Origin: Mesonia profundi
GTDB taxonomy: Bacteria > Bacteroidota > Bacteroidia > Flavobacteriales > Flavobacteriaceae
Assembly: GCF_031085155.1 (NCBI RefSeq)
Contig: NZ_JAVHUL010000004.1
Location: 1 to 64,000 of the forward strand
Reading direction: 5' to 3'
DNA length: 64,000 bases
The notes under the pieces were generated by a model. The model was not told where the DNA came from. It did not search any database and saw nothing but the letters and a program-made list of their open reading frames with translations. Shown one piece after another: positions 1 to 64,000 of this stretch (position 1 is the first letter of the stretch; every line of letters starts with the position of its first letter). The position numbers were made by a program, and so were the translations under genes.

Positions 1-16
1 ACAATGAAGTCATTGT
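1..16. repeat. Perfect inverted repeat at window edge
   Basis: Two 7-base arms (ACAATGA / TCATTGT) separated by AG. It lies beyond the stop of clpB, which is read on the minus strand. No T-run follows on that strand, so a standard terminator is not supported. It could be a protein-binding site or chance; the neighbouring gene lies outside the window. Confidence 0.3.
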
Positions 17-82
17 TCAGCTTTAAATATTAAATTTAATCCTTTATTAATCTGTATCGATTATTTAGGACTAGACAAGTTA

Positions 83-2695
83 TTAATTTTTACTGACGGA
101 TTGGGTTTCATTTCTAAATACCAATTCGTCATCAAAAGCATCAATTAAGATAATGCTTTCCGCAGTCACTTGACCTGATAGAATTTCTTTAGAAAGCTTG
201 TTAAGCACTTCTTTCTGAATAGTTCTTTTTACCGGTCTGGCTCCATACTGCGGATCAAATCCTTTTTTAGAAAGCAATTCTATCGCTTCCTCCGTAGCAT
301 CCATAGTTATATTTTGCTCTGCTAGCATTTTGCTCACTCCTTTTAACTGCAAGCCAACAATCTCTTGAATGTTCTCTTGATCGAGCGGTGTAAACATCAC
401 AATATCATCAATACGGTTCAAGAACTCTGGTTTTACTTGTTGTCTTAACAAGCCCATAACCTCTACTTTAGCACTTTCCATAGCGGTTTCAATATCTTTT
501 ACCGCTTCATATTTTTCTTGAATCACATGGCTTCCCATATTAGAAGTCATAATGATAATGGTGTTCCTAAAATCGGCTAGACGCCCTTTATTGTCGGTTA
601 GTCTACCTTCATCCAATACTTGTAATAAGATGTTGAAGGTATCTGGATGGGCTTTTTCAATTTCATCCAACAATACTACCGAGTATGGTTTGCGTCGTAC
701 CGCTTCGGTTAACTGTCCTCCTTCATCATAACCCACATATCCTGGAGGTGCACCCACCAATCTACTCACCGAGTGACGTTCTTGGTATTCGCTCATATCA
801 ATTCGCGTCATCGCAGCATCATCATCAAAGAGGTATTCGGCTAGCGCTTTGGCTAATTCGGTTTTTCCAACTCCGGTTGTTCCCAAGAAAAGGAAGCTTC
901 CAATAGGTCGTTTTTGATCTTGTAATCCAGCTCTACTTCTTCTTATGGCATCACTTACTGCCGTAATGGCTTCGTCTTGTCCTACCACGCGCTTGTGTAA
1001 CTCTTCTTCTAAATGTAGAAGCTTTTCGCGTTCGCTTTGCAGCATTTTGGTAACAGGGATTCCTGTCCATTTCGCCACAACTTCTGCAATATCCTCATTG
1101 GTCACTTCTTCTTTGATCAGTGACTTAGAACCGCTGGCTTTTTGCTCGGCCATTTCTTTTTGCACTTTCTCTAAGCGTTCTTGAGCCTCTTTTATTTTTC
1201 CGTAGCGAATCTCGGCTACTTTTCCATAATCACCATCGCGCTCAGCACGTTCTGCTTCTAGTTTAAAGTTTTCGATATCAGATTTTGCTTGCTGAACTTT
1301 ATCTACCACACCTTTTTCATTCTGCCATTGTGCATTGAGCTCGCTTCGGTCTTCTTTTATATTCGCTAAATCTGCTTTAAGCGACTTGAGCTTACTTTCA
1401 TCTTTCTCGCGTTTAATGGCTTCAATTTCAATTTCTAGCTGCATAATCTTACGATCTAATACATCTAACTCTTCTGGTTTAGAGTTGATTTCCATACGCA
1501 GTTTAGAAGCTGCTTCATCCATCAAGTCAATCGCCTTATCTGGTAAAAAACGGTTGGTAATGTAGCGCTGCGAAAGCTCTACTGCCGCAATAATAGCTTC
1601 ATCTTTAATACGTACTTTATGGTGCGTTTCATATTTTTCTTTAATTCCGCGAAGAATAGAAATGGCACTTTCGGTATCGGGTTCATCTACGGTTACGATT
1701 TGGAAACGACGTTCTAGCGCTTTGTCTTTTTCAAAGTATTTTTGGTACTCATCTAAAGTAGTAGCTCCAATCGCACGTAATTCCCCACGAGCCAAAGCTG
1801 GTTTTAGAATATTGGCAGCATCCATAGCTCCTTGTCCGCCTCCAGCACCTACCAAAGTATGAATCTCATCTATAAATAAGACAATGTTCCCGTCGCTAGA
1901 AGTGACTTCTTTGATCACCGCTTTAAGCCGTTCTTCAAATTCTCCTTTGTATTTTGCACCTGCAATTAGGGCTCCCATATCTAAAGAAAAGATTATTTTA
2001 TCCTTCAGGTTTTCAGGAATATCTCCAGCTATAATTCGATGAGCTAAACCTTCAGCAATAGCGGTTTTACCGGTACCGGGTTCGCCAACCAACATGGGAT
2101 TGTTTTTGGTACGACGCGATAAAATTTGAAGAATACGGCGTATTTCTTCATCCCGACCAATGACCGGATCTAATTTTCCGCTTTCGGCAAGTTCATTTAA
2201 GTTTTTTGCGTATTTATTTAAGGAGTTGTAAGTCTCCTCTGCACTTTGTGAAGTCACGCGGTCACCCTGACGCAACTCTTCAATTGCCGCTTTTAAACTT
2301 TTTTCGGTAGCGCCTTGATCTTTTAAAATCTGCGCTACTTTAGAACTCGATTTAAATATCGCTAAAATGAGATGTTCAATAGAGACATACTCATCATTCA
2401 TTTTTTTGGCGATGCTGCTGGCTTCATTCACCGTTTTTCCCGCTTCTCGAGAAAGAATGATATCGCCACCACTTACTTTAGGAAAACTCTCTAAAGTTTT
2501 ATCGAGTAGTTGAGTAAAAAGGTTGACGTTAATGCTTAATTTTTTCAGCAAGAAAGGCGTTACATTTTCATCTACCATGCTAATGGCTTTAAAAAGATGC
2601 TCGTTTTCTATTTGCTGATGGCCTAATTCCTGCGCAAGCTGCTGCGCCTGCTGAATGGCCTCTTGGGATTTTATAGTAAAATTATTAAAGTTCAT
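83..2695 (-). CDS. clpB: ATP-dependent chaperone ClpB (Hsp100 disaggregase)
   Basis: Hexameric AAA+ disaggregase that pulls polypeptides out of aggregates together with DnaK in the cytoplasm. The 870-residue protein has the full family layout: an N-terminal Clp repeat domain (about 1-150), a first nucleotide-binding domain with Walker A GEPGTGKT at 204-211 and the [11 protein letters not shown] stretch, a charged coiled-coil middle domain (about 405-530), a second nucleotide-binding domain with GTTGVGKT (about 607) and the [11 protein letters not shown] pore-loop region, and a C-terminal small domain. The middle domain separates it from ClpA and ClpC-type proteins. Start and length match the family. 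No CIRCE-like element is visible upstream. It is transcribed alone. Family call is certain from motifs. Confidence 0.97.
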
Positions 2696-3015
2696 GGTGT
2701 TGTTTGATTTGATAAGAAGAAGTCAAATTATATACCCAATTTTAAAAATGACAAAAAGACGCGTTTTAATTAGATTAAACCGACAAAAAGTCCGATTAGC
2801 ATGTCTATACTAGATTTTAAAACTTAAATTTAAGACTTTTTAAAATTGAAAGCTACAGAATGAGCCTAAAAACATAGTTTATAGAAAACATAACTAAAAA
2901 TAGTGATTAAGAGCTAACGGAAATTTTTAACAAGCTAATGCGAAACCTGTTTCTTTAAATTCTCACAATTATCTTTAAAACTGAAGCATAAATTGTATTT
3001 TAGTAAAAAAAAGAA
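2696..3015. other. Intergenic region between divergent clpB and ytxJ-like gene
   Basis: About 320 bases, AT-rich, with no open frame that looks coding and no RNA gene that I recognise. It must hold the divergent promoters of clpB and the YtxJ-like gene, but I find no exact TAnnTTTG box for either. The nearest is a TATTTTAG (about 2996-3003) shortly before the ytxJ-like start. Confidence 0.5.
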
Positions 3016-3405
3016 ATGGGATTATTTGATAAGATTTTCAAGAAACAAGACGATATCGCTAAAGAGGAGATGAAAGAAATTCCATGGCATGTCTTGAGTA
3101 AAGAAGAACAATTGGATCAACTTTTAGATGAATCTGAACAGCAACCCGTGATGGTTTTTAAGCATTCTACGCGTTGCGGAGTAAGCAGAATGGTTTTAAA
3201 ACAATTTGAGAAAAATTACGATTTAGACCCTGAAGAGGCGAAAATCTATTTTTTAGATTTGCTACAAAATAGAAATGTAAGCAATGCAGTAGCCGAAAAA
3301 TTTAAGGTGATGCACCAATCACCGCAAATGATAGTTCTTAAAAATAGAGAAGTGGTGCACCAAGCTTCACATCATGACATTAGTGTGGCAGATATTACTG
3401 TCTAA
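3016..3405 (+). CDS. ytxJ: YtxJ-like monothiol bacilliredoxin (DUF2847)
   Basis: Small cytoplasmic thioredoxin-fold protein, 129 residues. YtxJ-family proteins are proposed to act in bacillithiol-dependent redox chemistry, reducing mixed disulfides. The core motif STRCGVSRM carries a single cysteine, Cys54, at the N-terminus of the helix where thioredoxins have CxxC, as the family does. The family-typical proline loop follows near the end (SPQMIVLKNREVV). The stop codon overlaps the stop of the convergent lipoprotein gene, so there is no room for a terminator between them. The monothiol motif is seen; the redox role is family knowledge, and bacillithiol itself is inferred. Confidence 0.88.
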   Translation: MGLFDKIFKKQDDIAKEEMKEIPWHVLSKEEQLDQLLDESEQQPVMVFKHSTRCGVSRMVLKQFEKNYDLDPEEAKIYFLDLLQNRNVSNAVAEKFKVMHQSPQMIVLKNREVVHQASHHDISVADITV

Positions 3406-4571
3406 AGATGATTGCGTTTTAAAATTTCACTAAACTTATACTTTAGATCATTTCCTGCATCTAATAACATCTGCTCATTACTGGGAAAGGGCATAGAACT
3501 CTGAGAAAGAAGCTGTCTTTCTTTCGTGTTCAGTACTTTTTTATTACCATTAAAACGAGCATATTCATTTCCAAAAACGAAGGTGGTTTTTAAAGGAAAT
3601 TTTTGATATACACGATTTTCTTTGGTGTCAAAATATTCTACCAAAGCCACTACTTGGATGCCTTTACTTTGTTCTGTTTTAAGCATATCACCGCTTACAG
3701 TAATGTATTGATCTACTTTAATTTTATTCCCGTCATCATCTAAAATATAATCTCCATTCCTATTTTTCTTGTACGTATAGCCGTCTTTTATTTCGCGCTC
3801 TAAACGGATTTCTTTTTGAACAATTCTTTCTGGAATGATAGAAATGGTTTTAAAATCCAAGTAAATTTCATAGTTATAATTGATTTGGTTTTCTTTGTTA
3901 TCGTGAAAAACAGTCCAACGGTCATTTAAACTATACGTGTCAAAATTTAAGAGATCCTCTTCCAACAATCTTGGAATGATTTGATTGGTTTGATTTTCTA
4001 AACTCACAAAAACAAAATCAGTACCGTAGAATTGAGCATCATCTAAGAGTTGGTTCGTATTCTTATAATTAGGCTTTAATTGTGACACCTTGCTTAGCTT
4101 GCTGTGAGCCTTTCTATAATCTAGTTTGTTAGCTTTATTTATATCGCTTTGCGCGGAATTATATAAGTCTTCGGCATAATTATTCTTTGCGGTAATCAAC
4201 TCCTCTGAATAATTATTTAATTTAAATTTAGCTTCTTTCCCGTTTTGAAAATGGAGTGGAAGTAGAGGCTTAATCTGTCTTTGTACGTGTGCTAGTTGCG
4301 TGTAATTTGTATATATATCTTCCGCATTAGTTTTCTCTTTCCTTAAATGGTTGATGTCTTGTTTTTTCTCTTCAGTGAATTTTTTAAAGGCATCTTGTAA
4401 AAGAAAGATGTATTCTTCGTTATTCTTTTTGGTTTTATCTTTTTGCAGTTTTCTAACGGCAATATCAATGGCTTCGCGATAATCTCCAGAATAAAGTGCT
4501 TTTTGAGTTCTCTTAATTCCGCTACAAGCGATAAAAAAAGAAATGCTAATCAATAAAAATAGCTTTTTCAT
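3402..4571 (-). CDS. Predicted lipoprotein with helical repeat-like region
   Basis: 389 residues beginning with a lipoprotein signal peptide (hydrophobic run then FFIAC, lipidated Cys16). The first 180 residues are rich in helical, TPR-like text (SGDYREAIDIAVRKLQ; later YRKAHSKLSKVSQLKPNY), which suggests a solenoid. The C-terminal half looks beta-rich and contains Tyr and Asp-rich loops. I do not recognise a named family or catalytic motif. It is probably anchored in the inner leaflet of the outer membrane or the periplasmic face of the inner membrane. It stands alone between fahA and the convergent YtxJ-like gene. Localisation is well supported; function is unknown. Confidence 0.8.
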   Translation of the reverse strand: MKKLFLLISISFFIACSGIKRTQKALYSGDYREAIDIAVRKLQKDKTKKNNEEYIFLLQDAFKKFTEEKKQDINHLRKEKTNAEDIYTNYTQLAHVQRQIKPLLPLHFQNGKEAKFKLNNYSEELITAKNNYAEDLYNSAQSDINKANKLDYRKAHSKLSKVSQLKPNYKNTNQLLDDAQFYGTDFVFVSLENQTNQIIPRLLEEDLLNFDTYSLNDRWTVFHDNKENQINYNYEIYLDFKTISIIPERIVQKEIRLEREIKDGYTYKKNRNGDYILDDDGNKIKVDQYITVSGDMLKTEQSKGIQVVALVEYFDTKENRVYQKFPLKTTFVFGNEYARFNGNKKVLNTKERQLLSQSSMPFPSNEQMLLDAGNDLKYKFSEILKRNHL

Positions 4572-4604
4572 GAGTCTAAAATTGGTGTAAACTACTAAAA
4601 TAAT

Positions 4605-4642
4605 AAAAAAAGCCCATTTCGGTCTAATGAAGTGGGCTTTTA
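4605..4642 (-). terminator. Rho-independent terminator of fahA
   Basis: Read on the minus strand, a stem AGCCCACTTC / GAAATGGGCT (one G-U pair) with an 8-base loop is followed by TTTTTT. It lies about 20 bases past the fahA stop and before the downstream lipoprotein start, so it separates the two transcripts. Confidence 0.8.
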
Positions 4643-4660
4643 AAGATAGGTAAAATAGGC

Positions 4661-5944
4661 TTATTTGGTTTTAAAGGAAGGCAATACTTTGGTGCTGCAC
4701 TCACCAAAACCAATTCTTATGTTTTTATCTTGGCAATATCCTCTTAAGATTACGGTATCTTTATCTTGTATAAACTTGCGGTCTCCTCCTTCTTTTAACT
4801 TGATTGGTTTTTCACCATTCCAAGAAAGTTCTAGCATAGAACCGTAGCTGTCTTTTGTTGGGCCAGAAATGGTTCCGCTTCCCATCATATCTCCGCTATT
4901 TACAGGACATCCATTCACGGTGTGGTGCGCCAATTGCTGACTCATATTCCAATAAAGGTGTTTAAAGTTAGAATTAGAAACCACGGTTTCTTTCTTTCCT
5001 TCTGGCTGTATCGCTACCTGTAAATGTATATCAAAAGTTTTCTTCCCTTTAGATTGCAAATAGGGAAGTTGTTCTGTACTCGGTTTAGGACCTTCTGTTC
5101 TAAAAGGCTCCAAAGCATCTAAAGTCACAATCCAAGGAGAAATTGTTGAAGCAAAGTTTTTTCCTAGAAATGGCCCTAAAGGTACATATTCCCATTTTTG
5201 AATGTCTCTGGCGCTCCAATCGTTAAATAATACCATTCCAAAAATATGATCTTCTGCATCTTCCACAGGGATAGGTTCTCCCAAGTGATTGGCGGCTGTA
5301 GTAATAAAAGCCATTTCCAGTTCAAAATCAAGATTTCTCGAAGGACCAAAGATAGGTGTATCAGATCCGTTTGGAAGTTTTTGACCTTGAGGTCTTCTAA
5401 TGGGAATTCCGCTAGGAATAATAGAAGAACTTCTGCCGTGATAAGCTACAGGAATGTGAAGCCAGTTAGGCATTAAAGCCTTGTCTGCTCCACGAAACAT
5501 TTCGCCTACATTGCGCGCGTGTTCTTCACTCGAGTAGAAATCGGTGTAATCACCAACCTGTACAGGCAATTGCATTTCAACTTCATTCAAGGTAAAGAGA
5601 ATCACTTTTTGGTGTTCTTTATTTTCCTGAAGTGCTTTATGCTTTACGTCAAAAATTTCAGCTATTTTATTTCTTACGGCGCGCCAGGTTTTTCTCCCGT
5701 CGGCAATAAAATCATTTAAGGTATCTTGAAGAAAAATATCATCCGTTAACGGAATGTCTTCAAAATAACCCAATTGATGCAAAGCACCTAAATCAATTGC
5801 GTAGTCACCAATTCTGGTTCCAATGGTGATGACGTCGTCTCTCGTTAAGAATACTCCGAAGGGAATATTTTGGATAGGAAAATCGGTTCCCTTAGGTATT
5901 TTTAACCAAGTTTTTCTATCAGGATTGTTGGCAGATATTTGCAT
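4661..5944 (-). CDS. fahA: Fumarylacetoacetase
   Basis: Last step of tyrosine and homogentisate breakdown: hydrolyses 4-fumarylacetoacetate to fumarate and acetoacetate in the cytoplasm. At 427 residues it has the eukaryote-like full length: an N-terminal SH3-like domain (about 15-115) and the catalytic FAH fold. Metal and substrate motifs visible include DFYSSEEHARNVG, YHGRSSSI, DFELEMAFI, FNDWSARDIQKWEY and the GSGTISGP segment. A -7 box lies 38 bases upstream of the ATG and back to back with that of glyA. Other tyrosine-degradation genes are not in the window. The call is firm on motifs. Confidence 0.96.
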   Translation of the reverse strand: MQISANNPDRKTWLKIPKGTDFPIQNIPFGVFLTRDDVITIGTRIGDYAIDLGALHQLGYFEDIPLTDDIFLQDTLNDFIADGRKTWRAVRNKIAEIFDVKHKALQENKEHQKVILFTLNEVEMQLPVQVGDYTDFYSSEEHARNVGEMFRGADKALMPNWLHIPVAYHGRSSSIIPSGIPIRRPQGQKLPNGSDTPIFGPSRNLDFELEMAFITTAANHLGEPIPVEDAEDHIFGMVLFNDWSARDIQKWEYVPLGPFLGKNFASTISPWIVTLDALEPFRTEGPKPSTEQLPYLQSKGKKTFDIHLQVAIQPEGKKETVVSNSNFKHLYWNMSQQLAHHTVNGCPVNSGDMMGSGTISGPTKDSYGSMLELSWNGEKPIKLKEGGDRKFIQDKDTVILRGYCQDKNIRIGFGECSTKVLPSFKTK

Positions 5945-5981
5945 AAGCTTGAATTCAAATCGTTTTTAAAAAAAGTCTCTT

Positions 5982-5989
5982 CAAATATA
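5982..5989 (-). promoter_or_regulatory. -7 promoter box of fahA
   Basis: TATATTTG on the minus strand, an exact match to the Bacteroidota consensus TAnnTTTG, giving a leader of roughly 30 bases. No clear TTG -33 element is at the expected distance. It is divergent to the glyA box 33 bases away, so the two genes may share control. Confidence 0.65.
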
Positions 5990-6021
5990 TTATTATCCAT
6001 GTAATAACCGAATGATTTCCT

Positions 6022-6029
6022 TATTTTTG
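6022..6029 (+). promoter_or_regulatory. -7 promoter box of glyA
   Basis: TATTTTTG, an exact TAnnTTTG match, 27 bases before the ATG at 6057. An upstream in-frame ATG at 6012 would lie before this box, which argues that 6057 is the true start of glyA. Confidence 0.65.
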
Positions 6030-6056
6030 GTGAAATTTTTAACGATTATTGTAATT

Positions 6057-7331
6057 ATGGATAGAGATACTCAGATTTTTGATTTAGTAGAAGCCGAAAA
6101 GAACCGTCAAATCAACGGTTTGGAATTAATTGCAAGTGAAAACTTTGTGAGCGATCAAGTTTTGGAAGCTGCTGGGTCTGTGCTTACCAATAAATATGCT
6201 GAAGGTTACCCAGGAAAACGATACTACGGAGGTTGTGAAATTGTAGATGAAGTGGAAACACTTGCTATAGAAAGAGCAAAAGAACTTTTTAATGCCGAAT
6301 ATGTAAATGTTCAGCCACATTCAGGCTCTCAGGCAAATACGGCCGTTTATTCTGTGTGCTTAAAACCAGGAGACACCATCTTAGGATTTGATTTATCTCA
6401 TGGAGGCCATTTAACACACGGGTCGCCAGTTAATTTTTCGGGAAAATTGTACAATCCAGTTTTCTACGGAGTTATAAAAGAAACGGGCTTAATTGATTAC
6501 GATCACGTAAGAGAAATGGCACATAAAGAGAAACCAAAAATGATTATTGCTGGTGCCTCTGCCTATTCTAGAGAGTTTGATTATAAAAAATTTAGAGAAA
6601 TAGCCGATGAAGTAGGAGCTATTTTGCTAGCCGATATGGCACATCCAGCTGGTTTAATCGCGAAAGGATTAATATCTGATCCTTTACCGCATTGCCACAT
6701 TGTGACCACAACTACACATAAAACCATTAGAGGGCCTCGTGGAGGAATGATCTTGATGGGGAAAGATTTTGAAAATCCTTACGGACAGAAATTAAAAAGT
6801 GGAAAATTAAAGAAAATGTCTTCTTTACTGAATAGCGGAGTTTTCCCAGGAAACCAAGGCGGACCTTTAGAACACATTATTGCAGCTAAAGCAGTTGCTT
6901 TTGGGGAAGCCTTAACCGATGAATTCCTACATTATATGGTACAGGTGAAAAAGAATGCAAAAGCTATGGCAGAAGCATTTATGAAAAGAGGTTATGATGT
7001 AGTTTCTGGAGGAACCGATAACCATATGATGTTAATCGACTTAAGAAATAAAGGAGTTACCGGGAAACAAGCGGAAGAAACCTTAGTAAAAGCAGAGATT
7101 ACCGTGAATAAAAACATGGTTCCTTTTGATGATAAATCTCCATTTGTTACTTCTGGAATTAGAATAGGAACTCCGGCCATTACTACCAGAGGTTTAAAAG
7201 AAGATGATATGGATAAGGTAGTAGGCTTTGTAGATGCGGTGATTAGCAATATTGAAGACGAAAGCATTATCGAAAAAACAAAAAATGAAATTCATGAAAT
7301 GATGGGACATAGACCCTTGTTTCAATTTTAA
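6057..7331 (+). CDS. glyA: Serine hydroxymethyltransferase
   Basis: PLP enzyme that interconverts serine and glycine and loads one-carbon units on tetrahydrofolate; cytoplasmic homodimer or tetramer. 424 residues from the chosen start. Motifs: [10 protein letters not shown] near the N-terminus, [33 protein letters not shown], and the PLP lysine in [14 protein letters not shown] (Lys222). An in-frame ATG 45 bases upstream was rejected because the promoter box falls between the two and the family starts at MDRDTQIF. The DUF2059 gene follows 20 bases later on the same strand and may be co-transcribed. Confidence 0.97.
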
Positions 7332-7351
7332 TAACCAATAATACAAAAACC

Positions 7352-7753
7352 ATGAAAAAATTAATTTTATCTGCAGGTTTGGTGATGTTAAGCTTTGCCA
7401 GTTTTGCACAAGATGATTTTAAAGAAGACTTGACGACGCTTATCAAGGCGCAATCTGGAGCAGCAATTGACGCTAATATGCAACAAGTCTACAATATGAT
7501 TCCTGAAGCTAATCGCGAAGCTTTTAAAAAGGAAATGAGTGCAGAAATGGATAAAATGTATGAAAAAACTTTAAACATCTACATAGAAACCATAGAGAAA
7601 GATGACATTAAGAAAATGTTGGAGTTTTATGAAACTCCTGCAGGAGCAAGAATTTTAGAAAAAACTCCAACCTTAATGACTAAAAGTACAGAAATGAGTC
7701 AAAAATGGGCGATGGAATCTATTATGCCAATCGTACAGAAATATATGAACTAA
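7352..7753 (+). CDS. Exported DUF2059-family protein
   Basis: 133 residues with a clear signal peptide (Lys-rich start, hydrophobic run, cleavage near SFAQDDF). The mature part is a small helical domain. Its segment YIETIEKDDIKKMLEFYETP followed by GARILEKTP is characteristic of DUF2059, a periplasmic family of unknown function. It follows glyA closely and is ended by a strong hairpin terminator. No catalytic residue pattern is visible. Family placement is good; role unknown. Confidence 0.82.
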   Translation: MKKLILSAGLVMLSFASFAQDDFKEDLTTLIKAQSGAAIDANMQQVYNMIPEANREAFKKEMSAEMDKMYEKTLNIYIETIEKDDIKKMLEFYETPAGARILEKTPTLMTKSTEMSQKWAMESIMPIVQKYMN

Positions 7754-7776
7754 GAAATTCTTATATCTTTACAATT

Positions 7777-7810
7777 AAAAAAGCATCTTCTTTACGGAAG
7801 ATGCTTTTTT
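7777..7810. terminator. Bidirectional hairpin terminator
   Basis: Perfect stem GCATCTTC / GAAGATGC with a 6-base loop, flanked by A6 and T6. It ends glyA-DUF2059 on the plus strand and, with the T-run formed by the opposite flank, can also serve the convergent beta-helix lipoprotein gene. Confidence 0.85.
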
Positions 7811-7864
7811 TATGTTTGTGATTTTGGGCTAGATTTAGGGTCCAATGCTTTAAAAAGTAACTCA

Positions 7865-9406
7865 TTACTCTTCAAAAATAACACTTTCGTAAGCGCCACT
7901 GTCAGGATTAATGTCTCTTGTAGTTCCTAAAATATCTTGTACGGTTACCGTAGATGGGTTTGCCAAGCCGTTTGCAGCCGATTCTTCCCCGATTTGGAGC
8001 TGATTAAGCTCGGTAGCTTTAAAAACAGGGTCTTCATTTAAGATGCTGTTTTCAAATAATGTAGGATTGTCAAAATCGTATTCAGGGGTTTCTGCATACA
8101 AATTATTAAAATCATTAAAACGGATGAGGCAATTTTCAAATTTATAGTTAAACGCCGCCTCATCAGATTTGGAGAATAGCAATTCTAAGTTTTCATTTCC
8201 GTAAATAATGCAGTTGTAGAAATTAGCTTCAATTAAATCTGAAACCAAAATATTTTCTTGGGTTTCTAGTAAATTTTCAATCAATACCGCAGGGAATTGT
8301 CTAAACCCATTGTTAAAATAATTTACAAAGGTGGAATTGGTAAAGGTATACCTTCCGCCATAAGAAAGATTCAGCGAAGCTTGTCCGCTATTATTAATAA
8401 CAAGGTTTTCTCCTTCAATAAAACCAGTTCTTGCCAACAATCCAACATTAGCAGAATTGTAAATTTGTGTGTTTTTGATGATTAATGTAGGTTGATTCGT
8501 TCCATCATTAGAATCCATACGAATCCCTACCGATGCATTTTTAATCGTAGCATAATTAATTTGGTTGTTGGTGCTTCCTTGTGTTAACCAAATGCTTCCC
8601 CATTGCCCAGCCACTTCACTAAAAGCAGGTTCTAAGCGGTCGCCTTCAAAAATAACTTCATTTTCTAAAACTTCAGGGTCGTTGCTTAAAGCTCCATTAA
8701 CGTGTAAAGAACCGTTTTGGGCGACTATAAGTCCGCTTTCACGATGAAAATGTACTCTTGCGCCTGCATCTATCGCCAATGTTTTATTAGAAGGTACAGC
8801 AGCATAACCGTAAATTACGTAGGGTTTTTCGTTGGTAAAATTAAGTTCGGTGTCATCTAAAACAAAACCCTTAATAAGAATCTCGTTGCCTTCGTCATCA
8901 AATCCAAAAGAAAGAGTCTCGGTAGTGCCATCGGCAAATTTTTCGGGATAGAGGAAATGTGCATCTTGTATAAGGGTGACCAGTTCTACTTTTTGTTGCT
9001 GACTTCCAGTATCAAACTCAATGGCATCGGTATATAAAAACTGATTGTCGGTTTGTGATAAATCTTCAATATTGGCGGTGGTTTCCACAAAGATAAAAAT
9101 GCTATCCTTAGCAAGAATATCGATATTTTGAAACTCTTTTCCGGGTAAACCGTCTACATTTAAACGATAATTAGAACTTTCCCCGTTCGCTAATTGAATG
9201 TTGGGAATGCGAATATCATCGTCACTTTTGTTGTGAACGGTTAAGTTGTAGGTACTCGAACCAATGTTGGTGAAAACGGTATCTAAATACACCGTGTCTT
9301 TAGAAAAAGTGAGTTTTCCCGAGCTGGGCGTGGTATCAAAATCTTTTCTACAAGAGCTCCAAAGAATCACCGAACAAAGCAATAAAATACCATAAATAGA
9401 TCTCAT
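7865..9406 (-). CDS. Right-handed beta-helix repeat lipoprotein
   Basis: 513 residues. Signal peptide with lipobox ending in Cys19. Residues of about 30-130 form a beta-rich domain (DTVFTNIGSSTYNLTVHN) as in many Bacteroidota surface proteins. From about 190 the text turns into short parallel beta-helix coils with the usual small and Asn residues (TIKNASVGIRMD, NTQIYNSANVGLLA, NNSGQASLNLSYGG), as in pectate-lyase-like or polysaccharide-binding proteins. I see no catalytic triad that names an enzyme. It starts 3 bases after the glutamine cyclotransferase stop, so the two form an operon. Surface or periplasmic face location is inferred. Confidence 0.8.
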   Translation of the reverse strand: MRSIYGILLLCSVILWSSCRKDFDTTPSSGKLTFSKDTVYLDTVFTNIGSSTYNLTVHNKSDDDIRIPNIQLANGESSNYRLNVDGLPGKEFQNIDILAKDSIFIFVETTANIEDLSQTDNQFLYTDAIEFDTGSQQQKVELVTLIQDAHFLYPEKFADGTTETLSFGFDDEGNEILIKGFVLDDTELNFTNEKPYVIYGYAAVPSNKTLAIDAGARVHFHRESGLIVAQNGSLHVNGALSNDPEVLENEVIFEGDRLEPAFSEVAGQWGSIWLTQGSTNNQINYATIKNASVGIRMDSNDGTNQPTLIIKNTQIYNSANVGLLARTGFIEGENLVINNSGQASLNLSYGGRYTFTNSTFVNYFNNGFRQFPAVLIENLLETQENILVSDLIEANFYNCIIYGNENLELLFSKSDEAAFNYKFENCLIRFNDFNNLYAETPEYDFDNPTLFENSILNEDPVFKATELNQLQIGEESAANGLANPSTVTVQDILGTTRDINPDSGAYESVIFEE

Positions 9407-9409
9407 AAA

Positions 9410-10474
9410 TTACTTTTCTTTAATTTTTATTTCAAAAAGCTTGTCCCAGTTTTTACCCGTAACATATAACTTTTTTGTGTTTTTGTTGTAAGCAATTCCG
9501 TTAAGGACATTATCTTGACCTGCTATATCTTTAGTATTGTTAAGCTGGTCTCTTAATCCTCGCATATCAATAATTCCTTCAATAGCTCCGCTTTTAGGAT
9601 TAATAATTGCAATCCCATCTTTTTGCCAGGTATTGGCGTAAATTTTTCCTTCTACCCATTCCAATTCATTGAGTTTGGTAGATAGGGAAGTGTGGGTTAC
9701 CGGCTGAAAATAGCTTTCTTCTTCCAGCGTTTCTGGGTTAAGAATCCAAATTTTTTCGGTGCCGTCGCTCTTGTACAGTTTCTCGCCGTCATTGCACAAA
9801 CCCCAGCCTTCCTTACTTTCACTATAACTAAACGTTTTGAGTTGCTTTAAATTGTTGACGTCATAAATTATTCCTTCGCCAGAACGCCAAGTGAGTTGAT
9901 AGATCTTGTCATTAAGGATAGAAATTCCCTCCCCAAAATACATATCTTTTAGCTTTACTTTTTGTAAAACCTCTCCAGTTTCGTAATTCACTTTTCTCAA
10001 AGAAGAAAGTTTGTTTAATCCCGTTCCCTCATATAGAGTGTCTTTATAAAACTCCAAGCCTTGTGTAAAAGCATCGGGATCGTGAGGATAGGTGTTAATC
10101 ACCTCATAGGTGTAAATTTTTGGTGCTTTATTATGATGTAGAACCAATTCCTGTTGAATGCTGAAGTTTTCACCTTCCGTAAAGATTTTAGCTTCAATCA
10201 TATTTTTGCCTAGAGGCTTCTCTAAGTTGGCCGAAATAGTTTCGCTTGCCGCGGAAGAACCAATTTTTTGTTGGTGATAGAAATACTGAACCGAGTCTAT
10301 CGAAATCTTTTTGGGATTGCTTAAACTCACATTTATCGCATCTCCAGATTGTATTTTCTTGTTATTATGATCTATTTGAATAGAAATGGATTCTTTTTTC
10401 TCTTCTAGACCATCGCCACAAGAGGAGAGGATAGAGGCTAAAAAAATGATAAACAGGGGCTTATAGACGCGCAT
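9410..10474 (-). CDS. Glutaminyl-peptide cyclotransferase (plant/bacterial type), lipoprotein
   Basis: Converts N-terminal glutamine of peptides to pyroglutamate. 354 residues with a lipoprotein signal peptide (LSSC, Cys19). After an Ig-like N-terminal stretch of about 100 residues comes the five-bladed propeller domain typical of the family: FTQGLEFYKDTLYEGTG, FGEGISILNDKIYQLTW, WGLCNDGEKLYKSDGT, LNELEWVEGKIYANTW and NGIAYN. These repeat blades match the glutamine cyclotransferase family (papaya type), not the zinc-dependent animal type. In Bacteroidota exported proteins often begin with Gln after signal cleavage, so a periplasmic role in maturing them is plausible. First gene of a two-gene operon. 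Confidence 0.88.
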   Translation of the reverse strand: MRVYKPLFIIFLASILSSCGDGLEEKKESISIQIDHNNKKIQSGDAINVSLSNPKKISIDSVQYFYHQQKIGSSAASETISANLEKPLGKNMIEAKIFTEGENFSIQQELVLHHNKAPKIYTYEVINTYPHDPDAFTQGLEFYKDTLYEGTGLNKLSSLRKVNYETGEVLQKVKLKDMYFGEGISILNDKIYQLTWRSGEGIIYDVNNLKQLKTFSYSESKEGWGLCNDGEKLYKSDGTEKIWILNPETLEEESYFQPVTHTSLSTKLNELEWVEGKIYANTWQKDGIAIINPKSGAIEGIIDMRGLRDQLNNTKDIAGQDNVLNGIAYNKNTKKLYVTGKNWDKLFEIKIKEK

Positions 10475-10528
10475 AATAATTATCTTAAAATAGAGTGGCT
10501 AATTTAGTTAATTCCTTTCAAAAAAAGC

Positions 10529-10558
10529 TTGCTAAAAACGATATTCCTTGTATATTTG
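10529..10558 (+). promoter_or_regulatory. Promoter of the SRP RNA (-33 TTG, -7 TATATTTG)
   Basis: TTG at 10529-10531 and TATATTTG at 10551-10558 are 19 bases apart, the spacing of the Bacteroidota promoter consensus. The RNA's first paired base (10563) falls 5 bases downstream, where transcription should begin. This is the cleanest promoter in the window. Confidence 0.85.
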
Positions 10559-10562
10559 CACT

Positions 10563-10656
10563 GGCAAGTCCCACACAACCAGCTCCTGCTGAATCCCCCA
10601 GGGCGGGAACGCAGCAAGGGTACGCGGTCGTAGCGGTGTGATGTGGGTCGCTTGCC
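10563..10656 (+). ncRNA. ffs: Signal recognition particle RNA, small bacterial type (4.5S)
   Basis: A single long hairpin. The ends GGCAAGTCCCACA and the complementary TGTGGGTCGCTTGCC pair, and the tip contains the conserved domain IV loop: GCTGAATCCCCCAGGGCGGG, then AACGCAGCAAGGGTA. GCAGCAAGGG with its partner is the Ffh-binding signature. The RNA scaffolds Ffh for co-translational targeting to FtsY. A T7 run directly follows, making the closing stem its own terminator. About 94 bases, as expected for the Alu-less bacterial form. Confidence 0.95.
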
Positions 10657-10777
10657 TTTTTTTGTACCCAAAACTCAAGGATTTTTTCTCCTCCTTAGTG
10701 ACCTCTCTTTAGTAAATTCCTACAATTTTTTTCACTTTCGCTTCAAAAGTCGATATTTGTCTTTTATCTCAATCTAC

Positions 10778-11584
10778 ATGTCAAAACAAGTTGTATTAAT
10801 TACTGGAGCATCTTCAGGTATAGGGAAATCTATAGGGGAGTATTTGCATCAAAAAAATTATAAGGTTTATGGTACCAGCCGAAATCCTAAACAGAAAGAA
10901 CTTAACGGAATTCACTTTGTAGCACTCGATGTGACTTCTACGTCTACTATTTCTTCCGCTGTAGCGGAAGTACTTCAGCAAGAAGGAAAAATAGATTTTC
11001 TTATCAATAATGCTGGAATGGGAATTACAGGTCCTATTGAAGAAACGCCAGATGAAGAAATTAAAAAAGTTTTTGACACCAACTATTTTGGGGTAATCAA
11101 GGTCATCAAAGCGGTTTTGCCGAGTATGCGTGCTCAAAAAAGCGGTTTTGTGATTAATATTACTTCCATTGCAGGTTATATGGGATTGCCTTACCGCGGA
11201 ATTTATTCAGCCACCAAAGGAGCTTTAGAGCTTACTACCGAAGCTTTTAGAATGGAATTAAAAGAGTTTGGAATAAAAATGACCAATATCGCGCCGGGAG
11301 ATTTTGCAACCAACATCGCGGCAGGAAGATATCACGCGCCAGTAAAAGAAGATTCGCCTTATAAAAAGAATTACGGAAACACCTTGAAGCTTATGGATAA
11401 ACACGTATCTGGCGGGGAAGATCCTATTGTGATGGCCAAAAAAGTACATGAAGTGATGCAAGAAAAAAACCCTACAATTCATTATAAAGTAGGAGAGTGG
11501 TTGCAAAAAGCAAGTATCGCCTTAAAGCATATTCTACCCGATAAAATGTATGAAAAAATGCTGATGAAGCATTATAAACTATAA
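10778..11584 (+). CDS. Short-chain dehydrogenase/reductase (classical SDR)
   Basis: 268-residue NAD(P)-dependent oxidoreductase. N-terminal Rossmann motif TGASSGIG (about 8-15), NNAG motif, and catalytic Ser130, Tyr143 and Lys147 (YSATK). The sequence resembles the ungrouped classical SDRs annotated as short-chain oxidoreductases; substrate cannot be read off. Upstream in-frame codons from 10643 would overlap the SRP RNA terminator; a near-consensus box GATATTTG at 10752-10759 and the family start MSKQVVLITG support 10778. A near-palindrome (10954-10971) inside the gene resembles the dispersed TTCCGCGGAA repeat with four bases inserted. Confidence 0.9.
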   Translation: MSKQVVLITGASSGIGKSIGEYLHQKNYKVYGTSRNPKQKELNGIHFVALDVTSTSTISSAVAEVLQQEGKIDFLINNAGMGITGPIEETPDEEIKKVFDTNYFGVIKVIKAVLPSMRAQKSGFVINITSIAGYMGLPYRGIYSATKGALELTTEAFRMELKEFGIKMTNIAPGDFATNIAAGRYHAPVKEDSPYKKNYGNTLKLMDKHVSGGEDPIVMAKKVHEVMQEKNPTIHYKVGEWLQKASIALKHILPDKMYEKMLMKHYKL

Positions 11585-11614
11585 CTTTACCTTTACCTAA
11601 TAAAAACTAGTAAT

Positions 11615-12271
11615 ATGAAATTTTTTATAGATACCGCAAATTTAGATCAGATTAGAGAAGCCCAAGATTTAGGGGTTTTAGACGGAGTGACCACCAATCC
11701 TTCCTTAATGGCTAAAGAAGGAATTTCTGGAAAAGAAAGTATTCTACAACATTACAAAGATATTTGTGAAATTGTAGATGGCGATGTGAGTGCAGAAGTA
11801 ATTGCCACAGATTTTGATGGTATGGTTAAAGAAGGAGAAGAACTTGCCGCTTTACACGATCAAATCGTGGTAAAAATACCTATGATTAAAGAAGGCGTTA
11901 AAGCAATTAAATACTTTAGCGATAAAGGAATTAAAACCAATTGTACCTTGGTGTTTTCTGCAGGTCAGGCTTTATTGGCTGCCAAAGCAGGAGCTACTTA
12001 TGTTTCTCCTTTTATAGGAAGATTGGACGATATTTCTAGCGACGGACTTAGTTTAATTAATGAAATTAGACTTATTTATGACAACTATGGTTTTGCCACC
12101 GAAATTTTAGCAGCCTCTATACGACATACCATGCACGTTATTGACTGTGCCAAATTGGGGGCCGATGTGATGACGGGACCTTTAAGTTCTATTGAAGGTT
12201 TATTAAAACATCCCTTAACTGATATTGGATTAGAAAAGTTCTTAGCAGATTATAAGAAAACGAATGCTTAA
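11615..12271 (+). CDS. fsa: Transaldolase / fructose-6-phosphate aldolase family (short type)
   Basis: Class I aldolase of 218 residues, the size of the FSA/TalC group and shorter than classical transaldolase. [12 protein letters not shown] at the N-terminus, GVTTNPSL, Schiff-base lysine Lys87 in VVKIPM, and FIGRLDD are all present. Members act either as transaldolase in the non-oxidative pentose phosphate pathway or as fructose-6-phosphate aldolase; the sequence does not settle which. In Bacteroidota, where no other transaldolase may be present, the transaldolase role is likely. It follows the SDR by 30 bases and ends at a hairpin terminator. Confidence 0.9.
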
Positions 12272-12328
12272 TCTATCCAGAGGGTTTAATTCCTTGAGGT
12301 TTCTGATTAAACATTAGGCATTCACAAT

Positions 12329-12358
12329 AAAAGAGTGCTCATTTGAGCGCTTTTTTAT
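12329..12358 (+). terminator. Terminator after the transaldolase-like gene
   Basis: Stem AGTGCTC / GAGCGCT (one G-U pair) with ATTT loop, preceded by A4 and followed by T6. The T-run overlaps the stop of the convergent lipoprotein gene. Confidence 0.75.
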
Positions 12359-13782
12359 TGGTTTAAAAACTGAAGGATTTTGTTTTCAAAATTGGGACTG
12401 TCTAAATTCAATTTATTTTGAACAATATTTCCTTTGTGGTCTAGGATTAAGACTTTATCTAAAAGACTTTTATAGAGGTAGCGTTTGTTCTTTCTATTTC
12501 TTATTTGGTACTCGAAATCTCTATCATAACCAAAGTTCTCAATAGATTTTAACCAAAGCTCTGTATCTTCTTCATCAATATTAACGGCGATAAAAGCTAA
12601 CTCTGGATATTTATTTCTAAGCTCATTAATAAGGTGATGGTGTATTTTATGACTTTCTTGGTATAACGACCAAGTATATGTAACAATAGGTTTTTTAGAA
12701 ATCTTACCGAGGTTTAATTTACCTCCATTAGCCGATAGCAGTTTAGCTTGAGATACGTTTTTTCCTATAAAATATTTCTTTTGTAAATTTCCTAAAGCTT
12801 TTAGTTCTGTCACTTGGTCTTTAGGAAGATCAAACTTATTTAGTAAATGAAGCGTAGAATCTATCTGGCTATCGTTCACCGAGAAGTTGATTTGTTTTTT
12901 AGCTAGGTTGCTCAAAAACCTATTTCGTAAACCTTTAATTTCAAATAGGCTGTCGGCAAGATGCAAGCGTTGCTTTAAGTTTTCTACGGTATTGACTCTA
13001 AAACAGTATTTTAAAGAGTCATTAAACTTATTTTTAATACAGTTTTCTATCGCTTTATTTTTTAGATAATTATCTAAAAAACGCTGATAAGTATAATAAG
13101 ACTGAATGGATTCATCATTAAAATTCACATCTTTTCTATAGGTGAAAAAATCTTCTGGGATTCTACTTCTAAAATCACTAAAATACCTGTTAATCAAATA
13201 GGCATAGCGTTCTCTTAAATCATAATACTCATAATCAATTGTTTTTTTGGCTACTTCCGTAAAGGTTTTAGAAAAATCATATTTATTTTTTAAAGAGGAT
13301 AATCTTTCCAATTTAAAATCCTTAATCGAATCGGTTTTTTGAGCAAAATCCTTCGGACTCATTTTATAATAGGAGAGAATAAGGTCGTTGTCTTTTTCAT
13401 TTAAAAGATACATCTCCATCAAGAAGTTGTTTTCCTGAGATTTATCTTTTGTGTACATTAAAGACTCGTCAAACTCATCCATATTTACACGTAAAAGTAA
13501 GCTATCTCCTTCTTCAATATAAAAAACTTGGCTTTCTGGCGAGTGCCTAAAGGTATAAAGTCCAGAAGAAAAATCTTTTTCTTTAAAAGAGTAAGAGAAT
13601 TTTTTATCCTCATTTAAAAAGATAGAATCAATAAGTATATTATCTTTTTCTAGGGTGATATAATCATTATTATTATTAACGATCTCTCCTCCTAAGTAAG
13701 TAGTCGTTTTTATAGCGGTATCATTTTTACATGAAAACAGCAAAAACAACAATGAAATTATTAAAAATAATTTAGAATTCAT
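12355..13782 (-). CDS. Lipoprotein with degenerate TlpA-like thioredoxin domain
   Basis: 475 residues; signal peptide with lipobox LLFSC (Cys18). The N-terminal third is a beta domain like the DUF4369-type modules that precede thioredoxin domains in Bacteroidota. The middle is helical and the C-terminus (about 355-475) has the TlpA/AhpC fold order: GKISKKPIVTYTWS, a helix, ELAFIAVNIDEED, then LILDHKGNIV. The usual WCxxC is replaced by WSLYQES, so both catalytic cysteines are gone. It is therefore not a thiol oxidoreductase of the usual kind; a binding or signalling role is possible. It stands alone. Fold assignment is moderate, loss of cysteines is certain. Confidence 0.75.
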   Translation of the reverse strand: MNSKLFLIISLLFLLFSCKNDTAIKTTTYLGGEIVNNNNDYITLEKDNILIDSIFLNEDKKFSYSFKEKDFSSGLYTFRHSPESQVFYIEEGDSLLLRVNMDEFDESLMYTKDKSQENNFLMEMYLLNEKDNDLILSYYKMSPKDFAQKTDSIKDFKLERLSSLKNKYDFSKTFTEVAKKTIDYEYYDLRERYAYLINRYFSDFRSRIPEDFFTYRKDVNFNDESIQSYYTYQRFLDNYLKNKAIENCIKNKFNDSLKYCFRVNTVENLKQRLHLADSLFEIKGLRNRFLSNLAKKQINFSVNDSQIDSTLHLLNKFDLPKDQVTELKALGNLQKKYFIGKNVSQAKLLSANGGKLNLGKISKKPIVTYTWSLYQESHKIHHHLINELRNKYPELAFIAVNIDEEDTELWLKSIENFGYDRDFEYQIRNRKNKRYLYKSLLDKVLILDHKGNIVQNKLNLDSPNFENKILQFLNQ

Positions 13783-13870
13783 TTGTAGTTATAAATCAAT
13801 AATATGAGCAATTATGAGGGAGTTACTACCCACAAATATAGAGTTTGAAAAGTCTTTGATTGTTAATTAG

Positions 13871-15577
<1,707 letters not shown>

Positions 15578-15591
15578 TTATTTGGGTGCAA

Positions 15592-15695
15592 GCCCGCGGG
15601 TCAGGCCTTCCTGTTTAGGTAAGCTATTCGTTGTAGCTTTTGCTTTGTAAAAACATCACAAAATGCTGCCACTGCTATCCTTTGTACATTTAAAA
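15592..15695. repeat. Possible dispersed intergenic repeat
   Basis: GC-rich non-coding text after the ABC-F stop (AGCCCGCGGGTCAGGCC, then GCTATTCGTTGTAGC and TGCCACTGCTATCC). From memory this resembles a repeat found between genes in many flavobacterial genomes. There is only one copy in the window, so the repeat nature is inferred, not shown. Confidence 0.4.
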
Positions 15696-15711
15696 ATAAT
15701 ATCATTTTTTT

Positions 15712-15745
15712 AAAACCTTTCTATTCAATTAGAAAGGTTTTTCTA
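15712..15745 (+). terminator. Terminator downstream of the ABC-F gene
   Basis: Perfect 11-bp stem AAAACCTTTCT / AGAAAGGTTTT with an 8-base loop and a following T-rich tract. It lies about 135 bases past the ABC-F stop, so the putative repeat would be inside the 3' untranslated region. Confidence 0.75.
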
Positions 15746-15767
15746 TTTTTAGGAAAAATTTATATAA

Positions 15768-17096
15768 ATGCAATCATTACCAAAAGGAAATAAGAAACTA
15801 TTGCATGCTTGGGCTTTTTATGATTGGGCCAATTCGGTGTATAATTTGGTGATTTCTTCAGCGATATTTCCCATTTTCTATGGAGCGCTAACCATTTTAA
15901 AAGATGACGAAGGCAATGTATTAAACGATAGCGTAGACTTCTTAGGAGTTGAATGGAATAACGATACCTTAATAAGTTATGTTACCGCATTAGCATTTTT
16001 AAGCGTCTCGATTTTGAGTCCGTTTTTAAGTGGAATAGCAGATTATGTAGGAAACAAGAAAAGCTTTATGAAGTTTTTCTGCTATATGGGAGCTGTTTCT
16101 TGTATTGGTTTATTTTGGTTCAATCTAGAACACTTATGGTTTGGGTTATTGTGTTATTATTTAGCGCTTATAGGTTTTTGGGGGAGCATAGTCTTTTACA
16201 ATTCTTACCTTCCAGATATCGCTTTTCCCAACCAACAAGACAGGATTAGTGCCAAAGGTTATTCGTTAGGATATATAGGTAGCGTGATTTTGTTGCTTAT
16301 CTGTTTAGCGATGATTCTTATGTATGATACTTTCGGTTTTGAAGATGAAAGTTTACTTACCAGGCTTTCTTTTGTACTCACTGGAGTGTGGTGGATTGGA
16401 TTTAGTCAGTATACCTATTATTACCTTCCGCAGGGAAATAAAAAGCAAAAACTAACGAGAAATGTAGTTTTTAATGGCTTTAAAGAACTGAAGCAAATCT
16501 GGAATAAAATCAAAGAAAACACTGAGTTAAAGCGATACCTTTATGCATTCTTTATGTACAGTATGGCGGTGCAAACCATCATGTTGATTGCGACTTATTT
16601 TGGAATCGAAGAATTAAACTGGGGCGAGCAAGACCCTACAACAGGGCTTATCATTAGTATTTTATTGATTCAATTGGTGGCTGTTTTAGGAGCAACCCTT
16701 ACTTCAAGGCTTTCAGCGAAACTAGGAAATATTAATGTGCTTATAGGCTTAAACCTCATTTGGATAGCCATTTGTTCATTTGCTTATTTTGTAGAAACGC
16801 CTTTTCAGTTTTACATCACCGCCGCGTTTGTTGGGTTGGTTATGGGGGGGATTCAGTCTTTATCAAGATCCACCTACTCTAAATTGCTACCAGAAAATGC
16901 GGTAGATACGGCCTCATATTTTAGTTTTTATGATGTTTCAGAAAAAATAGGAATTGTAATCGGGATGCTTTCTTATGGTTTCATCGCCCAAAAAACGGGA
17001 AGTATACGTACTACCATTCTCTTTTTTATTGTCTTTTTTGTATTGGGAGTCATATTTCTTTTACGAGTACCTAAACAAAATGTTAAAAATAAATAA
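15768..17096 (+). CDS. UMF1 (Atg22-like) major facilitator superfamily transporter
   Basis: 442-residue inner-membrane protein with about 12 hydrophobic segments. The N-terminus LHAWAFYDWANSVYNLVI is the hallmark of the UMF1 / Atg22-like group (YDWANSAY). Other hydrophobic helices follow in the usual 6+6 pattern with a polar central loop at about 225-250 (QGNKKQKLTRN). Yeast Atg22 effluxes amino acids from the vacuole; bacterial substrates are unknown. It lies between two unrelated genes and has no partner. Family call is good; substrate unknown. Confidence 0.87.
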   Translation: MQSLPKGNKKLLHAWAFYDWANSVYNLVISSAIFPIFYGALTILKDDEGNVLNDSVDFLGVEWNNDTLISYVTALAFLSVSILSPFLSGIADYVGNKKSFMKFFCYMGAVSCIGLFWFNLEHLWFGLLCYYLALIGFWGSIVFYNSYLPDIAFPNQQDRISAKGYSLGYIGSVILLLICLAMILMYDTFGFEDESLLTRLSFVLTGVWWIGFSQYTYYYLPQGNKKQKLTRNVVFNGFKELKQIWNKIKENTELKRYLYAFFMYSMAVQTIMLIATYFGIEELNWGEQDPTTGLIISILLIQLVAVLGATLTSRLSAKLGNINVLIGLNLIWIAICSFAYFVETPFQFYITAAFVGLVMGGIQSLSRSTYSKLLPENAVDTASYFSFYDVSEKIGIVIGMLSYGFIAQKTGSIRTTILFFIVFFVLGVIFLLRVPKQNVKNK

Positions 17097-17137
17097 ATTT
17101 TAGTTAAGTTTGTCTTACCCAAATAAATAACTTTATA

Positions 17138-18427
17138 ATGAAAAATATGAACCTATTTAAACGTCTTTTTTTAATCTTAACTGTGATTAGCTTGGCGAGT
17201 TGTGATAATGAACCTTTAGAAGGAGAGTTTGAGTCTTACAACCCAGGTACCAATTTAGAATCTAACTTTCAAGTAGATGTTGACGGAGTTACTTTTACTG
17301 CAGATCAATCTCAAATGGTTACTCAAAATGGAGTTACTAGTATTTCAGGAATAAAAAGTAATGGAACTTCGGTAATGATAAGTCTTATGGGAAGTGGAAC
17401 AGGAACCTATACTTTTGGCTCAGGCATTGCTGCAGGAGGTTATGCGGTAGCAGGTGAAACCCCTTACGTGATCGATAATGAAGATACGAGTGCAGAAGTA
17501 GTGATCACCGATTATGATATGCAAACAGGAGTGGCATCAGGAACTTTTAGCTATTCTGTAGTCCATACTGTTGAAGATGAAAATGGAGAAGACCTAGTAG
17601 AAACCAAAGCTTTGACCAATGGTATTTTTACCAATATTTCACTTACTTCAGATGAAGCACCTACTGATCTTAATACACTTTTTGAGGTAGAATTAGATGG
17701 AGATTTGTTTGCCAATGATGACGTGCAAGCAGTTTTAAATGAAGACGGACTTGCGATGCAGGTTCTTGTAGGAAATGAGCAGTTTGTAATCCAGATTTTT
17801 GATCCTAGTGTAGGAACGTTTACTTTAGGTAGTGACGCTGGAGCGGAAGGATTTATTTTATATGATGTAGATAGTACAAATGAAGAAAGTGCAGTATACT
17901 CCTCTGTTTCTGGTACATTGACCATTTCATCTTTAGATATGAATAACAACGTAGTTGCGGGTACGTTCTCAGGAGCTTTAGAAGAAGCTTTAGGCGAAGG
18001 TGCAGATATTGCGATGACCAACGGAGTATTTGAAGATGTTCAATTCTCTACGGAAGAATCTCCTAATATGGCTACAGCTACAATAGACGGAGAAGCTTTT
18101 GAAGCTAACGTATTTGCTTGGGCTTCCGTAACTGGGGGTTCTAGCTTTGCTATTGTTTTCGACAATGATTTAGATACAGATATACAACTTACGTTACCTA
18201 ATAATGTTGACGTAGGTACGTATTCTATTACAGATAGCCTAAATGATTATTCTGCTATGGTAACTTTAGATGCTGTCTCTTACGATTCGGTAGCTGATTC
18301 AGGAGAAATTGACATTACTTCGGCTGTAGGAGGTATTTTAGAAGGTACTTTTAACTTTACAGCAAAAGATAATGCTGGAAATGAGATTGTGGTTGAATCA
18401 GGCGTATTTGTATATGATAACAATTAA
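17138..18427 (+). CDS. Lipoprotein built of three related beta domains (DUF6252-like)
   Basis: 429 residues; signal peptide with lipobox LASC (Cys22) then an acidic mature protein. Three similar units of about 135 residues start at VDGVTFTAD (48), LDGDLFAND (186) and IDGEAFEAN (316). Each continues with a Gly-rich strand (GTYTFGSG, GTFTLGSD, GTYSITDS) and ends with a strand pair of the type SGTFSYSV, AGTFSGAL or EGTFNFTA. This resembles the DUF6252-type lipoproteins of flavobacteria. Internal triplication is seen; surface exposure and binding role are inferred. A strong terminator follows. Confidence 0.82.
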   Translation: MKNMNLFKRLFLILTVISLASCDNEPLEGEFESYNPGTNLESNFQVDVDGVTFTADQSQMVTQNGVTSISGIKSNGTSVMISLMGSGTGTYTFGSGIAAGGYAVAGETPYVIDNEDTSAEVVITDYDMQTGVASGTFSYSVVHTVEDENGEDLVETKALTNGIFTNISLTSDEAPTDLNTLFEVELDGDLFANDDVQAVLNEDGLAMQVLVGNEQFVIQIFDPSVGTFTLGSDAGAEGFILYDVDSTNEESAVYSSVSGTLTISSLDMNNNVVAGTFSGALEEALGEGADIAMTNGVFEDVQFSTEESPNMATATIDGEAFEANVFAWASVTGGSSFAIVFDNDLDTDIQLTLPNNVDVGTYSITDSLNDYSAMVTLDAVSYDSVADSGEIDITSAVGGILEGTFNFTAKDNAGNEIVVESGVFVYDNN

Positions 18428-18449
18428 TGAGATCTTAAAAGTATAGTAT

Positions 18450-18480
18450 AAAAAAAGCTCCCTAGTTGGGAGCTTTTTTT
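18450..18480. terminator. Bidirectional terminator between convergent transcripts
   Basis: Stem AAGCTCCC / GGGAGCTT with TAGTT loop, flanked by a run of A and a run of T, so it can stop the DUF6252-like gene on plus and the receptor-murQ operon on minus. Confidence 0.85.
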
Positions 18481-18498
18481 ATACTAGCTTAATTGGTA

Positions 18499-18723
18499 TT
18501 AAGAATCAAACATCGCTTTCATAATCGTATTGATTCCTTTATAGATAAGAAACATCGCGCCTCCACAAGCCAGAATGCCCAAGATTAAAACAGCAACATA
18601 TAAAGGATGTTCTCTATTGTTGAAAGCACTATAGATAACAGAAGGGCCTATAAACATGAGCGGTAAAGCTCCCGCCAAATACCTTACGCCCTTAAATAAT
18701 ACTTCTTTATTAGTTCTTTTCAT
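18499..18723 (-). CDS. Small membrane protein of the DUF6095 type
   Basis: 74 residues with two transmembrane helices (about GVRYLAGALPLMFIGPSVIY and AVLILGILACGGAMFLIYKG) and short polar ends. It matches the DUF6095 family of Bacteroidota as I recall it; no function is known. An in-frame TTG lies 18 bases upstream, but the ATG chosen here overlaps the end of murQ by 14 bases, as expected for translational coupling. Last gene of the receptor-DUF4249-murQ operon, which suggests an envelope role. Confidence 0.75.
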   Translation of the reverse strand: MKRTNKEVLFKGVRYLAGALPLMFIGPSVIYSAFNNREHPLYVAVLILGILACGGAMFLIYKGINTIMKAMFDS

Positions 18724-19537
18724 GTGTCTTAATATTTTCAATTGCTACTCTTACACTTCCGTGGAAATCTAATTGCTCACTGGCAACCTTATGGGTTACC
18801 TTGGTAGCTTCCATAATCATTTTAATTCCTCGTTGCACCAATTTTTCATTGCTCAGTTGCATATCAACCATCTTATTCCCTTTCACACGTCCCAACTGAA
18901 TCATCGTACTGGTAGAAATCATATTTAAAACCAACTTTTGAGCGGTTCCTGCCTTCATACGAGAACTTCCCGTCACAAATTCTGGACCTACAACCACTTC
19001 AATGGGGAATTGAGCTACCAAAGATAAGGGACTTCCAGCATTACACGTAATGCAACCTGTAATAATTTCTTGTTGGTTACAAAATTCAACCGCTCCAATC
19101 ACATAAGGAGTGGTGCCAGAAGCGGCAATTCCAATAAGAACATCAGTACTCGAAATTTGATGCTTCTTGAGATCTAGAACGGCCTGTTCTTTGCTGTCTT
19201 CGGCATTTTCTACCGCATCCCTAATCGCTTTTTCGCCGCCTGCAATAATACCAATCACCAATTCTTTCGAAACTCCAAAAGTAGGCGGACATTCGCTAGC
19301 ATCCAAAATTCCTAATCTTCCGCTGGTTCCTGCACCTATATAAAATAATCTTCCTCCATCTTTCAATTTAGCAACTACTTGTTGCGTTAATTTTTCTATC
19401 TGCGGAAGTGATTTTTCTACTGCTAGAGGAACACTTTGGTCTTCTTGATTTATAGTAGTGAGCAATTCTGTTAAAGACATTTTTTCTAAATGCTCGTGAT
19501 TACTGGATTGTTCTGTAGTTTTTATAAATTTTGCCAT
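18710..19537 (-). CDS. murQ: N-acetylmuramic acid 6-phosphate etherase
   Basis: Cleaves the lactyl ether of MurNAc-6-phosphate to GlcNAc-6-phosphate and D-lactate, a key step in recycling cell-wall sugar. 275 residues, one SIS (sugar isomerase) domain with GAGTSGRLG (68-76), the catalytic Glu82 in DASECPPTFG (equivalent to the general acid of E. coli MurQ), GIAASGTTPYV and GSSRMKAGTAQK. The start is 1 base after the DUF4249 stop and the end overlaps DUF6095, so it is in an operon with an outer-membrane receptor. No MurNAc kinase or transporter of known type is in the window. The enzyme call is firm. Confidence 0.95.
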   Translation of the reverse strand: MAKFIKTTEQSSNHEHLEKMSLTELLTTINQEDQSVPLAVEKSLPQIEKLTQQVVAKLKDGGRLFYIGAGTSGRLGILDASECPPTFGVSKELVIGIIAGGEKAIRDAVENAEDSKEQAVLDLKKHQISSTDVLIGIAASGTTPYVIGAVEFCNQQEIITGCITCNAGSPLSLVAQFPIEVVVGPEFVTGSSRMKAGTAQKLVLNMISTSTMIQLGRVKGNKMVDMQLSNEKLVQRGIKMIMEATKVTHKVASEQLDFHGSVRVAIENIKTHEKN

Positions 19538-19538
19538 A

Positions 19539-20336
19539 TTATTCTACCGTATACGTGGTTTGGTATTCTTGTGAAATTCTAAAATAACCTAATGGAAACT
19601 TATTGGGTGTGGTCGTATTGACCATATTTCCTCGTACAGAAGCCGATGCTGTAGAAAACGGACTTCCGGAATCGTTGGATTGTTGTAAAACGGTAGAAAG
19701 ATAAGTGCTGTACCTTGCGCTTACGCCTTGTATTTTTATATTAACCACATCTCCGCTTTGCAATTCTTCCGAATAAAAAGTAGAAACTTGATTCCCATTA
19801 ATTAATTTATCATCAGTGGTATCAAATACTGCGTTAAAATCAGCCGCTTGAAAATAAAAATAATAATTATTTCCTAATTCTGGAGGATCAGTGAAATAAG
19901 CATTAATGGCAGTATAATCTTCAGAAAAGCTATTGGTGCTTTGTTCTACATAATCAAAAGGAACCGTGGAATAAAGTTCAGTTTCTCCTTCATATACTTC
20001 TTGATCATAAACAATCCTTAAGGTATAAGTTGAGTTTTCTAGCATAGGAATAGTATCTATATAAGTCATTGAGAACTCATTACTCAACACATATTCTTGC
20101 TCGTTTACCAAAAGACTTACTTGTGCATTGTTTACATAAGAAGGGCTTGTCTCAAAAAATGGAGTGGTCGTAGACAGTAGAACTTTTAATAGTCCTTCAG
20201 TAGCGTTTTCTTGCTGAATTCCTACAGCTTCAATCACCAATTTAGGCGCTCTTTCTTCTAAATCTACCTCAATAACATCTTGACAGCTCACTAAAAAAGC
20301 TGGAAAGATAATCAGTAAAAAGAATAATTTTTTCAT
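19539..20336 (-). CDS. DUF4249 family lipoprotein, partner of the TonB receptor
   Basis: 265 residues, lipobox LVSC (Cys18), followed by VIEVDLEERAPKLVIEA, the usual opening of DUF4249 proteins. The rest is beta-rich, with Ig-like strands (YTLRIVYDQEVYEGETEL) and an aromatic Tyr-rich middle. DUF4249 lipoproteins are regularly encoded next to carboxypeptidase-regulatory-domain TonB receptors and probably sit on them at the outer membrane as SusD does on SusC; that role is inferred. It begins 3 bases after the receptor stop. Confidence 0.88.
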   Translation of the reverse strand: MKKLFFLLIIFPAFLVSCQDVIEVDLEERAPKLVIEAVGIQQENATEGLLKVLLSTTTPFFETSPSYVNNAQVSLLVNEQEYVLSNEFSMTYIDTIPMLENSTYTLRIVYDQEVYEGETELYSTVPFDYVEQSTNSFSEDYTAINAYFTDPPELGNNYYFYFQAADFNAVFDTTDDKLINGNQVSTFYSEELQSGDVVNIKIQGVSARYSTYLSTVLQQSNDSGSPFSTASASVRGNMVNTTTPNKFPLGYFRISQEYQTTYTVE

Positions 20337-20339
20337 TTC

Positions 20340-22700
20340 TTAAAATTTAAAACGATAGGCAGCAGAAGGCACAATCCCAAATATAGACAATCTTACCGCT
20401 TCTATATTTCCGTTATCTTCGTTTCTTCCAAAATTAATGGAAGCGGCATTTCTCCTATTGTAAACATTGTAAATGCTAAATACCCATTCGCCTTGCCATC
20501 CCTTAGTTTTTTCGGGTTTAGGTGTGTAGATGGCAGAAAAATCTAACCTGTGGTATGCGGGTAATCGATTAGCGTTACGCGGACCATAATCGGGGACGGT
20601 TTGTCCTTCAAAGTAATATTTGGCATTGGGAAACGTACTTGGTCTTCCCGTTTGGAATACAAAATTTGCGTTTGATTTCCATTTAGAATTCCATTGGTAA
20701 CTCCCTGTAATGGAGATGTCGTGTGGTTTGTCCCAACCCGTTCTGTACCAGTTTCCGTTATTGATGCCTGCTTCATTAGCAGTTCTTCCTGGAGTCTGTT
20801 GTTCAGATTTAGAAAAGGTGTAGGCCAACCAACCGGTAAACCTACCTACATTCTTTTTTAGCAAGATTTCAATACCGTAAGCACGAGCTCTTCCGCTAAG
20901 GAGTACTTGCTCAATGGCATCGTTGGCAATTAAGTCGGCACCGTCTATATAATCGAGTCTATTGTCGATACTTTTATAAAAAATCTCGGTTTCTAAATCG
21001 AATACTTCAAATTTTCTAAAATACCCTAAGGCGTATTGATGTGATTGTTGTGGTTGAATATATTTTCCGCTGGGCGCCCAAATGTCAAGGGGAGTAGGAG
21101 CATCGGTGTTAGAAATAAGGTGTAAATACTGATTGATGAATTGATAACTGGCCTTAACGGAACTCTTTTCGTTGAGTTGATAGGCTATTGATATTCTTGG
21201 CTCTAAATTCACAAAGGTTTTAGCGAAATCGCTTCTAGACTGATTCTCTGTTCCTATAATAGGTGCTTTTTCGTAAATCTGAAGGTTTTCATTAAATACT
21301 AACGGATTTCCGTTTTCGTAAAGGTTCACCTCCTCTTGTCCTAAACGGCTAAAAAGATTAAGTCGTAGACCGTAATTTACAGTCAATTTCTCAGTAAATT
21401 TTTGTTCCGCGGAAGCGTAAAAAGCATTCTGCCACGCATATTTTTTAGTAAACTGTTCTTTTATGATGCCCGCATTCTCATTAGAGGGTTCTATATAGCC
21501 GGGATTAAAACTGTAATAATTGCTCTGTACGCCATATTCTAGGTCAATCTTATCTGATAATTTGCTGTTTAGTTGGTACCTTAAGGAATAATCCCGAATC
21601 CCACTGTTGTAGTTAAAGCTTATAAAATCTAGGGTGAGTCCAAAATAATAATCAGATAATCCTAAAGAGAGTTTAGAATTGGTGTTTTCATTAAAGCGGT
21701 GTGTCCAATCTATTTTAGCGACCGAGCTGCCATAGGTATTTTTAAAACTATCGTTGATATTAAAGACATCCCGACCAAAATATCCTGAAAACTCCAATTC
21801 ATTATTCTCGTCGAAAATATGGCTTAACTTGGTATTGATATCGTAAAAATAAGCAGAATTAGGGTTGTCAATCAACTTTAAAAAAAGATGTGCATAAGAA
21901 CTTCTTCCCGCTACTAAAAATGAAGTTTTACCTTTATTAATAGGACCCTCAAAGAGTAGTTTGCTACTCACCAAACCAATACTACCATCAATATTTAATT
22001 GATCAAAATTACCTTTTCTTTGATTTATTTCTAACACCGAGGAAACTCGCCCGCCATACTTGGAGGGAATTCCTCCTTTATATAAGGTCAGGTCTTTTAC
22101 GGCGCCTGGATGCATAATCGAGAAAATCCCGAAGAGGTGGGAATCGTTATAAATGCTTGCGCCATCTAACAAAACCAGGTTTTGATCTGCAGCGCCGCCC
22201 CTTACATGAAATCCTCCTGCGCCTTCGCTGCTGTTAGTGACTCCGGGTAAAAGCGTGATGGCTTTTATGATATCGGCTTCTCCTAAAACCGAGGGAATAT
22301 TTGCAATGTCTTTAGTCGTGATTTTATTCACGCTCATTTGAGGTTTTTTTAGCTTTAGGCGGTCATTGGTTTTGGTGATGATCACTTCTTCTAGACTCTG
22401 GGATTCTGGCTCTAGCAGAATGTTTATGGAGAGGTCTTTATCAACTTTAATCTTTTGAGCGTATTCCTTAAAACCTAAATAACTAACTAAGAGTATGTAA
22501 TCACCTTCTTTTAACTGAATAGAAAAGGCTCCGTCTAAATCGGTGACATCTCCTTTAGGTGTGTTTTCAATACTTACATTCGCACCTAAAACAGGAAAAT
22601 TATCTTCAGTGTTTTTAACAACTCCAGAGACGCTATAGTTTTGAGAAAAGCCAACTTGAAAGAAAGTTAAGCTTAACAGAAGAAAAAAGTGTTTGCACAT
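20340..22700 (-). CDS. TonB-dependent outer-membrane receptor with carboxypeptidase-like regulatory domain
   Basis: 786 residues. A signal peptide (MCKHFFLLLSL to GFSQ) is followed by a CarboxypepD_reg-like beta-sandwich (about 21-100: VSGVVKNTEDNFPVLGANVS), a plug domain (about 110-235: HVRGGAADQNLVLLDGA, GGIPSKYGGRVSSVLEI) and a 22-strand-type barrel ending in aromatic PSAAYRFKF. Such receptors import large substrates using TonB energy. A longer in-frame start at 22763 was rejected: it lacks a signal peptide at its N-terminus, and an exact promoter box lies between the two. A TTCCGCGGAA palindrome lies inside the gene. The operon partners are DUF4249 and MurQ. Confidence 0.93.
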   Translation of the reverse strand: MCKHFFLLLSLTFFQVGFSQNYSVSGVVKNTEDNFPVLGANVSIENTPKGDVTDLDGAFSIQLKEGDYILLVSYLGFKEYAQKIKVDKDLSINILLEPESQSLEEVIITKTNDRLKLKKPQMSVNKITTKDIANIPSVLGEADIIKAITLLPGVTNSSEGAGGFHVRGGAADQNLVLLDGASIYNDSHLFGIFSIMHPGAVKDLTLYKGGIPSKYGGRVSSVLEINQRKGNFDQLNIDGSIGLVSSKLLFEGPINKGKTSFLVAGRSSYAHLFLKLIDNPNSAYFYDINTKLSHIFDENNELEFSGYFGRDVFNINDSFKNTYGSSVAKIDWTHRFNENTNSKLSLGLSDYYFGLTLDFISFNYNSGIRDYSLRYQLNSKLSDKIDLEYGVQSNYYSFNPGYIEPSNENAGIIKEQFTKKYAWQNAFYASAEQKFTEKLTVNYGLRLNLFSRLGQEEVNLYENGNPLVFNENLQIYEKAPIIGTENQSRSDFAKTFVNLEPRISIAYQLNEKSSVKASYQFINQYLHLISNTDAPTPLDIWAPSGKYIQPQQSHQYALGYFRKFEVFDLETEIFYKSIDNRLDYIDGADLIANDAIEQVLLSGRARAYGIEILLKKNVGRFTGWLAYTFSKSEQQTPGRTANEAGINNGNWYRTGWDKPHDISITGSYQWNSKWKSNANFVFQTGRPSTFPNAKYYFEGQTVPDYGPRNANRLPAYHRLDFSAIYTPKPEKTKGWQGEWVFSIYNVYNRRNAASINFGRNEDNGNIEAVRLSIFGIVPSAAYRFKF
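21405..21414. repeat. Dispersed palindrome TTCCGCGGAA, copy 1
   Basis: 10-bp perfect palindrome inside the TonB receptor gene. Read in the gene's frame it gives GCT TCC GCG GAA (Ala-Ser-Ala-Glu), the same phase as the other four copies. Confidence 0.6.
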
Positions 22701-22716
22701 CTTTTGGAAATTTGGA

Positions 22717-22724
22717 CAAATATA
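22717..22724 (-). promoter_or_regulatory. -7 promoter box of the receptor-murQ operon
   Basis: TATATTTG on the minus strand, exact consensus, 16 bases before the ATG at 22700. No clear TTG lies at the -33 distance. Confidence 0.6.
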
Positions 22725-22956
22725 GGCTAATTTGATGAGTCTATTTAAGCATAAACAGCACATATTAAAGAGGCAAATTGCTACTATAGATCATAAATAA
22801 ATGATAAATTTTTTAAGAAAATGACAGTTTATAAGAAGGTTTTTTGAAGAGATCTGGTTGGAAAGCAGGCGTTTTTACTGTCGATTTTCTTCTTAATTGA
22901 TTAAAAAACAGTAGCTTATACCTGAGTTTAGTATTTAAGAAACTTTAACATTTCAC

Positions 22957-22988
22957 TTGTTTGCTATATGAAACTTATCGTATATTTG
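22957..22988 (+). promoter_or_regulatory. Promoter of the lysozyme-like gene
   Basis: TTG at 22957-22959 and TATATTTG at 22981-22988 are 21 bases apart, both elements matching the Bacteroidota consensus. It predicts a leader of about 50 bases before the TTG start. Confidence 0.7.
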
Positions 22989-23012
22989 CACCGCAAAATT
23001 AAAGGCGGTCAT

Positions 23013-23045
23013 ATGACTTATAAAAGTCCTTTAGAAAAAAGTTGA
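23013..23045 (+). other. Possible 10-codon upstream reading frame
   Basis: ATG to TGA encoding MTYKSPLEKS, lying between the promoter and the TTG start of the lysozyme-like gene and ending 1 base before it. It may be a translated leader that couples or regulates the weak start, or it may be chance. There is no homology evidence. Confidence 0.25.
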
Positions 23046-23046
23046 T

Positions 23047-23718
23047 TTGAAGAAAAAAATCGCAAAAATATCAATGTTACCAGCAATTGGAGCAGTGATT
23101 TTTTTAAGTTTTTCGAATAAAGAAGAAGCTATTACTGCAAGTGTGAGTACTATGAATTTACCAGAGGCTTACACGGTAAAAATGAATGATGAAATTTTGG
23201 ACGAGGTAGATGAAACTATTTTTTATCCCGTTCTAAAAAAGAGCTACCTAGGTTTTAAAGAAGCTGTTGGCTTTAAAGAATCTAGGGGTGATTACCAAAT
23301 CATCAACCAATTTGGTTATTTGGGTAAATACCAGTTTGGGATTGGAACTCTCCACCTTATTGGTATTTATGACGCTAAAACCTTTTTAAACAATCCCGAA
23401 CTTCAAGAAGCTGCCTTTTATGCCAATGCTTCGAGAAATAAATGGATTTTACGTAAAGATATTGCTAGGTCTGTAGGAAAGACTATGAATGGAGTCGAAA
23501 TCACAGAATCTGGTATTTTGGCTGCAGCTCACTTAGCGGGTCCTGGAAGTGTAAAAAAATATTTAAGAAGTGGTGGGGTGCAAGGTTTTTCTGATGCTTT
23601 TGGAACCAGTATTAAATATTACCTTAACAAATTTAAAGGGTACGACACTTCTTTTGTAACTCCCAATAGGAAAGCAAAAGCTATAGTAAAAAGAAAATTA
23701 TACGAAGGAGTGCTTTAA
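23047..23718 (+). CDS. Exported lysozyme-like peptidoglycan-acting protein
   Basis: 223 residues with a signal-like N-terminus (KKKIAKISMLPAIGAVIFLSF). From about 68 to 200 the text looks like a goose-lysozyme or lytic-transglycosylase-like fold: GFKESRGDYQIIN with candidate catalytic Glu78, YLGKYQFGIGTLHLIGI, and AAHLAGPGSVKKYL. It probably cuts or binds peptidoglycan in the periplasm. The start is TTG; the next ATG would remove the basic N-terminus of the signal. It is divergent from the receptor-DUF4249-murQ operon and its stop is 1 base from that of the convergent RsmI-like gene. Fold call is moderate; enzyme activity is inferred. Confidence 0.72.
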   Translation: MKKKIAKISMLPAIGAVIFLSFSNKEEAITASVSTMNLPEAYTVKMNDEILDEVDETIFYPVLKKSYLGFKEAVGFKESRGDYQIINQFGYLGKYQFGIGTLHLIGIYDAKTFLNNPELQEAAFYANASRNKWILRKDIARSVGKTMNGVEITESGILAAAHLAGPGSVKKYLRSGGVQGFSDAFGTSIKYYLNKFKGYDTSFVTPNRKAKAIVKRKLYEGVL

Positions 23719-23719
23719 A

Positions 23720-24439
23720 TTACTCTTTCTGAAAAATAAATATAGCCGGTTTTTTATGTAAATCCGGCTTTGTTTTTTTCCACTGGGCAATAGATTGCGT
23801 TTTAATATACTCTGTAGTTAAGGTCACATCACAACCAATACAAAGTAGGGTAGAGGGATGAAGGTTTTGTTTTAAATCTTCAAAAAATTTTTCATTTCTA
23901 TAAGGAGTTTCAATAAATATCTGCGCCTGATTTTGTTCTAATGAAATTCTTTCTAATCGCTTAATTTCCTGTTTCTTTTCGTGCTTATCTATGGGTAGAT
24001 AACCGTGAAAAGCAAAATTTTGTCCGTTTAAACCGCTACTCATCATAGTGAGTAAAATAGAAGACGGACCTACAAGCGGTACCACCTGGATTCCTTTTTC
24101 ATGAGCGATTCTCACCACTTCGGCACCCGGATCTGCAATTCCAGGGCATCCTGCTTCGCTTAACAAACCCATATCATTTCCGTTAATACAAGCTTCTAAA
24201 AAAGTAGGGATTTCACTGGTTTCGGTATGTTTATTTAAAATCCAGAATTTGAGTTCGGGTTGGGGTTTATCTGGTGCGATTCTTTTAATGTATCGTCGCG
24301 CCGTTTTTTCGTTCTCTGCAACATAATAATTTAGCTCCTCGATTTTATTTTTTACTGATATCGGCATGGTTTCAGCATGGGCATTCTCCCCTAAGGGAGC
24401 TGGTAATAAATATAATTTTCCTTTGATAGTCGCTGTCAT
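23720..24439 (-). CDS. RsmI-like SAM-dependent methyltransferase (tetrapyrrole-methylase fold)
   Basis: 239 residues. The N-terminal half has the TP-methylase pattern: GKLYLLPAPLG, YYVAENEKTARRYIK, MGLLSEAGCPGIADPGA, VVPLVGPSSILLTMMSSG. These correspond to RsmI motifs (16S rRNA C1402 2'-O-methylation), but LPAPLGE replaces the usual ATPIGNL, and the protein is shorter at the C-terminus than RsmI. Flavobacteria usually carry such a divergent paralogue next to a canonical RsmI elsewhere; the target of this form is uncertain. It is followed 5'-ward by the phosphatase and dnaA on the same strand. Confidence 0.82.
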   Translation of the reverse strand: MTATIKGKLYLLPAPLGENAHAETMPISVKNKIEELNYYVAENEKTARRYIKRIAPDKPQPELKFWILNKHTETSEIPTFLEACINGNDMGLLSEAGCPGIADPGAEVVRIAHEKGIQVVPLVGPSSILLTMMSSGLNGQNFAFHGYLPIDKHEKKQEIKRLERISLEQNQAQIFIETPYRNEKFFEDLKQNLHPSTLLCIGCDVTLTTEYIKTQSIAQWKKTKPDLHKKPAIFIFQKE

Positions 24440-24543
24440 TTACTGAAAAATAAATTGGTTAATGTAGGAGTTGCCGTTTAAAGAAATAGATTTTTCATGA
24501 CAAAAGAAGTTAAAGTCCCTTAAGAATACGAAAAAAATGTGGG

Positions 24544-24999
24544 CTAACTTATTTCTTTAGCAATTATAGAAGTGGCTTCATCTAGCATATCGTAGACATT
24601 TTTAAAGCCTTGATCTCCTCCGTAATAAGGATCTGGTACATCTACATTTTCTTTAGGAAATATTTTATTGAGAATGAGATTTACTTTTCGCTGATCTTCT
24701 TCAGTTCGAGCTAATTTAATCACATTTTCATAATTGGAATTATCCATCACATAAATGTAATCAAAGCGATCAAAATCTTCGGCAACAAATTGACGCCCTC
24801 TTTGTTCCGAAATATCCAATTCGTGCAAATTGGCAATAGCAACAGAGCGCTTATCTGGACTGTGATCTATATGATAACCTGAAGTTCCTGCAGAATCTAC
24901 CTTTATATTTTCAGGATTCACTTTAGAAGCTAAAAGGCCTTCTGCAAGAGGAGACCTGCAAATATTACCAAGACAAACCATGAGTACGTTAGTTTTCAT
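24544..24999 (-). CDS. Low-molecular-weight protein-tyrosine phosphatase
   Basis: 151 residues, the usual size of the family. P-loop CLGNICRSP (nucleophile Cys9, Arg15) starts the protein and the general acid lies in VPDPYYGG near residue 120. Bacterial relatives dephosphorylate protein tyrosines or arginines, often of capsule-export kinases. No tyrosine kinase is nearby. It begins 1 base after the dnaA stop, so it is co-transcribed with dnaA. Family call is firm; target unknown. Confidence 0.93.
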   Translation of the reverse strand: MKTNVLMVCLGNICRSPLAEGLLASKVNPENIKVDSAGTSGYHIDHSPDKRSVAIANLHELDISEQRGRQFVAEDFDRFDYIYVMDNSNYENVIKLARTEEDQRKVNLILNKIFPKENVDVPDPYYGGDQGFKNVYDMLDEATSIIAKEIS

Positions 25000-25000
25000 C

Positions 25001-26428
25001 TTAAAGCGTAAGTTTTTTGTCTAAGTCTTCTACAAATTTTTTGAATTGCTTGTCGGTGGTAGAGAGGTTGTTCACCGTTTTACAAGCGTGCAAAACCGTA
25101 GCGTGATCTCTTTTTCCTATTTGGGTGCCAATACTGGCTAAAGATGCTTTGGTTAATTTTTTGGCGAAGAACATCGCTAACTGTCTTGCTTGTACAATAT
25201 GTCTTTTTCTTGTTTTTGACTGAAGTGTTTCTACGTCCATTTGGAAATAATCACTCACAACCTTTTGAATGTATTCTATAGAAACTTCTTTCTTGGTGTG
25301 TTTAACGTAATTTTGAACAATTTTCTTCGCCAGCTCAATGGTAATATTTTTTTTATTAAAAGAGGAATGAGCAATTAAAGAGATGATAGCACCTTCTAAC
25401 TCCCTAATGTTGGTTTTAATATTGTTAGCTAAAAACTCTACAATATCTTCAGGCATTTCTACGCCATCGCGATACAGCTTATTTTTGATAATGGAAACGC
25501 GAGTTTCAAAATCTGGATGCTGTAATTCTGCCGAAAGTCCCCATTTAAATCGGGATAGTAAGCGTTGTTCAATATCTTGCATATCTACCGGAGCTTTGTC
25601 ACTGGTTAAAATGACTTGTTTCCCGTTTTGGTGCAAGTGGTTGAAAATATGAAAAAATACATCTTGTGTTCCTGCTTTACCAGATAATAATTGAATATCA
25701 TCTACAATAAGAACATCTATAATTTGATAGAAATGAATAAAATCATTTCTATTATTCTTCTTAACGGATTCTATATATTGTTGCGTAAATTTCTCTGCAG
25801 AAATATATAAAACAGTTTTCTCTGGATACTTATCTTTAACTTCTACGCCAATGGAGTGCGCTAAATGCGTTTTTCCTAATCCAACACCTCCAAAGACCAA
25901 TAAAGGGTTAAAAGACGTTCCTCCTGGCTTATTTGAAACTGCCATCCCCGCATTTCTTGCCAATCGGTTAGAATCACCTTCTAAAAAATTATCGAAGCTA
26001 TAATTGGGGTTGAGTTGAGAATCAATTTTTACATTTCGGATTCCTGGAATTATAAAAGGATTTTTTAATTCTGGACTTTTATTTCTTAACGGACTATCGA
26101 TATCTTGTGAAGAAATTCTAGTTCGCTGGGAGCTTGGTATTTTTTCTGTAAAAGGTTGTTTGTTGCCGTAGGTATTTTCCATTCTAATCACATAAACCAA
26201 TTTGGCGTTATCGCCAAGCTCTCTAGTAAGAGAAACTTTTAAAAGTTTAACGTAATGTTCTTCTAACCATTCATAAAAGAATTTAGAAGGTACTTGGATA
26301 CTCAATGCGTTATCAGTAAGCTTTACCGCTTTGATAGGTTCAAACCACGTTTTGTAGGCTTGAGGAGTAATATTATCTTGAATAAATGAAAGACATTTTA
26401 CCCAAACTGATTGCGCAGTTTCACCCAT
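25001..26428 (-). CDS. dnaA: Chromosomal replication initiator DnaA
   Basis: 475 residues in the four-domain layout: domain I (1-85, WVKCLSFIQDNITPQAYKTWF), a short linker, AAA+ domain III with Walker A GGVGLGKT (180-187) and Walker B VLIVDD, and domain IV with the DNA-binding signature KRDHATVLHACK. It opens oriC at DnaA boxes. I see no TTATCCACA-type box cluster in the 212 bases upstream, so the origin is not obviously here, as is usual in Bacteroidota. The phosphatase gene follows immediately. Confidence 0.97.
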   Translation of the reverse strand: MGETAQSVWVKCLSFIQDNITPQAYKTWFEPIKAVKLTDNALSIQVPSKFFYEWLEEHYVKLLKVSLTRELGDNAKLVYVIRMENTYGNKQPFTEKIPSSQRTRISSQDIDSPLRNKSPELKNPFIIPGIRNVKIDSQLNPNYSFDNFLEGDSNRLARNAGMAVSNKPGGTSFNPLLVFGGVGLGKTHLAHSIGVEVKDKYPEKTVLYISAEKFTQQYIESVKKNNRNDFIHFYQIIDVLIVDDIQLLSGKAGTQDVFFHIFNHLHQNGKQVILTSDKAPVDMQDIEQRLLSRFKWGLSAELQHPDFETRVSIIKNKLYRDGVEMPEDIVEFLANNIKTNIRELEGAIISLIAHSSFNKKNITIELAKKIVQNYVKHTKKEVSIEYIQKVVSDYFQMDVETLQSKTRKRHIVQARQLAMFFAKKLTKASLASIGTQIGKRDHATVLHACKTVNNLSTTDKQFKKFVEDLDKKLTL

Positions 26429-26640
26429 GTTAAAAATATGTTTTTATAAATTAATAATCTAAAATAATGAAAATGAATGTTTCTTTAATAAGTTTTAAAG
26501 ACCTTCATTTTGGAGCAACAAATATGTGAACAAAAAAGCTAATAAAAAATAAAATTTCGCTTGAATTTTCGGTATTTTATTCTCATACTTAAATTCTTTT
26601 TAAACTTACAAAAACTAATTGACTTAATTCGAAAAATAAC
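26429..26640. other. Intergenic region upstream of dnaA
   Basis: Very AT-rich, about 210 bases, with the divergent starts of dnaA and the thioesterase. No DnaA-box cluster, no exact TAnnTTTG box and no RNA gene seen. Confidence 0.4.
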
Positions 26641-27039
26641 ATGAAAAGGCATTCCACAAATATACGAGTACGATACGCAGAAACCGATCAAATGGGAGTA
26701 GTTCATCACGGTAATTATGCCCAATACCTAGAGTTAGCAAGGTGTGACTGGTTAGAGCAGTTTGGAACTTCTTATAAGTCAATGGAAGAGAGCGGGGTAA
26801 TGCTTCCAGTTTATGAAATGAATTTTAAATTTAAACGCCCGGCAAAATTTGATGATATTTTAAGGGTAGAAACAATCTTAATAAAGATACCTGATGTGAA
26901 GATTGAGTTCAACTATAAAATTTACAATCAGGAAGAAAAATTGTTAGCAACTGCCTATACGGTTTTGGTGTTTGTAGATATCAATTCTAGAAAACCCATG
27001 AGGTGTCCAGATTATATTTTAGAAAAACTTAATCTTTAA
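26641..27039 (+). CDS. Acyl-CoA thioesterase, YbgC/4HBT hotdog family
   Basis: 132 residues, a single hotdog domain. RVRYAETDQMGVVHHGNYAQ carries the family motif with catalytic Asp16, and the central strand segment MNFKFKRPAKFDDILRVET follows. Such enzymes hydrolyse acyl-CoA or hydroxybenzoyl-CoA; YbgC of E. coli acts on short-chain acyl-CoA and associates with the Tol-Pal region, which is not present here. It is convergent with yigZ. Substrate is uncertain. Confidence 0.9.
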   Translation: MKRHSTNIRVRYAETDQMGVVHHGNYAQYLELARCDWLEQFGTSYKSMEESGVMLPVYEMNFKFKRPAKFDDILRVETILIKIPDVKIEFNYKIYNQEEKLLATAYTVLVFVDINSRKPMRCPDYILEKLNL

Positions 27040-27042
27040 AAA

Positions 27043-27651
27043 TTATTCGACTTCTTTGATTTTAATTCCGTAAATGCTGTCAAATTTTTCAAAAATGGAT
27101 TCGGCTTCTTTTTCTCTAATTAAAAGATAAATTTTACAATCGAGTTCTAAAACCTGATTTTTTACGTGTAGGTTCTTTTCTTTGATTACTCGCATGACTT
27201 TATTCATATTTGGATAATCAAAAGAGATCTCATATTCTACGTCGATGGTTTTGGTTAGAATCTTTGAAGCTTCCAAAGCCATTTGCGCCGTAGTTTTGTA
27301 GGCAGTGATTAATCCGCCTACGCCAAGCTTAGTTCCGCCAAAATAACGCACCACAACGATGAGAATATTGGTCACCTCAAAAGATTGCAGCTGACCGTAA
27401 ATAGGCATTCCGGCAGAGTTAGAAGGCTCGCCATCGTCATTGGCCCTGTAATGCTCATAATTCTTACCTAATTGCCAAGCGTAGCACCAATGTCTCGCTT
27501 GGTGGTGTTTCGTCTTTAAATCTTCTATATGAGCTTTTACTTCGTCTTCGGTTTTAACGGGGAAAGCGTAGCCAAAGAATTTACTTCCTTTATCCTTAAA
27601 TAAAACTTCTTCGCCGGCTTGATGAATGGTTTTGTAAATGTCTTTTTCCAA
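27043..27651 (-). CDS. YigZ / IMPACT family protein (UPF0029)
   Basis: 202 residues. The N-terminal IMPACT domain shows ARHWCYAWQLG, NDDGEPSNSAGMPIYG and VVRYFGGTKLGVGGL, the three family hallmarks. A small ferredoxin-like domain of the YigZ/DUF1949 type fills the C-terminus (about 135-202). The role in bacteria is not established; eukaryotic IMPACT binds GCN1 in translation control. The start codon is TTG, 2 bases after the EamA stop, within an operon of ribD, HAD, EamA and YigZ. Confidence 0.9.
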   Translation of the reverse strand: MEKDIYKTIHQAGEEVLFKDKGSKFFGYAFPVKTEDEVKAHIEDLKTKHHQARHWCYAWQLGKNYEHYRANDDGEPSNSAGMPIYGQLQSFEVTNILIVVVRYFGGTKLGVGGLITAYKTTAQMALEASKILTKTIDVEYEISFDYPNMNKVMRVIKEKNLHVKNQVLELDCKIYLLIREKEAESIFEKFDSIYGIKIKEVE

Positions 27652-27653
27652 AT

Positions 27654-28523
27654 CTATTGCGTTGTTAATGCCACTAAAATAAGACTAACCACCGCCAACG
27701 CAATACCAATCCAGTTTTTTCTTAATATTTTTTCTTTAAACAAGACAATTCCCAAGAGGGTAGAAAGCATGACAATGGCGACATTGTTGATTAAAAAAAC
27801 CGTAGCGCTGTCCAAATCTCCTCGCAACGCCTGAATAAAGAAATAAACAGAATAATAATTAGGAATTCCTAAAGCAATTCCGCCAAGGAGCTCTTTGTAA
27901 GTAAATTTTATTTTTTTTACAAGCAATAAATAGAGGCTTACTACAATCCCAATAATGGAAGCAAAAACAAATAAGGTCATAGAGAAAAGCGCGACATCGT
28001 CTTTGGCAACATAATTTTGTTCTAAAAATTTGATTCCTGTTTCTATGATTCCGCTTCCAAAAAAGACGAGTACAGGAAAAATGATAGATCCTTTTTGTAG
28101 AGAAATCCCTTTTTTATCCTTTACGGAAGCCAAATAAACCGCAATCAACGCCAAAACAATAGCTATAATTTTTAAAGCACTCGCCGATTCATTATAATAA
28201 AAAATAACAAAAACGATGGGAATCGATAGACTCATTTTACTGGCGACAGATACGGCCGAAAGTCCGTTGATTTTTGTCGTTAACGCCATCAAATTAAACA
28301 CGGTGATAAAAAGAACTCCTAAAACCAATGCGCCCCAAAACCAACTGGCAGAAGTAATGGTTTCCACATTAAAACTCTTAGAATGTCCCAAATATCCAGC
28401 GACCACCGCGGTTAAGTAGTTGACAACTATGGCGTAAGGAACTCGAATATTAAACTTATCTAGCAGTTTAAAAACCACATAAATAAGGCTGGAAGATAAA
28501 ATACTTAGTAAGAGATAAATCAA
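27654..28523 (-). CDS. EamA-type (DMT superfamily) membrane transporter
   Basis: 289 residues with ten hydrophobic segments arranged as two five-helix halves, as in drug/metabolite transporters. The end of the second half (VFLINNVAIVMLSTLLGIVLFKEKI) shows the usual EamA helix 9 / KE pattern. No substrate can be read. The TTG start overlaps the HAD stop codon (TTGA), which indicates translational coupling within the ribD operon. Confidence 0.85.
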   Translation of the reverse strand: MIYLLLSILSSSLIYVVFKLLDKFNIRVPYAIVVNYLTAVVAGYLGHSKSFNVETITSASWFWGALVLGVLFITVFNLMALTTKINGLSAVSVASKMSLSIPIVFVIFYYNESASALKIIAIVLALIAVYLASVKDKKGISLQKGSIIFPVLVFFGSGIIETGIKFLEQNYVAKDDVALFSMTLFVFASIIGIVVSLYLLLVKKIKFTYKELLGGIALGIPNYYSVYFFIQALRGDLDSATVFLINNVAIVMLSTLLGIVLFKEKILRKNWIGIALAVVSLILVALTTQ

Positions 28524-29200
28524 AATAAATGCTGATTAGTGGTGAACAAACTGGTCATATCTTCGGTGGCTGGATTGATGTTCCAAACCTTTATTCCCAA
28601 TCTTTTTGCCGCATCAGTATTTTCTTGGGTGTCGTCTATAAATAAAACTTCTTCGGGTTTGAGGTGGTGTTTTTTTAAAACAAATTCATAGATGTTCCCA
28701 TTGGGTTTGCGCAAATTTATTTCGTGCGAAAGGTAAAACGCATCAAAGCAGTTTTTAAATTCTTCATAAAAATCAACATTTTCTTTGACCCAAGAAATGT
28801 GTAAATCATTGGTGTTGCTCAATAAAATCAATTGAAAATCTCCTTTTTCTTTTAATTTCTTTAGAAATGCCAAGCGATGTTGCGGAAAGTCTAATAAAAT
28901 GTCGTTCCAAGCTTTTGTTATCGCTTCCGCGGAAGCGTTTTGCACCTTGTTTTCATAATACGAAATAAACGAGTTGGAGTTGATATTCCCTACTGCGTAG
29001 CTTTGGTTATGCAAAATCATTTCTGCATCAAAATCCTCTAAGCCAAACTCGACTAATTTCTTCGCTGTCGCGGATTTATCTAGGTTGATAAACACATCGC
29101 CAAAATCAAAAAGCAAGGTTTTTATTTTCTTGGCAGAAGGAATTTCTAAGGCTTCTGAAGAAGCGCTTAAAGCTGAAGTTTTTTCTTTATTTGGGTTCAT
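28520..29200 (-). CDS. HAD superfamily hydrolase (YihX-like)
   Basis: 226 residues. Motif I LLFDFGDVFINLD (nucleophile Asp32), motif II LLSNTND, motif III Lys in LRKPNGNIYEFV and motif IV FIDDTQEN are in order, with a helical cap between. It probably is a small-molecule phosphatase. Its first 24 residues are an extra polar tail; the ATG overlaps the ribD stop by 14 bases. Residues encoded at 28922-28937 form the 16-bp dispersed palindrome (Ala-Ser-Ala-Glu-Ala). Flavin-pathway work needs a phosphatase for the RibD product, so a role there is possible but only inferred from position. Confidence 0.88.
   Translation of the reverse strand: MNPNKEKTSALSASSEALEIPSAKKIKTLLFDFGDVFINLDKSATAKKLVEFGLEDFDAEMILHNQSYAVGNINSNSFISYYENKVQNASAEAITKAWNDILLDFPQHRLAFLKKLKEKGDFQLILLSNTNDLHISWVKENVDFYEEFKNCFDAFYLSHEINLRKPNGNIYEFVLKKHHLKPEEVLFIDDTQENTDAAKRLGIKVWNINPATEDMTSLFTTNQHLF
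28922..28937. repeat. Dispersed palindrome, copy 2 (16 bp, longest)
   Basis: CGCTTCCGCGGAAGCG, perfect over 16 bp, inside the HAD gene and read as Ala-Ser-Ala-Glu-Ala on the minus strand. It is the longest of the five copies. Confidence 0.75.
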
Positions 29201-30224
29201 AATAGCGGACTAAATTATCTTGAAGCTTTATTTCTTTTGTCATATTTCCTTTTAATACTGGGGCTGAAATTCCTTCTTTCCATTCAGCTTCGTTTTGTGT
29301 GATGCGAGCTTCATCCCAATAACCAAGCGCAATAAAAGCTTCTAAAGTTTTTCCTCCACCTTCTACAATCACACTCTGTACGCCCAGTTTATATAAATAA
29401 TCACACAGCTGTGGAATAATATTCTGACTAAAATCTAAGGTCTTAAACTCTATATTCTCTGAGTCTCCTGCTTCTTTTTCAGTAAGGAAAATAGTTCTCA
29501 CCTCTGCATTGTACAGCTTGCTATCTTTGGGAATGCTTAAGTTTTTATCGATAACCAGTCGTAAAGGCGATTTTCCTTTCCAAAGTCGGGTGTTGAGTTG
29601 GGGATTATCTTTCAGCGCAGTTTGCGTGCCTATCAAAATCGCTTGCTCTTCACTACGCCATTTATGTACCAATTGCTTGTTGTAGCGATTGCTAATCCAA
29701 ACTGGTTCGCGAAGGTTTTGCGTTTTTGGAGCCATAAATCCATTTTTGGTTTGGGCCCATTTTAAAATAAGATAAGGATGTTTTTTTTGATGAAAAGTAA
29801 AAAAACGTTTGTTGAGCTCTTGGCATTCGTTTTCTAACACGCCAACCACCACATCGCAACCTGCTTGTATTAGTTTCTGAATTCCTTTTCCTGCGACTTT
29901 AGCAAAGGGATCTATAGTGCCAATAACCACTTTTTTAATGCCATTGGCGATGATGAGATCACTACAAGGTGCAGTTTTTCCAAAGTGACTGCAAGGCTCT
30001 AAGCTTACATAAATCGTTGCCTTTTTAAGTAGGGATGCATCTTTCACCTGATGAATCGCACGAACTTCGGCGTGTGCTTCACCGGCTTTTTGGTGCCAAC
30101 CTTCTCCAATAATGCGGTCTTTATAAACGATTACGCTGCCCACCAGTGGATTTGGATAGGTAGTTCCCAGTCCATTTTTAGCCAGTTGAATGCAGCGTTT
30201 TATATATTTTTCGTGTATTTTCAC
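29187..30224 (-). CDS. ribD: Bifunctional riboflavin biosynthesis protein RibD
   Basis: Deaminates and then reduces the pyrimidine intermediate of riboflavin synthesis. 345 residues: N-terminal zinc deaminase (His51-Ala-Glu53, Cys78 and Cys87 in PCSHFGKTAPC) and C-terminal reductase (about 145-345; KWAQTKNGFMAP, GTQTALKDNPQLNTR, VEGGGKTLEAF). The start is GTG. A consensus -7 box lies only 4 bases upstream, which would make the mRNA nearly leaderless. First gene of a four-gene operon. Confidence 0.95.
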   Translation of the reverse strand: MKIHEKYIKRCIQLAKNGLGTTYPNPLVGSVIVYKDRIIGEGWHQKAGEAHAEVRAIHQVKDASLLKKATIYVSLEPCSHFGKTAPCSDLIIANGIKKVVIGTIDPFAKVAGKGIQKLIQAGCDVVVGVLENECQELNKRFFTFHQKKHPYLILKWAQTKNGFMAPKTQNLREPVWISNRYNKQLVHKWRSEEQAILIGTQTALKDNPQLNTRLWKGKSPLRLVIDKNLSIPKDSKLYNAEVRTIFLTEKEAGDSENIEFKTLDFSQNIIPQLCDYLYKLGVQSVIVEGGGKTLEAFIALGYWDEARITQNEAEWKEGISAPVLKGNMTKEIKLQDNLVRYYEPK

Positions 30225-30228
30225 ACTT

Positions 30229-30236
30229 CAAAAATA
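30229..30236 (-). promoter_or_regulatory. -7 promoter box of the ribD operon
   Basis: TATTTTTG on the minus strand, exact consensus, ending 4 bases before the GTG of ribD. A possible leaderless transcript follows. TTC instead of TTG is found at the -33 position, 19 bases away. Confidence 0.5.
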
Positions 30237-30252
30237 GCATGAAAAATTTAGA

Positions 30253-30735
30253 ATGGAACACCTAAAAATAAGACCTATTCAAAAAGCAGACAATCCTTTT
30301 GTGGCAGAGATGATTAGGGCGGTGCTCATCGAAAATAATGCCCCCAAAACGGGAACCGCTTACGAAGATGAAAATCTAGATGCTTTATATGAATTTTACC
30401 AAGAAGAAAGCTCGGCTTATTTTGTGTTGACTGATGGGGTAAAAATTTATGGCGGTGCAGGAATCGCTTCTTTGGAGGGAAGTAGCGTGATTTGCGAATT
30501 GCAAAAGATGTATTTTTTACAGGAAGTACGAGGAAAAGGTTTAGGAATGCAAATGATGAGGAAATGTTTAGATTTTGCTCAAGCTGCAAATTATAAAAAG
30601 TGTTATCTAGAAACATTGCCTTCTATGCTTGCGGCGCAAAAACTCTATCAGAAATCCGGGTTTGTTTATTTGGAAGAGCGTTTGGGCAATACAGGACATT
30701 TTAGTTGTACCACTTGGATGTTAAACGAATTTTAG
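30253..30735 (+). CDS. GNAT family N-acetyltransferase
   Basis: 160 residues. The acetyl-CoA-binding motif is EVRGKGLGMQMM (about 96-107), after the strand ICELQKMYF; KSGFVYLEERL forms the C-terminal strand. The acceptor is unknown. Divergent from ribD with only 28 bases between the two starts, and directly followed by prmC (1 base). Confidence 0.88.
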   Translation: MEHLKIRPIQKADNPFVAEMIRAVLIENNAPKTGTAYEDENLDALYEFYQEESSAYFVLTDGVKIYGGAGIASLEGSSVICELQKMYFLQEVRGKGLGMQMMRKCLDFAQAANYKKCYLETLPSMLAAQKLYQKSGFVYLEERLGNTGHFSCTTWMLNEF

Positions 30736-30736
30736 A

Positions 30737-31585
30737 ATGACTTTACAAGAACTAAAATTAAATTTCTTTACGGAATTAAATGAGCAGTATCCTGCGACAG
30801 AAATAGAGAGCTTTTTCTTTTGGCTTACCCAAAGTGAATTGAATATTTCTCGCTTAGAAATGGCTTTAGATCCTCAAAAAGAAGTCCATACACAGCAAAT
30901 GGAACGTTTTAGAATAGCTACAAGTCGGTTAAAAAACTACGAACCCATTCAGTATATTGTGGGAGAAACCGAGTTTTATGGATGTTTAATAAAAGTGAAT
31001 CCTTCCGTATTAATTCCGCGTCCAGAAACCGAAGAGTTGGTAGCTTGGATGGTGGAAGATTTGAAAGATAAGAAAGAAGCCTTCAGGATTTTAGATATAG
31101 GAACAGGGAGTGGTTGCATTCCTATCAGCTTGGCAAAATCACTTCCGCAAGCAGAAATAAGTGCTATAGATATTTCCGCGGAAGCGATTAAAACCGCCAA
31201 AGAAAACGCCAACCTCAATAAGGTGGAGGTCGAATTCTTACAGCAAGACATTTTAAAAACAGAAAAATTAGATGCCAAATTTGAGGTGATCGTTTCCAAT
31301 CCGCCTTACGTGCGAGAACTGGAAAAGAAAATGATGCAAGAAAATGTGTTAAAGCACGAACCCAATCTAGCCTTATTTGTTTCAGATGAAAATCCCTTAA
31401 TTTTCTATAGAAAAATAGCCCAATTGGCTTATAAAGCTTTGTCAGAAAAAGGAGTATTGTATTTTGAAATTAACGAATACCTCGCTAAAGAAACAGAAGA
31501 ATTATTAAATGAAATAGGTTTCTCTTTTATCGAAATAAAAAATGATATTTTTGACAAATCAAGAATGATCAAAGCTATTTTATAA
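30737..31585 (+). CDS. prmC: Peptide chain release factor N5-glutamine methyltransferase
   Basis: Methylates the Gln of the GGQ motif in release factors 1 and 2, using SAM. 282 residues: N-terminal helical domain that holds the release factor, then a Rossmann methylase with LDIGTGSGCIPI (119-130) and the substrate-glutamine motif NPPY (188-191). The stretch ISAEA (146-150) carries the dispersed palindrome. It is in a plus-strand run of GNAT, prmC, LOG, ligA. Confidence 0.95.
   Translation: MTLQELKLNFFTELNEQYPATEIESFFFWLTQSELNISRLEMALDPQKEVHTQQMERFRIATSRLKNYEPIQYIVGETEFYGCLIKVNPSVLIPRPETEELVAWMVEDLKDKKEAFRILDIGTGSGCIPISLAKSLPQAEISAIDISAEAIKTAKENANLNKVEVEFLQQDILKTEKLDAKFEVIVSNPPYVRELEKKMMQENVLKHEPNLALFVSDENPLIFYRKIAQLAYKALSEKGVLYFEINEYLAKETEELLNEIGFSFIEIKNDIFDKSRMIKAIL
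31174..31183. repeat. Dispersed palindrome TTCCGCGGAA, copy 3
   Basis: 10-bp core inside prmC in a surface helix after motif I, read ATT TCC GCG GAA GCG (Ile-Ser-Ala-Glu-Ala). Same codon phase as the other copies. Confidence 0.6.
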
Positions 31586-31606
31586 CCCCAAAAAGTTAAA
31601 TTAAGT

Positions 31607-32227
31607 ATGAGTACAACAAAGCATTCCGATTCAAAAAATGATATCAATAGTATCGCTGTTTTCTGCGGAAGCGGTGATAGCAACGATGAATATATTTACA
31701 ATCAGGCTTATGAAATGGGGCGTGCCTTAGCCAATAAAAATATTGATGTAGTGTTTGGCGGAAGCAAACTCGGTTTAATGGGGCAAGTGGCAAATGGTGC
31801 TTTGGACAACGACGGACTCGTTTACGGCGTTATTCCGGAGTTTTTAAAAACCAAAGAAATTGTACATCGCGATTTAACCGAATTGATTACAACGCAAGAT
31901 ATGCACGAGCGTAAGCTGAAAATGCATGAGATGAGTGATGGTTTTATCATGCTTCCGGGAGGATTTGGAACCTTAGAAGAGTTTTTTGAAATTGTCACTT
32001 GGGGACAATTGGGATTGCATAAAAAACCCATCGGCATTCTAAATACTGAAGGTTACTACAACGATTTATTGATGATGTTTAACAACATGGTCACTAAAGG
32101 TTTATTGAAAAAAGAAAATTTAGATTTGATAGTGGTTTCAGATGCGGTGGAAGTGCTCTTAGATAAAATGGAAAAATATGAATCTACCCATGAGGCGAAA
32201 TGGATGAATGAAGAAGATCAAACTTAA
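31607..32227 (+). CDS. LOG family protein (TIGR00730-type)
   Basis: 206 residues, Rossmann-like. VFCGSGDSND near the start and LPGGFGTLEEFFE (116-128) are the two family motifs, with the catalytic-type Arg and Glu of the second motif region (MHERKLKMHE) present. Plant LOG enzymes release active cytokinin from the nucleotide; bacterial members are nucleotide 5'-monophosphate phosphoribohydrolases, and many are mislabelled as lysine decarboxylase. Nothing near it suggests cytokinin use. Confidence 0.9.
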   Translation: MSTTKHSDSKNDINSIAVFCGSGDSNDEYIYNQAYEMGRALANKNIDVVFGGSKLGLMGQVANGALDNDGLVYGVIPEFLKTKEIVHRDLTELITTQDMHERKLKMHEMSDGFIMLPGGFGTLEEFFEIVTWGQLGLHKKPIGILNTEGYYNDLLMMFNNMVTKGLLKKENLDLIVVSDAVEVLLDKMEKYESTHEAKWMNEEDQT

Positions 32228-32255
32228 GATAACCCTCACTTAAACCTTTACTTGA

Positions 32256-34289
<2,034 letters not shown>

Positions 34290-34548
34290 CCACCCCCGTT
34301 TCCACAAGCGGAAACTTCCCACTCCTTCAAAATAAGGAGGGGAGCTTTTGATCTAGTGTTGAAGAGTGATTTTCAATTCGTTTCTATCTTTTTTAAACAG
34401 GAGCTTTATTAATTTTAAAAGTTCCTTCTCTTATTTAAAGGAAGAGCCTGTGCTGAGCGCCAGCCCGAAAGAATTCATTCTGGCGAGAACACGAAGTATG
34501 GCATTGCAAAGCAATGACGGAAGGGTAAAATCCTCAAAAAACTACTTC
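34290..34548. repeat. Non-coding region with hairpins and repeat-like text
   Basis: After ligA comes GTTTCC(ACAAGC)GGAAAC at 34298-34315, a second imperfect hairpin at 34318-34349, and at about 34447-34533 text (CTGTGCTGAGCGCC, ATTCTGGCGAGAACACGAAG, GGCATTGCAAAGCAATGACGG) that looks like a degraded dispersed element of the kind frequent between flavobacterial genes. A short open frame here lacks any codon or motif support. Copy number cannot be shown from one window. Confidence 0.4.
34318..34349 (+). terminator. Probable terminator of ligA
   Basis: Stem CCC-ACTCCTT / AAGGAG-GGG (one bulged A) with CAAAAT loop, then AGCTTTTG. The T tract is short, so efficiency is unclear. Confidence 0.5.
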
Positions 34549-35085
34549 CTACGGAGTACCTTTAGAAAAATCTGGATTAAACATTTCAAGTTTTAATGGA
34601 AAATTACTGCTTAGAAATTCTACGGCATTATTGGCATTATCTTCATTTTTCAGAATAAGGATACAATCTCTTTGAGTGTGGTTTTCGCTTAAAATGTTTA
34701 TTTCAAATGCATTAAATGAGGAGGTCATGTCTGGATTAGCAACATTAAACCAAGCGTATTTTTGAGATTTTTTAAATTTTAAAATGGCTAGTTTGGGTCG
34801 GTTGACGAGACTAATCTTCGACTTGAAAATTAGCTTAGTATAGAAAAAAGAAGCTTTATATAGCTTGGCATTCTTTTTATAAAAACCTCTTTTTAAAAAA
34901 GCGATAGCTACCAAGATGCCATATAGTAAAAGATTTATCAGTAAAAATAAAAAAATCACAAAGTGCATTAATGGTATGAGAGAGCATAATGTTATAAAGG
35001 TAATAATTAGAGGGAATCCAATTCCGAGTAGTATAACTAACTTTTGATGGGTGTTAAACCGGTGTTCTAGTATAATTCTATCCAA
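34549..35085 (-). CDS. Membrane protein of unknown function with two N-terminal helices
   Basis: 178 residues. Two hydrophobic helices (about 17-38 and 42-63) are followed by a basic linker and a soluble C-terminal domain of about 100 residues with strand-like text (KLAILKFKKSQKYAWF, FNAFEINILSENH, CILILKN), reminiscent of small PH-like cytoplasmic domains. I recognise no family. No neighbour forms an operon with it. Confidence 0.72.
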   Translation of the reverse strand: MDRIILEHRFNTHQKLVILLGIGFPLIITFITLCSLIPLMHFVIFLFLLINLLLYGILVAIAFLKRGFYKKNAKLYKASFFYTKLIFKSKISLVNRPKLAILKFKKSQKYAWFNVANPDMTSSFNAFEINILSENHTQRDCILILKNEDNANNAVEFLSSNFPLKLEMFNPDFSKGTP

Positions 35086-35191
35086 ATGTGAAGTATTAAA
35101 AGTTTAAGAATAATTTGAGTTGTAAAAATAATAGTTACGTTTTTGACAAGTGAAATAGTTTCTTCTTCTTTAAAATGAAAGTTTTATAATT

Positions 35192-36106
35192 CTACACCAA
35201 GATACTCGCGCCTTTTCCATTGACTTTATTGGCATGGTCCAGATAGAAATCGATACGGCCTAGCATAATTCCTGCCCAACCTACTTGATTAACGAGTACT
35301 TCTTTTCCTTCAGCGTTTTTAGTGACGGTGGGTTTTTCTAAAAAGGTGTGAGAATGTCCGCCAATAATTAAATCGATGTTTTTGGTTTGAGAAGCTAATT
35401 TTAAATCGTCTATTTTATCACTTTCATAGCTATAACCTAAATGAGAAAGACAGATCACTAAATCACATTTTTCAGTTTCTTTGAGCTTTTTCACGATGTC
35501 TTGAGAAATGTTTACGGGATCGTGATAGACGGTTTCTTTATACATTTTCTTGCTCACTAAGCCCTGTAGCTGTATTCCTACTCCAAATACTCCAATTTTC
35601 ACTCCGCCTTTATGAAAAACCTGGTACGGTTTTATTTGTCCGTCGAGAACGGTATTCGAAAAATCATAGTTGGCATTCAATAAGTTGAATTTTGCATTTG
35701 GTAATTGTGCGTGTAAGCCACCAATCCCATTGTCAAAATCGTGATTCCCTATGGTTGCAGCATCATAACCCAGTTTGCTCATCAGTTTAAACTCCAATTC
35801 GCCACCATAAAAGTTGAAATAGGGCGTTCCTTGAAAAATGTCTCCCGCATCCAAAACTAAGGCATTGGGATTCTCTTTTTTAATGTTTTTAATCAGCGTA
35901 TAGCGTTTGGCTACGCCTCCTTGCCCAGGGTAGCTGTCATCACTGGTAGGAAAAGGATCAATATGACTGTGTACATCATTGGTATGTAAAATGGTGATGT
36001 GTTTCGCTTCCGCGGAAGCAAAAGAACTGCTGAGTAAAGCGGTGCCACCTATTCCTGTAAAAATTCCTGCTGCGGCTGTTTTCTGTATAAAATCTCTTCT
36101 TTTCAT
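35192..36106 (-). CDS. Metallophosphoesterase half of a split 5'-nucleotidase (Tat-exported)
   Basis: 304 residues equivalent to the N-terminal metal domain of UshA-type 5'-nucleotidases. A twin-arginine signal (KRRDFIQKTAAAG) precedes ITILHTNDVHSHID (metal ligands), DAGDIFQGTP, GNHDFDNGIG, CLSHLG and GGHSHTF. The C-terminal substrate domain is missing here and is encoded by the gene just upstream. The Tat signal suggests export after folding with metal. The signal region (ASAEA, 36006-36019) contains the dispersed palindrome. Confidence 0.9.
   Translation of the reverse strand: MKRRDFIQKTAAAGIFTGIGGTALLSSSFASAEAKHITILHTNDVHSHIDPFPTSDDSYPGQGGVAKRYTLIKNIKKENPNALVLDAGDIFQGTPYFNFYGGELEFKLMSKLGYDAATIGNHDFDNGIGGLHAQLPNAKFNLLNANYDFSNTVLDGQIKPYQVFHKGGVKIGVFGVGIQLQGLVSKKMYKETVYHDPVNISQDIVKKLKETEKCDLVICLSHLGYSYESDKIDDLKLASQTKNIDLIIGGHSHTFLEKPTVTKNAEGKEVLVNQVGWAGIMLGRIDFYLDHANKVNGKGASILV
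36006..36019. repeat. Dispersed palindrome, copy 4 (14 bp)
   Basis: GCTTCCGCGGAAGC in the Tat-signal region of the metallophosphoesterase, read Ala-Ser-Ala-Glu-Ala on the minus strand, at the likely signal cleavage site. Confidence 0.7.
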
Positions 36107-36109
36107 GGC

Positions 36110-36886
36110 TTATTGTTTTATAAAACGCTCATCGCGAACAGGATTAATGGTATCGTGTTTTTTAAAATAATCGATAAAAACATTACGTAGTTTATAGTCT
36201 AGGTAAGTTTCACTCTCGCGTATGGCAAAAAAGTTCATATGGTCGCCTCCATCCATCAGGTAGTCGTTGGTGACGATAAAATAAGATTTGTTGAGATCTA
36301 CTTTTTTTCCTTGTATACGTCCGGTTTTTATTTGATTGTCTTCAGTTAAAGTTAACTGCATTCCGGCGACAGGGTGCGCCACCTCACTTTTAGAAAGGTA
36401 TTCAAACATTTTTAAAACCTGTGTTCCTTTTAATTCGATTACGACCGCTTCATTTTCGAATGGCATAATGTTATAAGCAGTTTTGGTGGTGATATCGCCG
36501 CGGTTGATGCTAGACCTAATTCCGCCGTGGTTGAGTAAAACCGCATCTATATTTTTTCCTGTACGTTGATGAAACACGGGGTTAGTGATTTCTAAAAGCG
36601 CATCGGCCATCATATTTCCTATAGCGGTATTGTATTCTCCATTAAATTTAGAAAGTGTGTTGGGCGTGTAAGACAAGACTTTATTCATTTCATCTTTAAT
36701 GCGGTCTTTATAGGGAGCGACAAAAGTCTTGATTTCTTCATCTTCGGTCAGGGACTTTTCTATAGAAAGCTGTTTTCCTTCAATTTTAGAAACTGCTAAA
36801 GGTACTTTCGTATTTTTATTTTGGTATTTACATCCCGAAAAGGAGAAGATCACAATTCCGTAAAGGATAAAAAGAATATTTCTCAT
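36110..36886 (-). CDS. 5'-nucleotidase C-terminal domain lipoprotein
   Basis: 258 residues from the chosen start. Lipoprotein signal (FSFSGC, Cys19). The rest is the substrate-binding domain of 5'-nucleotidases: NMMADALLEI, DAVLLNHGGIRSSINRGDIT, MPFENEAVVIELKGTQV and TNDYLMDGGDHM. It lacks the metal-binding domain, which is the next gene, 3 bases downstream. An upstream in-frame start at 36919 is rejected because an exact promoter box sits between. The two products probably form one enzyme anchored by this subunit; that is inferred. Confidence 0.9.
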   Translation of the reverse strand: MRNILFILYGIVIFSFSGCKYQNKNTKVPLAVSKIEGKQLSIEKSLTEDEEIKTFVAPYKDRIKDEMNKVLSYTPNTLSKFNGEYNTAIGNMMADALLEITNPVFHQRTGKNIDAVLLNHGGIRSSINRGDITTKTAYNIMPFENEAVVIELKGTQVLKMFEYLSKSEVAHPVAGMQLTLTEDNQIKTGRIQGKKVDLNKSYFIVTNDYLMDGGDHMNFFAIRESETYLDYKLRNVFIDYFKKHDTINPVRDERFIKQ

Positions 36887-36901
36887 TGAATCATTTTTTT
36901 G

Positions 36902-36909
36902 CAAAGGTA
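36902..36909 (-). promoter_or_regulatory. -7 promoter box of the split 5'-nucleotidase operon
   Basis: TACCTTTG on the minus strand, exact TAnnTTTG, 15 bases before the ATG at 36886. Confidence 0.55.
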
Positions 36910-37015
36910 AAGATAGCATTTTAAGCTAAATTGGATGAAGACTAATTTTTGTATTTTTTTACTTAAAAATGTAACATTTGCCTGAAAGAGGAGTCTTATT
37001 AAAAAACCATACTAC

Positions 37016-38884
37016 ATGAAAAAAATGATTTATACTGCGGCTTTAGCTTTTGCGCTATTCTCGTGTAAGAGTACCGCAGTAAAAACAGCAGAAAACGACA
37101 CTATTGTAACCAATATCGATTTGGTAGATATACAAGACGATAAGGTGATGGTGAGCGTTGATCCTGGGAAAATTGATAAGGAAACGATTGTGTTTTACAT
37201 TCCGAAAACAGTTCCAGGAACCTATTCTGCCGATAACTACGGAAAATTTATCGAGAATTTAAAAGCTTACAACTATAAAGGAGAAAATTTGAGCGTTACC
37301 AAATTGGACGAAAATTCTTGGCAGATTGCAGATGCGACCCAATTGGATAAAGTTACCTATTGGGTAAACGATTCTTTTGACGTTGAAGGTGAAGAAGGTG
37401 TGTTTTCTCCAGCAGGAACCAATATCGCTGCCAACGAAAATTTTATGCTGAATCTTCACGCATTCGTAGGTTACTTTGATGGATTAACAGAAACGCCTTA
37501 TCAATTATTGGTAAAAAGACCTAATGCTCTTGTAGCAGGAACTTCTTTGAAATCTAGCTTAGTTTCAAAGCCTGAAGGCGACGCAACGATAGACGAATAT
37601 GCAGCGAGTCGTTATTTTGAAATCACTGATAATCCTATTATGTATTCGGCCTCAGAGAGTGTAGATTTTCAACTAGGAGATATGAAGGTGATTCTAGATG
37701 TGTATTCTCCTAATGGAGTACATACGGCAGAATCGATTAAGCCTAATATGTCTAAAATATTAGAAGCTCAAAAGAGATTCTTAGGAGATATTGACAATAC
37801 CGATATGTATGCTATTTTATTGTATTTGGCAGACATGCAAAAAACCGATGCTAAAGGTTTTGGAGCTTTAGAACACCACACATCAACCTCTGTAGTTTTG
37901 CCAGAAACGATGCCGTTAGAGGCTTTAAATGAGTCGATGAAAGATGTGGTTTCTCATGAGTTCTTCCATATTATTACTCCGTTAAGCGTACATTCAGACG
38001 AGGTTCACTATTTTGATTACAACAATCCAAAAATGTCTAAACATTTATGGATGTATGAAGGAGTGACCGAGTACTTTGCAAATTTATTTCAAGTAAATCA
38101 AGGTTTAATTAAAGATGTTGCGTTTTACGAAAGAATGGCAGAGAAAATAGCTTCTTCTAGAAGTTTTGATGATACGATGCCCTTTACGGAATTGAGCGAG
38201 AATATCTTGGATGATAAATATGAGCCTAGTTACTACAACGTATATCAAAAAGGAGCTTTAATAGGAATGACATTAGACATTCGTTTAAGAGAGTTAAGCG
38301 AAGGAAAAATGGGGATTTTAGACTTAATGAAGAAATTAAGTGCTAAATACGGAAAAGACAATCCTTTTAAAGATGATGAATTATTTGATGATATCGTAGC
38401 CTTAAGTTACCCAGAAGTAAGTACCTTCTTAACGACATATGTGAGCGGAACAACTCCTATTCCTTATCAAGATTTCTTTGCTAAAGTAGGCGTAGAAAAA
38501 ACAGAGCAAGAAGTGAAGTCGGGGTATTTCTTAAATGGACAAGTACCGTTTATTGATGGAAGTGCAGAGACTAAAGCTATTTTTGTTCGTAAGGGAATCG
38601 CCCTTAATTCTTTCTTAAAAGAAATGAAGTTAGAAGGAGGTGACATCATTAAGTCGATTAATGGAACCGAATATACGATTGATAATGCTTATGCATTAAT
38701 TATGACTTCTCAAGGTTGGAAAGAAGGAGATGAGCTTGAGATGATTATTGATAGAGATGGAAAAGAAATGACCTTAAAAGGAAAAGTTTCCCCGGCCACT
38801 TTAATGAAAACGAGTTACAAACCTTTAGATTTGCCAGCAACAGATGCACGTGTGCAATTGCGTGAAGCTTGGTTAAGAGGTTAA
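37016..38884 (+). CDS. M61 family metallopeptidase with PDZ domain, lipoprotein
   Basis: 622 residues. Lipobox LFSC (Cys17). After an N-terminal beta domain comes the gluzincin core: His314-Glu-Phe-Phe-His318 with third ligand Glu348 (MYEGVTEYFA). Bacterial M61 enzymes are glycyl aminopeptidases or related. The HEFFH-x-W-N continuation of classical members is IITPLSVH here. A PDZ domain (about 530-595: GGDIIKSINGTEYTI) closes the protein. Alone between divergent and non-coding regions. Periplasmic or surface location is inferred. Confidence 0.9.
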   Translation: MKKMIYTAALAFALFSCKSTAVKTAENDTIVTNIDLVDIQDDKVMVSVDPGKIDKETIVFYIPKTVPGTYSADNYGKFIENLKAYNYKGENLSVTKLDENSWQIADATQLDKVTYWVNDSFDVEGEEGVFSPAGTNIAANENFMLNLHAFVGYFDGLTETPYQLLVKRPNALVAGTSLKSSLVSKPEGDATIDEYAASRYFEITDNPIMYSASESVDFQLGDMKVILDVYSPNGVHTAESIKPNMSKILEAQKRFLGDIDNTDMYAILLYLADMQKTDAKGFGALEHHTSTSVVLPETMPLEALNESMKDVVSHEFFHIITPLSVHSDEVHYFDYNNPKMSKHLWMYEGVTEYFANLFQVNQGLIKDVAFYERMAEKIASSRSFDDTMPFTELSENILDDKYEPSYYNVYQKGALIGMTLDIRLRELSEGKMGILDLMKKLSAKYGKDNPFKDDELFDDIVALSYPEVSTFLTTYVSGTTPIPYQDFFAKVGVEKTEQEVKSGYFLNGQVPFIDGSAETKAIFVRKGIALNSFLKEMKLEGGDIIKSINGTEYTIDNAYALIMTSQGWKEGDELEMIIDRDGKEMTLKGKVSPATLMKTSYKPLDLPATDARVQLREAWLRG

Positions 38885-38913
38885 TATATATCATTTTCGA
38901 TAAAGAACCAAGA

Positions 38914-38946
38914 CCCGCCCGTACCGAAGTGGTACGTTCGGGCGGG
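38914..38946. repeat. GC-rich imperfect palindrome, possible REP-like element
   Basis: CCCGCCCG pairs with CGGGCGGG and GTACC with GGTAC around a GAAGT tip, with three bases bulged on the 3' side. It is a strong GC-rich hairpin in otherwise AT-rich DNA, followed at 38953-38970 by AGAATCAAGAATCAAGA direct repeats. No T-run follows. Single copy in the window; the dispersed nature is inferred. Confidence 0.45.
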
Positions 38947-39149
38947 CGCTGTTAGAATCAAGAATCAAGACTAGATTCTAGCTAATTGTTAAGCAACATT
39001 TTTTCTAAATTGAGATTAGCGTTTCATTCTAGATAAATCATTTTAAAAAAGTAATTTATCTTTTAAGATTTCATACAATCAAAGAACTCATCAAGTTTAA
39101 AGTATTTTAAACGGATATTGATCAATGTAAATCTATAGATTTAAGACAA

Positions 39150-39174
39150 AAGCGGTAGAAATACCGCTTTTTTT
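39150..39174 (+). terminator. Orphan hairpin terminator
   Basis: Stem AAGCGGTA / TACCGCTT with GAAA tetraloop and T8. It lies 265 bases after the M61 stop and 98 bases before the next gene, so it ends either a long 3' untranslated region or an unannotated RNA. Confidence 0.75.
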
Positions 39175-39272
39175 TACCACAAATTTGAGCAAACAAAGAA
39201 TAAACTTACCTTTACAAAATCAGTTACTTTGAATAAAATGATAAGAAAAAACACCCTTAAGAAGATAATATA

Positions 39273-39797
39273 ATGGTTAAGGGAATTAAAAAGCTAAGCA
39301 TAGAAAAAGCTATGGAAAAGCGGTTTTCGACTCGAAAAAAGCAGGATTTACACCGCCTAAAACGCGTAGGTCTTATCGTTGATGCCGATGCTGCTGAGGT
39401 AGAAAAGCTTCAATCGAAATTGTTATCGGTTTTTTCTTTGTCAAAGAATCAGTTGAGTAGCCTTATTTTTAAAGAAAATAAAGAGCAAGAAAAGGAGCAG
39501 GAAATCTATTTTTCTGAAAAAGATTTTACCTGGAGAGGAAGGCTAAAGAAAGAAAGCAAGTTAAATGAATTCCTCGCACAAGATTTTGATTTACTGATAA
39601 ATTATTTTTCAGAAGATAAATTAGTTTTACATTGGGTTTCAGCTTCCGCGGAAGCGAAATTAAAAGTAGGCTTAGCAAACGAAGAAAAAAGATTAAATGA
39701 CATAGAGATTGTGGTGAAAGAAGAAGAAATTGAACTATTTATGTCAGAATTAAAAAAATACGTCAATATAATTACGGACTCATGGAAAAATTTGTAG
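39273..39797 (+). CDS. DUF6913 family protein
   Basis: 174 residues, soluble, highly charged. Its N-terminus ([20 protein letters not shown]) and the following segment match, as I recall them, the DUF6913 family of Bacteroidota, always beside dapA. It has no signal peptide and no catalytic motif I can name. Its last 16 bases overlap dapA, so the two are translationally coupled. A palindrome copy (39642-39655) lies within it. Confidence 0.78.
39642..39655. repeat. Dispersed palindrome, copy 5 (14 bp)
   Basis: GCTTCCGCGGAAGC inside the DUF6913 gene, read Ala-Ser-Ala-Glu-Ala on the plus strand, within a predicted loop. Confidence 0.7.
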
Positions 39798-40657
39798 GAA
39801 CAGGAGTGGCACTCATCACTCCGTTTAAGGAAGATCAATCTGTAGATGTAGAAGCATTGAAGAAGTTGGTGAAGTTTCAAATTAACAATAGCATAGATTA
39901 TATTGTGGTATTGGGAACAACCGCCGAAAGTGCTACGCTTAGCGCGGAAGAAAAAACCTTGGTGAAACAAACGATTGTAGAAGCCAATAATGGCGAATTA
40001 CCGTTAGTTTTAGGAGTAGGAGGGAACCATACCGCAGGATTGGTGCAACAGTTAAAAGAAGAGAATTTAGAAGGTTTTGATGCCATTTTATCGGTTTCTC
40101 CATTTTATAATAAACCTACGCAAGAAGGAATTTATCAGCACTTTAAGCAAGTAGCAGAAAATTCTCCTTTACCTATCATATTATACAATGTTCCAGGAAG
40201 AACGGGAAGCAATATGTTGCCCTACACGGTAGCGAGATTGGCCAGCGATTTTGAAAATATTATTGCGATAAAAGAAGCTGCTGGAGATTTGGTACAGGCG
40301 ATGGAAATGATTCAGCAATGTCCTAAAGATTTCTTGGTGATTTCTGGAGATGATATGATTACGCTTCCTATGGTTTTAGCGGGTGGAGCAGGAGTAATTT
40401 CGGTAATCGCCGAAGGTTTCCCCGAAGAGTTTTCCAATATGGTCGCTCTAGGTTTAGATAGAAAGGTAGATGAAGCCTATGAGATTCACTACCAAATGGC
40501 TGCCGCGATTGATATGATTTTTGAAGAAGGCAATCCTGCTGGGATTAAATCGGTGTTTAAAAAGCTAGGTTTAGCGACAGATGAGGTAAGACTTCCGTTG
40601 GTGAAAGCTTCAGAAAATTTGCAGTTGAGGTTAGCCGAATTTATAGATAACAAATAA
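39782..40657 (+). CDS. dapA: 4-hydroxy-tetrahydrodipicolinate synthase
   Basis: Condenses pyruvate with aspartate semialdehyde, first committed step to lysine and diaminopimelate. 291 residues, TIM barrel. GTTAE (45-49), Tyr135 in YNVPGRTG and Schiff-base Lys164 in IAIKEAAG are in place. It overlaps the end of the DUF6913 gene and comes 87 bases before bamD, which has its own promoter. Confidence 0.96.
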
Positions 40658-40717
40658 TAATTAGTGCAAAACAATATTTCTAACGCATTAGAGTTTTTTA
40701 AATACGTTAGAAAGCAG

Positions 40718-40725
40718 TACTTTTG
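40718..40725 (+). promoter_or_regulatory. -7 promoter box of the bamD-rpoZ-coaBC-porD operon
   Basis: TACTTTTG, exact consensus, 19 bases before the bamD ATG at 40745. The position makes earlier GTG or ATG starts for bamD unlikely. Confidence 0.6.
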
Positions 40726-40744
40726 CAAGATGTTTTATAGACTT

Positions 40745-41560
40745 ATGAGAAAAATAACACTCCTTTTACTTTTAGTTGCCAGCTTTTATTCTTGTGGAGA
40801 ATACCAAAAAGTTTTAAAGAACGATGATGTTAAAGCAAAGTATGATATGGCTACAAAGCTGTATGATGAGGGTATAGAGCAAGATAAGAAAAGTAAAGTA
40901 AAAAAATCTCTTCGGTTAATAGAGCAAATTTTACCTCAATATAGAGGAAAGCCTCAAGGGGAGAAAATTTCTTACATTCACGCTAATTCCTATTATTTTA
41001 TGGAGGCGTATTTTGATTCAGGATATCAATTTGAGCGTTTCACCAAATCTTATCCTAAAAGTGACAAGGTAGAAGAGGCTTATTTTAAAAGTGCCAAAAG
41101 TTATTACCATGTGTCTCCAAGATTCAGTAAAGATCAACAAGAGACTTATAAGGCAATAGATAAATTTCAAGATTACATCACTCGATTTCCTGATGGAGAA
41201 AATATAGGGAACGCTAATGAGCTGTCTTCAGCTTTAAGAGAGAAGCTAGAGAAAAAATCTTACGAAATATCAAAACAATACCACCATACTGAGGATTATA
41301 AATCGGCAATAGCATCCTTTGATAATTTTATTGAAGCTAATCCAGGTTCTATTTATAGAGAAAAAGCATATTTCTACAAGATGGATTCTGCTTATTTATT
41401 GGCGATCAACAGTTACAAATACTTGGTGAAAGAGCGTTTGCTAACCGCAAAAGAATACCACGAAAGTTACAAAAAATATTTCCCAGAAGGAGAGTTAGCA
41501 GAAGAAGCTAATATCATCCTTTTGGATATTAATGAGAGATTAGAAAACTATAACAGTTAA
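40745..41560 (+). CDS. bamD: Outer-membrane protein assembly factor BamD
   Basis: TPR lipoprotein of the BAM complex that inserts beta-barrels into the outer membrane. 271 residues; lipobox SFYSC (Cys17) followed by GEYQKVLKNDDVKAKYDMA. TPR-like helices continue with YIHANSYYFMEAYFDSGYQF and YPKSDKVEEAYFKSA. Longer in-frame starts at 40664 (GTG) and 40730 were rejected because the promoter box and signal peptide fit 40745. First gene of a run ending in recN. Confidence 0.93.
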   Translation: MRKITLLLLLVASFYSCGEYQKVLKNDDVKAKYDMATKLYDEGIEQDKKSKVKKSLRLIEQILPQYRGKPQGEKISYIHANSYYFMEAYFDSGYQFERFTKSYPKSDKVEEAYFKSAKSYYHVSPRFSKDQQETYKAIDKFQDYITRFPDGENIGNANELSSALREKLEKKSYEISKQYHHTEDYKSAIASFDNFIEANPGSIYREKAYFYKMDSAYLLAINSYKYLVKERLLTAKEYHESYKKYFPEGELAEEANIILLDINERLENYNS

Positions 41561-41570
41561 TACTTTAACA

Positions 41571-41897
41571 ATGGATATAAAAAATGTAAATGCACCGGTA
41601 AGTACAACTACTATCGATAAGAATTTAGTAGATGCACCTACAGATAATATCTATGAGGCCATCGCAATTATTTCTAAAAGAGCCACTCAAATCAATAGTG
41701 AGATTAAGAAAGAGCTTTTAGAGAAATTAGATGAATTTGCTACGTATAACGATAGCTTAGATGAAATTTTTGAAAACAAAGAGCAAATTGAAGTTTCTAA
41801 GTTTTACGAAAGATTACCTAAGCCGCATTCTTTAGCCGTACAAGAATGGTTAGATGACAAGATTTATTACAGAGATACCAAGAGCGATAACGCATAA
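41571..41897 (+). CDS. rpoZ: RNA polymerase omega subunit (Bacteroidota type)
   Basis: 108 residues. It is the longer Bacteroidota form of RpoZ; the central IYEAIAIISKRATQINSEIK corresponds to the conserved omega helix that wraps the beta' C-terminus. It aids core assembly. Position between bamD and coaBC is the usual one in this group and supports the call, because sequence similarity to the E. coli protein is low. Confidence 0.88.
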   Translation: MDIKNVNAPVSTTTIDKNLVDAPTDNIYEAIAIISKRATQINSEIKKELLEKLDEFATYNDSLDEIFENKEQIEVSKFYERLPKPHSLAVQEWLDDKIYYRDTKSDNA

Positions 41898-41900
41898 TTT

Positions 41901-43100
41901 ATGATCTCTTTAAACGACAAAAAGGTACTCATAGGAGTCACTGCAGGAATTGCAGCCTATAAAATCGCTTTTTTAGTTCGTTTATTTATTAAAGAAGGAG
42001 CAAAGGTTAAAGTGGTGATGACGCCCAAAGCTAAGGAGTTTGTGACCCCTTTAACCTTATCTACGCTCTCTAAAAATGAAGTGGTGGTTTCCTTTACGGA
42101 AAAAGATTCTGATGTTTGGAACAACCACGTCGATTTGGGCTTATGGGCAGATTTTATGCTCATTGCACCCGCCACAGCCAATACGCTTTCAAAAATGGCC
42201 AGTGGGCAAAGCAATAATTTTTTACTAGCTACTTACCTTTCGGCTAAATGTCCTGTATATATCGCTCCAGCAATGGATCTCGATATGTACCAGCATCCTT
42301 CTACCAAAAACTCTTTAGAAAAGCTAAATTCATTTGGCAATAAAATAGTTCCTGTAGGCACTGGGGAACTCGCCAGCGGATTAAGCGGAGAAGGAAGAAT
42401 GGCAGAGCCCGAGGAAATTATCAATTTTATCAAGAAAGACATTAGCAGTCAATTGCCGTTAAACGGAAAAAAAATATTGATTACGGCAGGCCCCACATAC
42501 GAAGCTATAGATCCGGTGCGTTTTATAGGAAACCATTCTAGCGGAAAAATGGGATATGCTTTAGCAGAAGAAGCCGCAAAACTGGGAGCAGAAGTGACTT
42601 TGATTAGCGGACCTAGTGTGCTTCAGCTACATGACGCTAGTATAAAAAGAGTAGATGTAGTTTCCGCAAAGGAAATGTACGAAGCGGTTCATGCCATTTA
42701 TGAAAAAATAGATGTAGCGATTGCGGCGGCGGCAGTTTCAGATTATAGACCGGTTACCCAAGCCACTCAAAAAATAAAAAAATCTGATCCCACGTTAACG
42801 CTGGAATTGGAAAAAACCCAAGATATTCTGTTTACTATGGGGCAAAAGAAAAAGCATCAGTTTTTAATTGGCTTTGCCTTAGAAACCCAAAATGAAGTAG
42901 AAAACGCTCAAAAGAAGTTAGAAAAAAAGAATTTAGACTTTATTGTTTTAAATTCGTTGCAAGATAAAGGCGCTGGTTTTCAAAAAGAGACCAATAAAGT
43001 TAGAATTATTGATGCAGATCATGTAAAGTCTTACGAGTTAAAATCGAAGCAAAAAGTAGCCAAAGATATCCTTAATGAATTAGTGGATCGATTAGTATGA
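41901..43100 (+). CDS. coaBC: Bifunctional phosphopantothenoylcysteine decarboxylase/synthase
   Basis: Two steps of coenzyme A synthesis in one 399-residue protein. CoaC half (1-180): flavoprotein with GVTAGIAAYK and catalytic His76 in NNHVDLG, and MDLDMYQHPS. CoaB half (about 185-399): ITAGPTYEAIDPVRFIGNHS, AAAVSDYRP and KIKK. Begins 3 bases after the rpoZ stop and overlaps porD by 4 bases (ATGA). Confidence 0.96.
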   Translation: MISLNDKKVLIGVTAGIAAYKIAFLVRLFIKEGAKVKVVMTPKAKEFVTPLTLSTLSKNEVVVSFTEKDSDVWNNHVDLGLWADFMLIAPATANTLSKMASGQSNNFLLATYLSAKCPVYIAPAMDLDMYQHPSTKNSLEKLNSFGNKIVPVGTGELASGLSGEGRMAEPEEIINFIKKDISSQLPLNGKKILITAGPTYEAIDPVRFIGNHSSGKMGYALAEEAAKLGAEVTLISGPSVLQLHDASIKRVDVVSAKEMYEAVHAIYEKIDVAIAAAAVSDYRPVTQATQKIKKSDPTLTLELEKTQDILFTMGQKKKHQFLIGFALETQNEVENAQKKLEKKNLDFIVLNSLQDKGAGFQKETNKVRIIDADHVKSYELKSKQKVAKDILNELVDRLV

Positions 43101-43984
43101 AAAACCTCTTAGTATATTCTTTATTTATATTGTTTTCTTGTGGCTTAAGTGCGCAAGAACTTAATTGTACCGTCACTGTAAATGCAGAGCAGACCGGTAA
43201 AACACAGCTTTCTGTATTTAAAACTTTAGAAACTTCGGTGAAAGAGTTTATGAATCAAAGTTGGACAGAATTAGACCTAGAAGATGATGAAAGAATACAG
43301 TGTAATATCTTTATTACGATAAAGGATTACAATTCAGATAGTTTTAAGGCTACCCTGCAAGTGCAGTCGTCGAGACCTATTTATGGGAGCACATATACCA
43401 CGCCTGTTTTGAACTTTAAGGACAACGACTTTAACTTTAATTATACCGAATATCAACCTTTACGTTACAGTAAGAATACCTACAACTCCAATCTGGTTTC
43501 TAACTTAAGCTTTTATGCCTTCACGATTTTAGGTTTGGACGCAGATACTTATGCCTTAGAAGGCGGAGAAGATTACCTCCAAGAAGCTAAGCAAATTGTA
43601 AATATTTCTGCTCAGCAAGGCGGCGGCGGATGGAAAGCTAACGACGGTAATCAATCTAAATATAAGCTTAACGCAGATCTCCTGTCTAGTAATTTTTCTA
43701 AATTTAGAGAAGCAATGTATATGTACCATCGTCAAGGTTTGGATGTGATGCACCAAGATTTAGAAGCAGGAAAAGAAAGTATCGTTAACTCTATTCAGTT
43801 ATTGAGAGACGTAAATAATAGCCGACCAAATTCAGCGCCGATGCGTGCTTTTTTTGATGCTAAGTCTTCAGAAATTCAAAGTGTTTTTAGTGGAGGCCCT
43901 TCCGTATCCTTAACCGAAGTAGTGGAGAATTTAAAACGAATTGCACCACTTTACAATAAAAACTGGAATAAGATTAAATTCTAA
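43097..43984 (+). CDS. porD: Type IX secretion system protein PorD (DUF4835)
   Basis: 295 residues with a signal peptide cleaved near LSAQELN. QELNCTVTVNAEQTG opens the mature protein, and LQVQSSRPIYGSTYTTPVLN and YQPLRY are typical of DUF4835, annotated as PorD. It is periplasmic and contributes to T9SS-dependent secretion; the exact role is less well known than that of PorK, L, M and N. Two proteins with T9SS sorting domains are encoded in the window, which fits. It overlaps coaBC by 4 bases. Confidence 0.88.
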   Translation: MKNLLVYSLFILFSCGLSAQELNCTVTVNAEQTGKTQLSVFKTLETSVKEFMNQSWTELDLEDDERIQCNIFITIKDYNSDSFKATLQVQSSRPIYGSTYTTPVLNFKDNDFNFNYTEYQPLRYSKNTYNSNLVSNLSFYAFTILGLDADTYALEGGEDYLQEAKQIVNISAQQGGGGWKANDGNQSKYKLNADLLSSNFSKFREAMYMYHRQGLDVMHQDLEAGKESIVNSIQLLRDVNNSRPNSAPMRAFFDAKSSEIQSVFSGGPSVSLTEVVENLKRIAPLYNKNWNKIKF

Positions 43985-44052
43985 AATTCTGTTTTGTTTT
44001 TGATGTCTACCATTAATTTCTCTTGTATATTTACCCTAAAACTGAAGAGAAT

Positions 44053-45705
44053 TTGCTTACCAACTTATCTATAAAAAACTTTGCACTTATTGAAGATGTA
44101 TCCTTACAGCTTCAAAATGATTTTACGATCATCACAGGGGAGACCGGTGCAGGAAAATCTATCTTATTGGGCGCCCTATCTTTAATTATTGGGAAGCGCG
44201 CAGATCTTAATGCGGTTAGAAACCCTGAAAGGAAATGTGTCGTGGAAGGACTTTTTAAAGTTTCTGCTTACCAATTAGAAGCTTTCTTTACGGAAAATGA
44301 TTTAGATTACGAACCAGATACCATTATACGAAGAGAGATTTTACCTTCGGGGAAGTCTAGAGCTTTTGTTAATGACACGCCGGTTACGCTTCAAAAATTA
44401 GCTGTATTGGGAAATCAATTGATTGATATTCACAGTCAGCATGAAACCTTATCCTTGGGAGAAGTCAATTATCAATTTAAGATCATTGATGCTTTAGCAA
44501 ATCATAAAGACAATTTAGTTCTATTCAAGAAAAAGCTTTCGGTTTACAAATCGCTTGTGAACGAATTGGAGCGTTTAAAAGAGTCGCAAAAAGAAGCTAA
44601 GGCCGCTTACGATTACAATTTGTTTTTGTTGACCGAATTAAGAGAGGTCGATTTAAAACCAGGAATCCAAGAAGACTTAGAAGAGAAATTTAAGACCCTT
44701 AATAATGTAGAGGAGTTAAAAGAAAACCTTTCGGCTTCTTCCTTTCATTTAGAACAAGAAGAAGTAGGGGTGTTGGCAGTCTTAAGAGAGGTAAAAAACA
44801 ATCTTTCTCGTTTAGAAAACTTCAGCGAAAGCTATAAAGAACTCTATGAACGCGTGCAAAGCAGCTTATTGGAATTGGAAGATGTGTCTGAAGAAGTCGC
44901 TCGTCTAGAAAATAAAATGGAAGATGATCCCGAAGAATTGTCATTGGTAAATGAAAAGCTTCAGCAACTTTATAATTTACAACGCAAGCACGATTTAGAA
45001 TCGGTGGAAGACTTACTCGCTTTACGGAATGAGTTGGAAGAGAAAGTTTCCAGTTCAGAAAATGCCGAGGAAGAATTAAAAGATTTGGAAAATAAAATTG
45101 AAGCTGCGAAGAAGCAAGCTTTAAGCATCGCGCAAGCACTTTATAAAGCAAGGAAGAAAGAAATTCCTAATTTTATAAAAAAGATGGAAGCTATTTTGGC
45201 TCAAATAGGAATGCCAGATGCTAAATTGAACATAGAAATACTTCCGCAGCAAGAATTTAATGTCCACGGAATAGATAAAATGAATTGGCTTTTGGCAGCG
45301 AATAAAGGAGGAAGCTTCAAAGAAATCAAAAAGGCAGCCTCTGGGGGAGAATTATCTAGAATTACTCTGGCGGTAAAAAGTATCTTAGCGGTCTATGGAA
45401 AATTACCCACCATTATTTTTGATGAGATAGATACGGGAGTTTCTGGAGATGTAGCACAAAAAATGGGAGACATTATGCTTCGTATGAGTGCCGAGATGCA
45501 AGTTATTGCCATTACGCATCTACCACAAATTGCAGCCAAAGGAAAGCAGCATTTAAAAGTATATAAAGAAACCCAAAAAGACATCACCACGACTAATATT
45601 GAACAATTAGACGAAGAAAAAAGAATTTTGGAGATCGCAGAGATGCTTGGAGGAAAAGAAAAATCCAGCTCGGCAATTGCTCATGCCAAACAATTATTGA
45701 ACTAA
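44053..45705 (+). CDS. recN: DNA repair protein RecN
   Basis: SMC-like ATPase of double-strand break repair. 550 residues: Walker A GETGAGKS (29-36), long coiled coil (about 160-350) and a C-terminal half with signature ASGGELSR and Walker B IIFDEIDTGVSG. The start is taken as TTG giving MLTNLSIKNFALIED, which fits the family N-terminus; a TTG 30 bases earlier adds residues with no family match. A near-consensus box TATATTTA at 44026-44033 agrees. Confidence 0.94.
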   Translation: MLTNLSIKNFALIEDVSLQLQNDFTIITGETGAGKSILLGALSLIIGKRADLNAVRNPERKCVVEGLFKVSAYQLEAFFTENDLDYEPDTIIRREILPSGKSRAFVNDTPVTLQKLAVLGNQLIDIHSQHETLSLGEVNYQFKIIDALANHKDNLVLFKKKLSVYKSLVNELERLKESQKEAKAAYDYNLFLLTELREVDLKPGIQEDLEEKFKTLNNVEELKENLSASSFHLEQEEVGVLAVLREVKNNLSRLENFSESYKELYERVQSSLLELEDVSEEVARLENKMEDDPEELSLVNEKLQQLYNLQRKHDLESVEDLLALRNELEEKVSSSENAEEELKDLENKIEAAKKQALSIAQALYKARKKEIPNFIKKMEAILAQIGMPDAKLNIEILPQQEFNVHGIDKMNWLLAANKGGSFKEIKKAASGGELSRITLAVKSILAVYGKLPTIIFDEIDTGVSGDVAQKMGDIMLRMSAEMQVIAITHLPQIAAKGKQHLKVYKETQKDITTTNIEQLDEEKRILEIAEMLGGKEKSSSAIAHAKQLLN

Positions 45706-45746
45706 GTTAGTTTTCATATATTTAACAATTATAAAAAACAAGAAAC

Positions 45747-46565
45747 ATGTCATATAACTTACTAAAAGGAAAAAGAGGAATCATATTTGGAGCTTTAGAT
45801 GAGCATTCTATAGCTTGGAAAACTGCCGAAAAAGTACATGAAGAGGGAGGAACTTTTGTATTGACCAATGCGCCTATTGCCATGAGAATGGGGAAAATTA
45901 AAGATTTAGCAGAAAAAACAGGTTCTGAAATTATTCCAGCAGATGCCACCAAAGTAGAAGACTTAGAGAACTTGGTAGAAAAAGCAACCGAAATTTTAGG
46001 AGGAAAGATAGATTTTGTACTTCACTCTATAGGGATGTCTGTTAATGTGCGTAAAGGAAATCATTATACAGACATGAATTATGATTTCACTACCAAAGGT
46101 TGGGATGTCTCTGCGGTCTCTTTTCACAAAACCATGCAGGTATTGTACAAAAAAGATGCAATGAGTGAGTGGGGAAGTATTGTAGCTTTAACCTATATGG
46201 CTGCGCAACGTGTGTTCCCAGATTATAATGATATGGCAGACAATAAAGCTTATTTAGAGTCTATTGCTAGAAGCTTTGGTTATTTCTTCGGAAAAGATAA
46301 AAAGGTACGTGTAAATACTATTTCTCAGTCTCCAACACCAACTACTGCAGGGCAAGGCGTAAAAGGATTTGATGGTTTTATCGCTTACGCGGAAAAAATG
46401 TCGCCTTTAGGAAATGCTACGGCAGATGAATGTGCAGATTATACTTTAACCTTATTCTCTGATCTAACCAAAAAAGTTACTTTACAAAATTTATATCACG
46501 ACGGAGGTTTCTCCAATATGGGTGTGAGCCAGCAAGTCATGGAAGCCTTTGTAGAGAAGGAATAG
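45747..46565 (+). CDS. fabI: Enoyl-[acyl-carrier-protein] reductase (NADH)
   Basis: Final reduction of each fatty-acid elongation cycle; the target of triclosan. 272 residues, SDR-like. GALDEHSIAWKTA (cofactor site), the active region YNDMADNKAYLES (Tyr and Lys with six residues between) and QSPTPTTAGQGV are present. Alone, with a strong terminator 20 bases later. Confidence 0.95.
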   Translation: MSYNLLKGKRGIIFGALDEHSIAWKTAEKVHEEGGTFVLTNAPIAMRMGKIKDLAEKTGSEIIPADATKVEDLENLVEKATEILGGKIDFVLHSIGMSVNVRKGNHYTDMNYDFTTKGWDVSAVSFHKTMQVLYKKDAMSEWGSIVALTYMAAQRVFPDYNDMADNKAYLESIARSFGYFFGKDKKVRVNTISQSPTPTTAGQGVKGFDGFIAYAEKMSPLGNATADECADYTLTLFSDLTKKVTLQNLYHDGGFSNMGVSQQVMEAFVEKE

Positions 46566-46585
46566 AAAAACTCAACCCATTTGTT

Positions 46586-46618
46586 AAAAAAAAGTCGCTT
46601 TGAGCGGCTTTTTTTTCG
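46586..46618 (+). terminator. Terminator of fabI
   Basis: Stem AAGTCGC / GCGGCTT (one G-U pair), TTTGA loop, preceded by an A8 run and followed by T8. Confidence 0.8.
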
Positions 46619-46712
46619 TTTCAACTACTTTCGATAAAAGTTATTAACAAAGAAGTGTCTGTTTAACAAATATTTCTTATTTTGTGGTAATATTTAACTT
46701 AAAAATTTTATT

Positions 46713-49700
46713 ATGAAAAAAATTACATTATTAATTTGTTTATTTCTTACTAGTTACTTGGGGTGGTCTCAGGTATATGTAGAAGAAGACTTTTCTGATG
46801 GGAGTTTACCATCTGGGTGGGTCAATAATGATATTGAAGGATCTGGGGATGTTTGGCAATTTGACAACCCAGCCGGAAGAACGATAGTTGCTCCAATGTC
46901 TGAACCTATAGCTATTTTAGATAGTGATAATTATGGTAGTGGAAATAATCAAAATGCAGCATTAGAAACCAATGTTTTTGATGCCTCGGCAGCGACCGCT
47001 GTTCAATTAAGCTTTGATCATTATTTTAAAGATGCAACCTTTACCAATGGAGAAGCTTTTGTAGAAGTTTATGATGGTACTTCTTGGGTGGAAGTTGCAA
47101 TGTATAATTCGGATACAAGTAATCCAGCTTCAGTAATTATTGACATCTCTAATGAGGTGGAAGGTATTACTAATGCACAAGTGCGTTTTAGATATGTAGG
47201 ATCTTTTGATTATTATTGGTTGGTCGATAATATTTATGTAGGTGCGCCACCTAGTTGTCCAAAACCAACCGATATTTTGGCAGATAATACAAACTCCGAT
47301 TCAGCAGATGTTTCTTGGACCGCTGGAAATGCAGAAACTGAATGGGAAGTTTTATATGGAGAAACTGGTTTTGATACTGCAACTGAAGGTACGAGTGTTA
47401 GTGTTACAGGAGGAACTGCAGCAACTACTTTAACTGGGTTGACTTCTGCAACACCATATGAGGTGTATGTAAAAGCAATATGTGCAGTGAATGATGAAAG
47501 TGATTATGCCGGACCTCTTAGTTTTACGAGCCTAGCAACACCACCAGCGAATGACGAATGTGATGATGCTATTTCTTTAACTGTGAATCAAGATTTAGAT
47601 TGTGCAGTAGTTACTTCTGGCACAACAGTATCTGCCACTGCTTCTTCACAAGAAGATGATGTTGTTGGAACTCCAGACAATGATGTTTGGTTTAGCTTTG
47701 AAGCAGAAGATACTCAACATAGAATTGAACTTTCTAATATAACTGCAGTTTTAGGAACCTCTCTAGATATGGCTATGGCTGTTTATGATGGAACAGCAGG
47801 TTGCGAAGCTTTAGTTTTAGTAGATGACTCAGATCCTAATTCTTTCAATGTTTCAGGATTAACTATAGGAAGTACATATTACTTACGTGTTTATGGTTGG
47901 GGATCAACAAATTCAGCACAAGCAACTTTTGATGTTTGCGTGGGAACATTACCACCTCCACCAGCCAATGACGCTTGTGAAGATGCTATTGAAATTGCAG
48001 CTTTTCCTTATACTAATTCACAAGATGCAAGTACAGCAACTAATAACGACGGTTTTATAGCTGTTACTGATTGTGGAAGTGCTAATGACGGCGTTTGGTA
48101 CACTATTGTTGGAGATGGAGGAGATATTACTGTACAAGTAACAGAAACCTCTTCTTGGGATTCAGAAATTGGAGTATTTACAGGAAGCTGTGGAAGCTTT
48201 ACGTGTGTAGATAATGTTGATACGACAAATGATGTTGAAGAATTGACATTTACCTCAGAAGCAGGAACTAACTATTATGTTAATATAGCAAATTGGAGCG
48301 GTTCTACAGATAATGCAGAAGGGGCTTTTGATTTATTAGTAACATCTACAGGCGGCGGTGGTTCTACGACAGAAGATTGTGGACAAGAGCAATTTAGTAA
48401 TGCTTTTGAAAATGGTTTATTTATGGAAGAAGGAGGGCAGTTGCTAGCTAACGATTTTATCGTTTCAGCAAACACCTTAAATTTTTCTGTAGATAATATT
48501 ACAGCAAATATACTTTCTCAAGGAGGAATAGACTCTATGGACATTATTTTTTATGAAGATAATGATGGAGTTCCAGGAACAGAGATTCAAACTTTTGAAG
48601 ATGTGGTTCCTACTTCTCAAGACATCATAGGAGATGCTTTTGGTTTTGATGCTCATGAAGTAGTATTAGACTTACCAACTCCAGTAGATTTTGCAGGAGA
48701 TGGCGTTAATGCCGTAACTTATTGGGTGCAACTTGTAGGCGTACCAACAACAGCAGGAACACAATTAGGTTGGGAGACTACTACTTTAAATCAAATAGGA
48801 AATCCTTATGTATTTGATAACGAAAATACAACGGAATGGACTGCTGGTGATGCAGACGGAGTCTTTAGTATCACAGGTCAATGTGAATATATTGAAGGAT
48901 GTTTACAACCAGAAGCTTTAACAGCATCTAACATCACTATAGACAGTGTAGATTTAATGTGGACAGAAGTAGGAGACGCTACAGAATGGACCATTGAATA
49001 TGGTGCTTCAGGATTCACTTTAGGTGATGGAACAGTAGAAGTTGATAGCGATGGAACGCCAGGAATCACCATTACTGGATTAGACAGTTTAACAGAATAT
49101 GACTTTTATGTAACTGCCAATTGTACAGGTGGAGATAGTAACCCTTTAGGTCCATTAACAGTAAGTACAGTAGATACCTATTGTCAGCCTATAATTGATT
49201 TTTCTGTAGAGCCAATCACCTTGGTTGAAATTGCAAACATTTCTAATGTAAGTGATGCAGCTGTAGATGGTAGTCCAGCAGTTGAAAACTTTACAGACCA
49301 AATTGTAGAAGTTGAGCAAAGCGACAGTTATGCTATTGCTTTAGAAGGTAATACTGGAGGAGGTTTTGATAATTTCTTTACGGTATTTGTAGATTGGAAC
49401 CAGAATGGTTTGCTAGATGACGCCTCTGAGGTGTATGAAATTGGTTCTATAACTGGTTCTACAGGAACTGACGGTCAGCAAGCGACGGGAACCATCGCAG
49501 TACCTGCAGATGCTATGATTGGTGAAACTAGAATGAGAGTTTATAAAAACTATAATTCTTCAGTAACAGATCCTTGCGCATCGAATAGTTATGGTCAAAT
49601 AGAAGACTACATGGTAAATGTATCTGAAGGAACAGTTAATCCTTGTGCAGCTCCATCAGATATTGTTGTAGATCCAATTACTGATGCTACGGCAGATGTA

Positions 49701-50174
49701 TCGTGGACAGAAAACGGTACTGCAGTAGAATGGGAGATTGAGTATGGTGAGCCAGGGTTCGCACCTGGAACAGGAACTGTCGTTCAAGATAATGATGGTA
49801 CTCTAGGGGAAACTTTAGAAAACCTATCACCAGAAACCACTTATGATGTTTATGTTCGTGCTATTTGTGCAGATGGAACTCAAAGTGATTGGACTGCTGT
49901 AGAGACATTTACTACAGATGAATTCTCTGTAAATAACTCTAATTTCCAAAACTTTAGTTATTATCCTAACCCTGTGAAAGCTAACTTAAGCTTAAAAGCA
50001 GGTTTAGAAATAGAGAAAGTATCTGTTTACAACTTACTAGGTCAAGAAGTTATTGTATTAAATCCTAATTCGCTTAACGCGAAAATAGATTTAAGTAGAT
50101 TACAAGCTGGACCCTATATGCTAAGAGTTAGCATTAATGGAGATATCAAGACGTTTAAAGTGATCAAGAACTAA
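46713..50174 (+). CDS. Large multidomain T9SS-secreted surface protein
   Basis: 1153 residues, acidic. Signal peptide to GWSQ, then a MAM/jelly-roll-like domain (about 20-175: FSDGSLPSGWVNND), FN3 (about 182-272), two related beta domains starting PPANDECDDAI (278) and PPANDACEDAI (415), an unassigned domain (about 550-725), FN3 (about 730-820), a GEVED domain (about 825-965: VFVDWNQNGLLDDASE, IEDYMVNV), FN3 (about 970-1065) and a T9SS type A sorting domain (about 1078-1153: YYPNPVKANLSL to FKVIKN). No catalytic domain is visible, so adhesion or binding is more likely. Secretion by T9SS is inferred from the C-terminus. Confidence 0.9.
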   Translation: MKKITLLICLFLTSYLGWSQVYVEEDFSDGSLPSGWVNNDIEGSGDVWQFDNPAGRTIVAPMSEPIAILDSDNYGSGNNQNAALETNVFDASAATAVQLSFDHYFKDATFTNGEAFVEVYDGTSWVEVAMYNSDTSNPASVIIDISNEVEGITNAQVRFRYVGSFDYYWLVDNIYVGAPPSCPKPTDILADNTNSDSADVSWTAGNAETEWEVLYGETGFDTATEGTSVSVTGGTAATTLTGLTSATPYEVYVKAICAVNDESDYAGPLSFTSLATPPANDECDDAISLTVNQDLDCAVVTSGTTVSATASSQEDDVVGTPDNDVWFSFEAEDTQHRIELSNITAVLGTSLDMAMAVYDGTAGCEALVLVDDSDPNSFNVSGLTIGSTYYLRVYGWGSTNSAQATFDVCVGTLPPPPANDACEDAIEIAAFPYTNSQDASTATNNDGFIAVTDCGSANDGVWYTIVGDGGDITVQVTETSSWDSEIGVFTGSCGSFTCVDNVDTTNDVEELTFTSEAGTNYYVNIANWSGSTDNAEGAFDLLVTSTGGGGSTTEDCGQEQFSNAFENGLFMEEGGQLLANDFIVSANTLNFSVDNITANILSQGGIDSMDIIFYEDNDGVPGTEIQTFEDVVPTSQDIIGDAFGFDAHEVVLDLPTPVDFAGDGVNAVTYWVQLVGVPTTAGTQLGWETTTLNQIGNPYVFDNENTTEWTAGDADGVFSITGQCEYIEGCLQPEALTASNITIDSVDLMWTEVGDATEWTIEYGASGFTLGDGTVEVDSDGTPGITITGLDSLTEYDFYVTANCTGGDSNPLGPLTVSTVDTYCQPIIDFSVEPITLVEIANISNVSDAAVDGSPAVENFTDQIVEVEQSDSYAIALEGNTGGGFDNFFTVFVDWNQNGLLDDASEVYEIGSITGSTGTDGQQATGTIAVPADAMIGETRMRVYKNYNSSVTDPCASNSYGQIEDYMVNVSEGTVNPCAAPSDIVVDPITDATADVSWTENGTAVEWEIEYGEPGFAPGTGTVVQDNDGTLGETLENLSPETTYDVYVRAICADGTQSDWTAVETFTTDEFSVNNSNFQNFSYYPNPVKANLSLKAGLEIEKVSVYNLLGQEVIVLNPNSLNAKIDLSRLQAGPYMLRVSINGDIKTFKVIKN

Positions 50175-50205
50175 ATTTAACGATCATTTAATTTAAAATT
50201 TGAAA

Positions 50206-50233
50206 ACCCAAAGCAGTTGCTTTGGGTTTTTTT
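50206..50233 (+). terminator. Terminator of the large T9SS protein gene
   Basis: Perfect stem AACCCAAAGCA / TGCTTTGGGTT with GT loop and T8 run. Confidence 0.85.
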
Positions 50234-50330
50234 TGGTTAAAATTGTTCCCTCTTGTTCCCTATTTATTTGTTTGTTAAAAAGTCCGTAGATAAGTTCTTT
50301 TGGAATTTTTTGTTTACGTATTTTAGCCAA

Positions 50331-51332
50331 ATGAATATCAAGTACTCATTTATTATCCCAGTCTATAACAGGCCCGATGAAGTGGAGGAATTACTGACCT
50401 CCTTTACGGCTTTTACTACTAAAATTCCTTTTGAAGTAGTTTTGGTAGAAGATGGGTCTACTATATCATCCAAAAGAATTGTAGATGAGTTTGCGAATAG
50501 ATTAAGCCTATCATATTTTGAAAAGGAAAATACGGGACCTGGAGATTCTAGAAATTATGGAATGAAAAGAGCAAAGGGGAACTTCTTTATCATTCTGGAT
50601 AGTGATGTTATTATGCCAGAAAATTATCTAGACGAAGTAGGAAATTATTTAAGTGAAAATAAAGTAGATTGCTTTGGAGGCCCAGATGCGGCACATCAAG
50701 TATTTTCTCCTATCCAAAAAGCCATTAATTTTGTGATGACTTCTTTTCTTACTACTGGAGGAATACGAGGTAAAAAGAATGCGGTAAAAGAATATGAACC
50801 TAGAAGTTTCAATATGGGGATTTCAAAGGAAGCCTTTTTAGCTACAAAAGGCTTTGGGAAAATTCATCCAGGAGAAGACCCAGATTTAGCCATTAGGATT
50901 AAAAATAAAGGATTTAAAACCGGCTTTATTGAGAAGGCTTTCGTGTACCATAAACGCAGAATTGATTGGAATAAGTTTTTTATTCAAGTCAATAAATTTG
51001 GAAAAGTAAGACCCATTTTAACCTCATGGCATCCAGAAACCTCGAGCATTGCGTTCTGGTTCCCGGCTTGTTTTATTCTTTCTTTTATTGCATCAATAGC
51101 TTTATTGCTTTTAAAATTTTATTTACCTTTTATTTTAGTACTTGGATATTTATGCTTAATTTTTCTTCTTTCAAGCCTAGAAAATAAAAGCATAAAAATT
51201 GGATTTTTATCTGTGATGGCACTTTTAGTACAGTTTTATGGTTACGGAGTTGGCTTTCTAAAGTCTACCTATTATATTAGGTTGCTCAAAAGAAAACCTA
51301 AAGAAGTTTTTCCTGAATTATTTTTCGAATAA
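50331..51332 (+). CDS. Family 2 glycosyltransferase
   Basis: 333 residues. GT-A fold with KYSFIIPVYNRPDE, VEDGST, FIILDSDVIMP (Asp-x-Asp), GGPDAAHQ and a Gly-Glu-Asp-Pro motif (HPGEDPD). Two hydrophobic helices close it (about 245-290), so it is membrane associated. The substrate is unknown but a cell-envelope polysaccharide is likely. A TTG 78 bases upstream was rejected: the family starts at MNIKYSFIIP and a near-consensus box TATTTTAG lies just before it. Overlaps the YbbR-like gene by 1 base. Confidence 0.9.
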   Translation: MNIKYSFIIPVYNRPDEVEELLTSFTAFTTKIPFEVVLVEDGSTISSKRIVDEFANRLSLSYFEKENTGPGDSRNYGMKRAKGNFFIILDSDVIMPENYLDEVGNYLSENKVDCFGGPDAAHQVFSPIQKAINFVMTSFLTTGGIRGKKNAVKEYEPRSFNMGISKEAFLATKGFGKIHPGEDPDLAIRIKNKGFKTGFIEKAFVYHKRRIDWNKFFIQVNKFGKVRPILTSWHPETSSIAFWFPACFILSFIASIALLLLKFYLPFILVLGYLCLIFLLSSLENKSIKIGFLSVMALLVQFYGYGVGFLKSTYYIRLLKRKPKEVFPELFFE

Positions 51333-52291
51333 TGTTAAAAGAGCAAATACAACGTTTAAATAGAACCACCTTTAAAAAAACCAATTTTAAGGCGTTCTTC
51401 TTTTTCTTCTTTTTCGCTTTAATGATTTGGTTATTAATTCAATTTTCTAAAACCTATACCAAGGAGATTTCGGTTCCTATACAGTTTATTGAAACTCCTA
51501 AAGACAAGATTGTTGAAAAAACTAAGTCTTCCATCCAACTGAGAGTAACAGAGAATGGTTTCGTGTTGGCTTGGCTTTCCTTAAGAAGTCCTAGCATTAC
51601 AAGTTCATTGGAGGAGCTTCCGGTTGGTGGGAATATTATAACCTATCATACCGACGATAAAGAAGCAGAAATTCTTTCTGAAATTCGGATAGATTATGAT
51701 AATGTTCATTTTATTACCAAAAAAATAAAGATTCCCTTTATTCAGAAGGAGACAAAAGTAGTGTCTGTAATTCCCGATATTGAAGTAAGTTATGCTCCGG
51801 GATACAACTCAGACGAGCAATTTGTAATTGAGCCGGATTCCATTGAAATTAGTGGATCAAAAAAAGTATTGGATTCGATTAAATCTATTTATACCCAAAA
51901 AGTGATACTTAAAAATATAAGCTCCAATACCAAAGGCATGGTGGGGATTGATACTACTCCATATCCCAAGGTAACTTATTATCAGCAGGAAGTAGAATAC
52001 CTTGTAAAGACTAAAAAATTTACGGAAGGCAGACTAAATATCCCTATAGAAATCTTGAATGCGCCTAAAGATGCTTCCGTAAGTATATTTCCTAAAGAAG
52101 TGATTGTAATTTATAGGGTTAGTCTTGATGGTTTTGAAATGATATCTAAAAATGAGTTTGTGGTAGTGTGTGATTTTTCAGATTTAAGTGAAAATCAAAA
52201 TTTTTTAATTCCGAAGATCAAGAAGAAACCTAGTAGCGTAAATGCTATACGATTAAATATTAATAAGGTTCAATTTGTTTTAAAGAAATGA
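51332..52291 (+). CDS. YbbR-like (CdaR-type) domain protein
   Basis: 319 residues: one N-terminal membrane helix (about 22-42, FFFFFFFALMIWLLIQF) followed by repeated YbbR-like beta modules. The segment FVIEPDSIEISGSKKVLDSI is diagnostic of YbbR repeats. In Firmicutes CdaR regulates the diadenylate cyclase CdaA, but no cyclase gene is in the window, so that link is not shown. Coupled to the glycosyltransferase before it and coaE after it. Confidence 0.83.
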   Translation: MLKEQIQRLNRTTFKKTNFKAFFFFFFFALMIWLLIQFSKTYTKEISVPIQFIETPKDKIVEKTKSSIQLRVTENGFVLAWLSLRSPSITSSLEELPVGGNIITYHTDDKEAEILSEIRIDYDNVHFITKKIKIPFIQKETKVVSVIPDIEVSYAPGYNSDEQFVIEPDSIEISGSKKVLDSIKSIYTQKVILKNISSNTKGMVGIDTTPYPKVTYYQQEVEYLVKTKKFTEGRLNIPIEILNAPKDASVSIFPKEVIVIYRVSLDGFEMISKNEFVVVCDFSDLSENQNFLIPKIKKKPSSVNAIRLNINKVQFVLKK

Positions 52292-52878
52292 TGATTATAG
52301 GAATCACAGGCGGAATAGGTAGTGGGAAAACAACTGTAGCAAACTTTTTTAAAGACTTAGGGATTCCTATTTATATTGCCGATGTAGAAGCAAAGCAACT
52401 CATGAATACTTCTCCACTAGTACGAGAAGAATTAACTGCTTTATTTGGTGAAGAAGCTTTCAAAAACAATGAATTAAACCGCAAGTGGATTGCTTCAAAA
52501 GTGTTTAATGATAAAGACTTACTTGAAAAATTAAATCAGATTGTTCATCCGCAGGTAGAAAAACATTTTAAAACCTGGACAAATCATCAAGAGGCTCCTT
52601 ACATTATTTATGAAGCGGCCATTCTTTTTGAAAACAATGCTCAAGATAAATGTGACTACACCATTTTGGTTACAGCTCCCAAAAATATAAAGCTAAAAAG
52701 ACTTCAGAAAAGAGACGATAGCAGCCTGCAAGAGATTGAAGATAGAATGGACAAGCAGTGGAAAGATTCTAGAAAAATAGAACTCGCTGACTTCGTAATT
52801 ACGAACATAGATTTAGCAGATACCAAAGCTCAAGTTTACCAACTTCACAACAAGCTCTTAAGCCTTGTTAAAGCTTAG
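52288..52878 (+). CDS. coaE: Dephospho-CoA kinase
   Basis: Last step of coenzyme A synthesis. 196 residues; P-loop GGIGSGKT (8-15), IYIADVEAKQLM with the substrate Asp, and HPQVEKHF and IYEAAILFEN. Starts ATGA-overlapping the YbbR-like gene; the second Met three bases later is an equally good start. coaBC lies 9 kb away on the same strand. Confidence 0.95.
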   Translation: MMIIGITGGIGSGKTTVANFFKDLGIPIYIADVEAKQLMNTSPLVREELTALFGEEAFKNNELNRKWIASKVFNDKDLLEKLNQIVHPQVEKHFKTWTNHQEAPYIIYEAAILFENNAQDKCDYTILVTAPKNIKLKRLQKRDDSSLQEIEDRMDKQWKDSRKIELADFVITNIDLADTKAQVYQLHNKLLSLVKA

Positions 52879-52932
52879 AAAATGATATGTTAACTTTTGG
52901 TTAAACCAGTTTATCTCTAAATGTTAAAATCT

Positions 52933-52940
52933 TACTTTTG
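52933..52940 (+). promoter_or_regulatory. -7 promoter box of the two-component pair
   Basis: TACTTTTG, exact consensus, ending 5 bases before the histidine kinase ATG. Transcription would start at or next to the start codon, implying a leaderless mRNA. Confidence 0.5.
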
Positions 52941-52945
52941 AAGAC

Positions 52946-54508
52946 ATGAAAAAGAAAGTATTCTTATTTCTTGTTCTTTTAATGAGTTTATCATTGATAG
53001 GGATCATATTTGTGCAAGGCTACTGGATTAAGAATACGGTAGAAACAAATGAGGAACAATTCTCATTCAATGCTAAGCAAATTCTTATTAATGTAGTAAG
53101 CGAGATAGAGAGCCAAGAAGTTGACAAGTATTATATTCAATATGCCATTTTAGCTGATTCTAGCAAGCCTACTAGCGCAAGACTAAGTGAGCTTTTTCAG
53201 ATAAAACAAGACCAGTTAACCAACGAGACTTTCTTTTACACCAATAGTGTATTACAAGAAGATTATAAATTATCCTCTTCTTTTTTAAGTGAAGAAAAAG
53301 ATAGTATAGATTTTAAAAAGTTAGTCAATCGTAAGGTAACGAGAATTGTTAGAAATGATGATATTGATGGTACCAATCAACTTTCGGCACAAGAGAAATT
53401 TGAAAGAATTTCTAGATTAGAAGATAATGAAAAGTTCCTTTTATTGGATGCAATAAAAGAAAAAGCAGCAGAACTTCCTATATATAAGAGGGTAGATACC
53501 ACTTTAATTAGGCATCTGGTGAAAGCTGAAATGAAAACAAGAGATATAGATTCTAAATTTGAAATAGGAATCTTTAGTGACGCATTGGCCACAAAAATTA
53601 AGTCGGAAGGCTTCGTACTTAATTCTCCAGCAACTTATGGGATTCCAATCTTCAAATCAGATAACACCAACTATAAGCTGTTCATTAATTTTACTGAAAA
53701 AAAGAAAGAGGTGTTTTCTTCCATCGCTTTTATGGCGATTTTGAGCATTGTTTTTACACTTATCATCATCATCGCATATTTTAGTGCTTTATCACAATTA
53801 ATAAAGCAGCGGCAAATTTCTCAAATTAAAACAGATTTTATCAATAATATGACGCACGAATTTAAAACGCCTATTGCCACTATTAACTTGGCTTTAGATT
53901 CGGTGAAGAATCCAAAAATTTCTTCAGATCCAGAAAAGATGCAGCGTTATATGCGCATGATACGGGAAGAAAATAAGAGAATGCATGCCCAAGTAGAAAA
54001 TGTGCTTCGCATTTCAAAATTAGAAAAGAACGAGCTTAACATAAAGAAAGAACGTTTAAAGCTGCATGAGCTTATAGAAGATGCAGTAACACATATTGAG
54101 TTGATTGTAGATGATAGAGAAGGTTATGTGAAAACTCATTTTGGAGCGTTAAAATCCTCTATTTTGGCGAATGAAACTCATTTTACCAATGTGATTGTAA
54201 ACATATTGGATAATGCAGTAAAATATACAGAAGGAAATCCAAAAATAGATATCTATACAGAGAATGTCAAAAATTTTGTCATTCTAAAGATTAGAGATCA
54301 AGGAAAAGGAATGAGTAAAATCGTTCAGAAAAAAGTGTTTGAAAAGTTTTTTAGAGAACATACAGGAGACGTTCACGACGTTAAAGGTCACGGTTTAGGT
54401 TTAGCCTATGTAAAACAAATTGTTACTGACCATCACGGAGAAGTTAGCCTTCTTAGTGAAAAAGGAAAAGGAAGTACATTCATAATTAAATTACCATTAA
54501 TATCATAA
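52946..54508 (+). CDS. Two-component sensor histidine kinase (RprX-like)
   Basis: 520 residues. Helix 1 (about 5-25) and helix 2 (about 257-280) enclose a periplasmic sensor domain of 230 residues with no family I recognise. A HisKA domain with phospho-His304 (MTHEFKTPIA) and an HATPase with NILDNAVKYTE, DQGKGMSK and HGLGLAYV follow. The order kinase then OmpR regulator and similarity resemble RprX of Bacteroides. The signal is unknown. Regulator is 4 bases downstream. Confidence 0.92.
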   Translation: MKKKVFLFLVLLMSLSLIGIIFVQGYWIKNTVETNEEQFSFNAKQILINVVSEIESQEVDKYYIQYAILADSSKPTSARLSELFQIKQDQLTNETFFYTNSVLQEDYKLSSSFLSEEKDSIDFKKLVNRKVTRIVRNDDIDGTNQLSAQEKFERISRLEDNEKFLLLDAIKEKAAELPIYKRVDTTLIRHLVKAEMKTRDIDSKFEIGIFSDALATKIKSEGFVLNSPATYGIPIFKSDNTNYKLFINFTEKKKEVFSSIAFMAILSIVFTLIIIIAYFSALSQLIKQRQISQIKTDFINNMTHEFKTPIATINLALDSVKNPKISSDPEKMQRYMRMIREENKRMHAQVENVLRISKLEKNELNIKKERLKLHELIEDAVTHIELIVDDREGYVKTHFGALKSSILANETHFTNVIVNILDNAVKYTEGNPKIDIYTENVKNFVILKIRDQGKGMSKIVQKKVFEKFFREHTGDVHDVKGHGLGLAYVKQIVTDHHGEVSLLSEKGKGSTFIIKLPLIS

Positions 54509-54512
54509 AAAT

Positions 54513-55235
54513 ATGGAAACTGAAAGCAAGAAGATTTTATTAGTAGAAGACGATCCAAATTTCGGAATCGTTCTTAAAGATTATTTAGCTATGAACGACT
54601 ATGAAGTGGTGCATGCTAAAAACGGAATGGAAGGTTTTGAAAAGTTCAAAAAAGACGATTTCGATCTTTGTATTCTAGATGTAATGATGCCTTATAAAGA
54701 CGGATTTACCTTAGCTAAAGAAATTAGAGAGAAAAACGAAGAAGTGCCTATTATTTTCTTAACCGCTAAGGCGATGAAAGAAGATGTGTTAAAAGGATAT
54801 AAAGTAGGAGCAGACGACTACTTAAACAAGCCTTTTGATAGTGAAGTACTTCTTATGAAGATAAAAGCTATTATGCAGCGAAAAGCTACAGATAGCATTG
54901 CAGATAGTAAGCAATTTGAATTCCAAATAGGAGGTTTCTTCCTGAATTCTAAATTGAGATTCTTAACCTTTAATGAAGAAGAACCATCTAAACTATCTCC
55001 TAAAGAAAATGAGCTGTTAAGATTATTGGCCTTGCATGAGAATGATTTAATGCCAAGAGAATTAGCGCTAACCAAAATATGGAGAGATGATAACTACTTC
55101 ACCTCTAGAAGTATGGACGTTTATATTGCAAAATTACGTAAATACTTGAAAAAGGATGAAAATGTAGAGATCTTAAATATTCACGGGGAAGGATTTAGAC
55201 TTGTGATCAGAAATAAAGAAGAGGAAAGTAAATAA
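54513..55235 (+). CDS. OmpR-family response regulator (RprY-like)
   Basis: 240 residues. Receiver domain with phospho-acceptor Asp56 (CILDVMMP), Thr84 and Lys106 (LNKPF), then a winged-helix DNA-binding domain (about 140-235: SPKENELLRLLALHEND, RSMDVYIAKLRKYL). Paired with the sensor kinase. RprY in Bacteroides binds envelope and oxidative stress promoters, but target genes here are unknown. A 20-bp hairpin follows. Confidence 0.94.
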   Translation: METESKKILLVEDDPNFGIVLKDYLAMNDYEVVHAKNGMEGFEKFKKDDFDLCILDVMMPYKDGFTLAKEIREKNEEVPIIFLTAKAMKEDVLKGYKVGADDYLNKPFDSEVLLMKIKAIMQRKATDSIADSKQFEFQIGGFFLNSKLRFLTFNEEEPSKLSPKENELLRLLALHENDLMPRELALTKIWRDDNYFTSRSMDVYIAKLRKYLKKDENVEILNIHGEGFRLVIRNKEEESK

Positions 55236-55266
55236 TTTTTTAGAAAAAAATTAGCTTTTCAGTTTC

Positions 55267-55310
55267 AAAGGTTGACTAATAAAAACTTGTGTTTTTATTA
55301 GTCAACCTTT
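55267..55310. terminator. 20-bp perfect hairpin overlapping the end of miaA
   Basis: AAAGGTTGACTAATAAAAAC / GTTTTTATTAGTCAACCTTT with TTGT loop. The stop codon and last codons of miaA fall in the right arm. It can stop the regulator transcript and, on the opposite strand, the miaA transcript. Confidence 0.7.
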
Positions 55311-56206
55311 TGCGTTATAAAGTCTGCTATTTCTTGTGGTGCTGCATCATAGGGAAACCAAAACGTATGCTCGTCCCGTCTAAACCAGGTGAGTTGTCTT
55401 TTGGCAAATCTACGCGTATTTTTCTTGATTTCGCTGAGGGCAAATTCTAAGCTCCAAGTGCCATCAAAATACTGGAACAATTCTTTGTAGCCTACCGTAT
55501 TTAACGCATTTAATTCTCTTAACGGATATAATTCTTTGGCCTCTTCAAGAAGTCCGTTTTCTAGCATAAAATCCACTCTTTTCTCTATACGCTCATAAAT
55601 TAATGGGCGGGGTGCTTCTAAACCAATCTTAATGGAGTTAAAATTTCTTTCTTTAGCAGAATGATTTAAAAAGCTAGAGTAGGGTTTCCCTGTTCCTAAA
55701 CAAATTTCTAAAGCCCTAATGACTCTCTGCGGATTAGAGAGTGCTACTTTCTTATAATGATCTGGATCTAGTTCTTTTAGCTGAAGCTGAAGAGATGCTA
55801 GTCCGTGTTCTTGTACTTGTACATTTAATTTTTCCCGAATGGAAGCTTCTACTTTAGGAAAATGATCTAATCCTTTGTTCACAGCATCCACATATAATCC
55901 ACTTCCTCCAACTAAGAATAGAATTTTATGTTTTTCAAAAAGTTCATCGAGCTTTTTGAAAGCATCTTTTTCAAAATCCCCCACCGAATACTGCTCTGAA
56001 ACAGAAACATGCTGTATAAAATGATGTGGCGCAGCTGCTAATTCTTCTGGAGTAGGGACAGCGGTTCCTATGCACATTTCTTTATAAAACTGACGAGAAT
56101 CTGCCGAGAGTATTTCAGAAGAAAAATGCTGTGCTAAAGCAATGCTTTTAGAGGTTTTACCAATTGCCGTAGGACCTACAATATTAATGAGGTAAGGTTT
56201 ACTCAT
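55298..56206 (-). CDS. miaA: tRNA dimethylallyltransferase
   Basis: Adds a dimethylallyl group to A37 of tRNAs that read U-starting codons. 302 residues: P-loop GPTAIGKT (11-18), DSRQFYKEMCIGTAVP, FLVGGSGLYVDAV, and the tRNA-binding QLTWFRRD near the C-terminus. It begins inside the 3' end of the channel gene (8-base overlap), so both are in one transcript. The last codons form part of the hairpin. Confidence 0.95.
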   Translation of the reverse strand: MSKPYLINIVGPTAIGKTSKSIALAQHFSSEILSADSRQFYKEMCIGTAVPTPEELAAAPHHFIQHVSVSEQYSVGDFEKDAFKKLDELFEKHKILFLVGGSGLYVDAVNKGLDHFPKVEASIREKLNVQVQEHGLASLQLQLKELDPDHYKKVALSNPQRVIRALEICLGTGKPYSSFLNHSAKERNFNSIKIGLEAPRPLIYERIEKRVDFMLENGLLEEAKELYPLRELNALNTVGYKELFQYFDGTWSLEFALSEIKKNTRRFAKRQLTWFRRDEHTFWFPYDAAPQEIADFITQKVD

Positions 56207-57032
56207 CGACGTGTAATGAATATCCGCAGTTATTACAATACTTAGCAGAGTCTAGATGTTTGTCTTCTCCACAATTATAACAAGATTGCGTGTTCTTTAA
56301 AGAACCAGAGCTTGTAGATTTAGAATATTCAGCACTAACAATTCCTGTAGGTACGGCGATAATTCCATATCCTAAAATCATAATGATAGAAGCTAAGAAT
56401 TGTCCTAAAGGAGTTACAGGGTGTATGTCCCCAAAACCAACGGTAGTAAGCGTAACAATCGTCCAATAAATACCAATAGGAATACTTGTAAAGCCGCTAT
56501 CCTCTCCTTCAATAAGGTACATAAGTGTACCTGCAATTAAAGAAAGAATCACTACGGCAAAAAGAAATACTAGTATTTTGGCTTTACTACTTTTTAAAGC
56601 TGATGCCAATTTATTTCCTTCCCCAATGTATCGCGTTACTTTTAAAATTCTAAAAATCCTTAAAAGACGTAAGGCTCTAAAGGTTAAGAAAGCCGTACTT
56701 CCTGCTAAGAAAAAAGAAAGGTATAAAGGAATCGTAGATAAAAAGTCGATGACTCCATAGAAACTGAAAATATATTTTTTTGGATGTTTAATGCTTATGA
56801 CCCTAGCAATATATTCTAATGAAAAAAGAATAGTCACTACCCATTCCGCATAAAATAAAAACGTGTACATCCAGTCATCTAGACCTTTGATACTTTCAAT
56901 CACTACAAAGAATACACTTAGTAGAATAAGTATGAGCAAAAGAACGTCAAAGGTTTTTCCTTTGGCGGTATCCGCTTCATAAATAACTTCATGCAATTTT
57001 TCTCGCCACGTAAGTGAGGATTTATTTTTCAA
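56199..57032 (-). CDS. Voltage-sensor-type potassium channel with C-terminal zinc ribbon
   Basis: 277 residues, six helices. S4 carries basic residues every third position (Arg119, 122, 125, 128, Lys131, Arg134), the pore loop has the filter TVGFGD (197-202), and S6 follows. A linker from about 232 leads to a zinc-ribbon with Cys251, Cys254, Cys266 and Cys269 (CYNC, CNNCG). Filter and sensor mark a Kv-like inner-membrane channel; the ribbon is rarely found on such channels and may sense or anchor. The start is TTG. Overlaps miaA by 8 bases. Confidence 0.92.
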   Translation of the reverse strand: MKNKSSLTWREKLHEVIYEADTAKGKTFDVLLLILILLSVFFVVIESIKGLDDWMYTFLFYAEWVVTILFSLEYIARVISIKHPKKYIFSFYGVIDFLSTIPLYLSFFLAGSTAFLTFRALRLLRIFRILKVTRYIGEGNKLASALKSSKAKILVFLFAVVILSLIAGTLMYLIEGEDSGFTSIPIGIYWTIVTLTTVGFGDIHPVTPLGQFLASIIMILGYGIIAVPTGIVSAEYSKSTSSGSLKNTQSCYNCGEDKHLDSAKYCNNCGYSLHVDE

Positions 57033-57081
57033 TATTTTTTTATTTTTTTAAGATGATAAAAATAGGAATAAACTTCCGGTA

Positions 57082-58443
57082 TTAAAATTCAATTACCTTA
57101 ATGTTCTTTTTTCTGCGCATATAACTCTGGATGATATGCTGCGCATCCCTATTATTGGGCATAGGAGCGATGATATTCTTTAAAATATCAATATTGCTAA
57201 TTTGGTGGTTGAGAGATGCATAACCATAGCCTTGAAATTTACCATCCTCTATAAGTAAAATGCTTTTTTCTCCGTTTTCTCTTCCGCGGTCTACGATGAT
57301 CATGTTCTTATTAAGGTAGCTAAAGTGTTTTAAAACCTCTTGGACTTTTTCATTGTAGGCTTCGGGAGATTCTTCGCCTATGCAAGCACCATCACATGAT
57401 TTTATGAAGTAGTTAAAACAACTAGAATCGGTTTTATGCAAGCCCGTAAATTTTTGACAAAGACCATAAGTCTCCGTAAGTATTTCCATAAAGTTTTTAG
57501 CTTGCTTTAACGTGGTAAAAGTCGTTAGAGGCGCTTCTACCAAAGAAGATTTCATCACCTTAAATTCTATGTAACCGGCTTCGTTGGTAAAAGATTCAAC
57601 CGCATAATTAAAGATGTCTTTCTTTAAAGCGCGATTGTATTTGGGTTTATTTTTCTTGATTTCATCATTCTCCTTCAGTAAAGCCAATAACTCATTCCCC
57701 GTAAGCTCATAAGATACGGCAGCAATCTCCTGACGCATGTTTTTAGACTTATGGCTATCATTGGTGAAATGCTGATTTAAACGTTTCCGGATATTATTAC
57801 TTTTACCTATATAAATAATATCTCCAGCTTCATTATGCATATAATACACGCCCACATTAGAGGGAACCTCTTCTAAAATCCTAATGAGTTTGTTGTCCAA
57901 TTGATTGGTTGGAATTTTTCGAATTGACTTTTTAATGATCTCCTTTTCGGAATCTTTATTCAGTAACAACTGAAAGAGCTTGACCGTCGCCAAGGCATCT
58001 CCGCTAGCTCTGTGCCTATCGGTGATGGGAATGCCTAAGCTTTTGGTCAGTTTTCCTAAGCTGTAGGAAGGCTGATCAAGAATTAGTTTTTTAGAAAGTT
58101 CTACCGTACAAATGTTTTGTCTCTCGTAGGTATATCCCAACCTCTGGTATTCCATTTTTAAAATTCGATAATCAAATTTTGCATTATGTGCTACCAGCAC
58201 ACATTCTGTAGTGATTTCAATGATTCTTTTCGCGACTTCATGAAACTTAGGAGCATTGCGAAGCATGTCATTATTAATCCCGGTAAGACCAACTACAAAA
58301 GGTTGTATGGAGCGTTCCGGGTTCACCAAGCTAATAAACTGATCCACGATTTCATGGCCGTCAAACTTATAGATAGCAATTTCGGTTACGCCCTCTTCAT
58401 TATACTTTCCTCCGGTAGTCTCTATGTCAACAATTGCGTACAA
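57082..58443 (-). CDS. Exonuclease (DEDDh) - GIY-YIG endonuclease fusion
   Basis: 453 residues. N-terminal DnaQ-like 3'-5' exonuclease: Asp6 and Glu8 in DIETTGG, NAKFD, and His144/Asp149 in HRASGD. A GIY-YIG nuclease follows: GVYYMHN (197-203), YIGKS (210-214) and Arg217/Arg220. The C-terminal part is UvrC-like (KYNRALKKD, SYMRRKKNIK). Similar fusions are known in actinobacteria and some Bacteroidota and are thought to act in DNA repair. The start is TTG, as the active motif begins at once. Substrate is unknown. Confidence 0.9.
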   Translation of the reverse strand: MYAIVDIETTGGKYNEEGVTEIAIYKFDGHEIVDQFISLVNPERSIQPFVVGLTGINNDMLRNAPKFHEVAKRIIEITTECVLVAHNAKFDYRILKMEYQRLGYTYERQNICTVELSKKLILDQPSYSLGKLTKSLGIPITDRHRASGDALATVKLFQLLLNKDSEKEIIKKSIRKIPTNQLDNKLIRILEEVPSNVGVYYMHNEAGDIIYIGKSNNIRKRLNQHFTNDSHKSKNMRQEIAAVSYELTGNELLALLKENDEIKKNKPKYNRALKKDIFNYAVESFTNEAGYIEFKVMKSSLVEAPLTTFTTLKQAKNFMEILTETYGLCQKFTGLHKTDSSCFNYFIKSCDGACIGEESPEAYNEKVQEVLKHFSYLNKNMIIVDRGRENGEKSILLIEDGKFQGYGYASLNHQISNIDILKNIIAPMPNNRDAQHIIQSYMRRKKNIKVIEF

Positions 58444-58456
58444 CTATAAATATTTT

Positions 58457-59131
58457 TTAATTATAATTTCGTTCTCCAAAAATAGAGCTTCCTATTCTAA
58501 GCATCGTACTTCCATTCTTGATGGCGATTTGGTAGTCGCCGCTCATTCCCATAGATAGGGTAGTGAGTGCTGGAAATTCTTTAGAGAATTCATCCATTTT
58601 TCCTTTTAGGTAGGCAAACTCAGTGTTTATCTTCTGTTCATCTTCCGTTAAGGTAGCCATTCCCATAAGGCCTACAATTTTTACATGATTCATTTCTTGG
58701 TAAGCTTCAGACTTTAAAATTTTTAAAGCTTCGTCTGCTTCCATCCCATATTTACTGTCTTCTTCAGCAATTTTTAGTTGCAATAAGCAGTTGATGACAC
58801 GGTCTTCTTCTTTTGCGCGCTTATTAATTTCTTTAAGAAGCTTTAATTTATGTACCGCGTGGACAAGGCTCACATAAGGAGCCATAAATTTCACCTTATT
58901 GCTTTGTACGTGACCAATCATATGCCATTCGATATCTTTGGGCAAAGCTTCGTGCTTATCGGTCATTTCTTGGATTTTATTCTCTCCGAAAATGCGCTGT
59001 CCAGCTTCGTATGCTTCCAAAATAGCTTCGTTGGGTTTGGTTTTAGAAACCGCTACCAAGTCGACATCACCGGGCAACTCGTCTTTGTATTTTTTAATTT
59101 GTGCTGCAATACTCATATCTCCATCTTGCAT
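58457..59131 (-). CDS. YggS-type PLP homeostasis protein
   Basis: 224 residues; single-domain PLP-binding protein that buffers pyridoxal phosphate. PLP Lys30 in LVAVSKTKP, GENKIQE, HMIGHVQSNK and MSGDYQIAIKNGSTMLRIGS are the family blocks. It begins at the TAATG junction with the DUF1015 gene (1-base overlap). A second ATG five codons in (59116) is an alternative start. Confidence 0.93.
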   Translation of the reverse strand: MQDGDMSIAAQIKKYKDELPGDVDLVAVSKTKPNEAILEAYEAGQRIFGENKIQEMTDKHEALPKDIEWHMIGHVQSNKVKFMAPYVSLVHAVHKLKLLKEINKRAKEEDRVINCLLQLKIAEEDSKYGMEADEALKILKSEAYQEMNHVKIVGLMGMATLTEDEQKINTEFAYLKGKMDEFSKEFPALTTLSMGMSGDYQIAIKNGSTMLRIGSSIFGERNYN

Positions 59132-60369
59132 TAATATTCGTAAATAGTGATTCCACTTCTTAATTTAGGTTCGATGTAAGTAGATTTAGGAGGCATCGTA
59201 AGACCTTCATTAGCGATATCTTTCATCTCCTTTACCGTTGCGGGAACCATTCCAAAACCTACTTTAAAAGAGCCATTATCTACTTGACCTTTTACAAAAG
59301 GCATTCCTTTTTTACCGTGCGCATAATCCAAACGACTATCACTTCTAGGGTCTTTAATGCCTAGAATAGGGTGGAGGACCGTTTCATAAAGTACTTGTGC
59401 ATCTAAGTGAGAAAGCGAATTTTCTATTTTAAAATTAAGCTTTCTTAAATGAAGCGAGTAAAAATCCCCATCAAGGTACATACTAAATTGATGTTTCTCT
59501 TCAGGTTTATAGTACGTATTTTTTCTATTCTGAATTCTAAACGAGTTATCTAGCTTAATTAAGAACTCCTCTTTTGATAATCCGTTAAGGTCTTTTACCA
59601 ATCGGTTAAATTCTAAAATCTTAAGATTGCTCTCTGGAATAATGTAGCTCATAAAAAAATTATAAGGCTCTTCTCCCGTATGTTTAGGATTGTTCTTCTT
59701 AAACTCTTCGTACAATTGATAAGCAGAAGCACTTCTATGATGACCATCGGCAATATAAAGGTGGTCCATATGGTTAAACTCTTCCTGAATTTTTTTCAGG
59801 GTAGCCTCATCATCCAAATTCCATAAATAATGCGTATCCCTAAACGTGGTGGTAAACTCATATTCAGGCCTTTCTTTAGTCACCTCTTTTATAATCTGAG
59901 ATAAAGTTTCATTATCCTGATGCGTTAACAAGACCGGTTCTGCATTAAAACCTACCGTTTCTAAATAATCTTTAAAGTCATCCTCGCGGTGGGCGATGGT
60001 TTCTTCGTGTCTTTTAATTAAATTGCTCTTGTAACTCTCTAAGCTGGTCGCCGCAATGATTCCCGTAAAAACTTGCTTATCACTATCTATCAATCTATAA
60101 ATGTAATAGTTAGGCTTTTTATCCTGAATAAAAATATGATCTTCCCTAAATTCTTGGTATCTATTTTTTACCAGTTCATACCTGTCTGGACCCGAAATCT
60201 CTTTATGGTATTTATACCCTGGATTTACGATGTGTAAAAACGAAAACGGATTGTTGTCCAAACGCGCTTCCCTTTCGGCTAGGGTATAGTGATGGTATGG
60301 CCTAGAGGAAATAAGACCTACTTTATCGCGCGTAGGTCTTACCGCTCTAAAAGGAGTTACTTTTGGCAT
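59131..60369 (-). CDS. DUF1015 family protein
   Basis: 412 residues, cytoplasmic. The central IADGHHRSASAYQLYEEF is the family signature, and the opening PFRAVRPTRD fits too. Some members are linked by context to amino-acid or PLP metabolism, but the function is not established. Position next to YggS is repeated in many genomes. It follows the 3-hydroxyacyl-CoA dehydrogenase with a 6-base gap. Confidence 0.88.
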   Translation of the reverse strand: MPKVTPFRAVRPTRDKVGLISSRPYHHYTLAEREARLDNNPFSFLHIVNPGYKYHKEISGPDRYELVKNRYQEFREDHIFIQDKKPNYYIYRLIDSDKQVFTGIIAATSLESYKSNLIKRHEETIAHREDDFKDYLETVGFNAEPVLLTHQDNETLSQIIKEVTKERPEYEFTTTFRDTHYLWNLDDEATLKKIQEEFNHMDHLYIADGHHRSASAYQLYEEFKKNNPKHTGEEPYNFFMSYIIPESNLKILEFNRLVKDLNGLSKEEFLIKLDNSFRIQNRKNTYYKPEEKHQFSMYLDGDFYSLHLRKLNFKIENSLSHLDAQVLYETVLHPILGIKDPRSDSRLDYAHGKKGMPFVKGQVDNGSFKVGFGMVPATVKEMKDIANEGLTMPPKSTYIEPKLRSGITIYEY

Positions 60370-60375
60370 ATGATT

Positions 60376-61263
60376 TTATTTGAATTGAGCAGAAACGTTT
60401 TCTGCTTTTCTACTTTCCGAGTAATCGTAAAAACCTTCTCCAGATTTAACACCTAATTTTCCTGCTTGCACCATATTCACTAAAAGCGGACACGGAGCGT
60501 ATTTAGGATTTTTAAAGCCGTCGTACATCACTTCCAAGATGCTTAAACAAACATCCAATCCAATAAAATCGGCTAATTGAAGTGGCCCCATAGGATGTGC
60601 CATTCCCAATTTCATGACCGTGTCAATTTCTTCTACTCCAGCAACATTATTGTACAAGGTTTCAATCGACTCATTAATCATAGGCATAAGAATCCTATTG
60701 GCAACAAAACCAGGGTAATCATTTACCTCGGTTGGTACCTTCTTTAAAGCCTTAGAAAGTTCCATAATCGTTTTAGTAGTCTCGTTAGAAGTGCTGTAAC
60801 CTCTAATGATTTCTACCAATTTCATAATAGGCACTGGATTCATAAAGTGCATCCCAATTACCTTATCGGCTCTTTTGGTGACCGAAGCAATTTTGGTAAT
60901 AGAAATAGAACTGGTATTGGAAGCCAAGATTACCTCGTCTGAACAAAACTGATCTAGATCTTTAAAAATCTGAAGCTTTAACTTCTCATTTTCTGTTGCT
61001 GCTTCTACTACAAGACCTACAGATTTTACACCTTTTTCTAAAGAAGTAAAGGTGGTAATATTGTCTAAGGTATTATTTTTATCGCTTTCGCTGATTTTTT
61101 CTTTGGCTAACATGCGGTCTAAGTTCTTGGTAATGGTGGCCAAGCCTCTAGAAAGGTTATCTTCAGAAACATCGATTAAGTTAACTTTATATCCAAATTG
61201 TGCAAAAGTGTGGGCAATTCCGTTTCCCATAGTTCCTGCGCCAATAACTGCAATATTCTTCAT
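60376..61263 (-). CDS. 3-hydroxybutyryl-CoA / 3-hydroxyacyl-CoA dehydrogenase
   Basis: 295 residues, NAD-dependent. Rossmann motif GAGTMG (8-13), catalytic His139 in IGMHFMNPVP, Asn-rich NTSSISITK and Glu-Asn C-terminal helices. It is of the short single-function type (PaaH/Hbd) used in butanoyl-CoA or phenylacetate metabolism or beta-oxidation. The neighbours do not decide which. Confidence 0.92.
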   Translation of the reverse strand: MKNIAVIGAGTMGNGIAHTFAQFGYKVNLIDVSEDNLSRGLATITKNLDRMLAKEKISESDKNNTLDNITTFTSLEKGVKSVGLVVEAATENEKLKLQIFKDLDQFCSDEVILASNTSSISITKIASVTKRADKVIGMHFMNPVPIMKLVEIIRGYSTSNETTKTIMELSKALKKVPTEVNDYPGFVANRILMPMINESIETLYNNVAGVEEIDTVMKLGMAHPMGPLQLADFIGLDVCLSILEVMYDGFKNPKYAPCPLLVNMVQAGKLGVKSGEGFYDYSESRKAENVSAQFK

Positions 61264-61278
61264 GTGATCGTATATATT

Positions 61279-62244
61279 TTAATTAGAAAAACTTTCAATA
61301 ATTTGTTTCGCTACCTGTAAAGCTTTTGTTCCTTGCTCTAAAGTAACTCTTGGGGTGGTATTGTTGTTAATCGCATCGGCAAAAGTTTCTAGCTCCTCGA
61401 GAATGGCATTGTTCTCTTCTACCTCTGGATTATCAAAGTAAATTTGTTTTTTGATGCCTTCCGCATTTTGAAGAATCATATCAAAATCCCCCGGACTTTC
61501 AGGAGCATCTTTCATTTTAACTACTTCGCATTTTTTCTCCAAGAAATCTACCGAAATATAGGCGTCCTTCTGAAAGAAACGCGCTTTACGCATTTGCTTC
61601 AAAGAAATTCTACTGGCAGTAAGGTTGGCGACACATCCGTTTTCAAACTCGATACGCGCATTGCAAATGTCTGGAGTTTCACTAATCACCGAAACCCCAC
61701 TCGCATTAATTTTTTTTACATTAGATTTTACGACACTTAAAATAGCGTCGATATCGTGAATCATCAAATCAAGAACTACGGGCACATCGGTTCCCCGCGG
61801 ATTAAATTCCGCTAGACGGTGTGCTTCAATAAACATAGGTTTGTCAATCATCTTAGTCACCGCTTGAAAAGCCGGATTAAAACGCTCTACATGACCCACT
61901 TGTCCTTTTACCTGATGCTTTTTAGCGAGTTGCACTAATTCTTCTGCTTCTTTTACCGTATTGGTAATCGGTTTTTCAATAAACACGTGCATCCCAGCTT
62001 CTATCACCTTTTTTGCAGTTTCAAAATGCGAAAGTGTAGGCGTAACGATATCAATCACATCTGCTTGCGCAATTAAATCGTCTATAGAGGAAAAAATTGG
62101 ATAGTCAAATTCTTTAGAAACTTCTTGGGCATAGACAGAATTACTGTCATAAAACCCAATTAAATTATAGTGTTCTGATTGATTCAATAAGCGCAGGTGA
62201 ATTTTACCTAAATGCCCTGCACCTATAACTCCAACGTTAAGCAT
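61279..62244 (-). CDS. Gfo/Idh/MocA family oxidoreductase
   Basis: 321 residues. NAD(P)-binding GAGHLG (8-13) and the family active-site motif Glu90-Lys91-Pro92 (VFIEKPI). The C-terminal substrate domain shows GQVGHVERFNPA and NGCVANLTASRIS. Such enzymes oxidise sugars, inositols or amino sugars; WbpB-like N-acetyl sugar enzymes share this pattern. First gene of the minus-strand run that ends in YggS. Has its own -7 box. Confidence 0.88.
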   Translation of the reverse strand: MLNVGVIGAGHLGKIHLRLLNQSEHYNLIGFYDSNSVYAQEVSKEFDYPIFSSIDDLIAQADVIDIVTPTLSHFETAKKVIEAGMHVFIEKPITNTVKEAEELVQLAKKHQVKGQVGHVERFNPAFQAVTKMIDKPMFIEAHRLAEFNPRGTDVPVVLDLMIHDIDAILSVVKSNVKKINASGVSVISETPDICNARIEFENGCVANLTASRISLKQMRKARFFQKDAYISVDFLEKKCEVVKMKDAPESPGDFDMILQNAEGIKKQIYFDNPEVEENNAILEELETFADAINNNTTPRVTLEQGTKALQVAKQIIESFSN

Positions 62245-62260
62245 ACGATTTGGTTTTTCA

Positions 62261-62268
62261 CAAAAATA
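62261..62268 (-). promoter_or_regulatory. -7 promoter box of the Gfo/Idh-HBD-DUF1015-YggS run
   Basis: TATTTTTG on the minus strand, exact consensus, 16 bases before the ATG at 62244. No TTG at the -33 distance. Confidence 0.55.
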
Positions 62269-62386
62269 GCATTTCTTTTACAGAAGTAGTATTAATTTTT
62301 GTGAAATGAAGATTTAGGAATACATGAAATACTTATAATGACTTTATATTTATTTTACGTAATTTAGTAGGAACCAAGATAGCACT

Positions 62387-63250
62387 ATGAAAACAACACT
62401 ACTTTTTCTTTTCGGAATTTTTTCAATTTCGATTTCCGCACAAACCACGAGCATTCCAGATGAAGGTTTTGAACAAGCTTTAATTGATTTGGGAATCGAT
62501 TCAGACCAAAGCATTAATGGCCAAGTTTTAACCAGCGATATAGCCAATGTCACCGATTTAGATTTATTAGATAGTAATATTCAAGATCCTTCCCTTATAC
62601 ACAGTATTGCGGGGATTGAAGATTTTGTAAGCCTTAAAGTTTTAGATATGTCATATCTTTATGGAGTGGATAATGGTGGCACTTTAGATTTATCCTCTTT
62701 AATAGATTTAGAAGAATTTTATATGAAAGGCGGTGAGATAGAAGGAGCAGATTATGAAGTGGTGATACTTGATAATAATCCTAATTTAAATATCATAGAT
62801 GTTAATGAAAATTATTTATTAAAAATTTTACGTTTAAAAGGAGGAGATTTAGCGATAGGTGATCTAACGCTTGATTTTGGTTCTGAGTTTAGAGAAAATA
62901 ATCCAATTTGCGTAGAAGTAACCAATGCTAGTCAGGCAGAGAATCAACAGGACATCTACAGTAATTGGATCACTTATGGAATTTATGAATATTCAGAAAA
63001 TTGCGTTTTAAGCAGTGAAAATTTTAGCAGAATAAAGGTGCAACTTTATCCTAATCCTACCGCTCAGCAATTTCAATTTCAAACATTAGAAGAAATTAAA
63101 GAAGTAAAAGTGTTCTCCCTTAACGGAAAAGAGGTTTTGAAATACACGACTCAAAATACGTATGATGTTTCTCAACTTCCTGTAGGGGTTTATTTTGTAC
63201 AAATTTTTGCCACAGAAGGTGCTGCAACTCAAAAACTAATTAAGAATTAA
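62387..63250 (+). CDS. T9SS-secreted leucine-rich-repeat-like protein
   Basis: 287 residues. Signal peptide to ISAQTTS; the mature part starts IPDEGFEQALIDLGIDSDQ, typical of flavobacterial LRR-like surface proteins, with LRR-like strands (VTDLDLLDSNIQD, LKVLDMSYLYG). The C-terminus (about 215-287) is a T9SS type A sorting domain (LYPNPTAQQFQF, NGKEVLKY, LPVGVYFVQIFA, QKLIKN). Transported by T9SS and anchored or released; binding partner unknown. Fewer repeats than most of its type. Confidence 0.88.
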   Translation: MKTTLLFLFGIFSISISAQTTSIPDEGFEQALIDLGIDSDQSINGQVLTSDIANVTDLDLLDSNIQDPSLIHSIAGIEDFVSLKVLDMSYLYGVDNGGTLDLSSLIDLEEFYMKGGEIEGADYEVVILDNNPNLNIIDVNENYLLKILRLKGGDLAIGDLTLDFGSEFRENNPICVEVTNASQAENQQDIYSNWITYGIYEYSENCVLSSENFSRIKVQLYPNPTAQQFQFQTLEEIKEVKVFSLNGKEVLKYTTQNTYDVSQLPVGVYFVQIFATEGAATQKLIKN

Positions 63251-63466
63251 GACCTTAGAGAAAATCTCAACTTTTATATTAGGCTAGTAATTCTGAAATT
63301 AAAAAATAAGCTTTGGTTTTTTAAATCATCGAAATTAAATCTATTATCTAAAAGCGTAGCGGTCTAACATCTTAGTCGGACACGACTATTTTTAAAGACA
63401 TTTTCTTTTATAGATAGCCAAGGATTGAATAGATTTTTGGCTATTTTTAGGCAAAAATTTGGCGCA

Positions 63467-64000
63467 TTGAAAGATAATTTTAGACATCAGGGAAAGAGAC
63501 AACATCTGGTAGAAATTCTTAGAAAAAAAGGAATTACCGATGAGAAGGTTTTAGCGGCAATCAATAAGATTCCGCGTCACTTGTTTATGGATAGTTCTTT
63601 TGAAGATCATGCCTATCAAGATAAAGCTTTTCCCATTGCTGCAGATCAAACCATTTCGCAACCTTACACCGTAGCTTTTCAAACCCAATTACTGGAAGTA
63701 AAAAAAGGAGATAAAATCCTTGAAATTGGTACAGGAAGCGGTTACCAAACCGCCGTCTTATGCGAACTTGGTGCTCAAGTTTATAGTATAGAACGCCAAC
63801 AAGAACTCTATAAAAAAACAAAACTCTTTTTAAATAAAATAGGCTATAGGCCTAAATACCTCACTTTTGGTGATGGTTACAAAGGCTTGCCTCTATACAA
63901 ACCTTTTGATAAAGCCATTGTTACTGCTGGCGCTCCTTATGTGCCTAATCCCTTATTGGCGCAATTAAAAGTAGGAGGGAGGTTGGTGATTCCTGTAGGT
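63467..64000 (+). CDS. pcm: Protein-L-isoaspartate O-methyltransferase, cut by window end
   Basis: 178 codons visible, open to the last base. Repairs isoaspartyl damage using SAM. The start is TTG, giving MKDNFRHQGKRQ, which fits the family. KIPRHLFMDSSFE, the substrate loop IAADQTISQPYTVAFQ, and SAM motif LEIGTGSGYQTAVL are all present, then VGGRLVIPVG at the edge. The last 30-40 residues lie beyond the window. Confidence 0.92.
   Translation, partial: MKDNFRHQGKRQHLVEILRKKGITDEKVLAAINKIPRHLFMDSSFEDHAYQDKAFPIAADQTISQPYTVAFQTQLLEVKKGDKILEIGTGSGYQTAVLCELGAQVYSIERQQELYKKTKLFLNKIGYRPKYLTFGDGYKGLPLYKPFDKAIVTAGAPYVPNPLLAQLKVGGRLVIPVG

Follow-up and report, generated by a model that had tools for sequence, protein, structure and literature searches.

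A conserved flavobacterial gene cluster pairing a TonB-dependent receptor and a DUF4249 lipoprotein with MurQ and DUF6095

A run of four co-directional genes in Mesonia profundi, encoding a TonB-dependent receptor, a DUF4249 lipoprotein, the N-acetylmuramic acid 6-phosphate etherase MurQ and a small DUF6095 protein, proved to be a real cluster that is widespread in Flavobacteriaceae and falls into two tight pairs that are joined more loosely to each other. Our preferred explanation, to which we give slightly better than even credence, is that two functional pairs have been kept adjacent by old gene order. In the first pair, the receptor would bind a nutrient, the DUF4249 lid would close and TonB energy would pull the cargo into the periplasm. 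The second pair, MurQ with DUF6095, would be cytoplasmic; there AnmK is predicted to make MurNAc-6-phosphate from anhydro-MurNAc, and MurQ to split MurNAc-6-phosphate into GlcNAc-6-phosphate and lactate.

All four genes lie on the reverse strand of the window, by which we mean the whole 64-kb stretch of DNA that was analysed. The receptor gene occupies 20340..22700 within an open frame spanning 20340-22763; its start is most likely better placed at the ATG at 22700, because this codon opens a signal peptide and yields a protein of 786 aa (median of relatives, 791 aa). It is followed by the genes for the DUF4249 lipoprotein (19539..20336, 265 aa), MurQ (18710..19537, 275 aa) and the DUF6095 protein (18499..18723, 74 aa, open frame 18499-18741). 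For the last of these, the ATG at 18723 is most likely the better start, because the resulting overlap with MurQ is 14 nt, the same as the median in 66 relatives. The original prediction had described four genes with 3-nt, 1-nt and overlapping junctions, and the open frames bear this out: 3 nt separate the receptor from DUF4249 (20337-20339), 1 nt separates DUF4249 from MurQ (19538), and MurQ and DUF6095 overlap.

The synteny of the cluster was compared across relatives in two samples. The family sample comprised 80 MurQ loci from 79 genomes, hand-picked from the best-scoring rows with short contigs left out and thus not random. There, the receptor and DUF4249 genes lay directly upstream of murQ in 32 loci and were separated from it by inserted genes in 8 (in five of these by an HlyD-MacB-TolC-like set, labelled by eye), SusC-SusD took their place in 8, and neither arrangement was found in 32. 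At 68 of the 80 loci, DUF6095 and MurQ were no more than 150 nt apart; the 12 without a DUF6095 match were the eight SusC-SusD loci and L063, L067, L116 and L089, the last of which is cut by the contig end. Common upstream neighbours of the cluster were trmD, rplS and icd. The second sample consisted of the best 80 named loci from a scan with a DUF4249 alignment. Here, murQ and DUF6095 directly followed the receptor pair in 66 loci and murQ followed an insert in 6; DUF6095 came directly after DUF4249, with murQ gone, in 6 (three Christiangramia, one Gramella and two Gelidibacter); one Nonlabens locus had no murQ nearby, and one locus ended at a contig edge. The four-gene cluster is hence conserved in many Flavobacteriaceae and is not private to the window's genome; synteny confined to one genome, which would have refuted the original proposal, was not what we saw. 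In all six genomes that were searched (five of the six Christiangramia, Gramella and Gelidibacter genomes plus Nonlabens), murQ was found elsewhere, so a functional tie need not end with its departure from the cluster.

The division into two pairs is seen in the spacing of the genes. With first possible start codons used throughout, the median gap was 2.5 nt between receptor and DUF4249 (n=40) and -14 nt between MurQ and DUF6095 (n=66), whereas it rose to 48 nt from DUF4249 to MurQ (n=32) and to 72 nt from icd to the receptor (n=33). The joint between DUF4249 and MurQ was only slightly tighter than that between icd and the receptor (p 0.02). Because trmD, rplS and icd are also common upstream neighbours, shared ancestry can explain the adjacency of receptor and murQ. 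Against the two-pair explanation, the 1-nt joint in the window and the gaps of at most 50 nt between DUF4249 and MurQ in 17 of the 32 directly linked loci suit one operon with one purpose.

The receptor pair also occurs apart from murQ. It was found without murQ in stretches free of N from G157, G013, G244, G236, G210, G194 and G165, and of the 32 genomes lacking both arrangements, 24 carried a relative of the pair elsewhere; the other eight had none (E<=1e-5 with good model coverage) and are exceptions to a near-universal distribution. The copies in G157, G194 and G210 were located at the icd locus, and the remaining ones mainly near mnmG-like, OmpH-like, holB and pgk-like genes (mnmG and pgk assigned by eye) or near a sigma-factor gene. 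For some of them, a gene for an SLT-LysM protein lay a few genes off, beyond holB and the pgk-like gene. Profile searches of the 26 other-place stretches, in which the AnmK profile came from one sequence and L191 contains N, gave no match to MurQ, AnmK, GH3, NamZ or SSS, and a single DUF6095 (L159). Of the 39 linked genomes, 5 had an extra or other-place copy, as did 21 of 29 unlinked ones, that is, the 32 minus the three with copies at the icd locus (Fisher p 7e-7, with kin counted more than once). Such copies are thus few in linked and frequent in unlinked genomes, which suggests that they do the same job. On a tree of 83 rows, the receptor groups clustered. Most genomes searched contained a member of the receptor subfamily, usually as a single copy; its cargo is therefore probably something commonly required, which does not have to be cell-wall material.

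The receptor carries CarboxypepD_reg and Plug domains and is encoded directly beside the DUF4249 lipoprotein gene, in line with the pairing of the two that had been predicted. A SusC/SusD identity was considered and ruled out, given that the receptor scores 71 bits with TIGR04056, below the cut-off of 368, and that its partner is DUF4249 and not SusD. In the DUF4249 protein a lipobox was recognised by eye, and Cys18 is shared by all 40 aligned sequences. Its single-chain model (mean pLDDT 87, 40 sequences) consists mostly of beta strands with beta-sandwich regions; the best PDB matches of the model were tandem fibronectin-type domains with low TM-scores of ~0.2-0.3, and a sequence search of the PDB gave no significant match (best E 0.68). 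Its nearest named relatives among the best 80 loci come from a Mesonia (48% identity) and a Salegentibacter (43%). By analogy, DUF4249 is a probable lid over the receptor, because BT2172 (receptor) and BT2173 (DUF4249) are reported to work jointly, according to the passage of PMC11003636 that treats them, citing Price et al. 2023.

MurQ was assigned to the etherases by family, as had been predicted: the protein scores 329.7 bits with TIGR00274, above the curated NCBIfam cut-off of 302, and its family membership is firm, with etherase function being predicted from it. The catalytic glutamates of E. coli MurQ are Glu83 and Glu114; in the window's protein, Glu82 and Glu113 align with glutamates of 4LZJ, and we take them to be the counterparts of the catalytic residues. 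The product of the fourth gene matches the DUF6095 family. Beyond the cluster, the genome (3.08 Mb in 76 contigs) encodes one AnmK (PF03702, 230 bits), one NamZ and one GH3-beta-lactamase fusion, and it has three DUF4249 genes. The earlier statement that a MurNAc kinase is lacking thus holds for the cluster and fails for the genome, where AnmK, the maker of MurNAc-6-phosphate, is encoded elsewhere; MurQ therefore fits the anhydro-MurNAc route, whose steps between anhydro-MurNAc and GlcNAc-6-phosphate are known. An AmpG-type permease was not found in the genome with TIGR00901 at E<=0.001, a search to which E. coli responded as the control. MFS_1 gave nine matches in eight open frames, and some other MFS protein could act as permease in place of AmpG. 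Of 249 genomes of the family, 235 had MurQ and 237 had AnmK, and the co-absence of the two was weak (14 genomes lacked MurQ, 12 lacked AnmK and 4 lacked both). We gave up using the 14 genomes that apparently lack MurQ to test dependence, the counts being unreliable, with more than 50 N in 3 of 80 and 5 of 40 stretches.

The receptor and its lid might instead import fragments of peptidoglycan turnover (GlcNAc-anhMurNAc, MurNAc or muropeptides), either external or lost from the cell. These would be trimmed in the periplasm, passed on by some inner-membrane carrier, phosphorylated by AnmK and opened by MurQ, so that the operon would couple uptake to the last catabolic step. We regard this explanation, including the proposed route, as possible but on the whole doubtful. 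It draws on the tight co-directional cluster itself, found in 32 of the 80 family loci and 66 of the best 80 named loci, on the AnmK, NamZ and GH3 fusion in the genome, and on the relatives in which murQ likewise lies beside a TonB-linked SusC-SusD pair (SSS is present at all 8 such loci, GH3 and NamZ at 6 of them). These points are opposed by the persistence of the receptor pair where murQ has gone, the lack of murQ, anmK, GH3 and NamZ in the 26 other-place stretches, a joint to MurQ that is looser than the joints within the pairs, and the failure to find AmpG in the genome. Import of muropeptides by the receptor is thus a possible but somewhat weakened proposal. The broader claim that the DUF4249-lidded receptor of most Flavobacteriaceae is a dedicated importer of peptidoglycan fragments, closing the recycling loop with AnmK and MurQ, appears unlikely to us. 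To us a general or unrelated cargo is likelier than wall fragments, given that members of the receptor subfamily are widespread, outlast the departure of murQ and, in their other places, had none of murQ, anmK, GH3 and NamZ beside them. If the receptor did carry wall fragments, it would let a family of common aquatic bacteria recover or scavenge peptidoglycan through a TonB-powered gate, and would tie wall recycling to outer-membrane energy. Even if it does not, the analysis singles out a widespread, usually single-copy pair of receptor and lid, as well as clearer wall-sugar loci in relatives.

In these latter loci, murQ is part of a SusC-SusD-SSS group (8 of the 80 family loci), to which six of the eight add GH3 and NamZ. 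L046, L057, L061, L072, L100 and L114 are among them, and by position an AnmK match falls inside the L105 stretch. Similar groups were seen at L283, L285 (with AnmK), L286, L287 and L291, and in four Christiangramia and Gramella genomes murQ lies near a SusC gene. At L279, ROK, MFS, creatininase, GH20 and CBM9 matches (Pfam) surround murQ. We consider the SusC-SusD-SSS-MurQ loci better candidates for TonB-dependent import of wall sugars than the window's cluster.

The four genes in the window probably form one transcript, judging from their arrangement and flanking signals. A single promoter box for the run and a shared terminator had been predicted, and both were located. The TATATTTG -7 box at 22717..22724 on the reverse strand, 16 bases upstream of the receptor ATG, is the likely promoter, with a clear -33 element absent. 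The terminator (18444..18486), lying between the run and a convergent DUF6252 gene, has a stem of 19 bp, compared with 5 or 6 pairs at the other six terminator-like sites. We take TATATTTG to be the -7 box and TTTG its partner element, following the known consensus. In the window, TANNTTTG occurs at chance frequency (81 found, 88 expected), and a single box is therefore weak promoter evidence; a sigma-70 scan of the window was uninformative (16 found, 25.3 expected). A shared transcript could also matter for expression only, if a housekeeping promoter served the receptor, lid and MurQ in growing cells and the proteins had no substrate in common. The growth-related neighbourhood would suit such an arrangement, as the cluster often follows trmD, rplS and icd, has dnaA close by in the window and is found close to an rRNA operon in L055 and L078, but the one weak promoter box speaks against it, and we judge this explanation improbable.

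The divergent lysozyme-like gene (23047..23718, forward strand, TTG start) encodes an exported protein and is a neighbour outside the conserved cluster. As predicted, it appears to have its own promoter, likely TTTG and TATATTTG separated by a 17-nt spacer (22960..22988, forward strand), by the same consensus. The protein matched no Pfam family (E<=1) and no NCBIfam family (E<=0.001). A PHROG tail lysozyme family matched at 6.3e-10 over 49 residues only; this family and an endolysin family both matched 5 of 5 aligned members, in all of which Glu78 was invariant. The structure model was poor, with no fold match better than E 2.8, and a sequence search of the PDB gave no match. The protein is thus a putative lysozyme on thin evidence.

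Its gene was present in 5 of 80 family stretches, which is not a genome-wide count, most fetched stretches being without rsmI, and it adjoined the receptor in two, from the window's genome and a genus-mate; among the best 80 named loci, it adjoined the cluster in two, one Mesonia and one Salegentibacter. L055 has, in this order, dnaA, LMW phosphatase, rsmI, the lysozyme-like gene, several genes including trmD, rplS and icd, and then murQ; the distance to murQ is ~10 kb or more in L055 and L121 and >10 kb in L048. We did not find trmD, rplS or icd within the 64-kb window, whose order resembles that of L055 minus the middle, from which we infer that gene and cluster came to adjoin secondarily, probably through departure of the trmD-rplS-icd segment from the window's lineage. 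The lysozyme-like gene seems to belong to the rsmI/dnaA side and to be near the cluster by accident. The original proposal that all five genes form one system for release, import and degradation is consequently rejected as very improbable, since adjacency is confined to the window's lineage, the gene stands beside rsmI and far from murQ in L055, and its lysozyme activity is only putative.

In the open-licence PMC literature, DUF4249 was named in one paper, and we found nothing on DUF6095, on an etherase with a TonB-dependent receptor in Flavobacteri-, on MurQ beside a TonB receptor (among the papers listed), or on a peptidoglycan PUL with SusC and an etherase or a SusCD-SSS-murQ locus. Several known systems resemble the cluster in part. 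The BT2172-BT2173 locus of Bacteroides thetaiotaomicron likewise places a TonB-dependent receptor gene beside a DUF4249 gene but, unlike the window, it is described in the relevant passages of PMC11003636 with no mention of murQ or of its cargo. The murTKQ operon and AmpG cluster of Tannerella forsythia also form a gene group of the Bacteroidota in which MurQ serves the use of MurNAc; the passages concerned (PMC7670621, PMC10465942, PMC5790795) name the MurNAc transporter MurT, the kinase MurK and AmpG and do not name an outer-membrane receptor, whereas the window's cluster has a receptor and lid without kinase or permease. The SusCD-type murQ loci of relatives share the grouping of a TonB-linked outer-membrane pair with murQ; in these, SusC and SusD replace the DUF4249 pair, an SSS symporter, GH3 and NamZ are added, and no DUF6095 follows murQ. 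Finally, the Caulobacter GlcNAc cluster contains a PTS permease, NagA and NagB, and C. crescentus is without MurQ, as far as the account in the relevant part of PMC13046382 goes; it resembles the window's cluster in that a TonB receptor, there for an amino sugar, is encoded together with sugar-phosphate enzymes.

A HlyD-MacB-TolC-like gene set separates DUF4249 from murQ in five of the compared Flavobacteriaceae loci (L047, L053, L068, L093, L110) and also occupies this interval in six loci from the set chosen by DUF4249 similarity (L213, L231, L248, L255, L262, L271); these labels were assigned by eye, with MacB assigned by profile in the latter six. Beyond DUF6095, L055 and L078 carry an oppositely oriented rRNA operon, which may be why many contigs end just 3' of the cluster. 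On the other side of the terminator from the cluster, the window holds an ATG22-like MFS permease gene (15768-17096). Across the 80 hand-picked MurQ loci, no genus other than the window's showed such a gene close to murQ. The divergent lysozyme-like gene has an apparent TTG start, 2 bases downstream of a 10-codon open frame that opens with ATG (both within 23013-23049) and possibly encodes a leader peptide.

In Christiangramia/Gramella (L279-L282), murQ is gone from the icd cluster and now lies close to a SusC gene; its neighbours in L279 are ROK, MFS, creatininase, GH20 and CBM9 genes. SusC, SusD or SSS symporter groups enclose murQ in L046, L051, L057, L061, L072, L100, L105 and L114, and likewise in L283, L285, L286, L287 and L291. 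Many of these loci also contain GH3 and NamZ, and the L285 group AnmK as well. We consider them candidate peptidoglycan-sugar utilisation loci.
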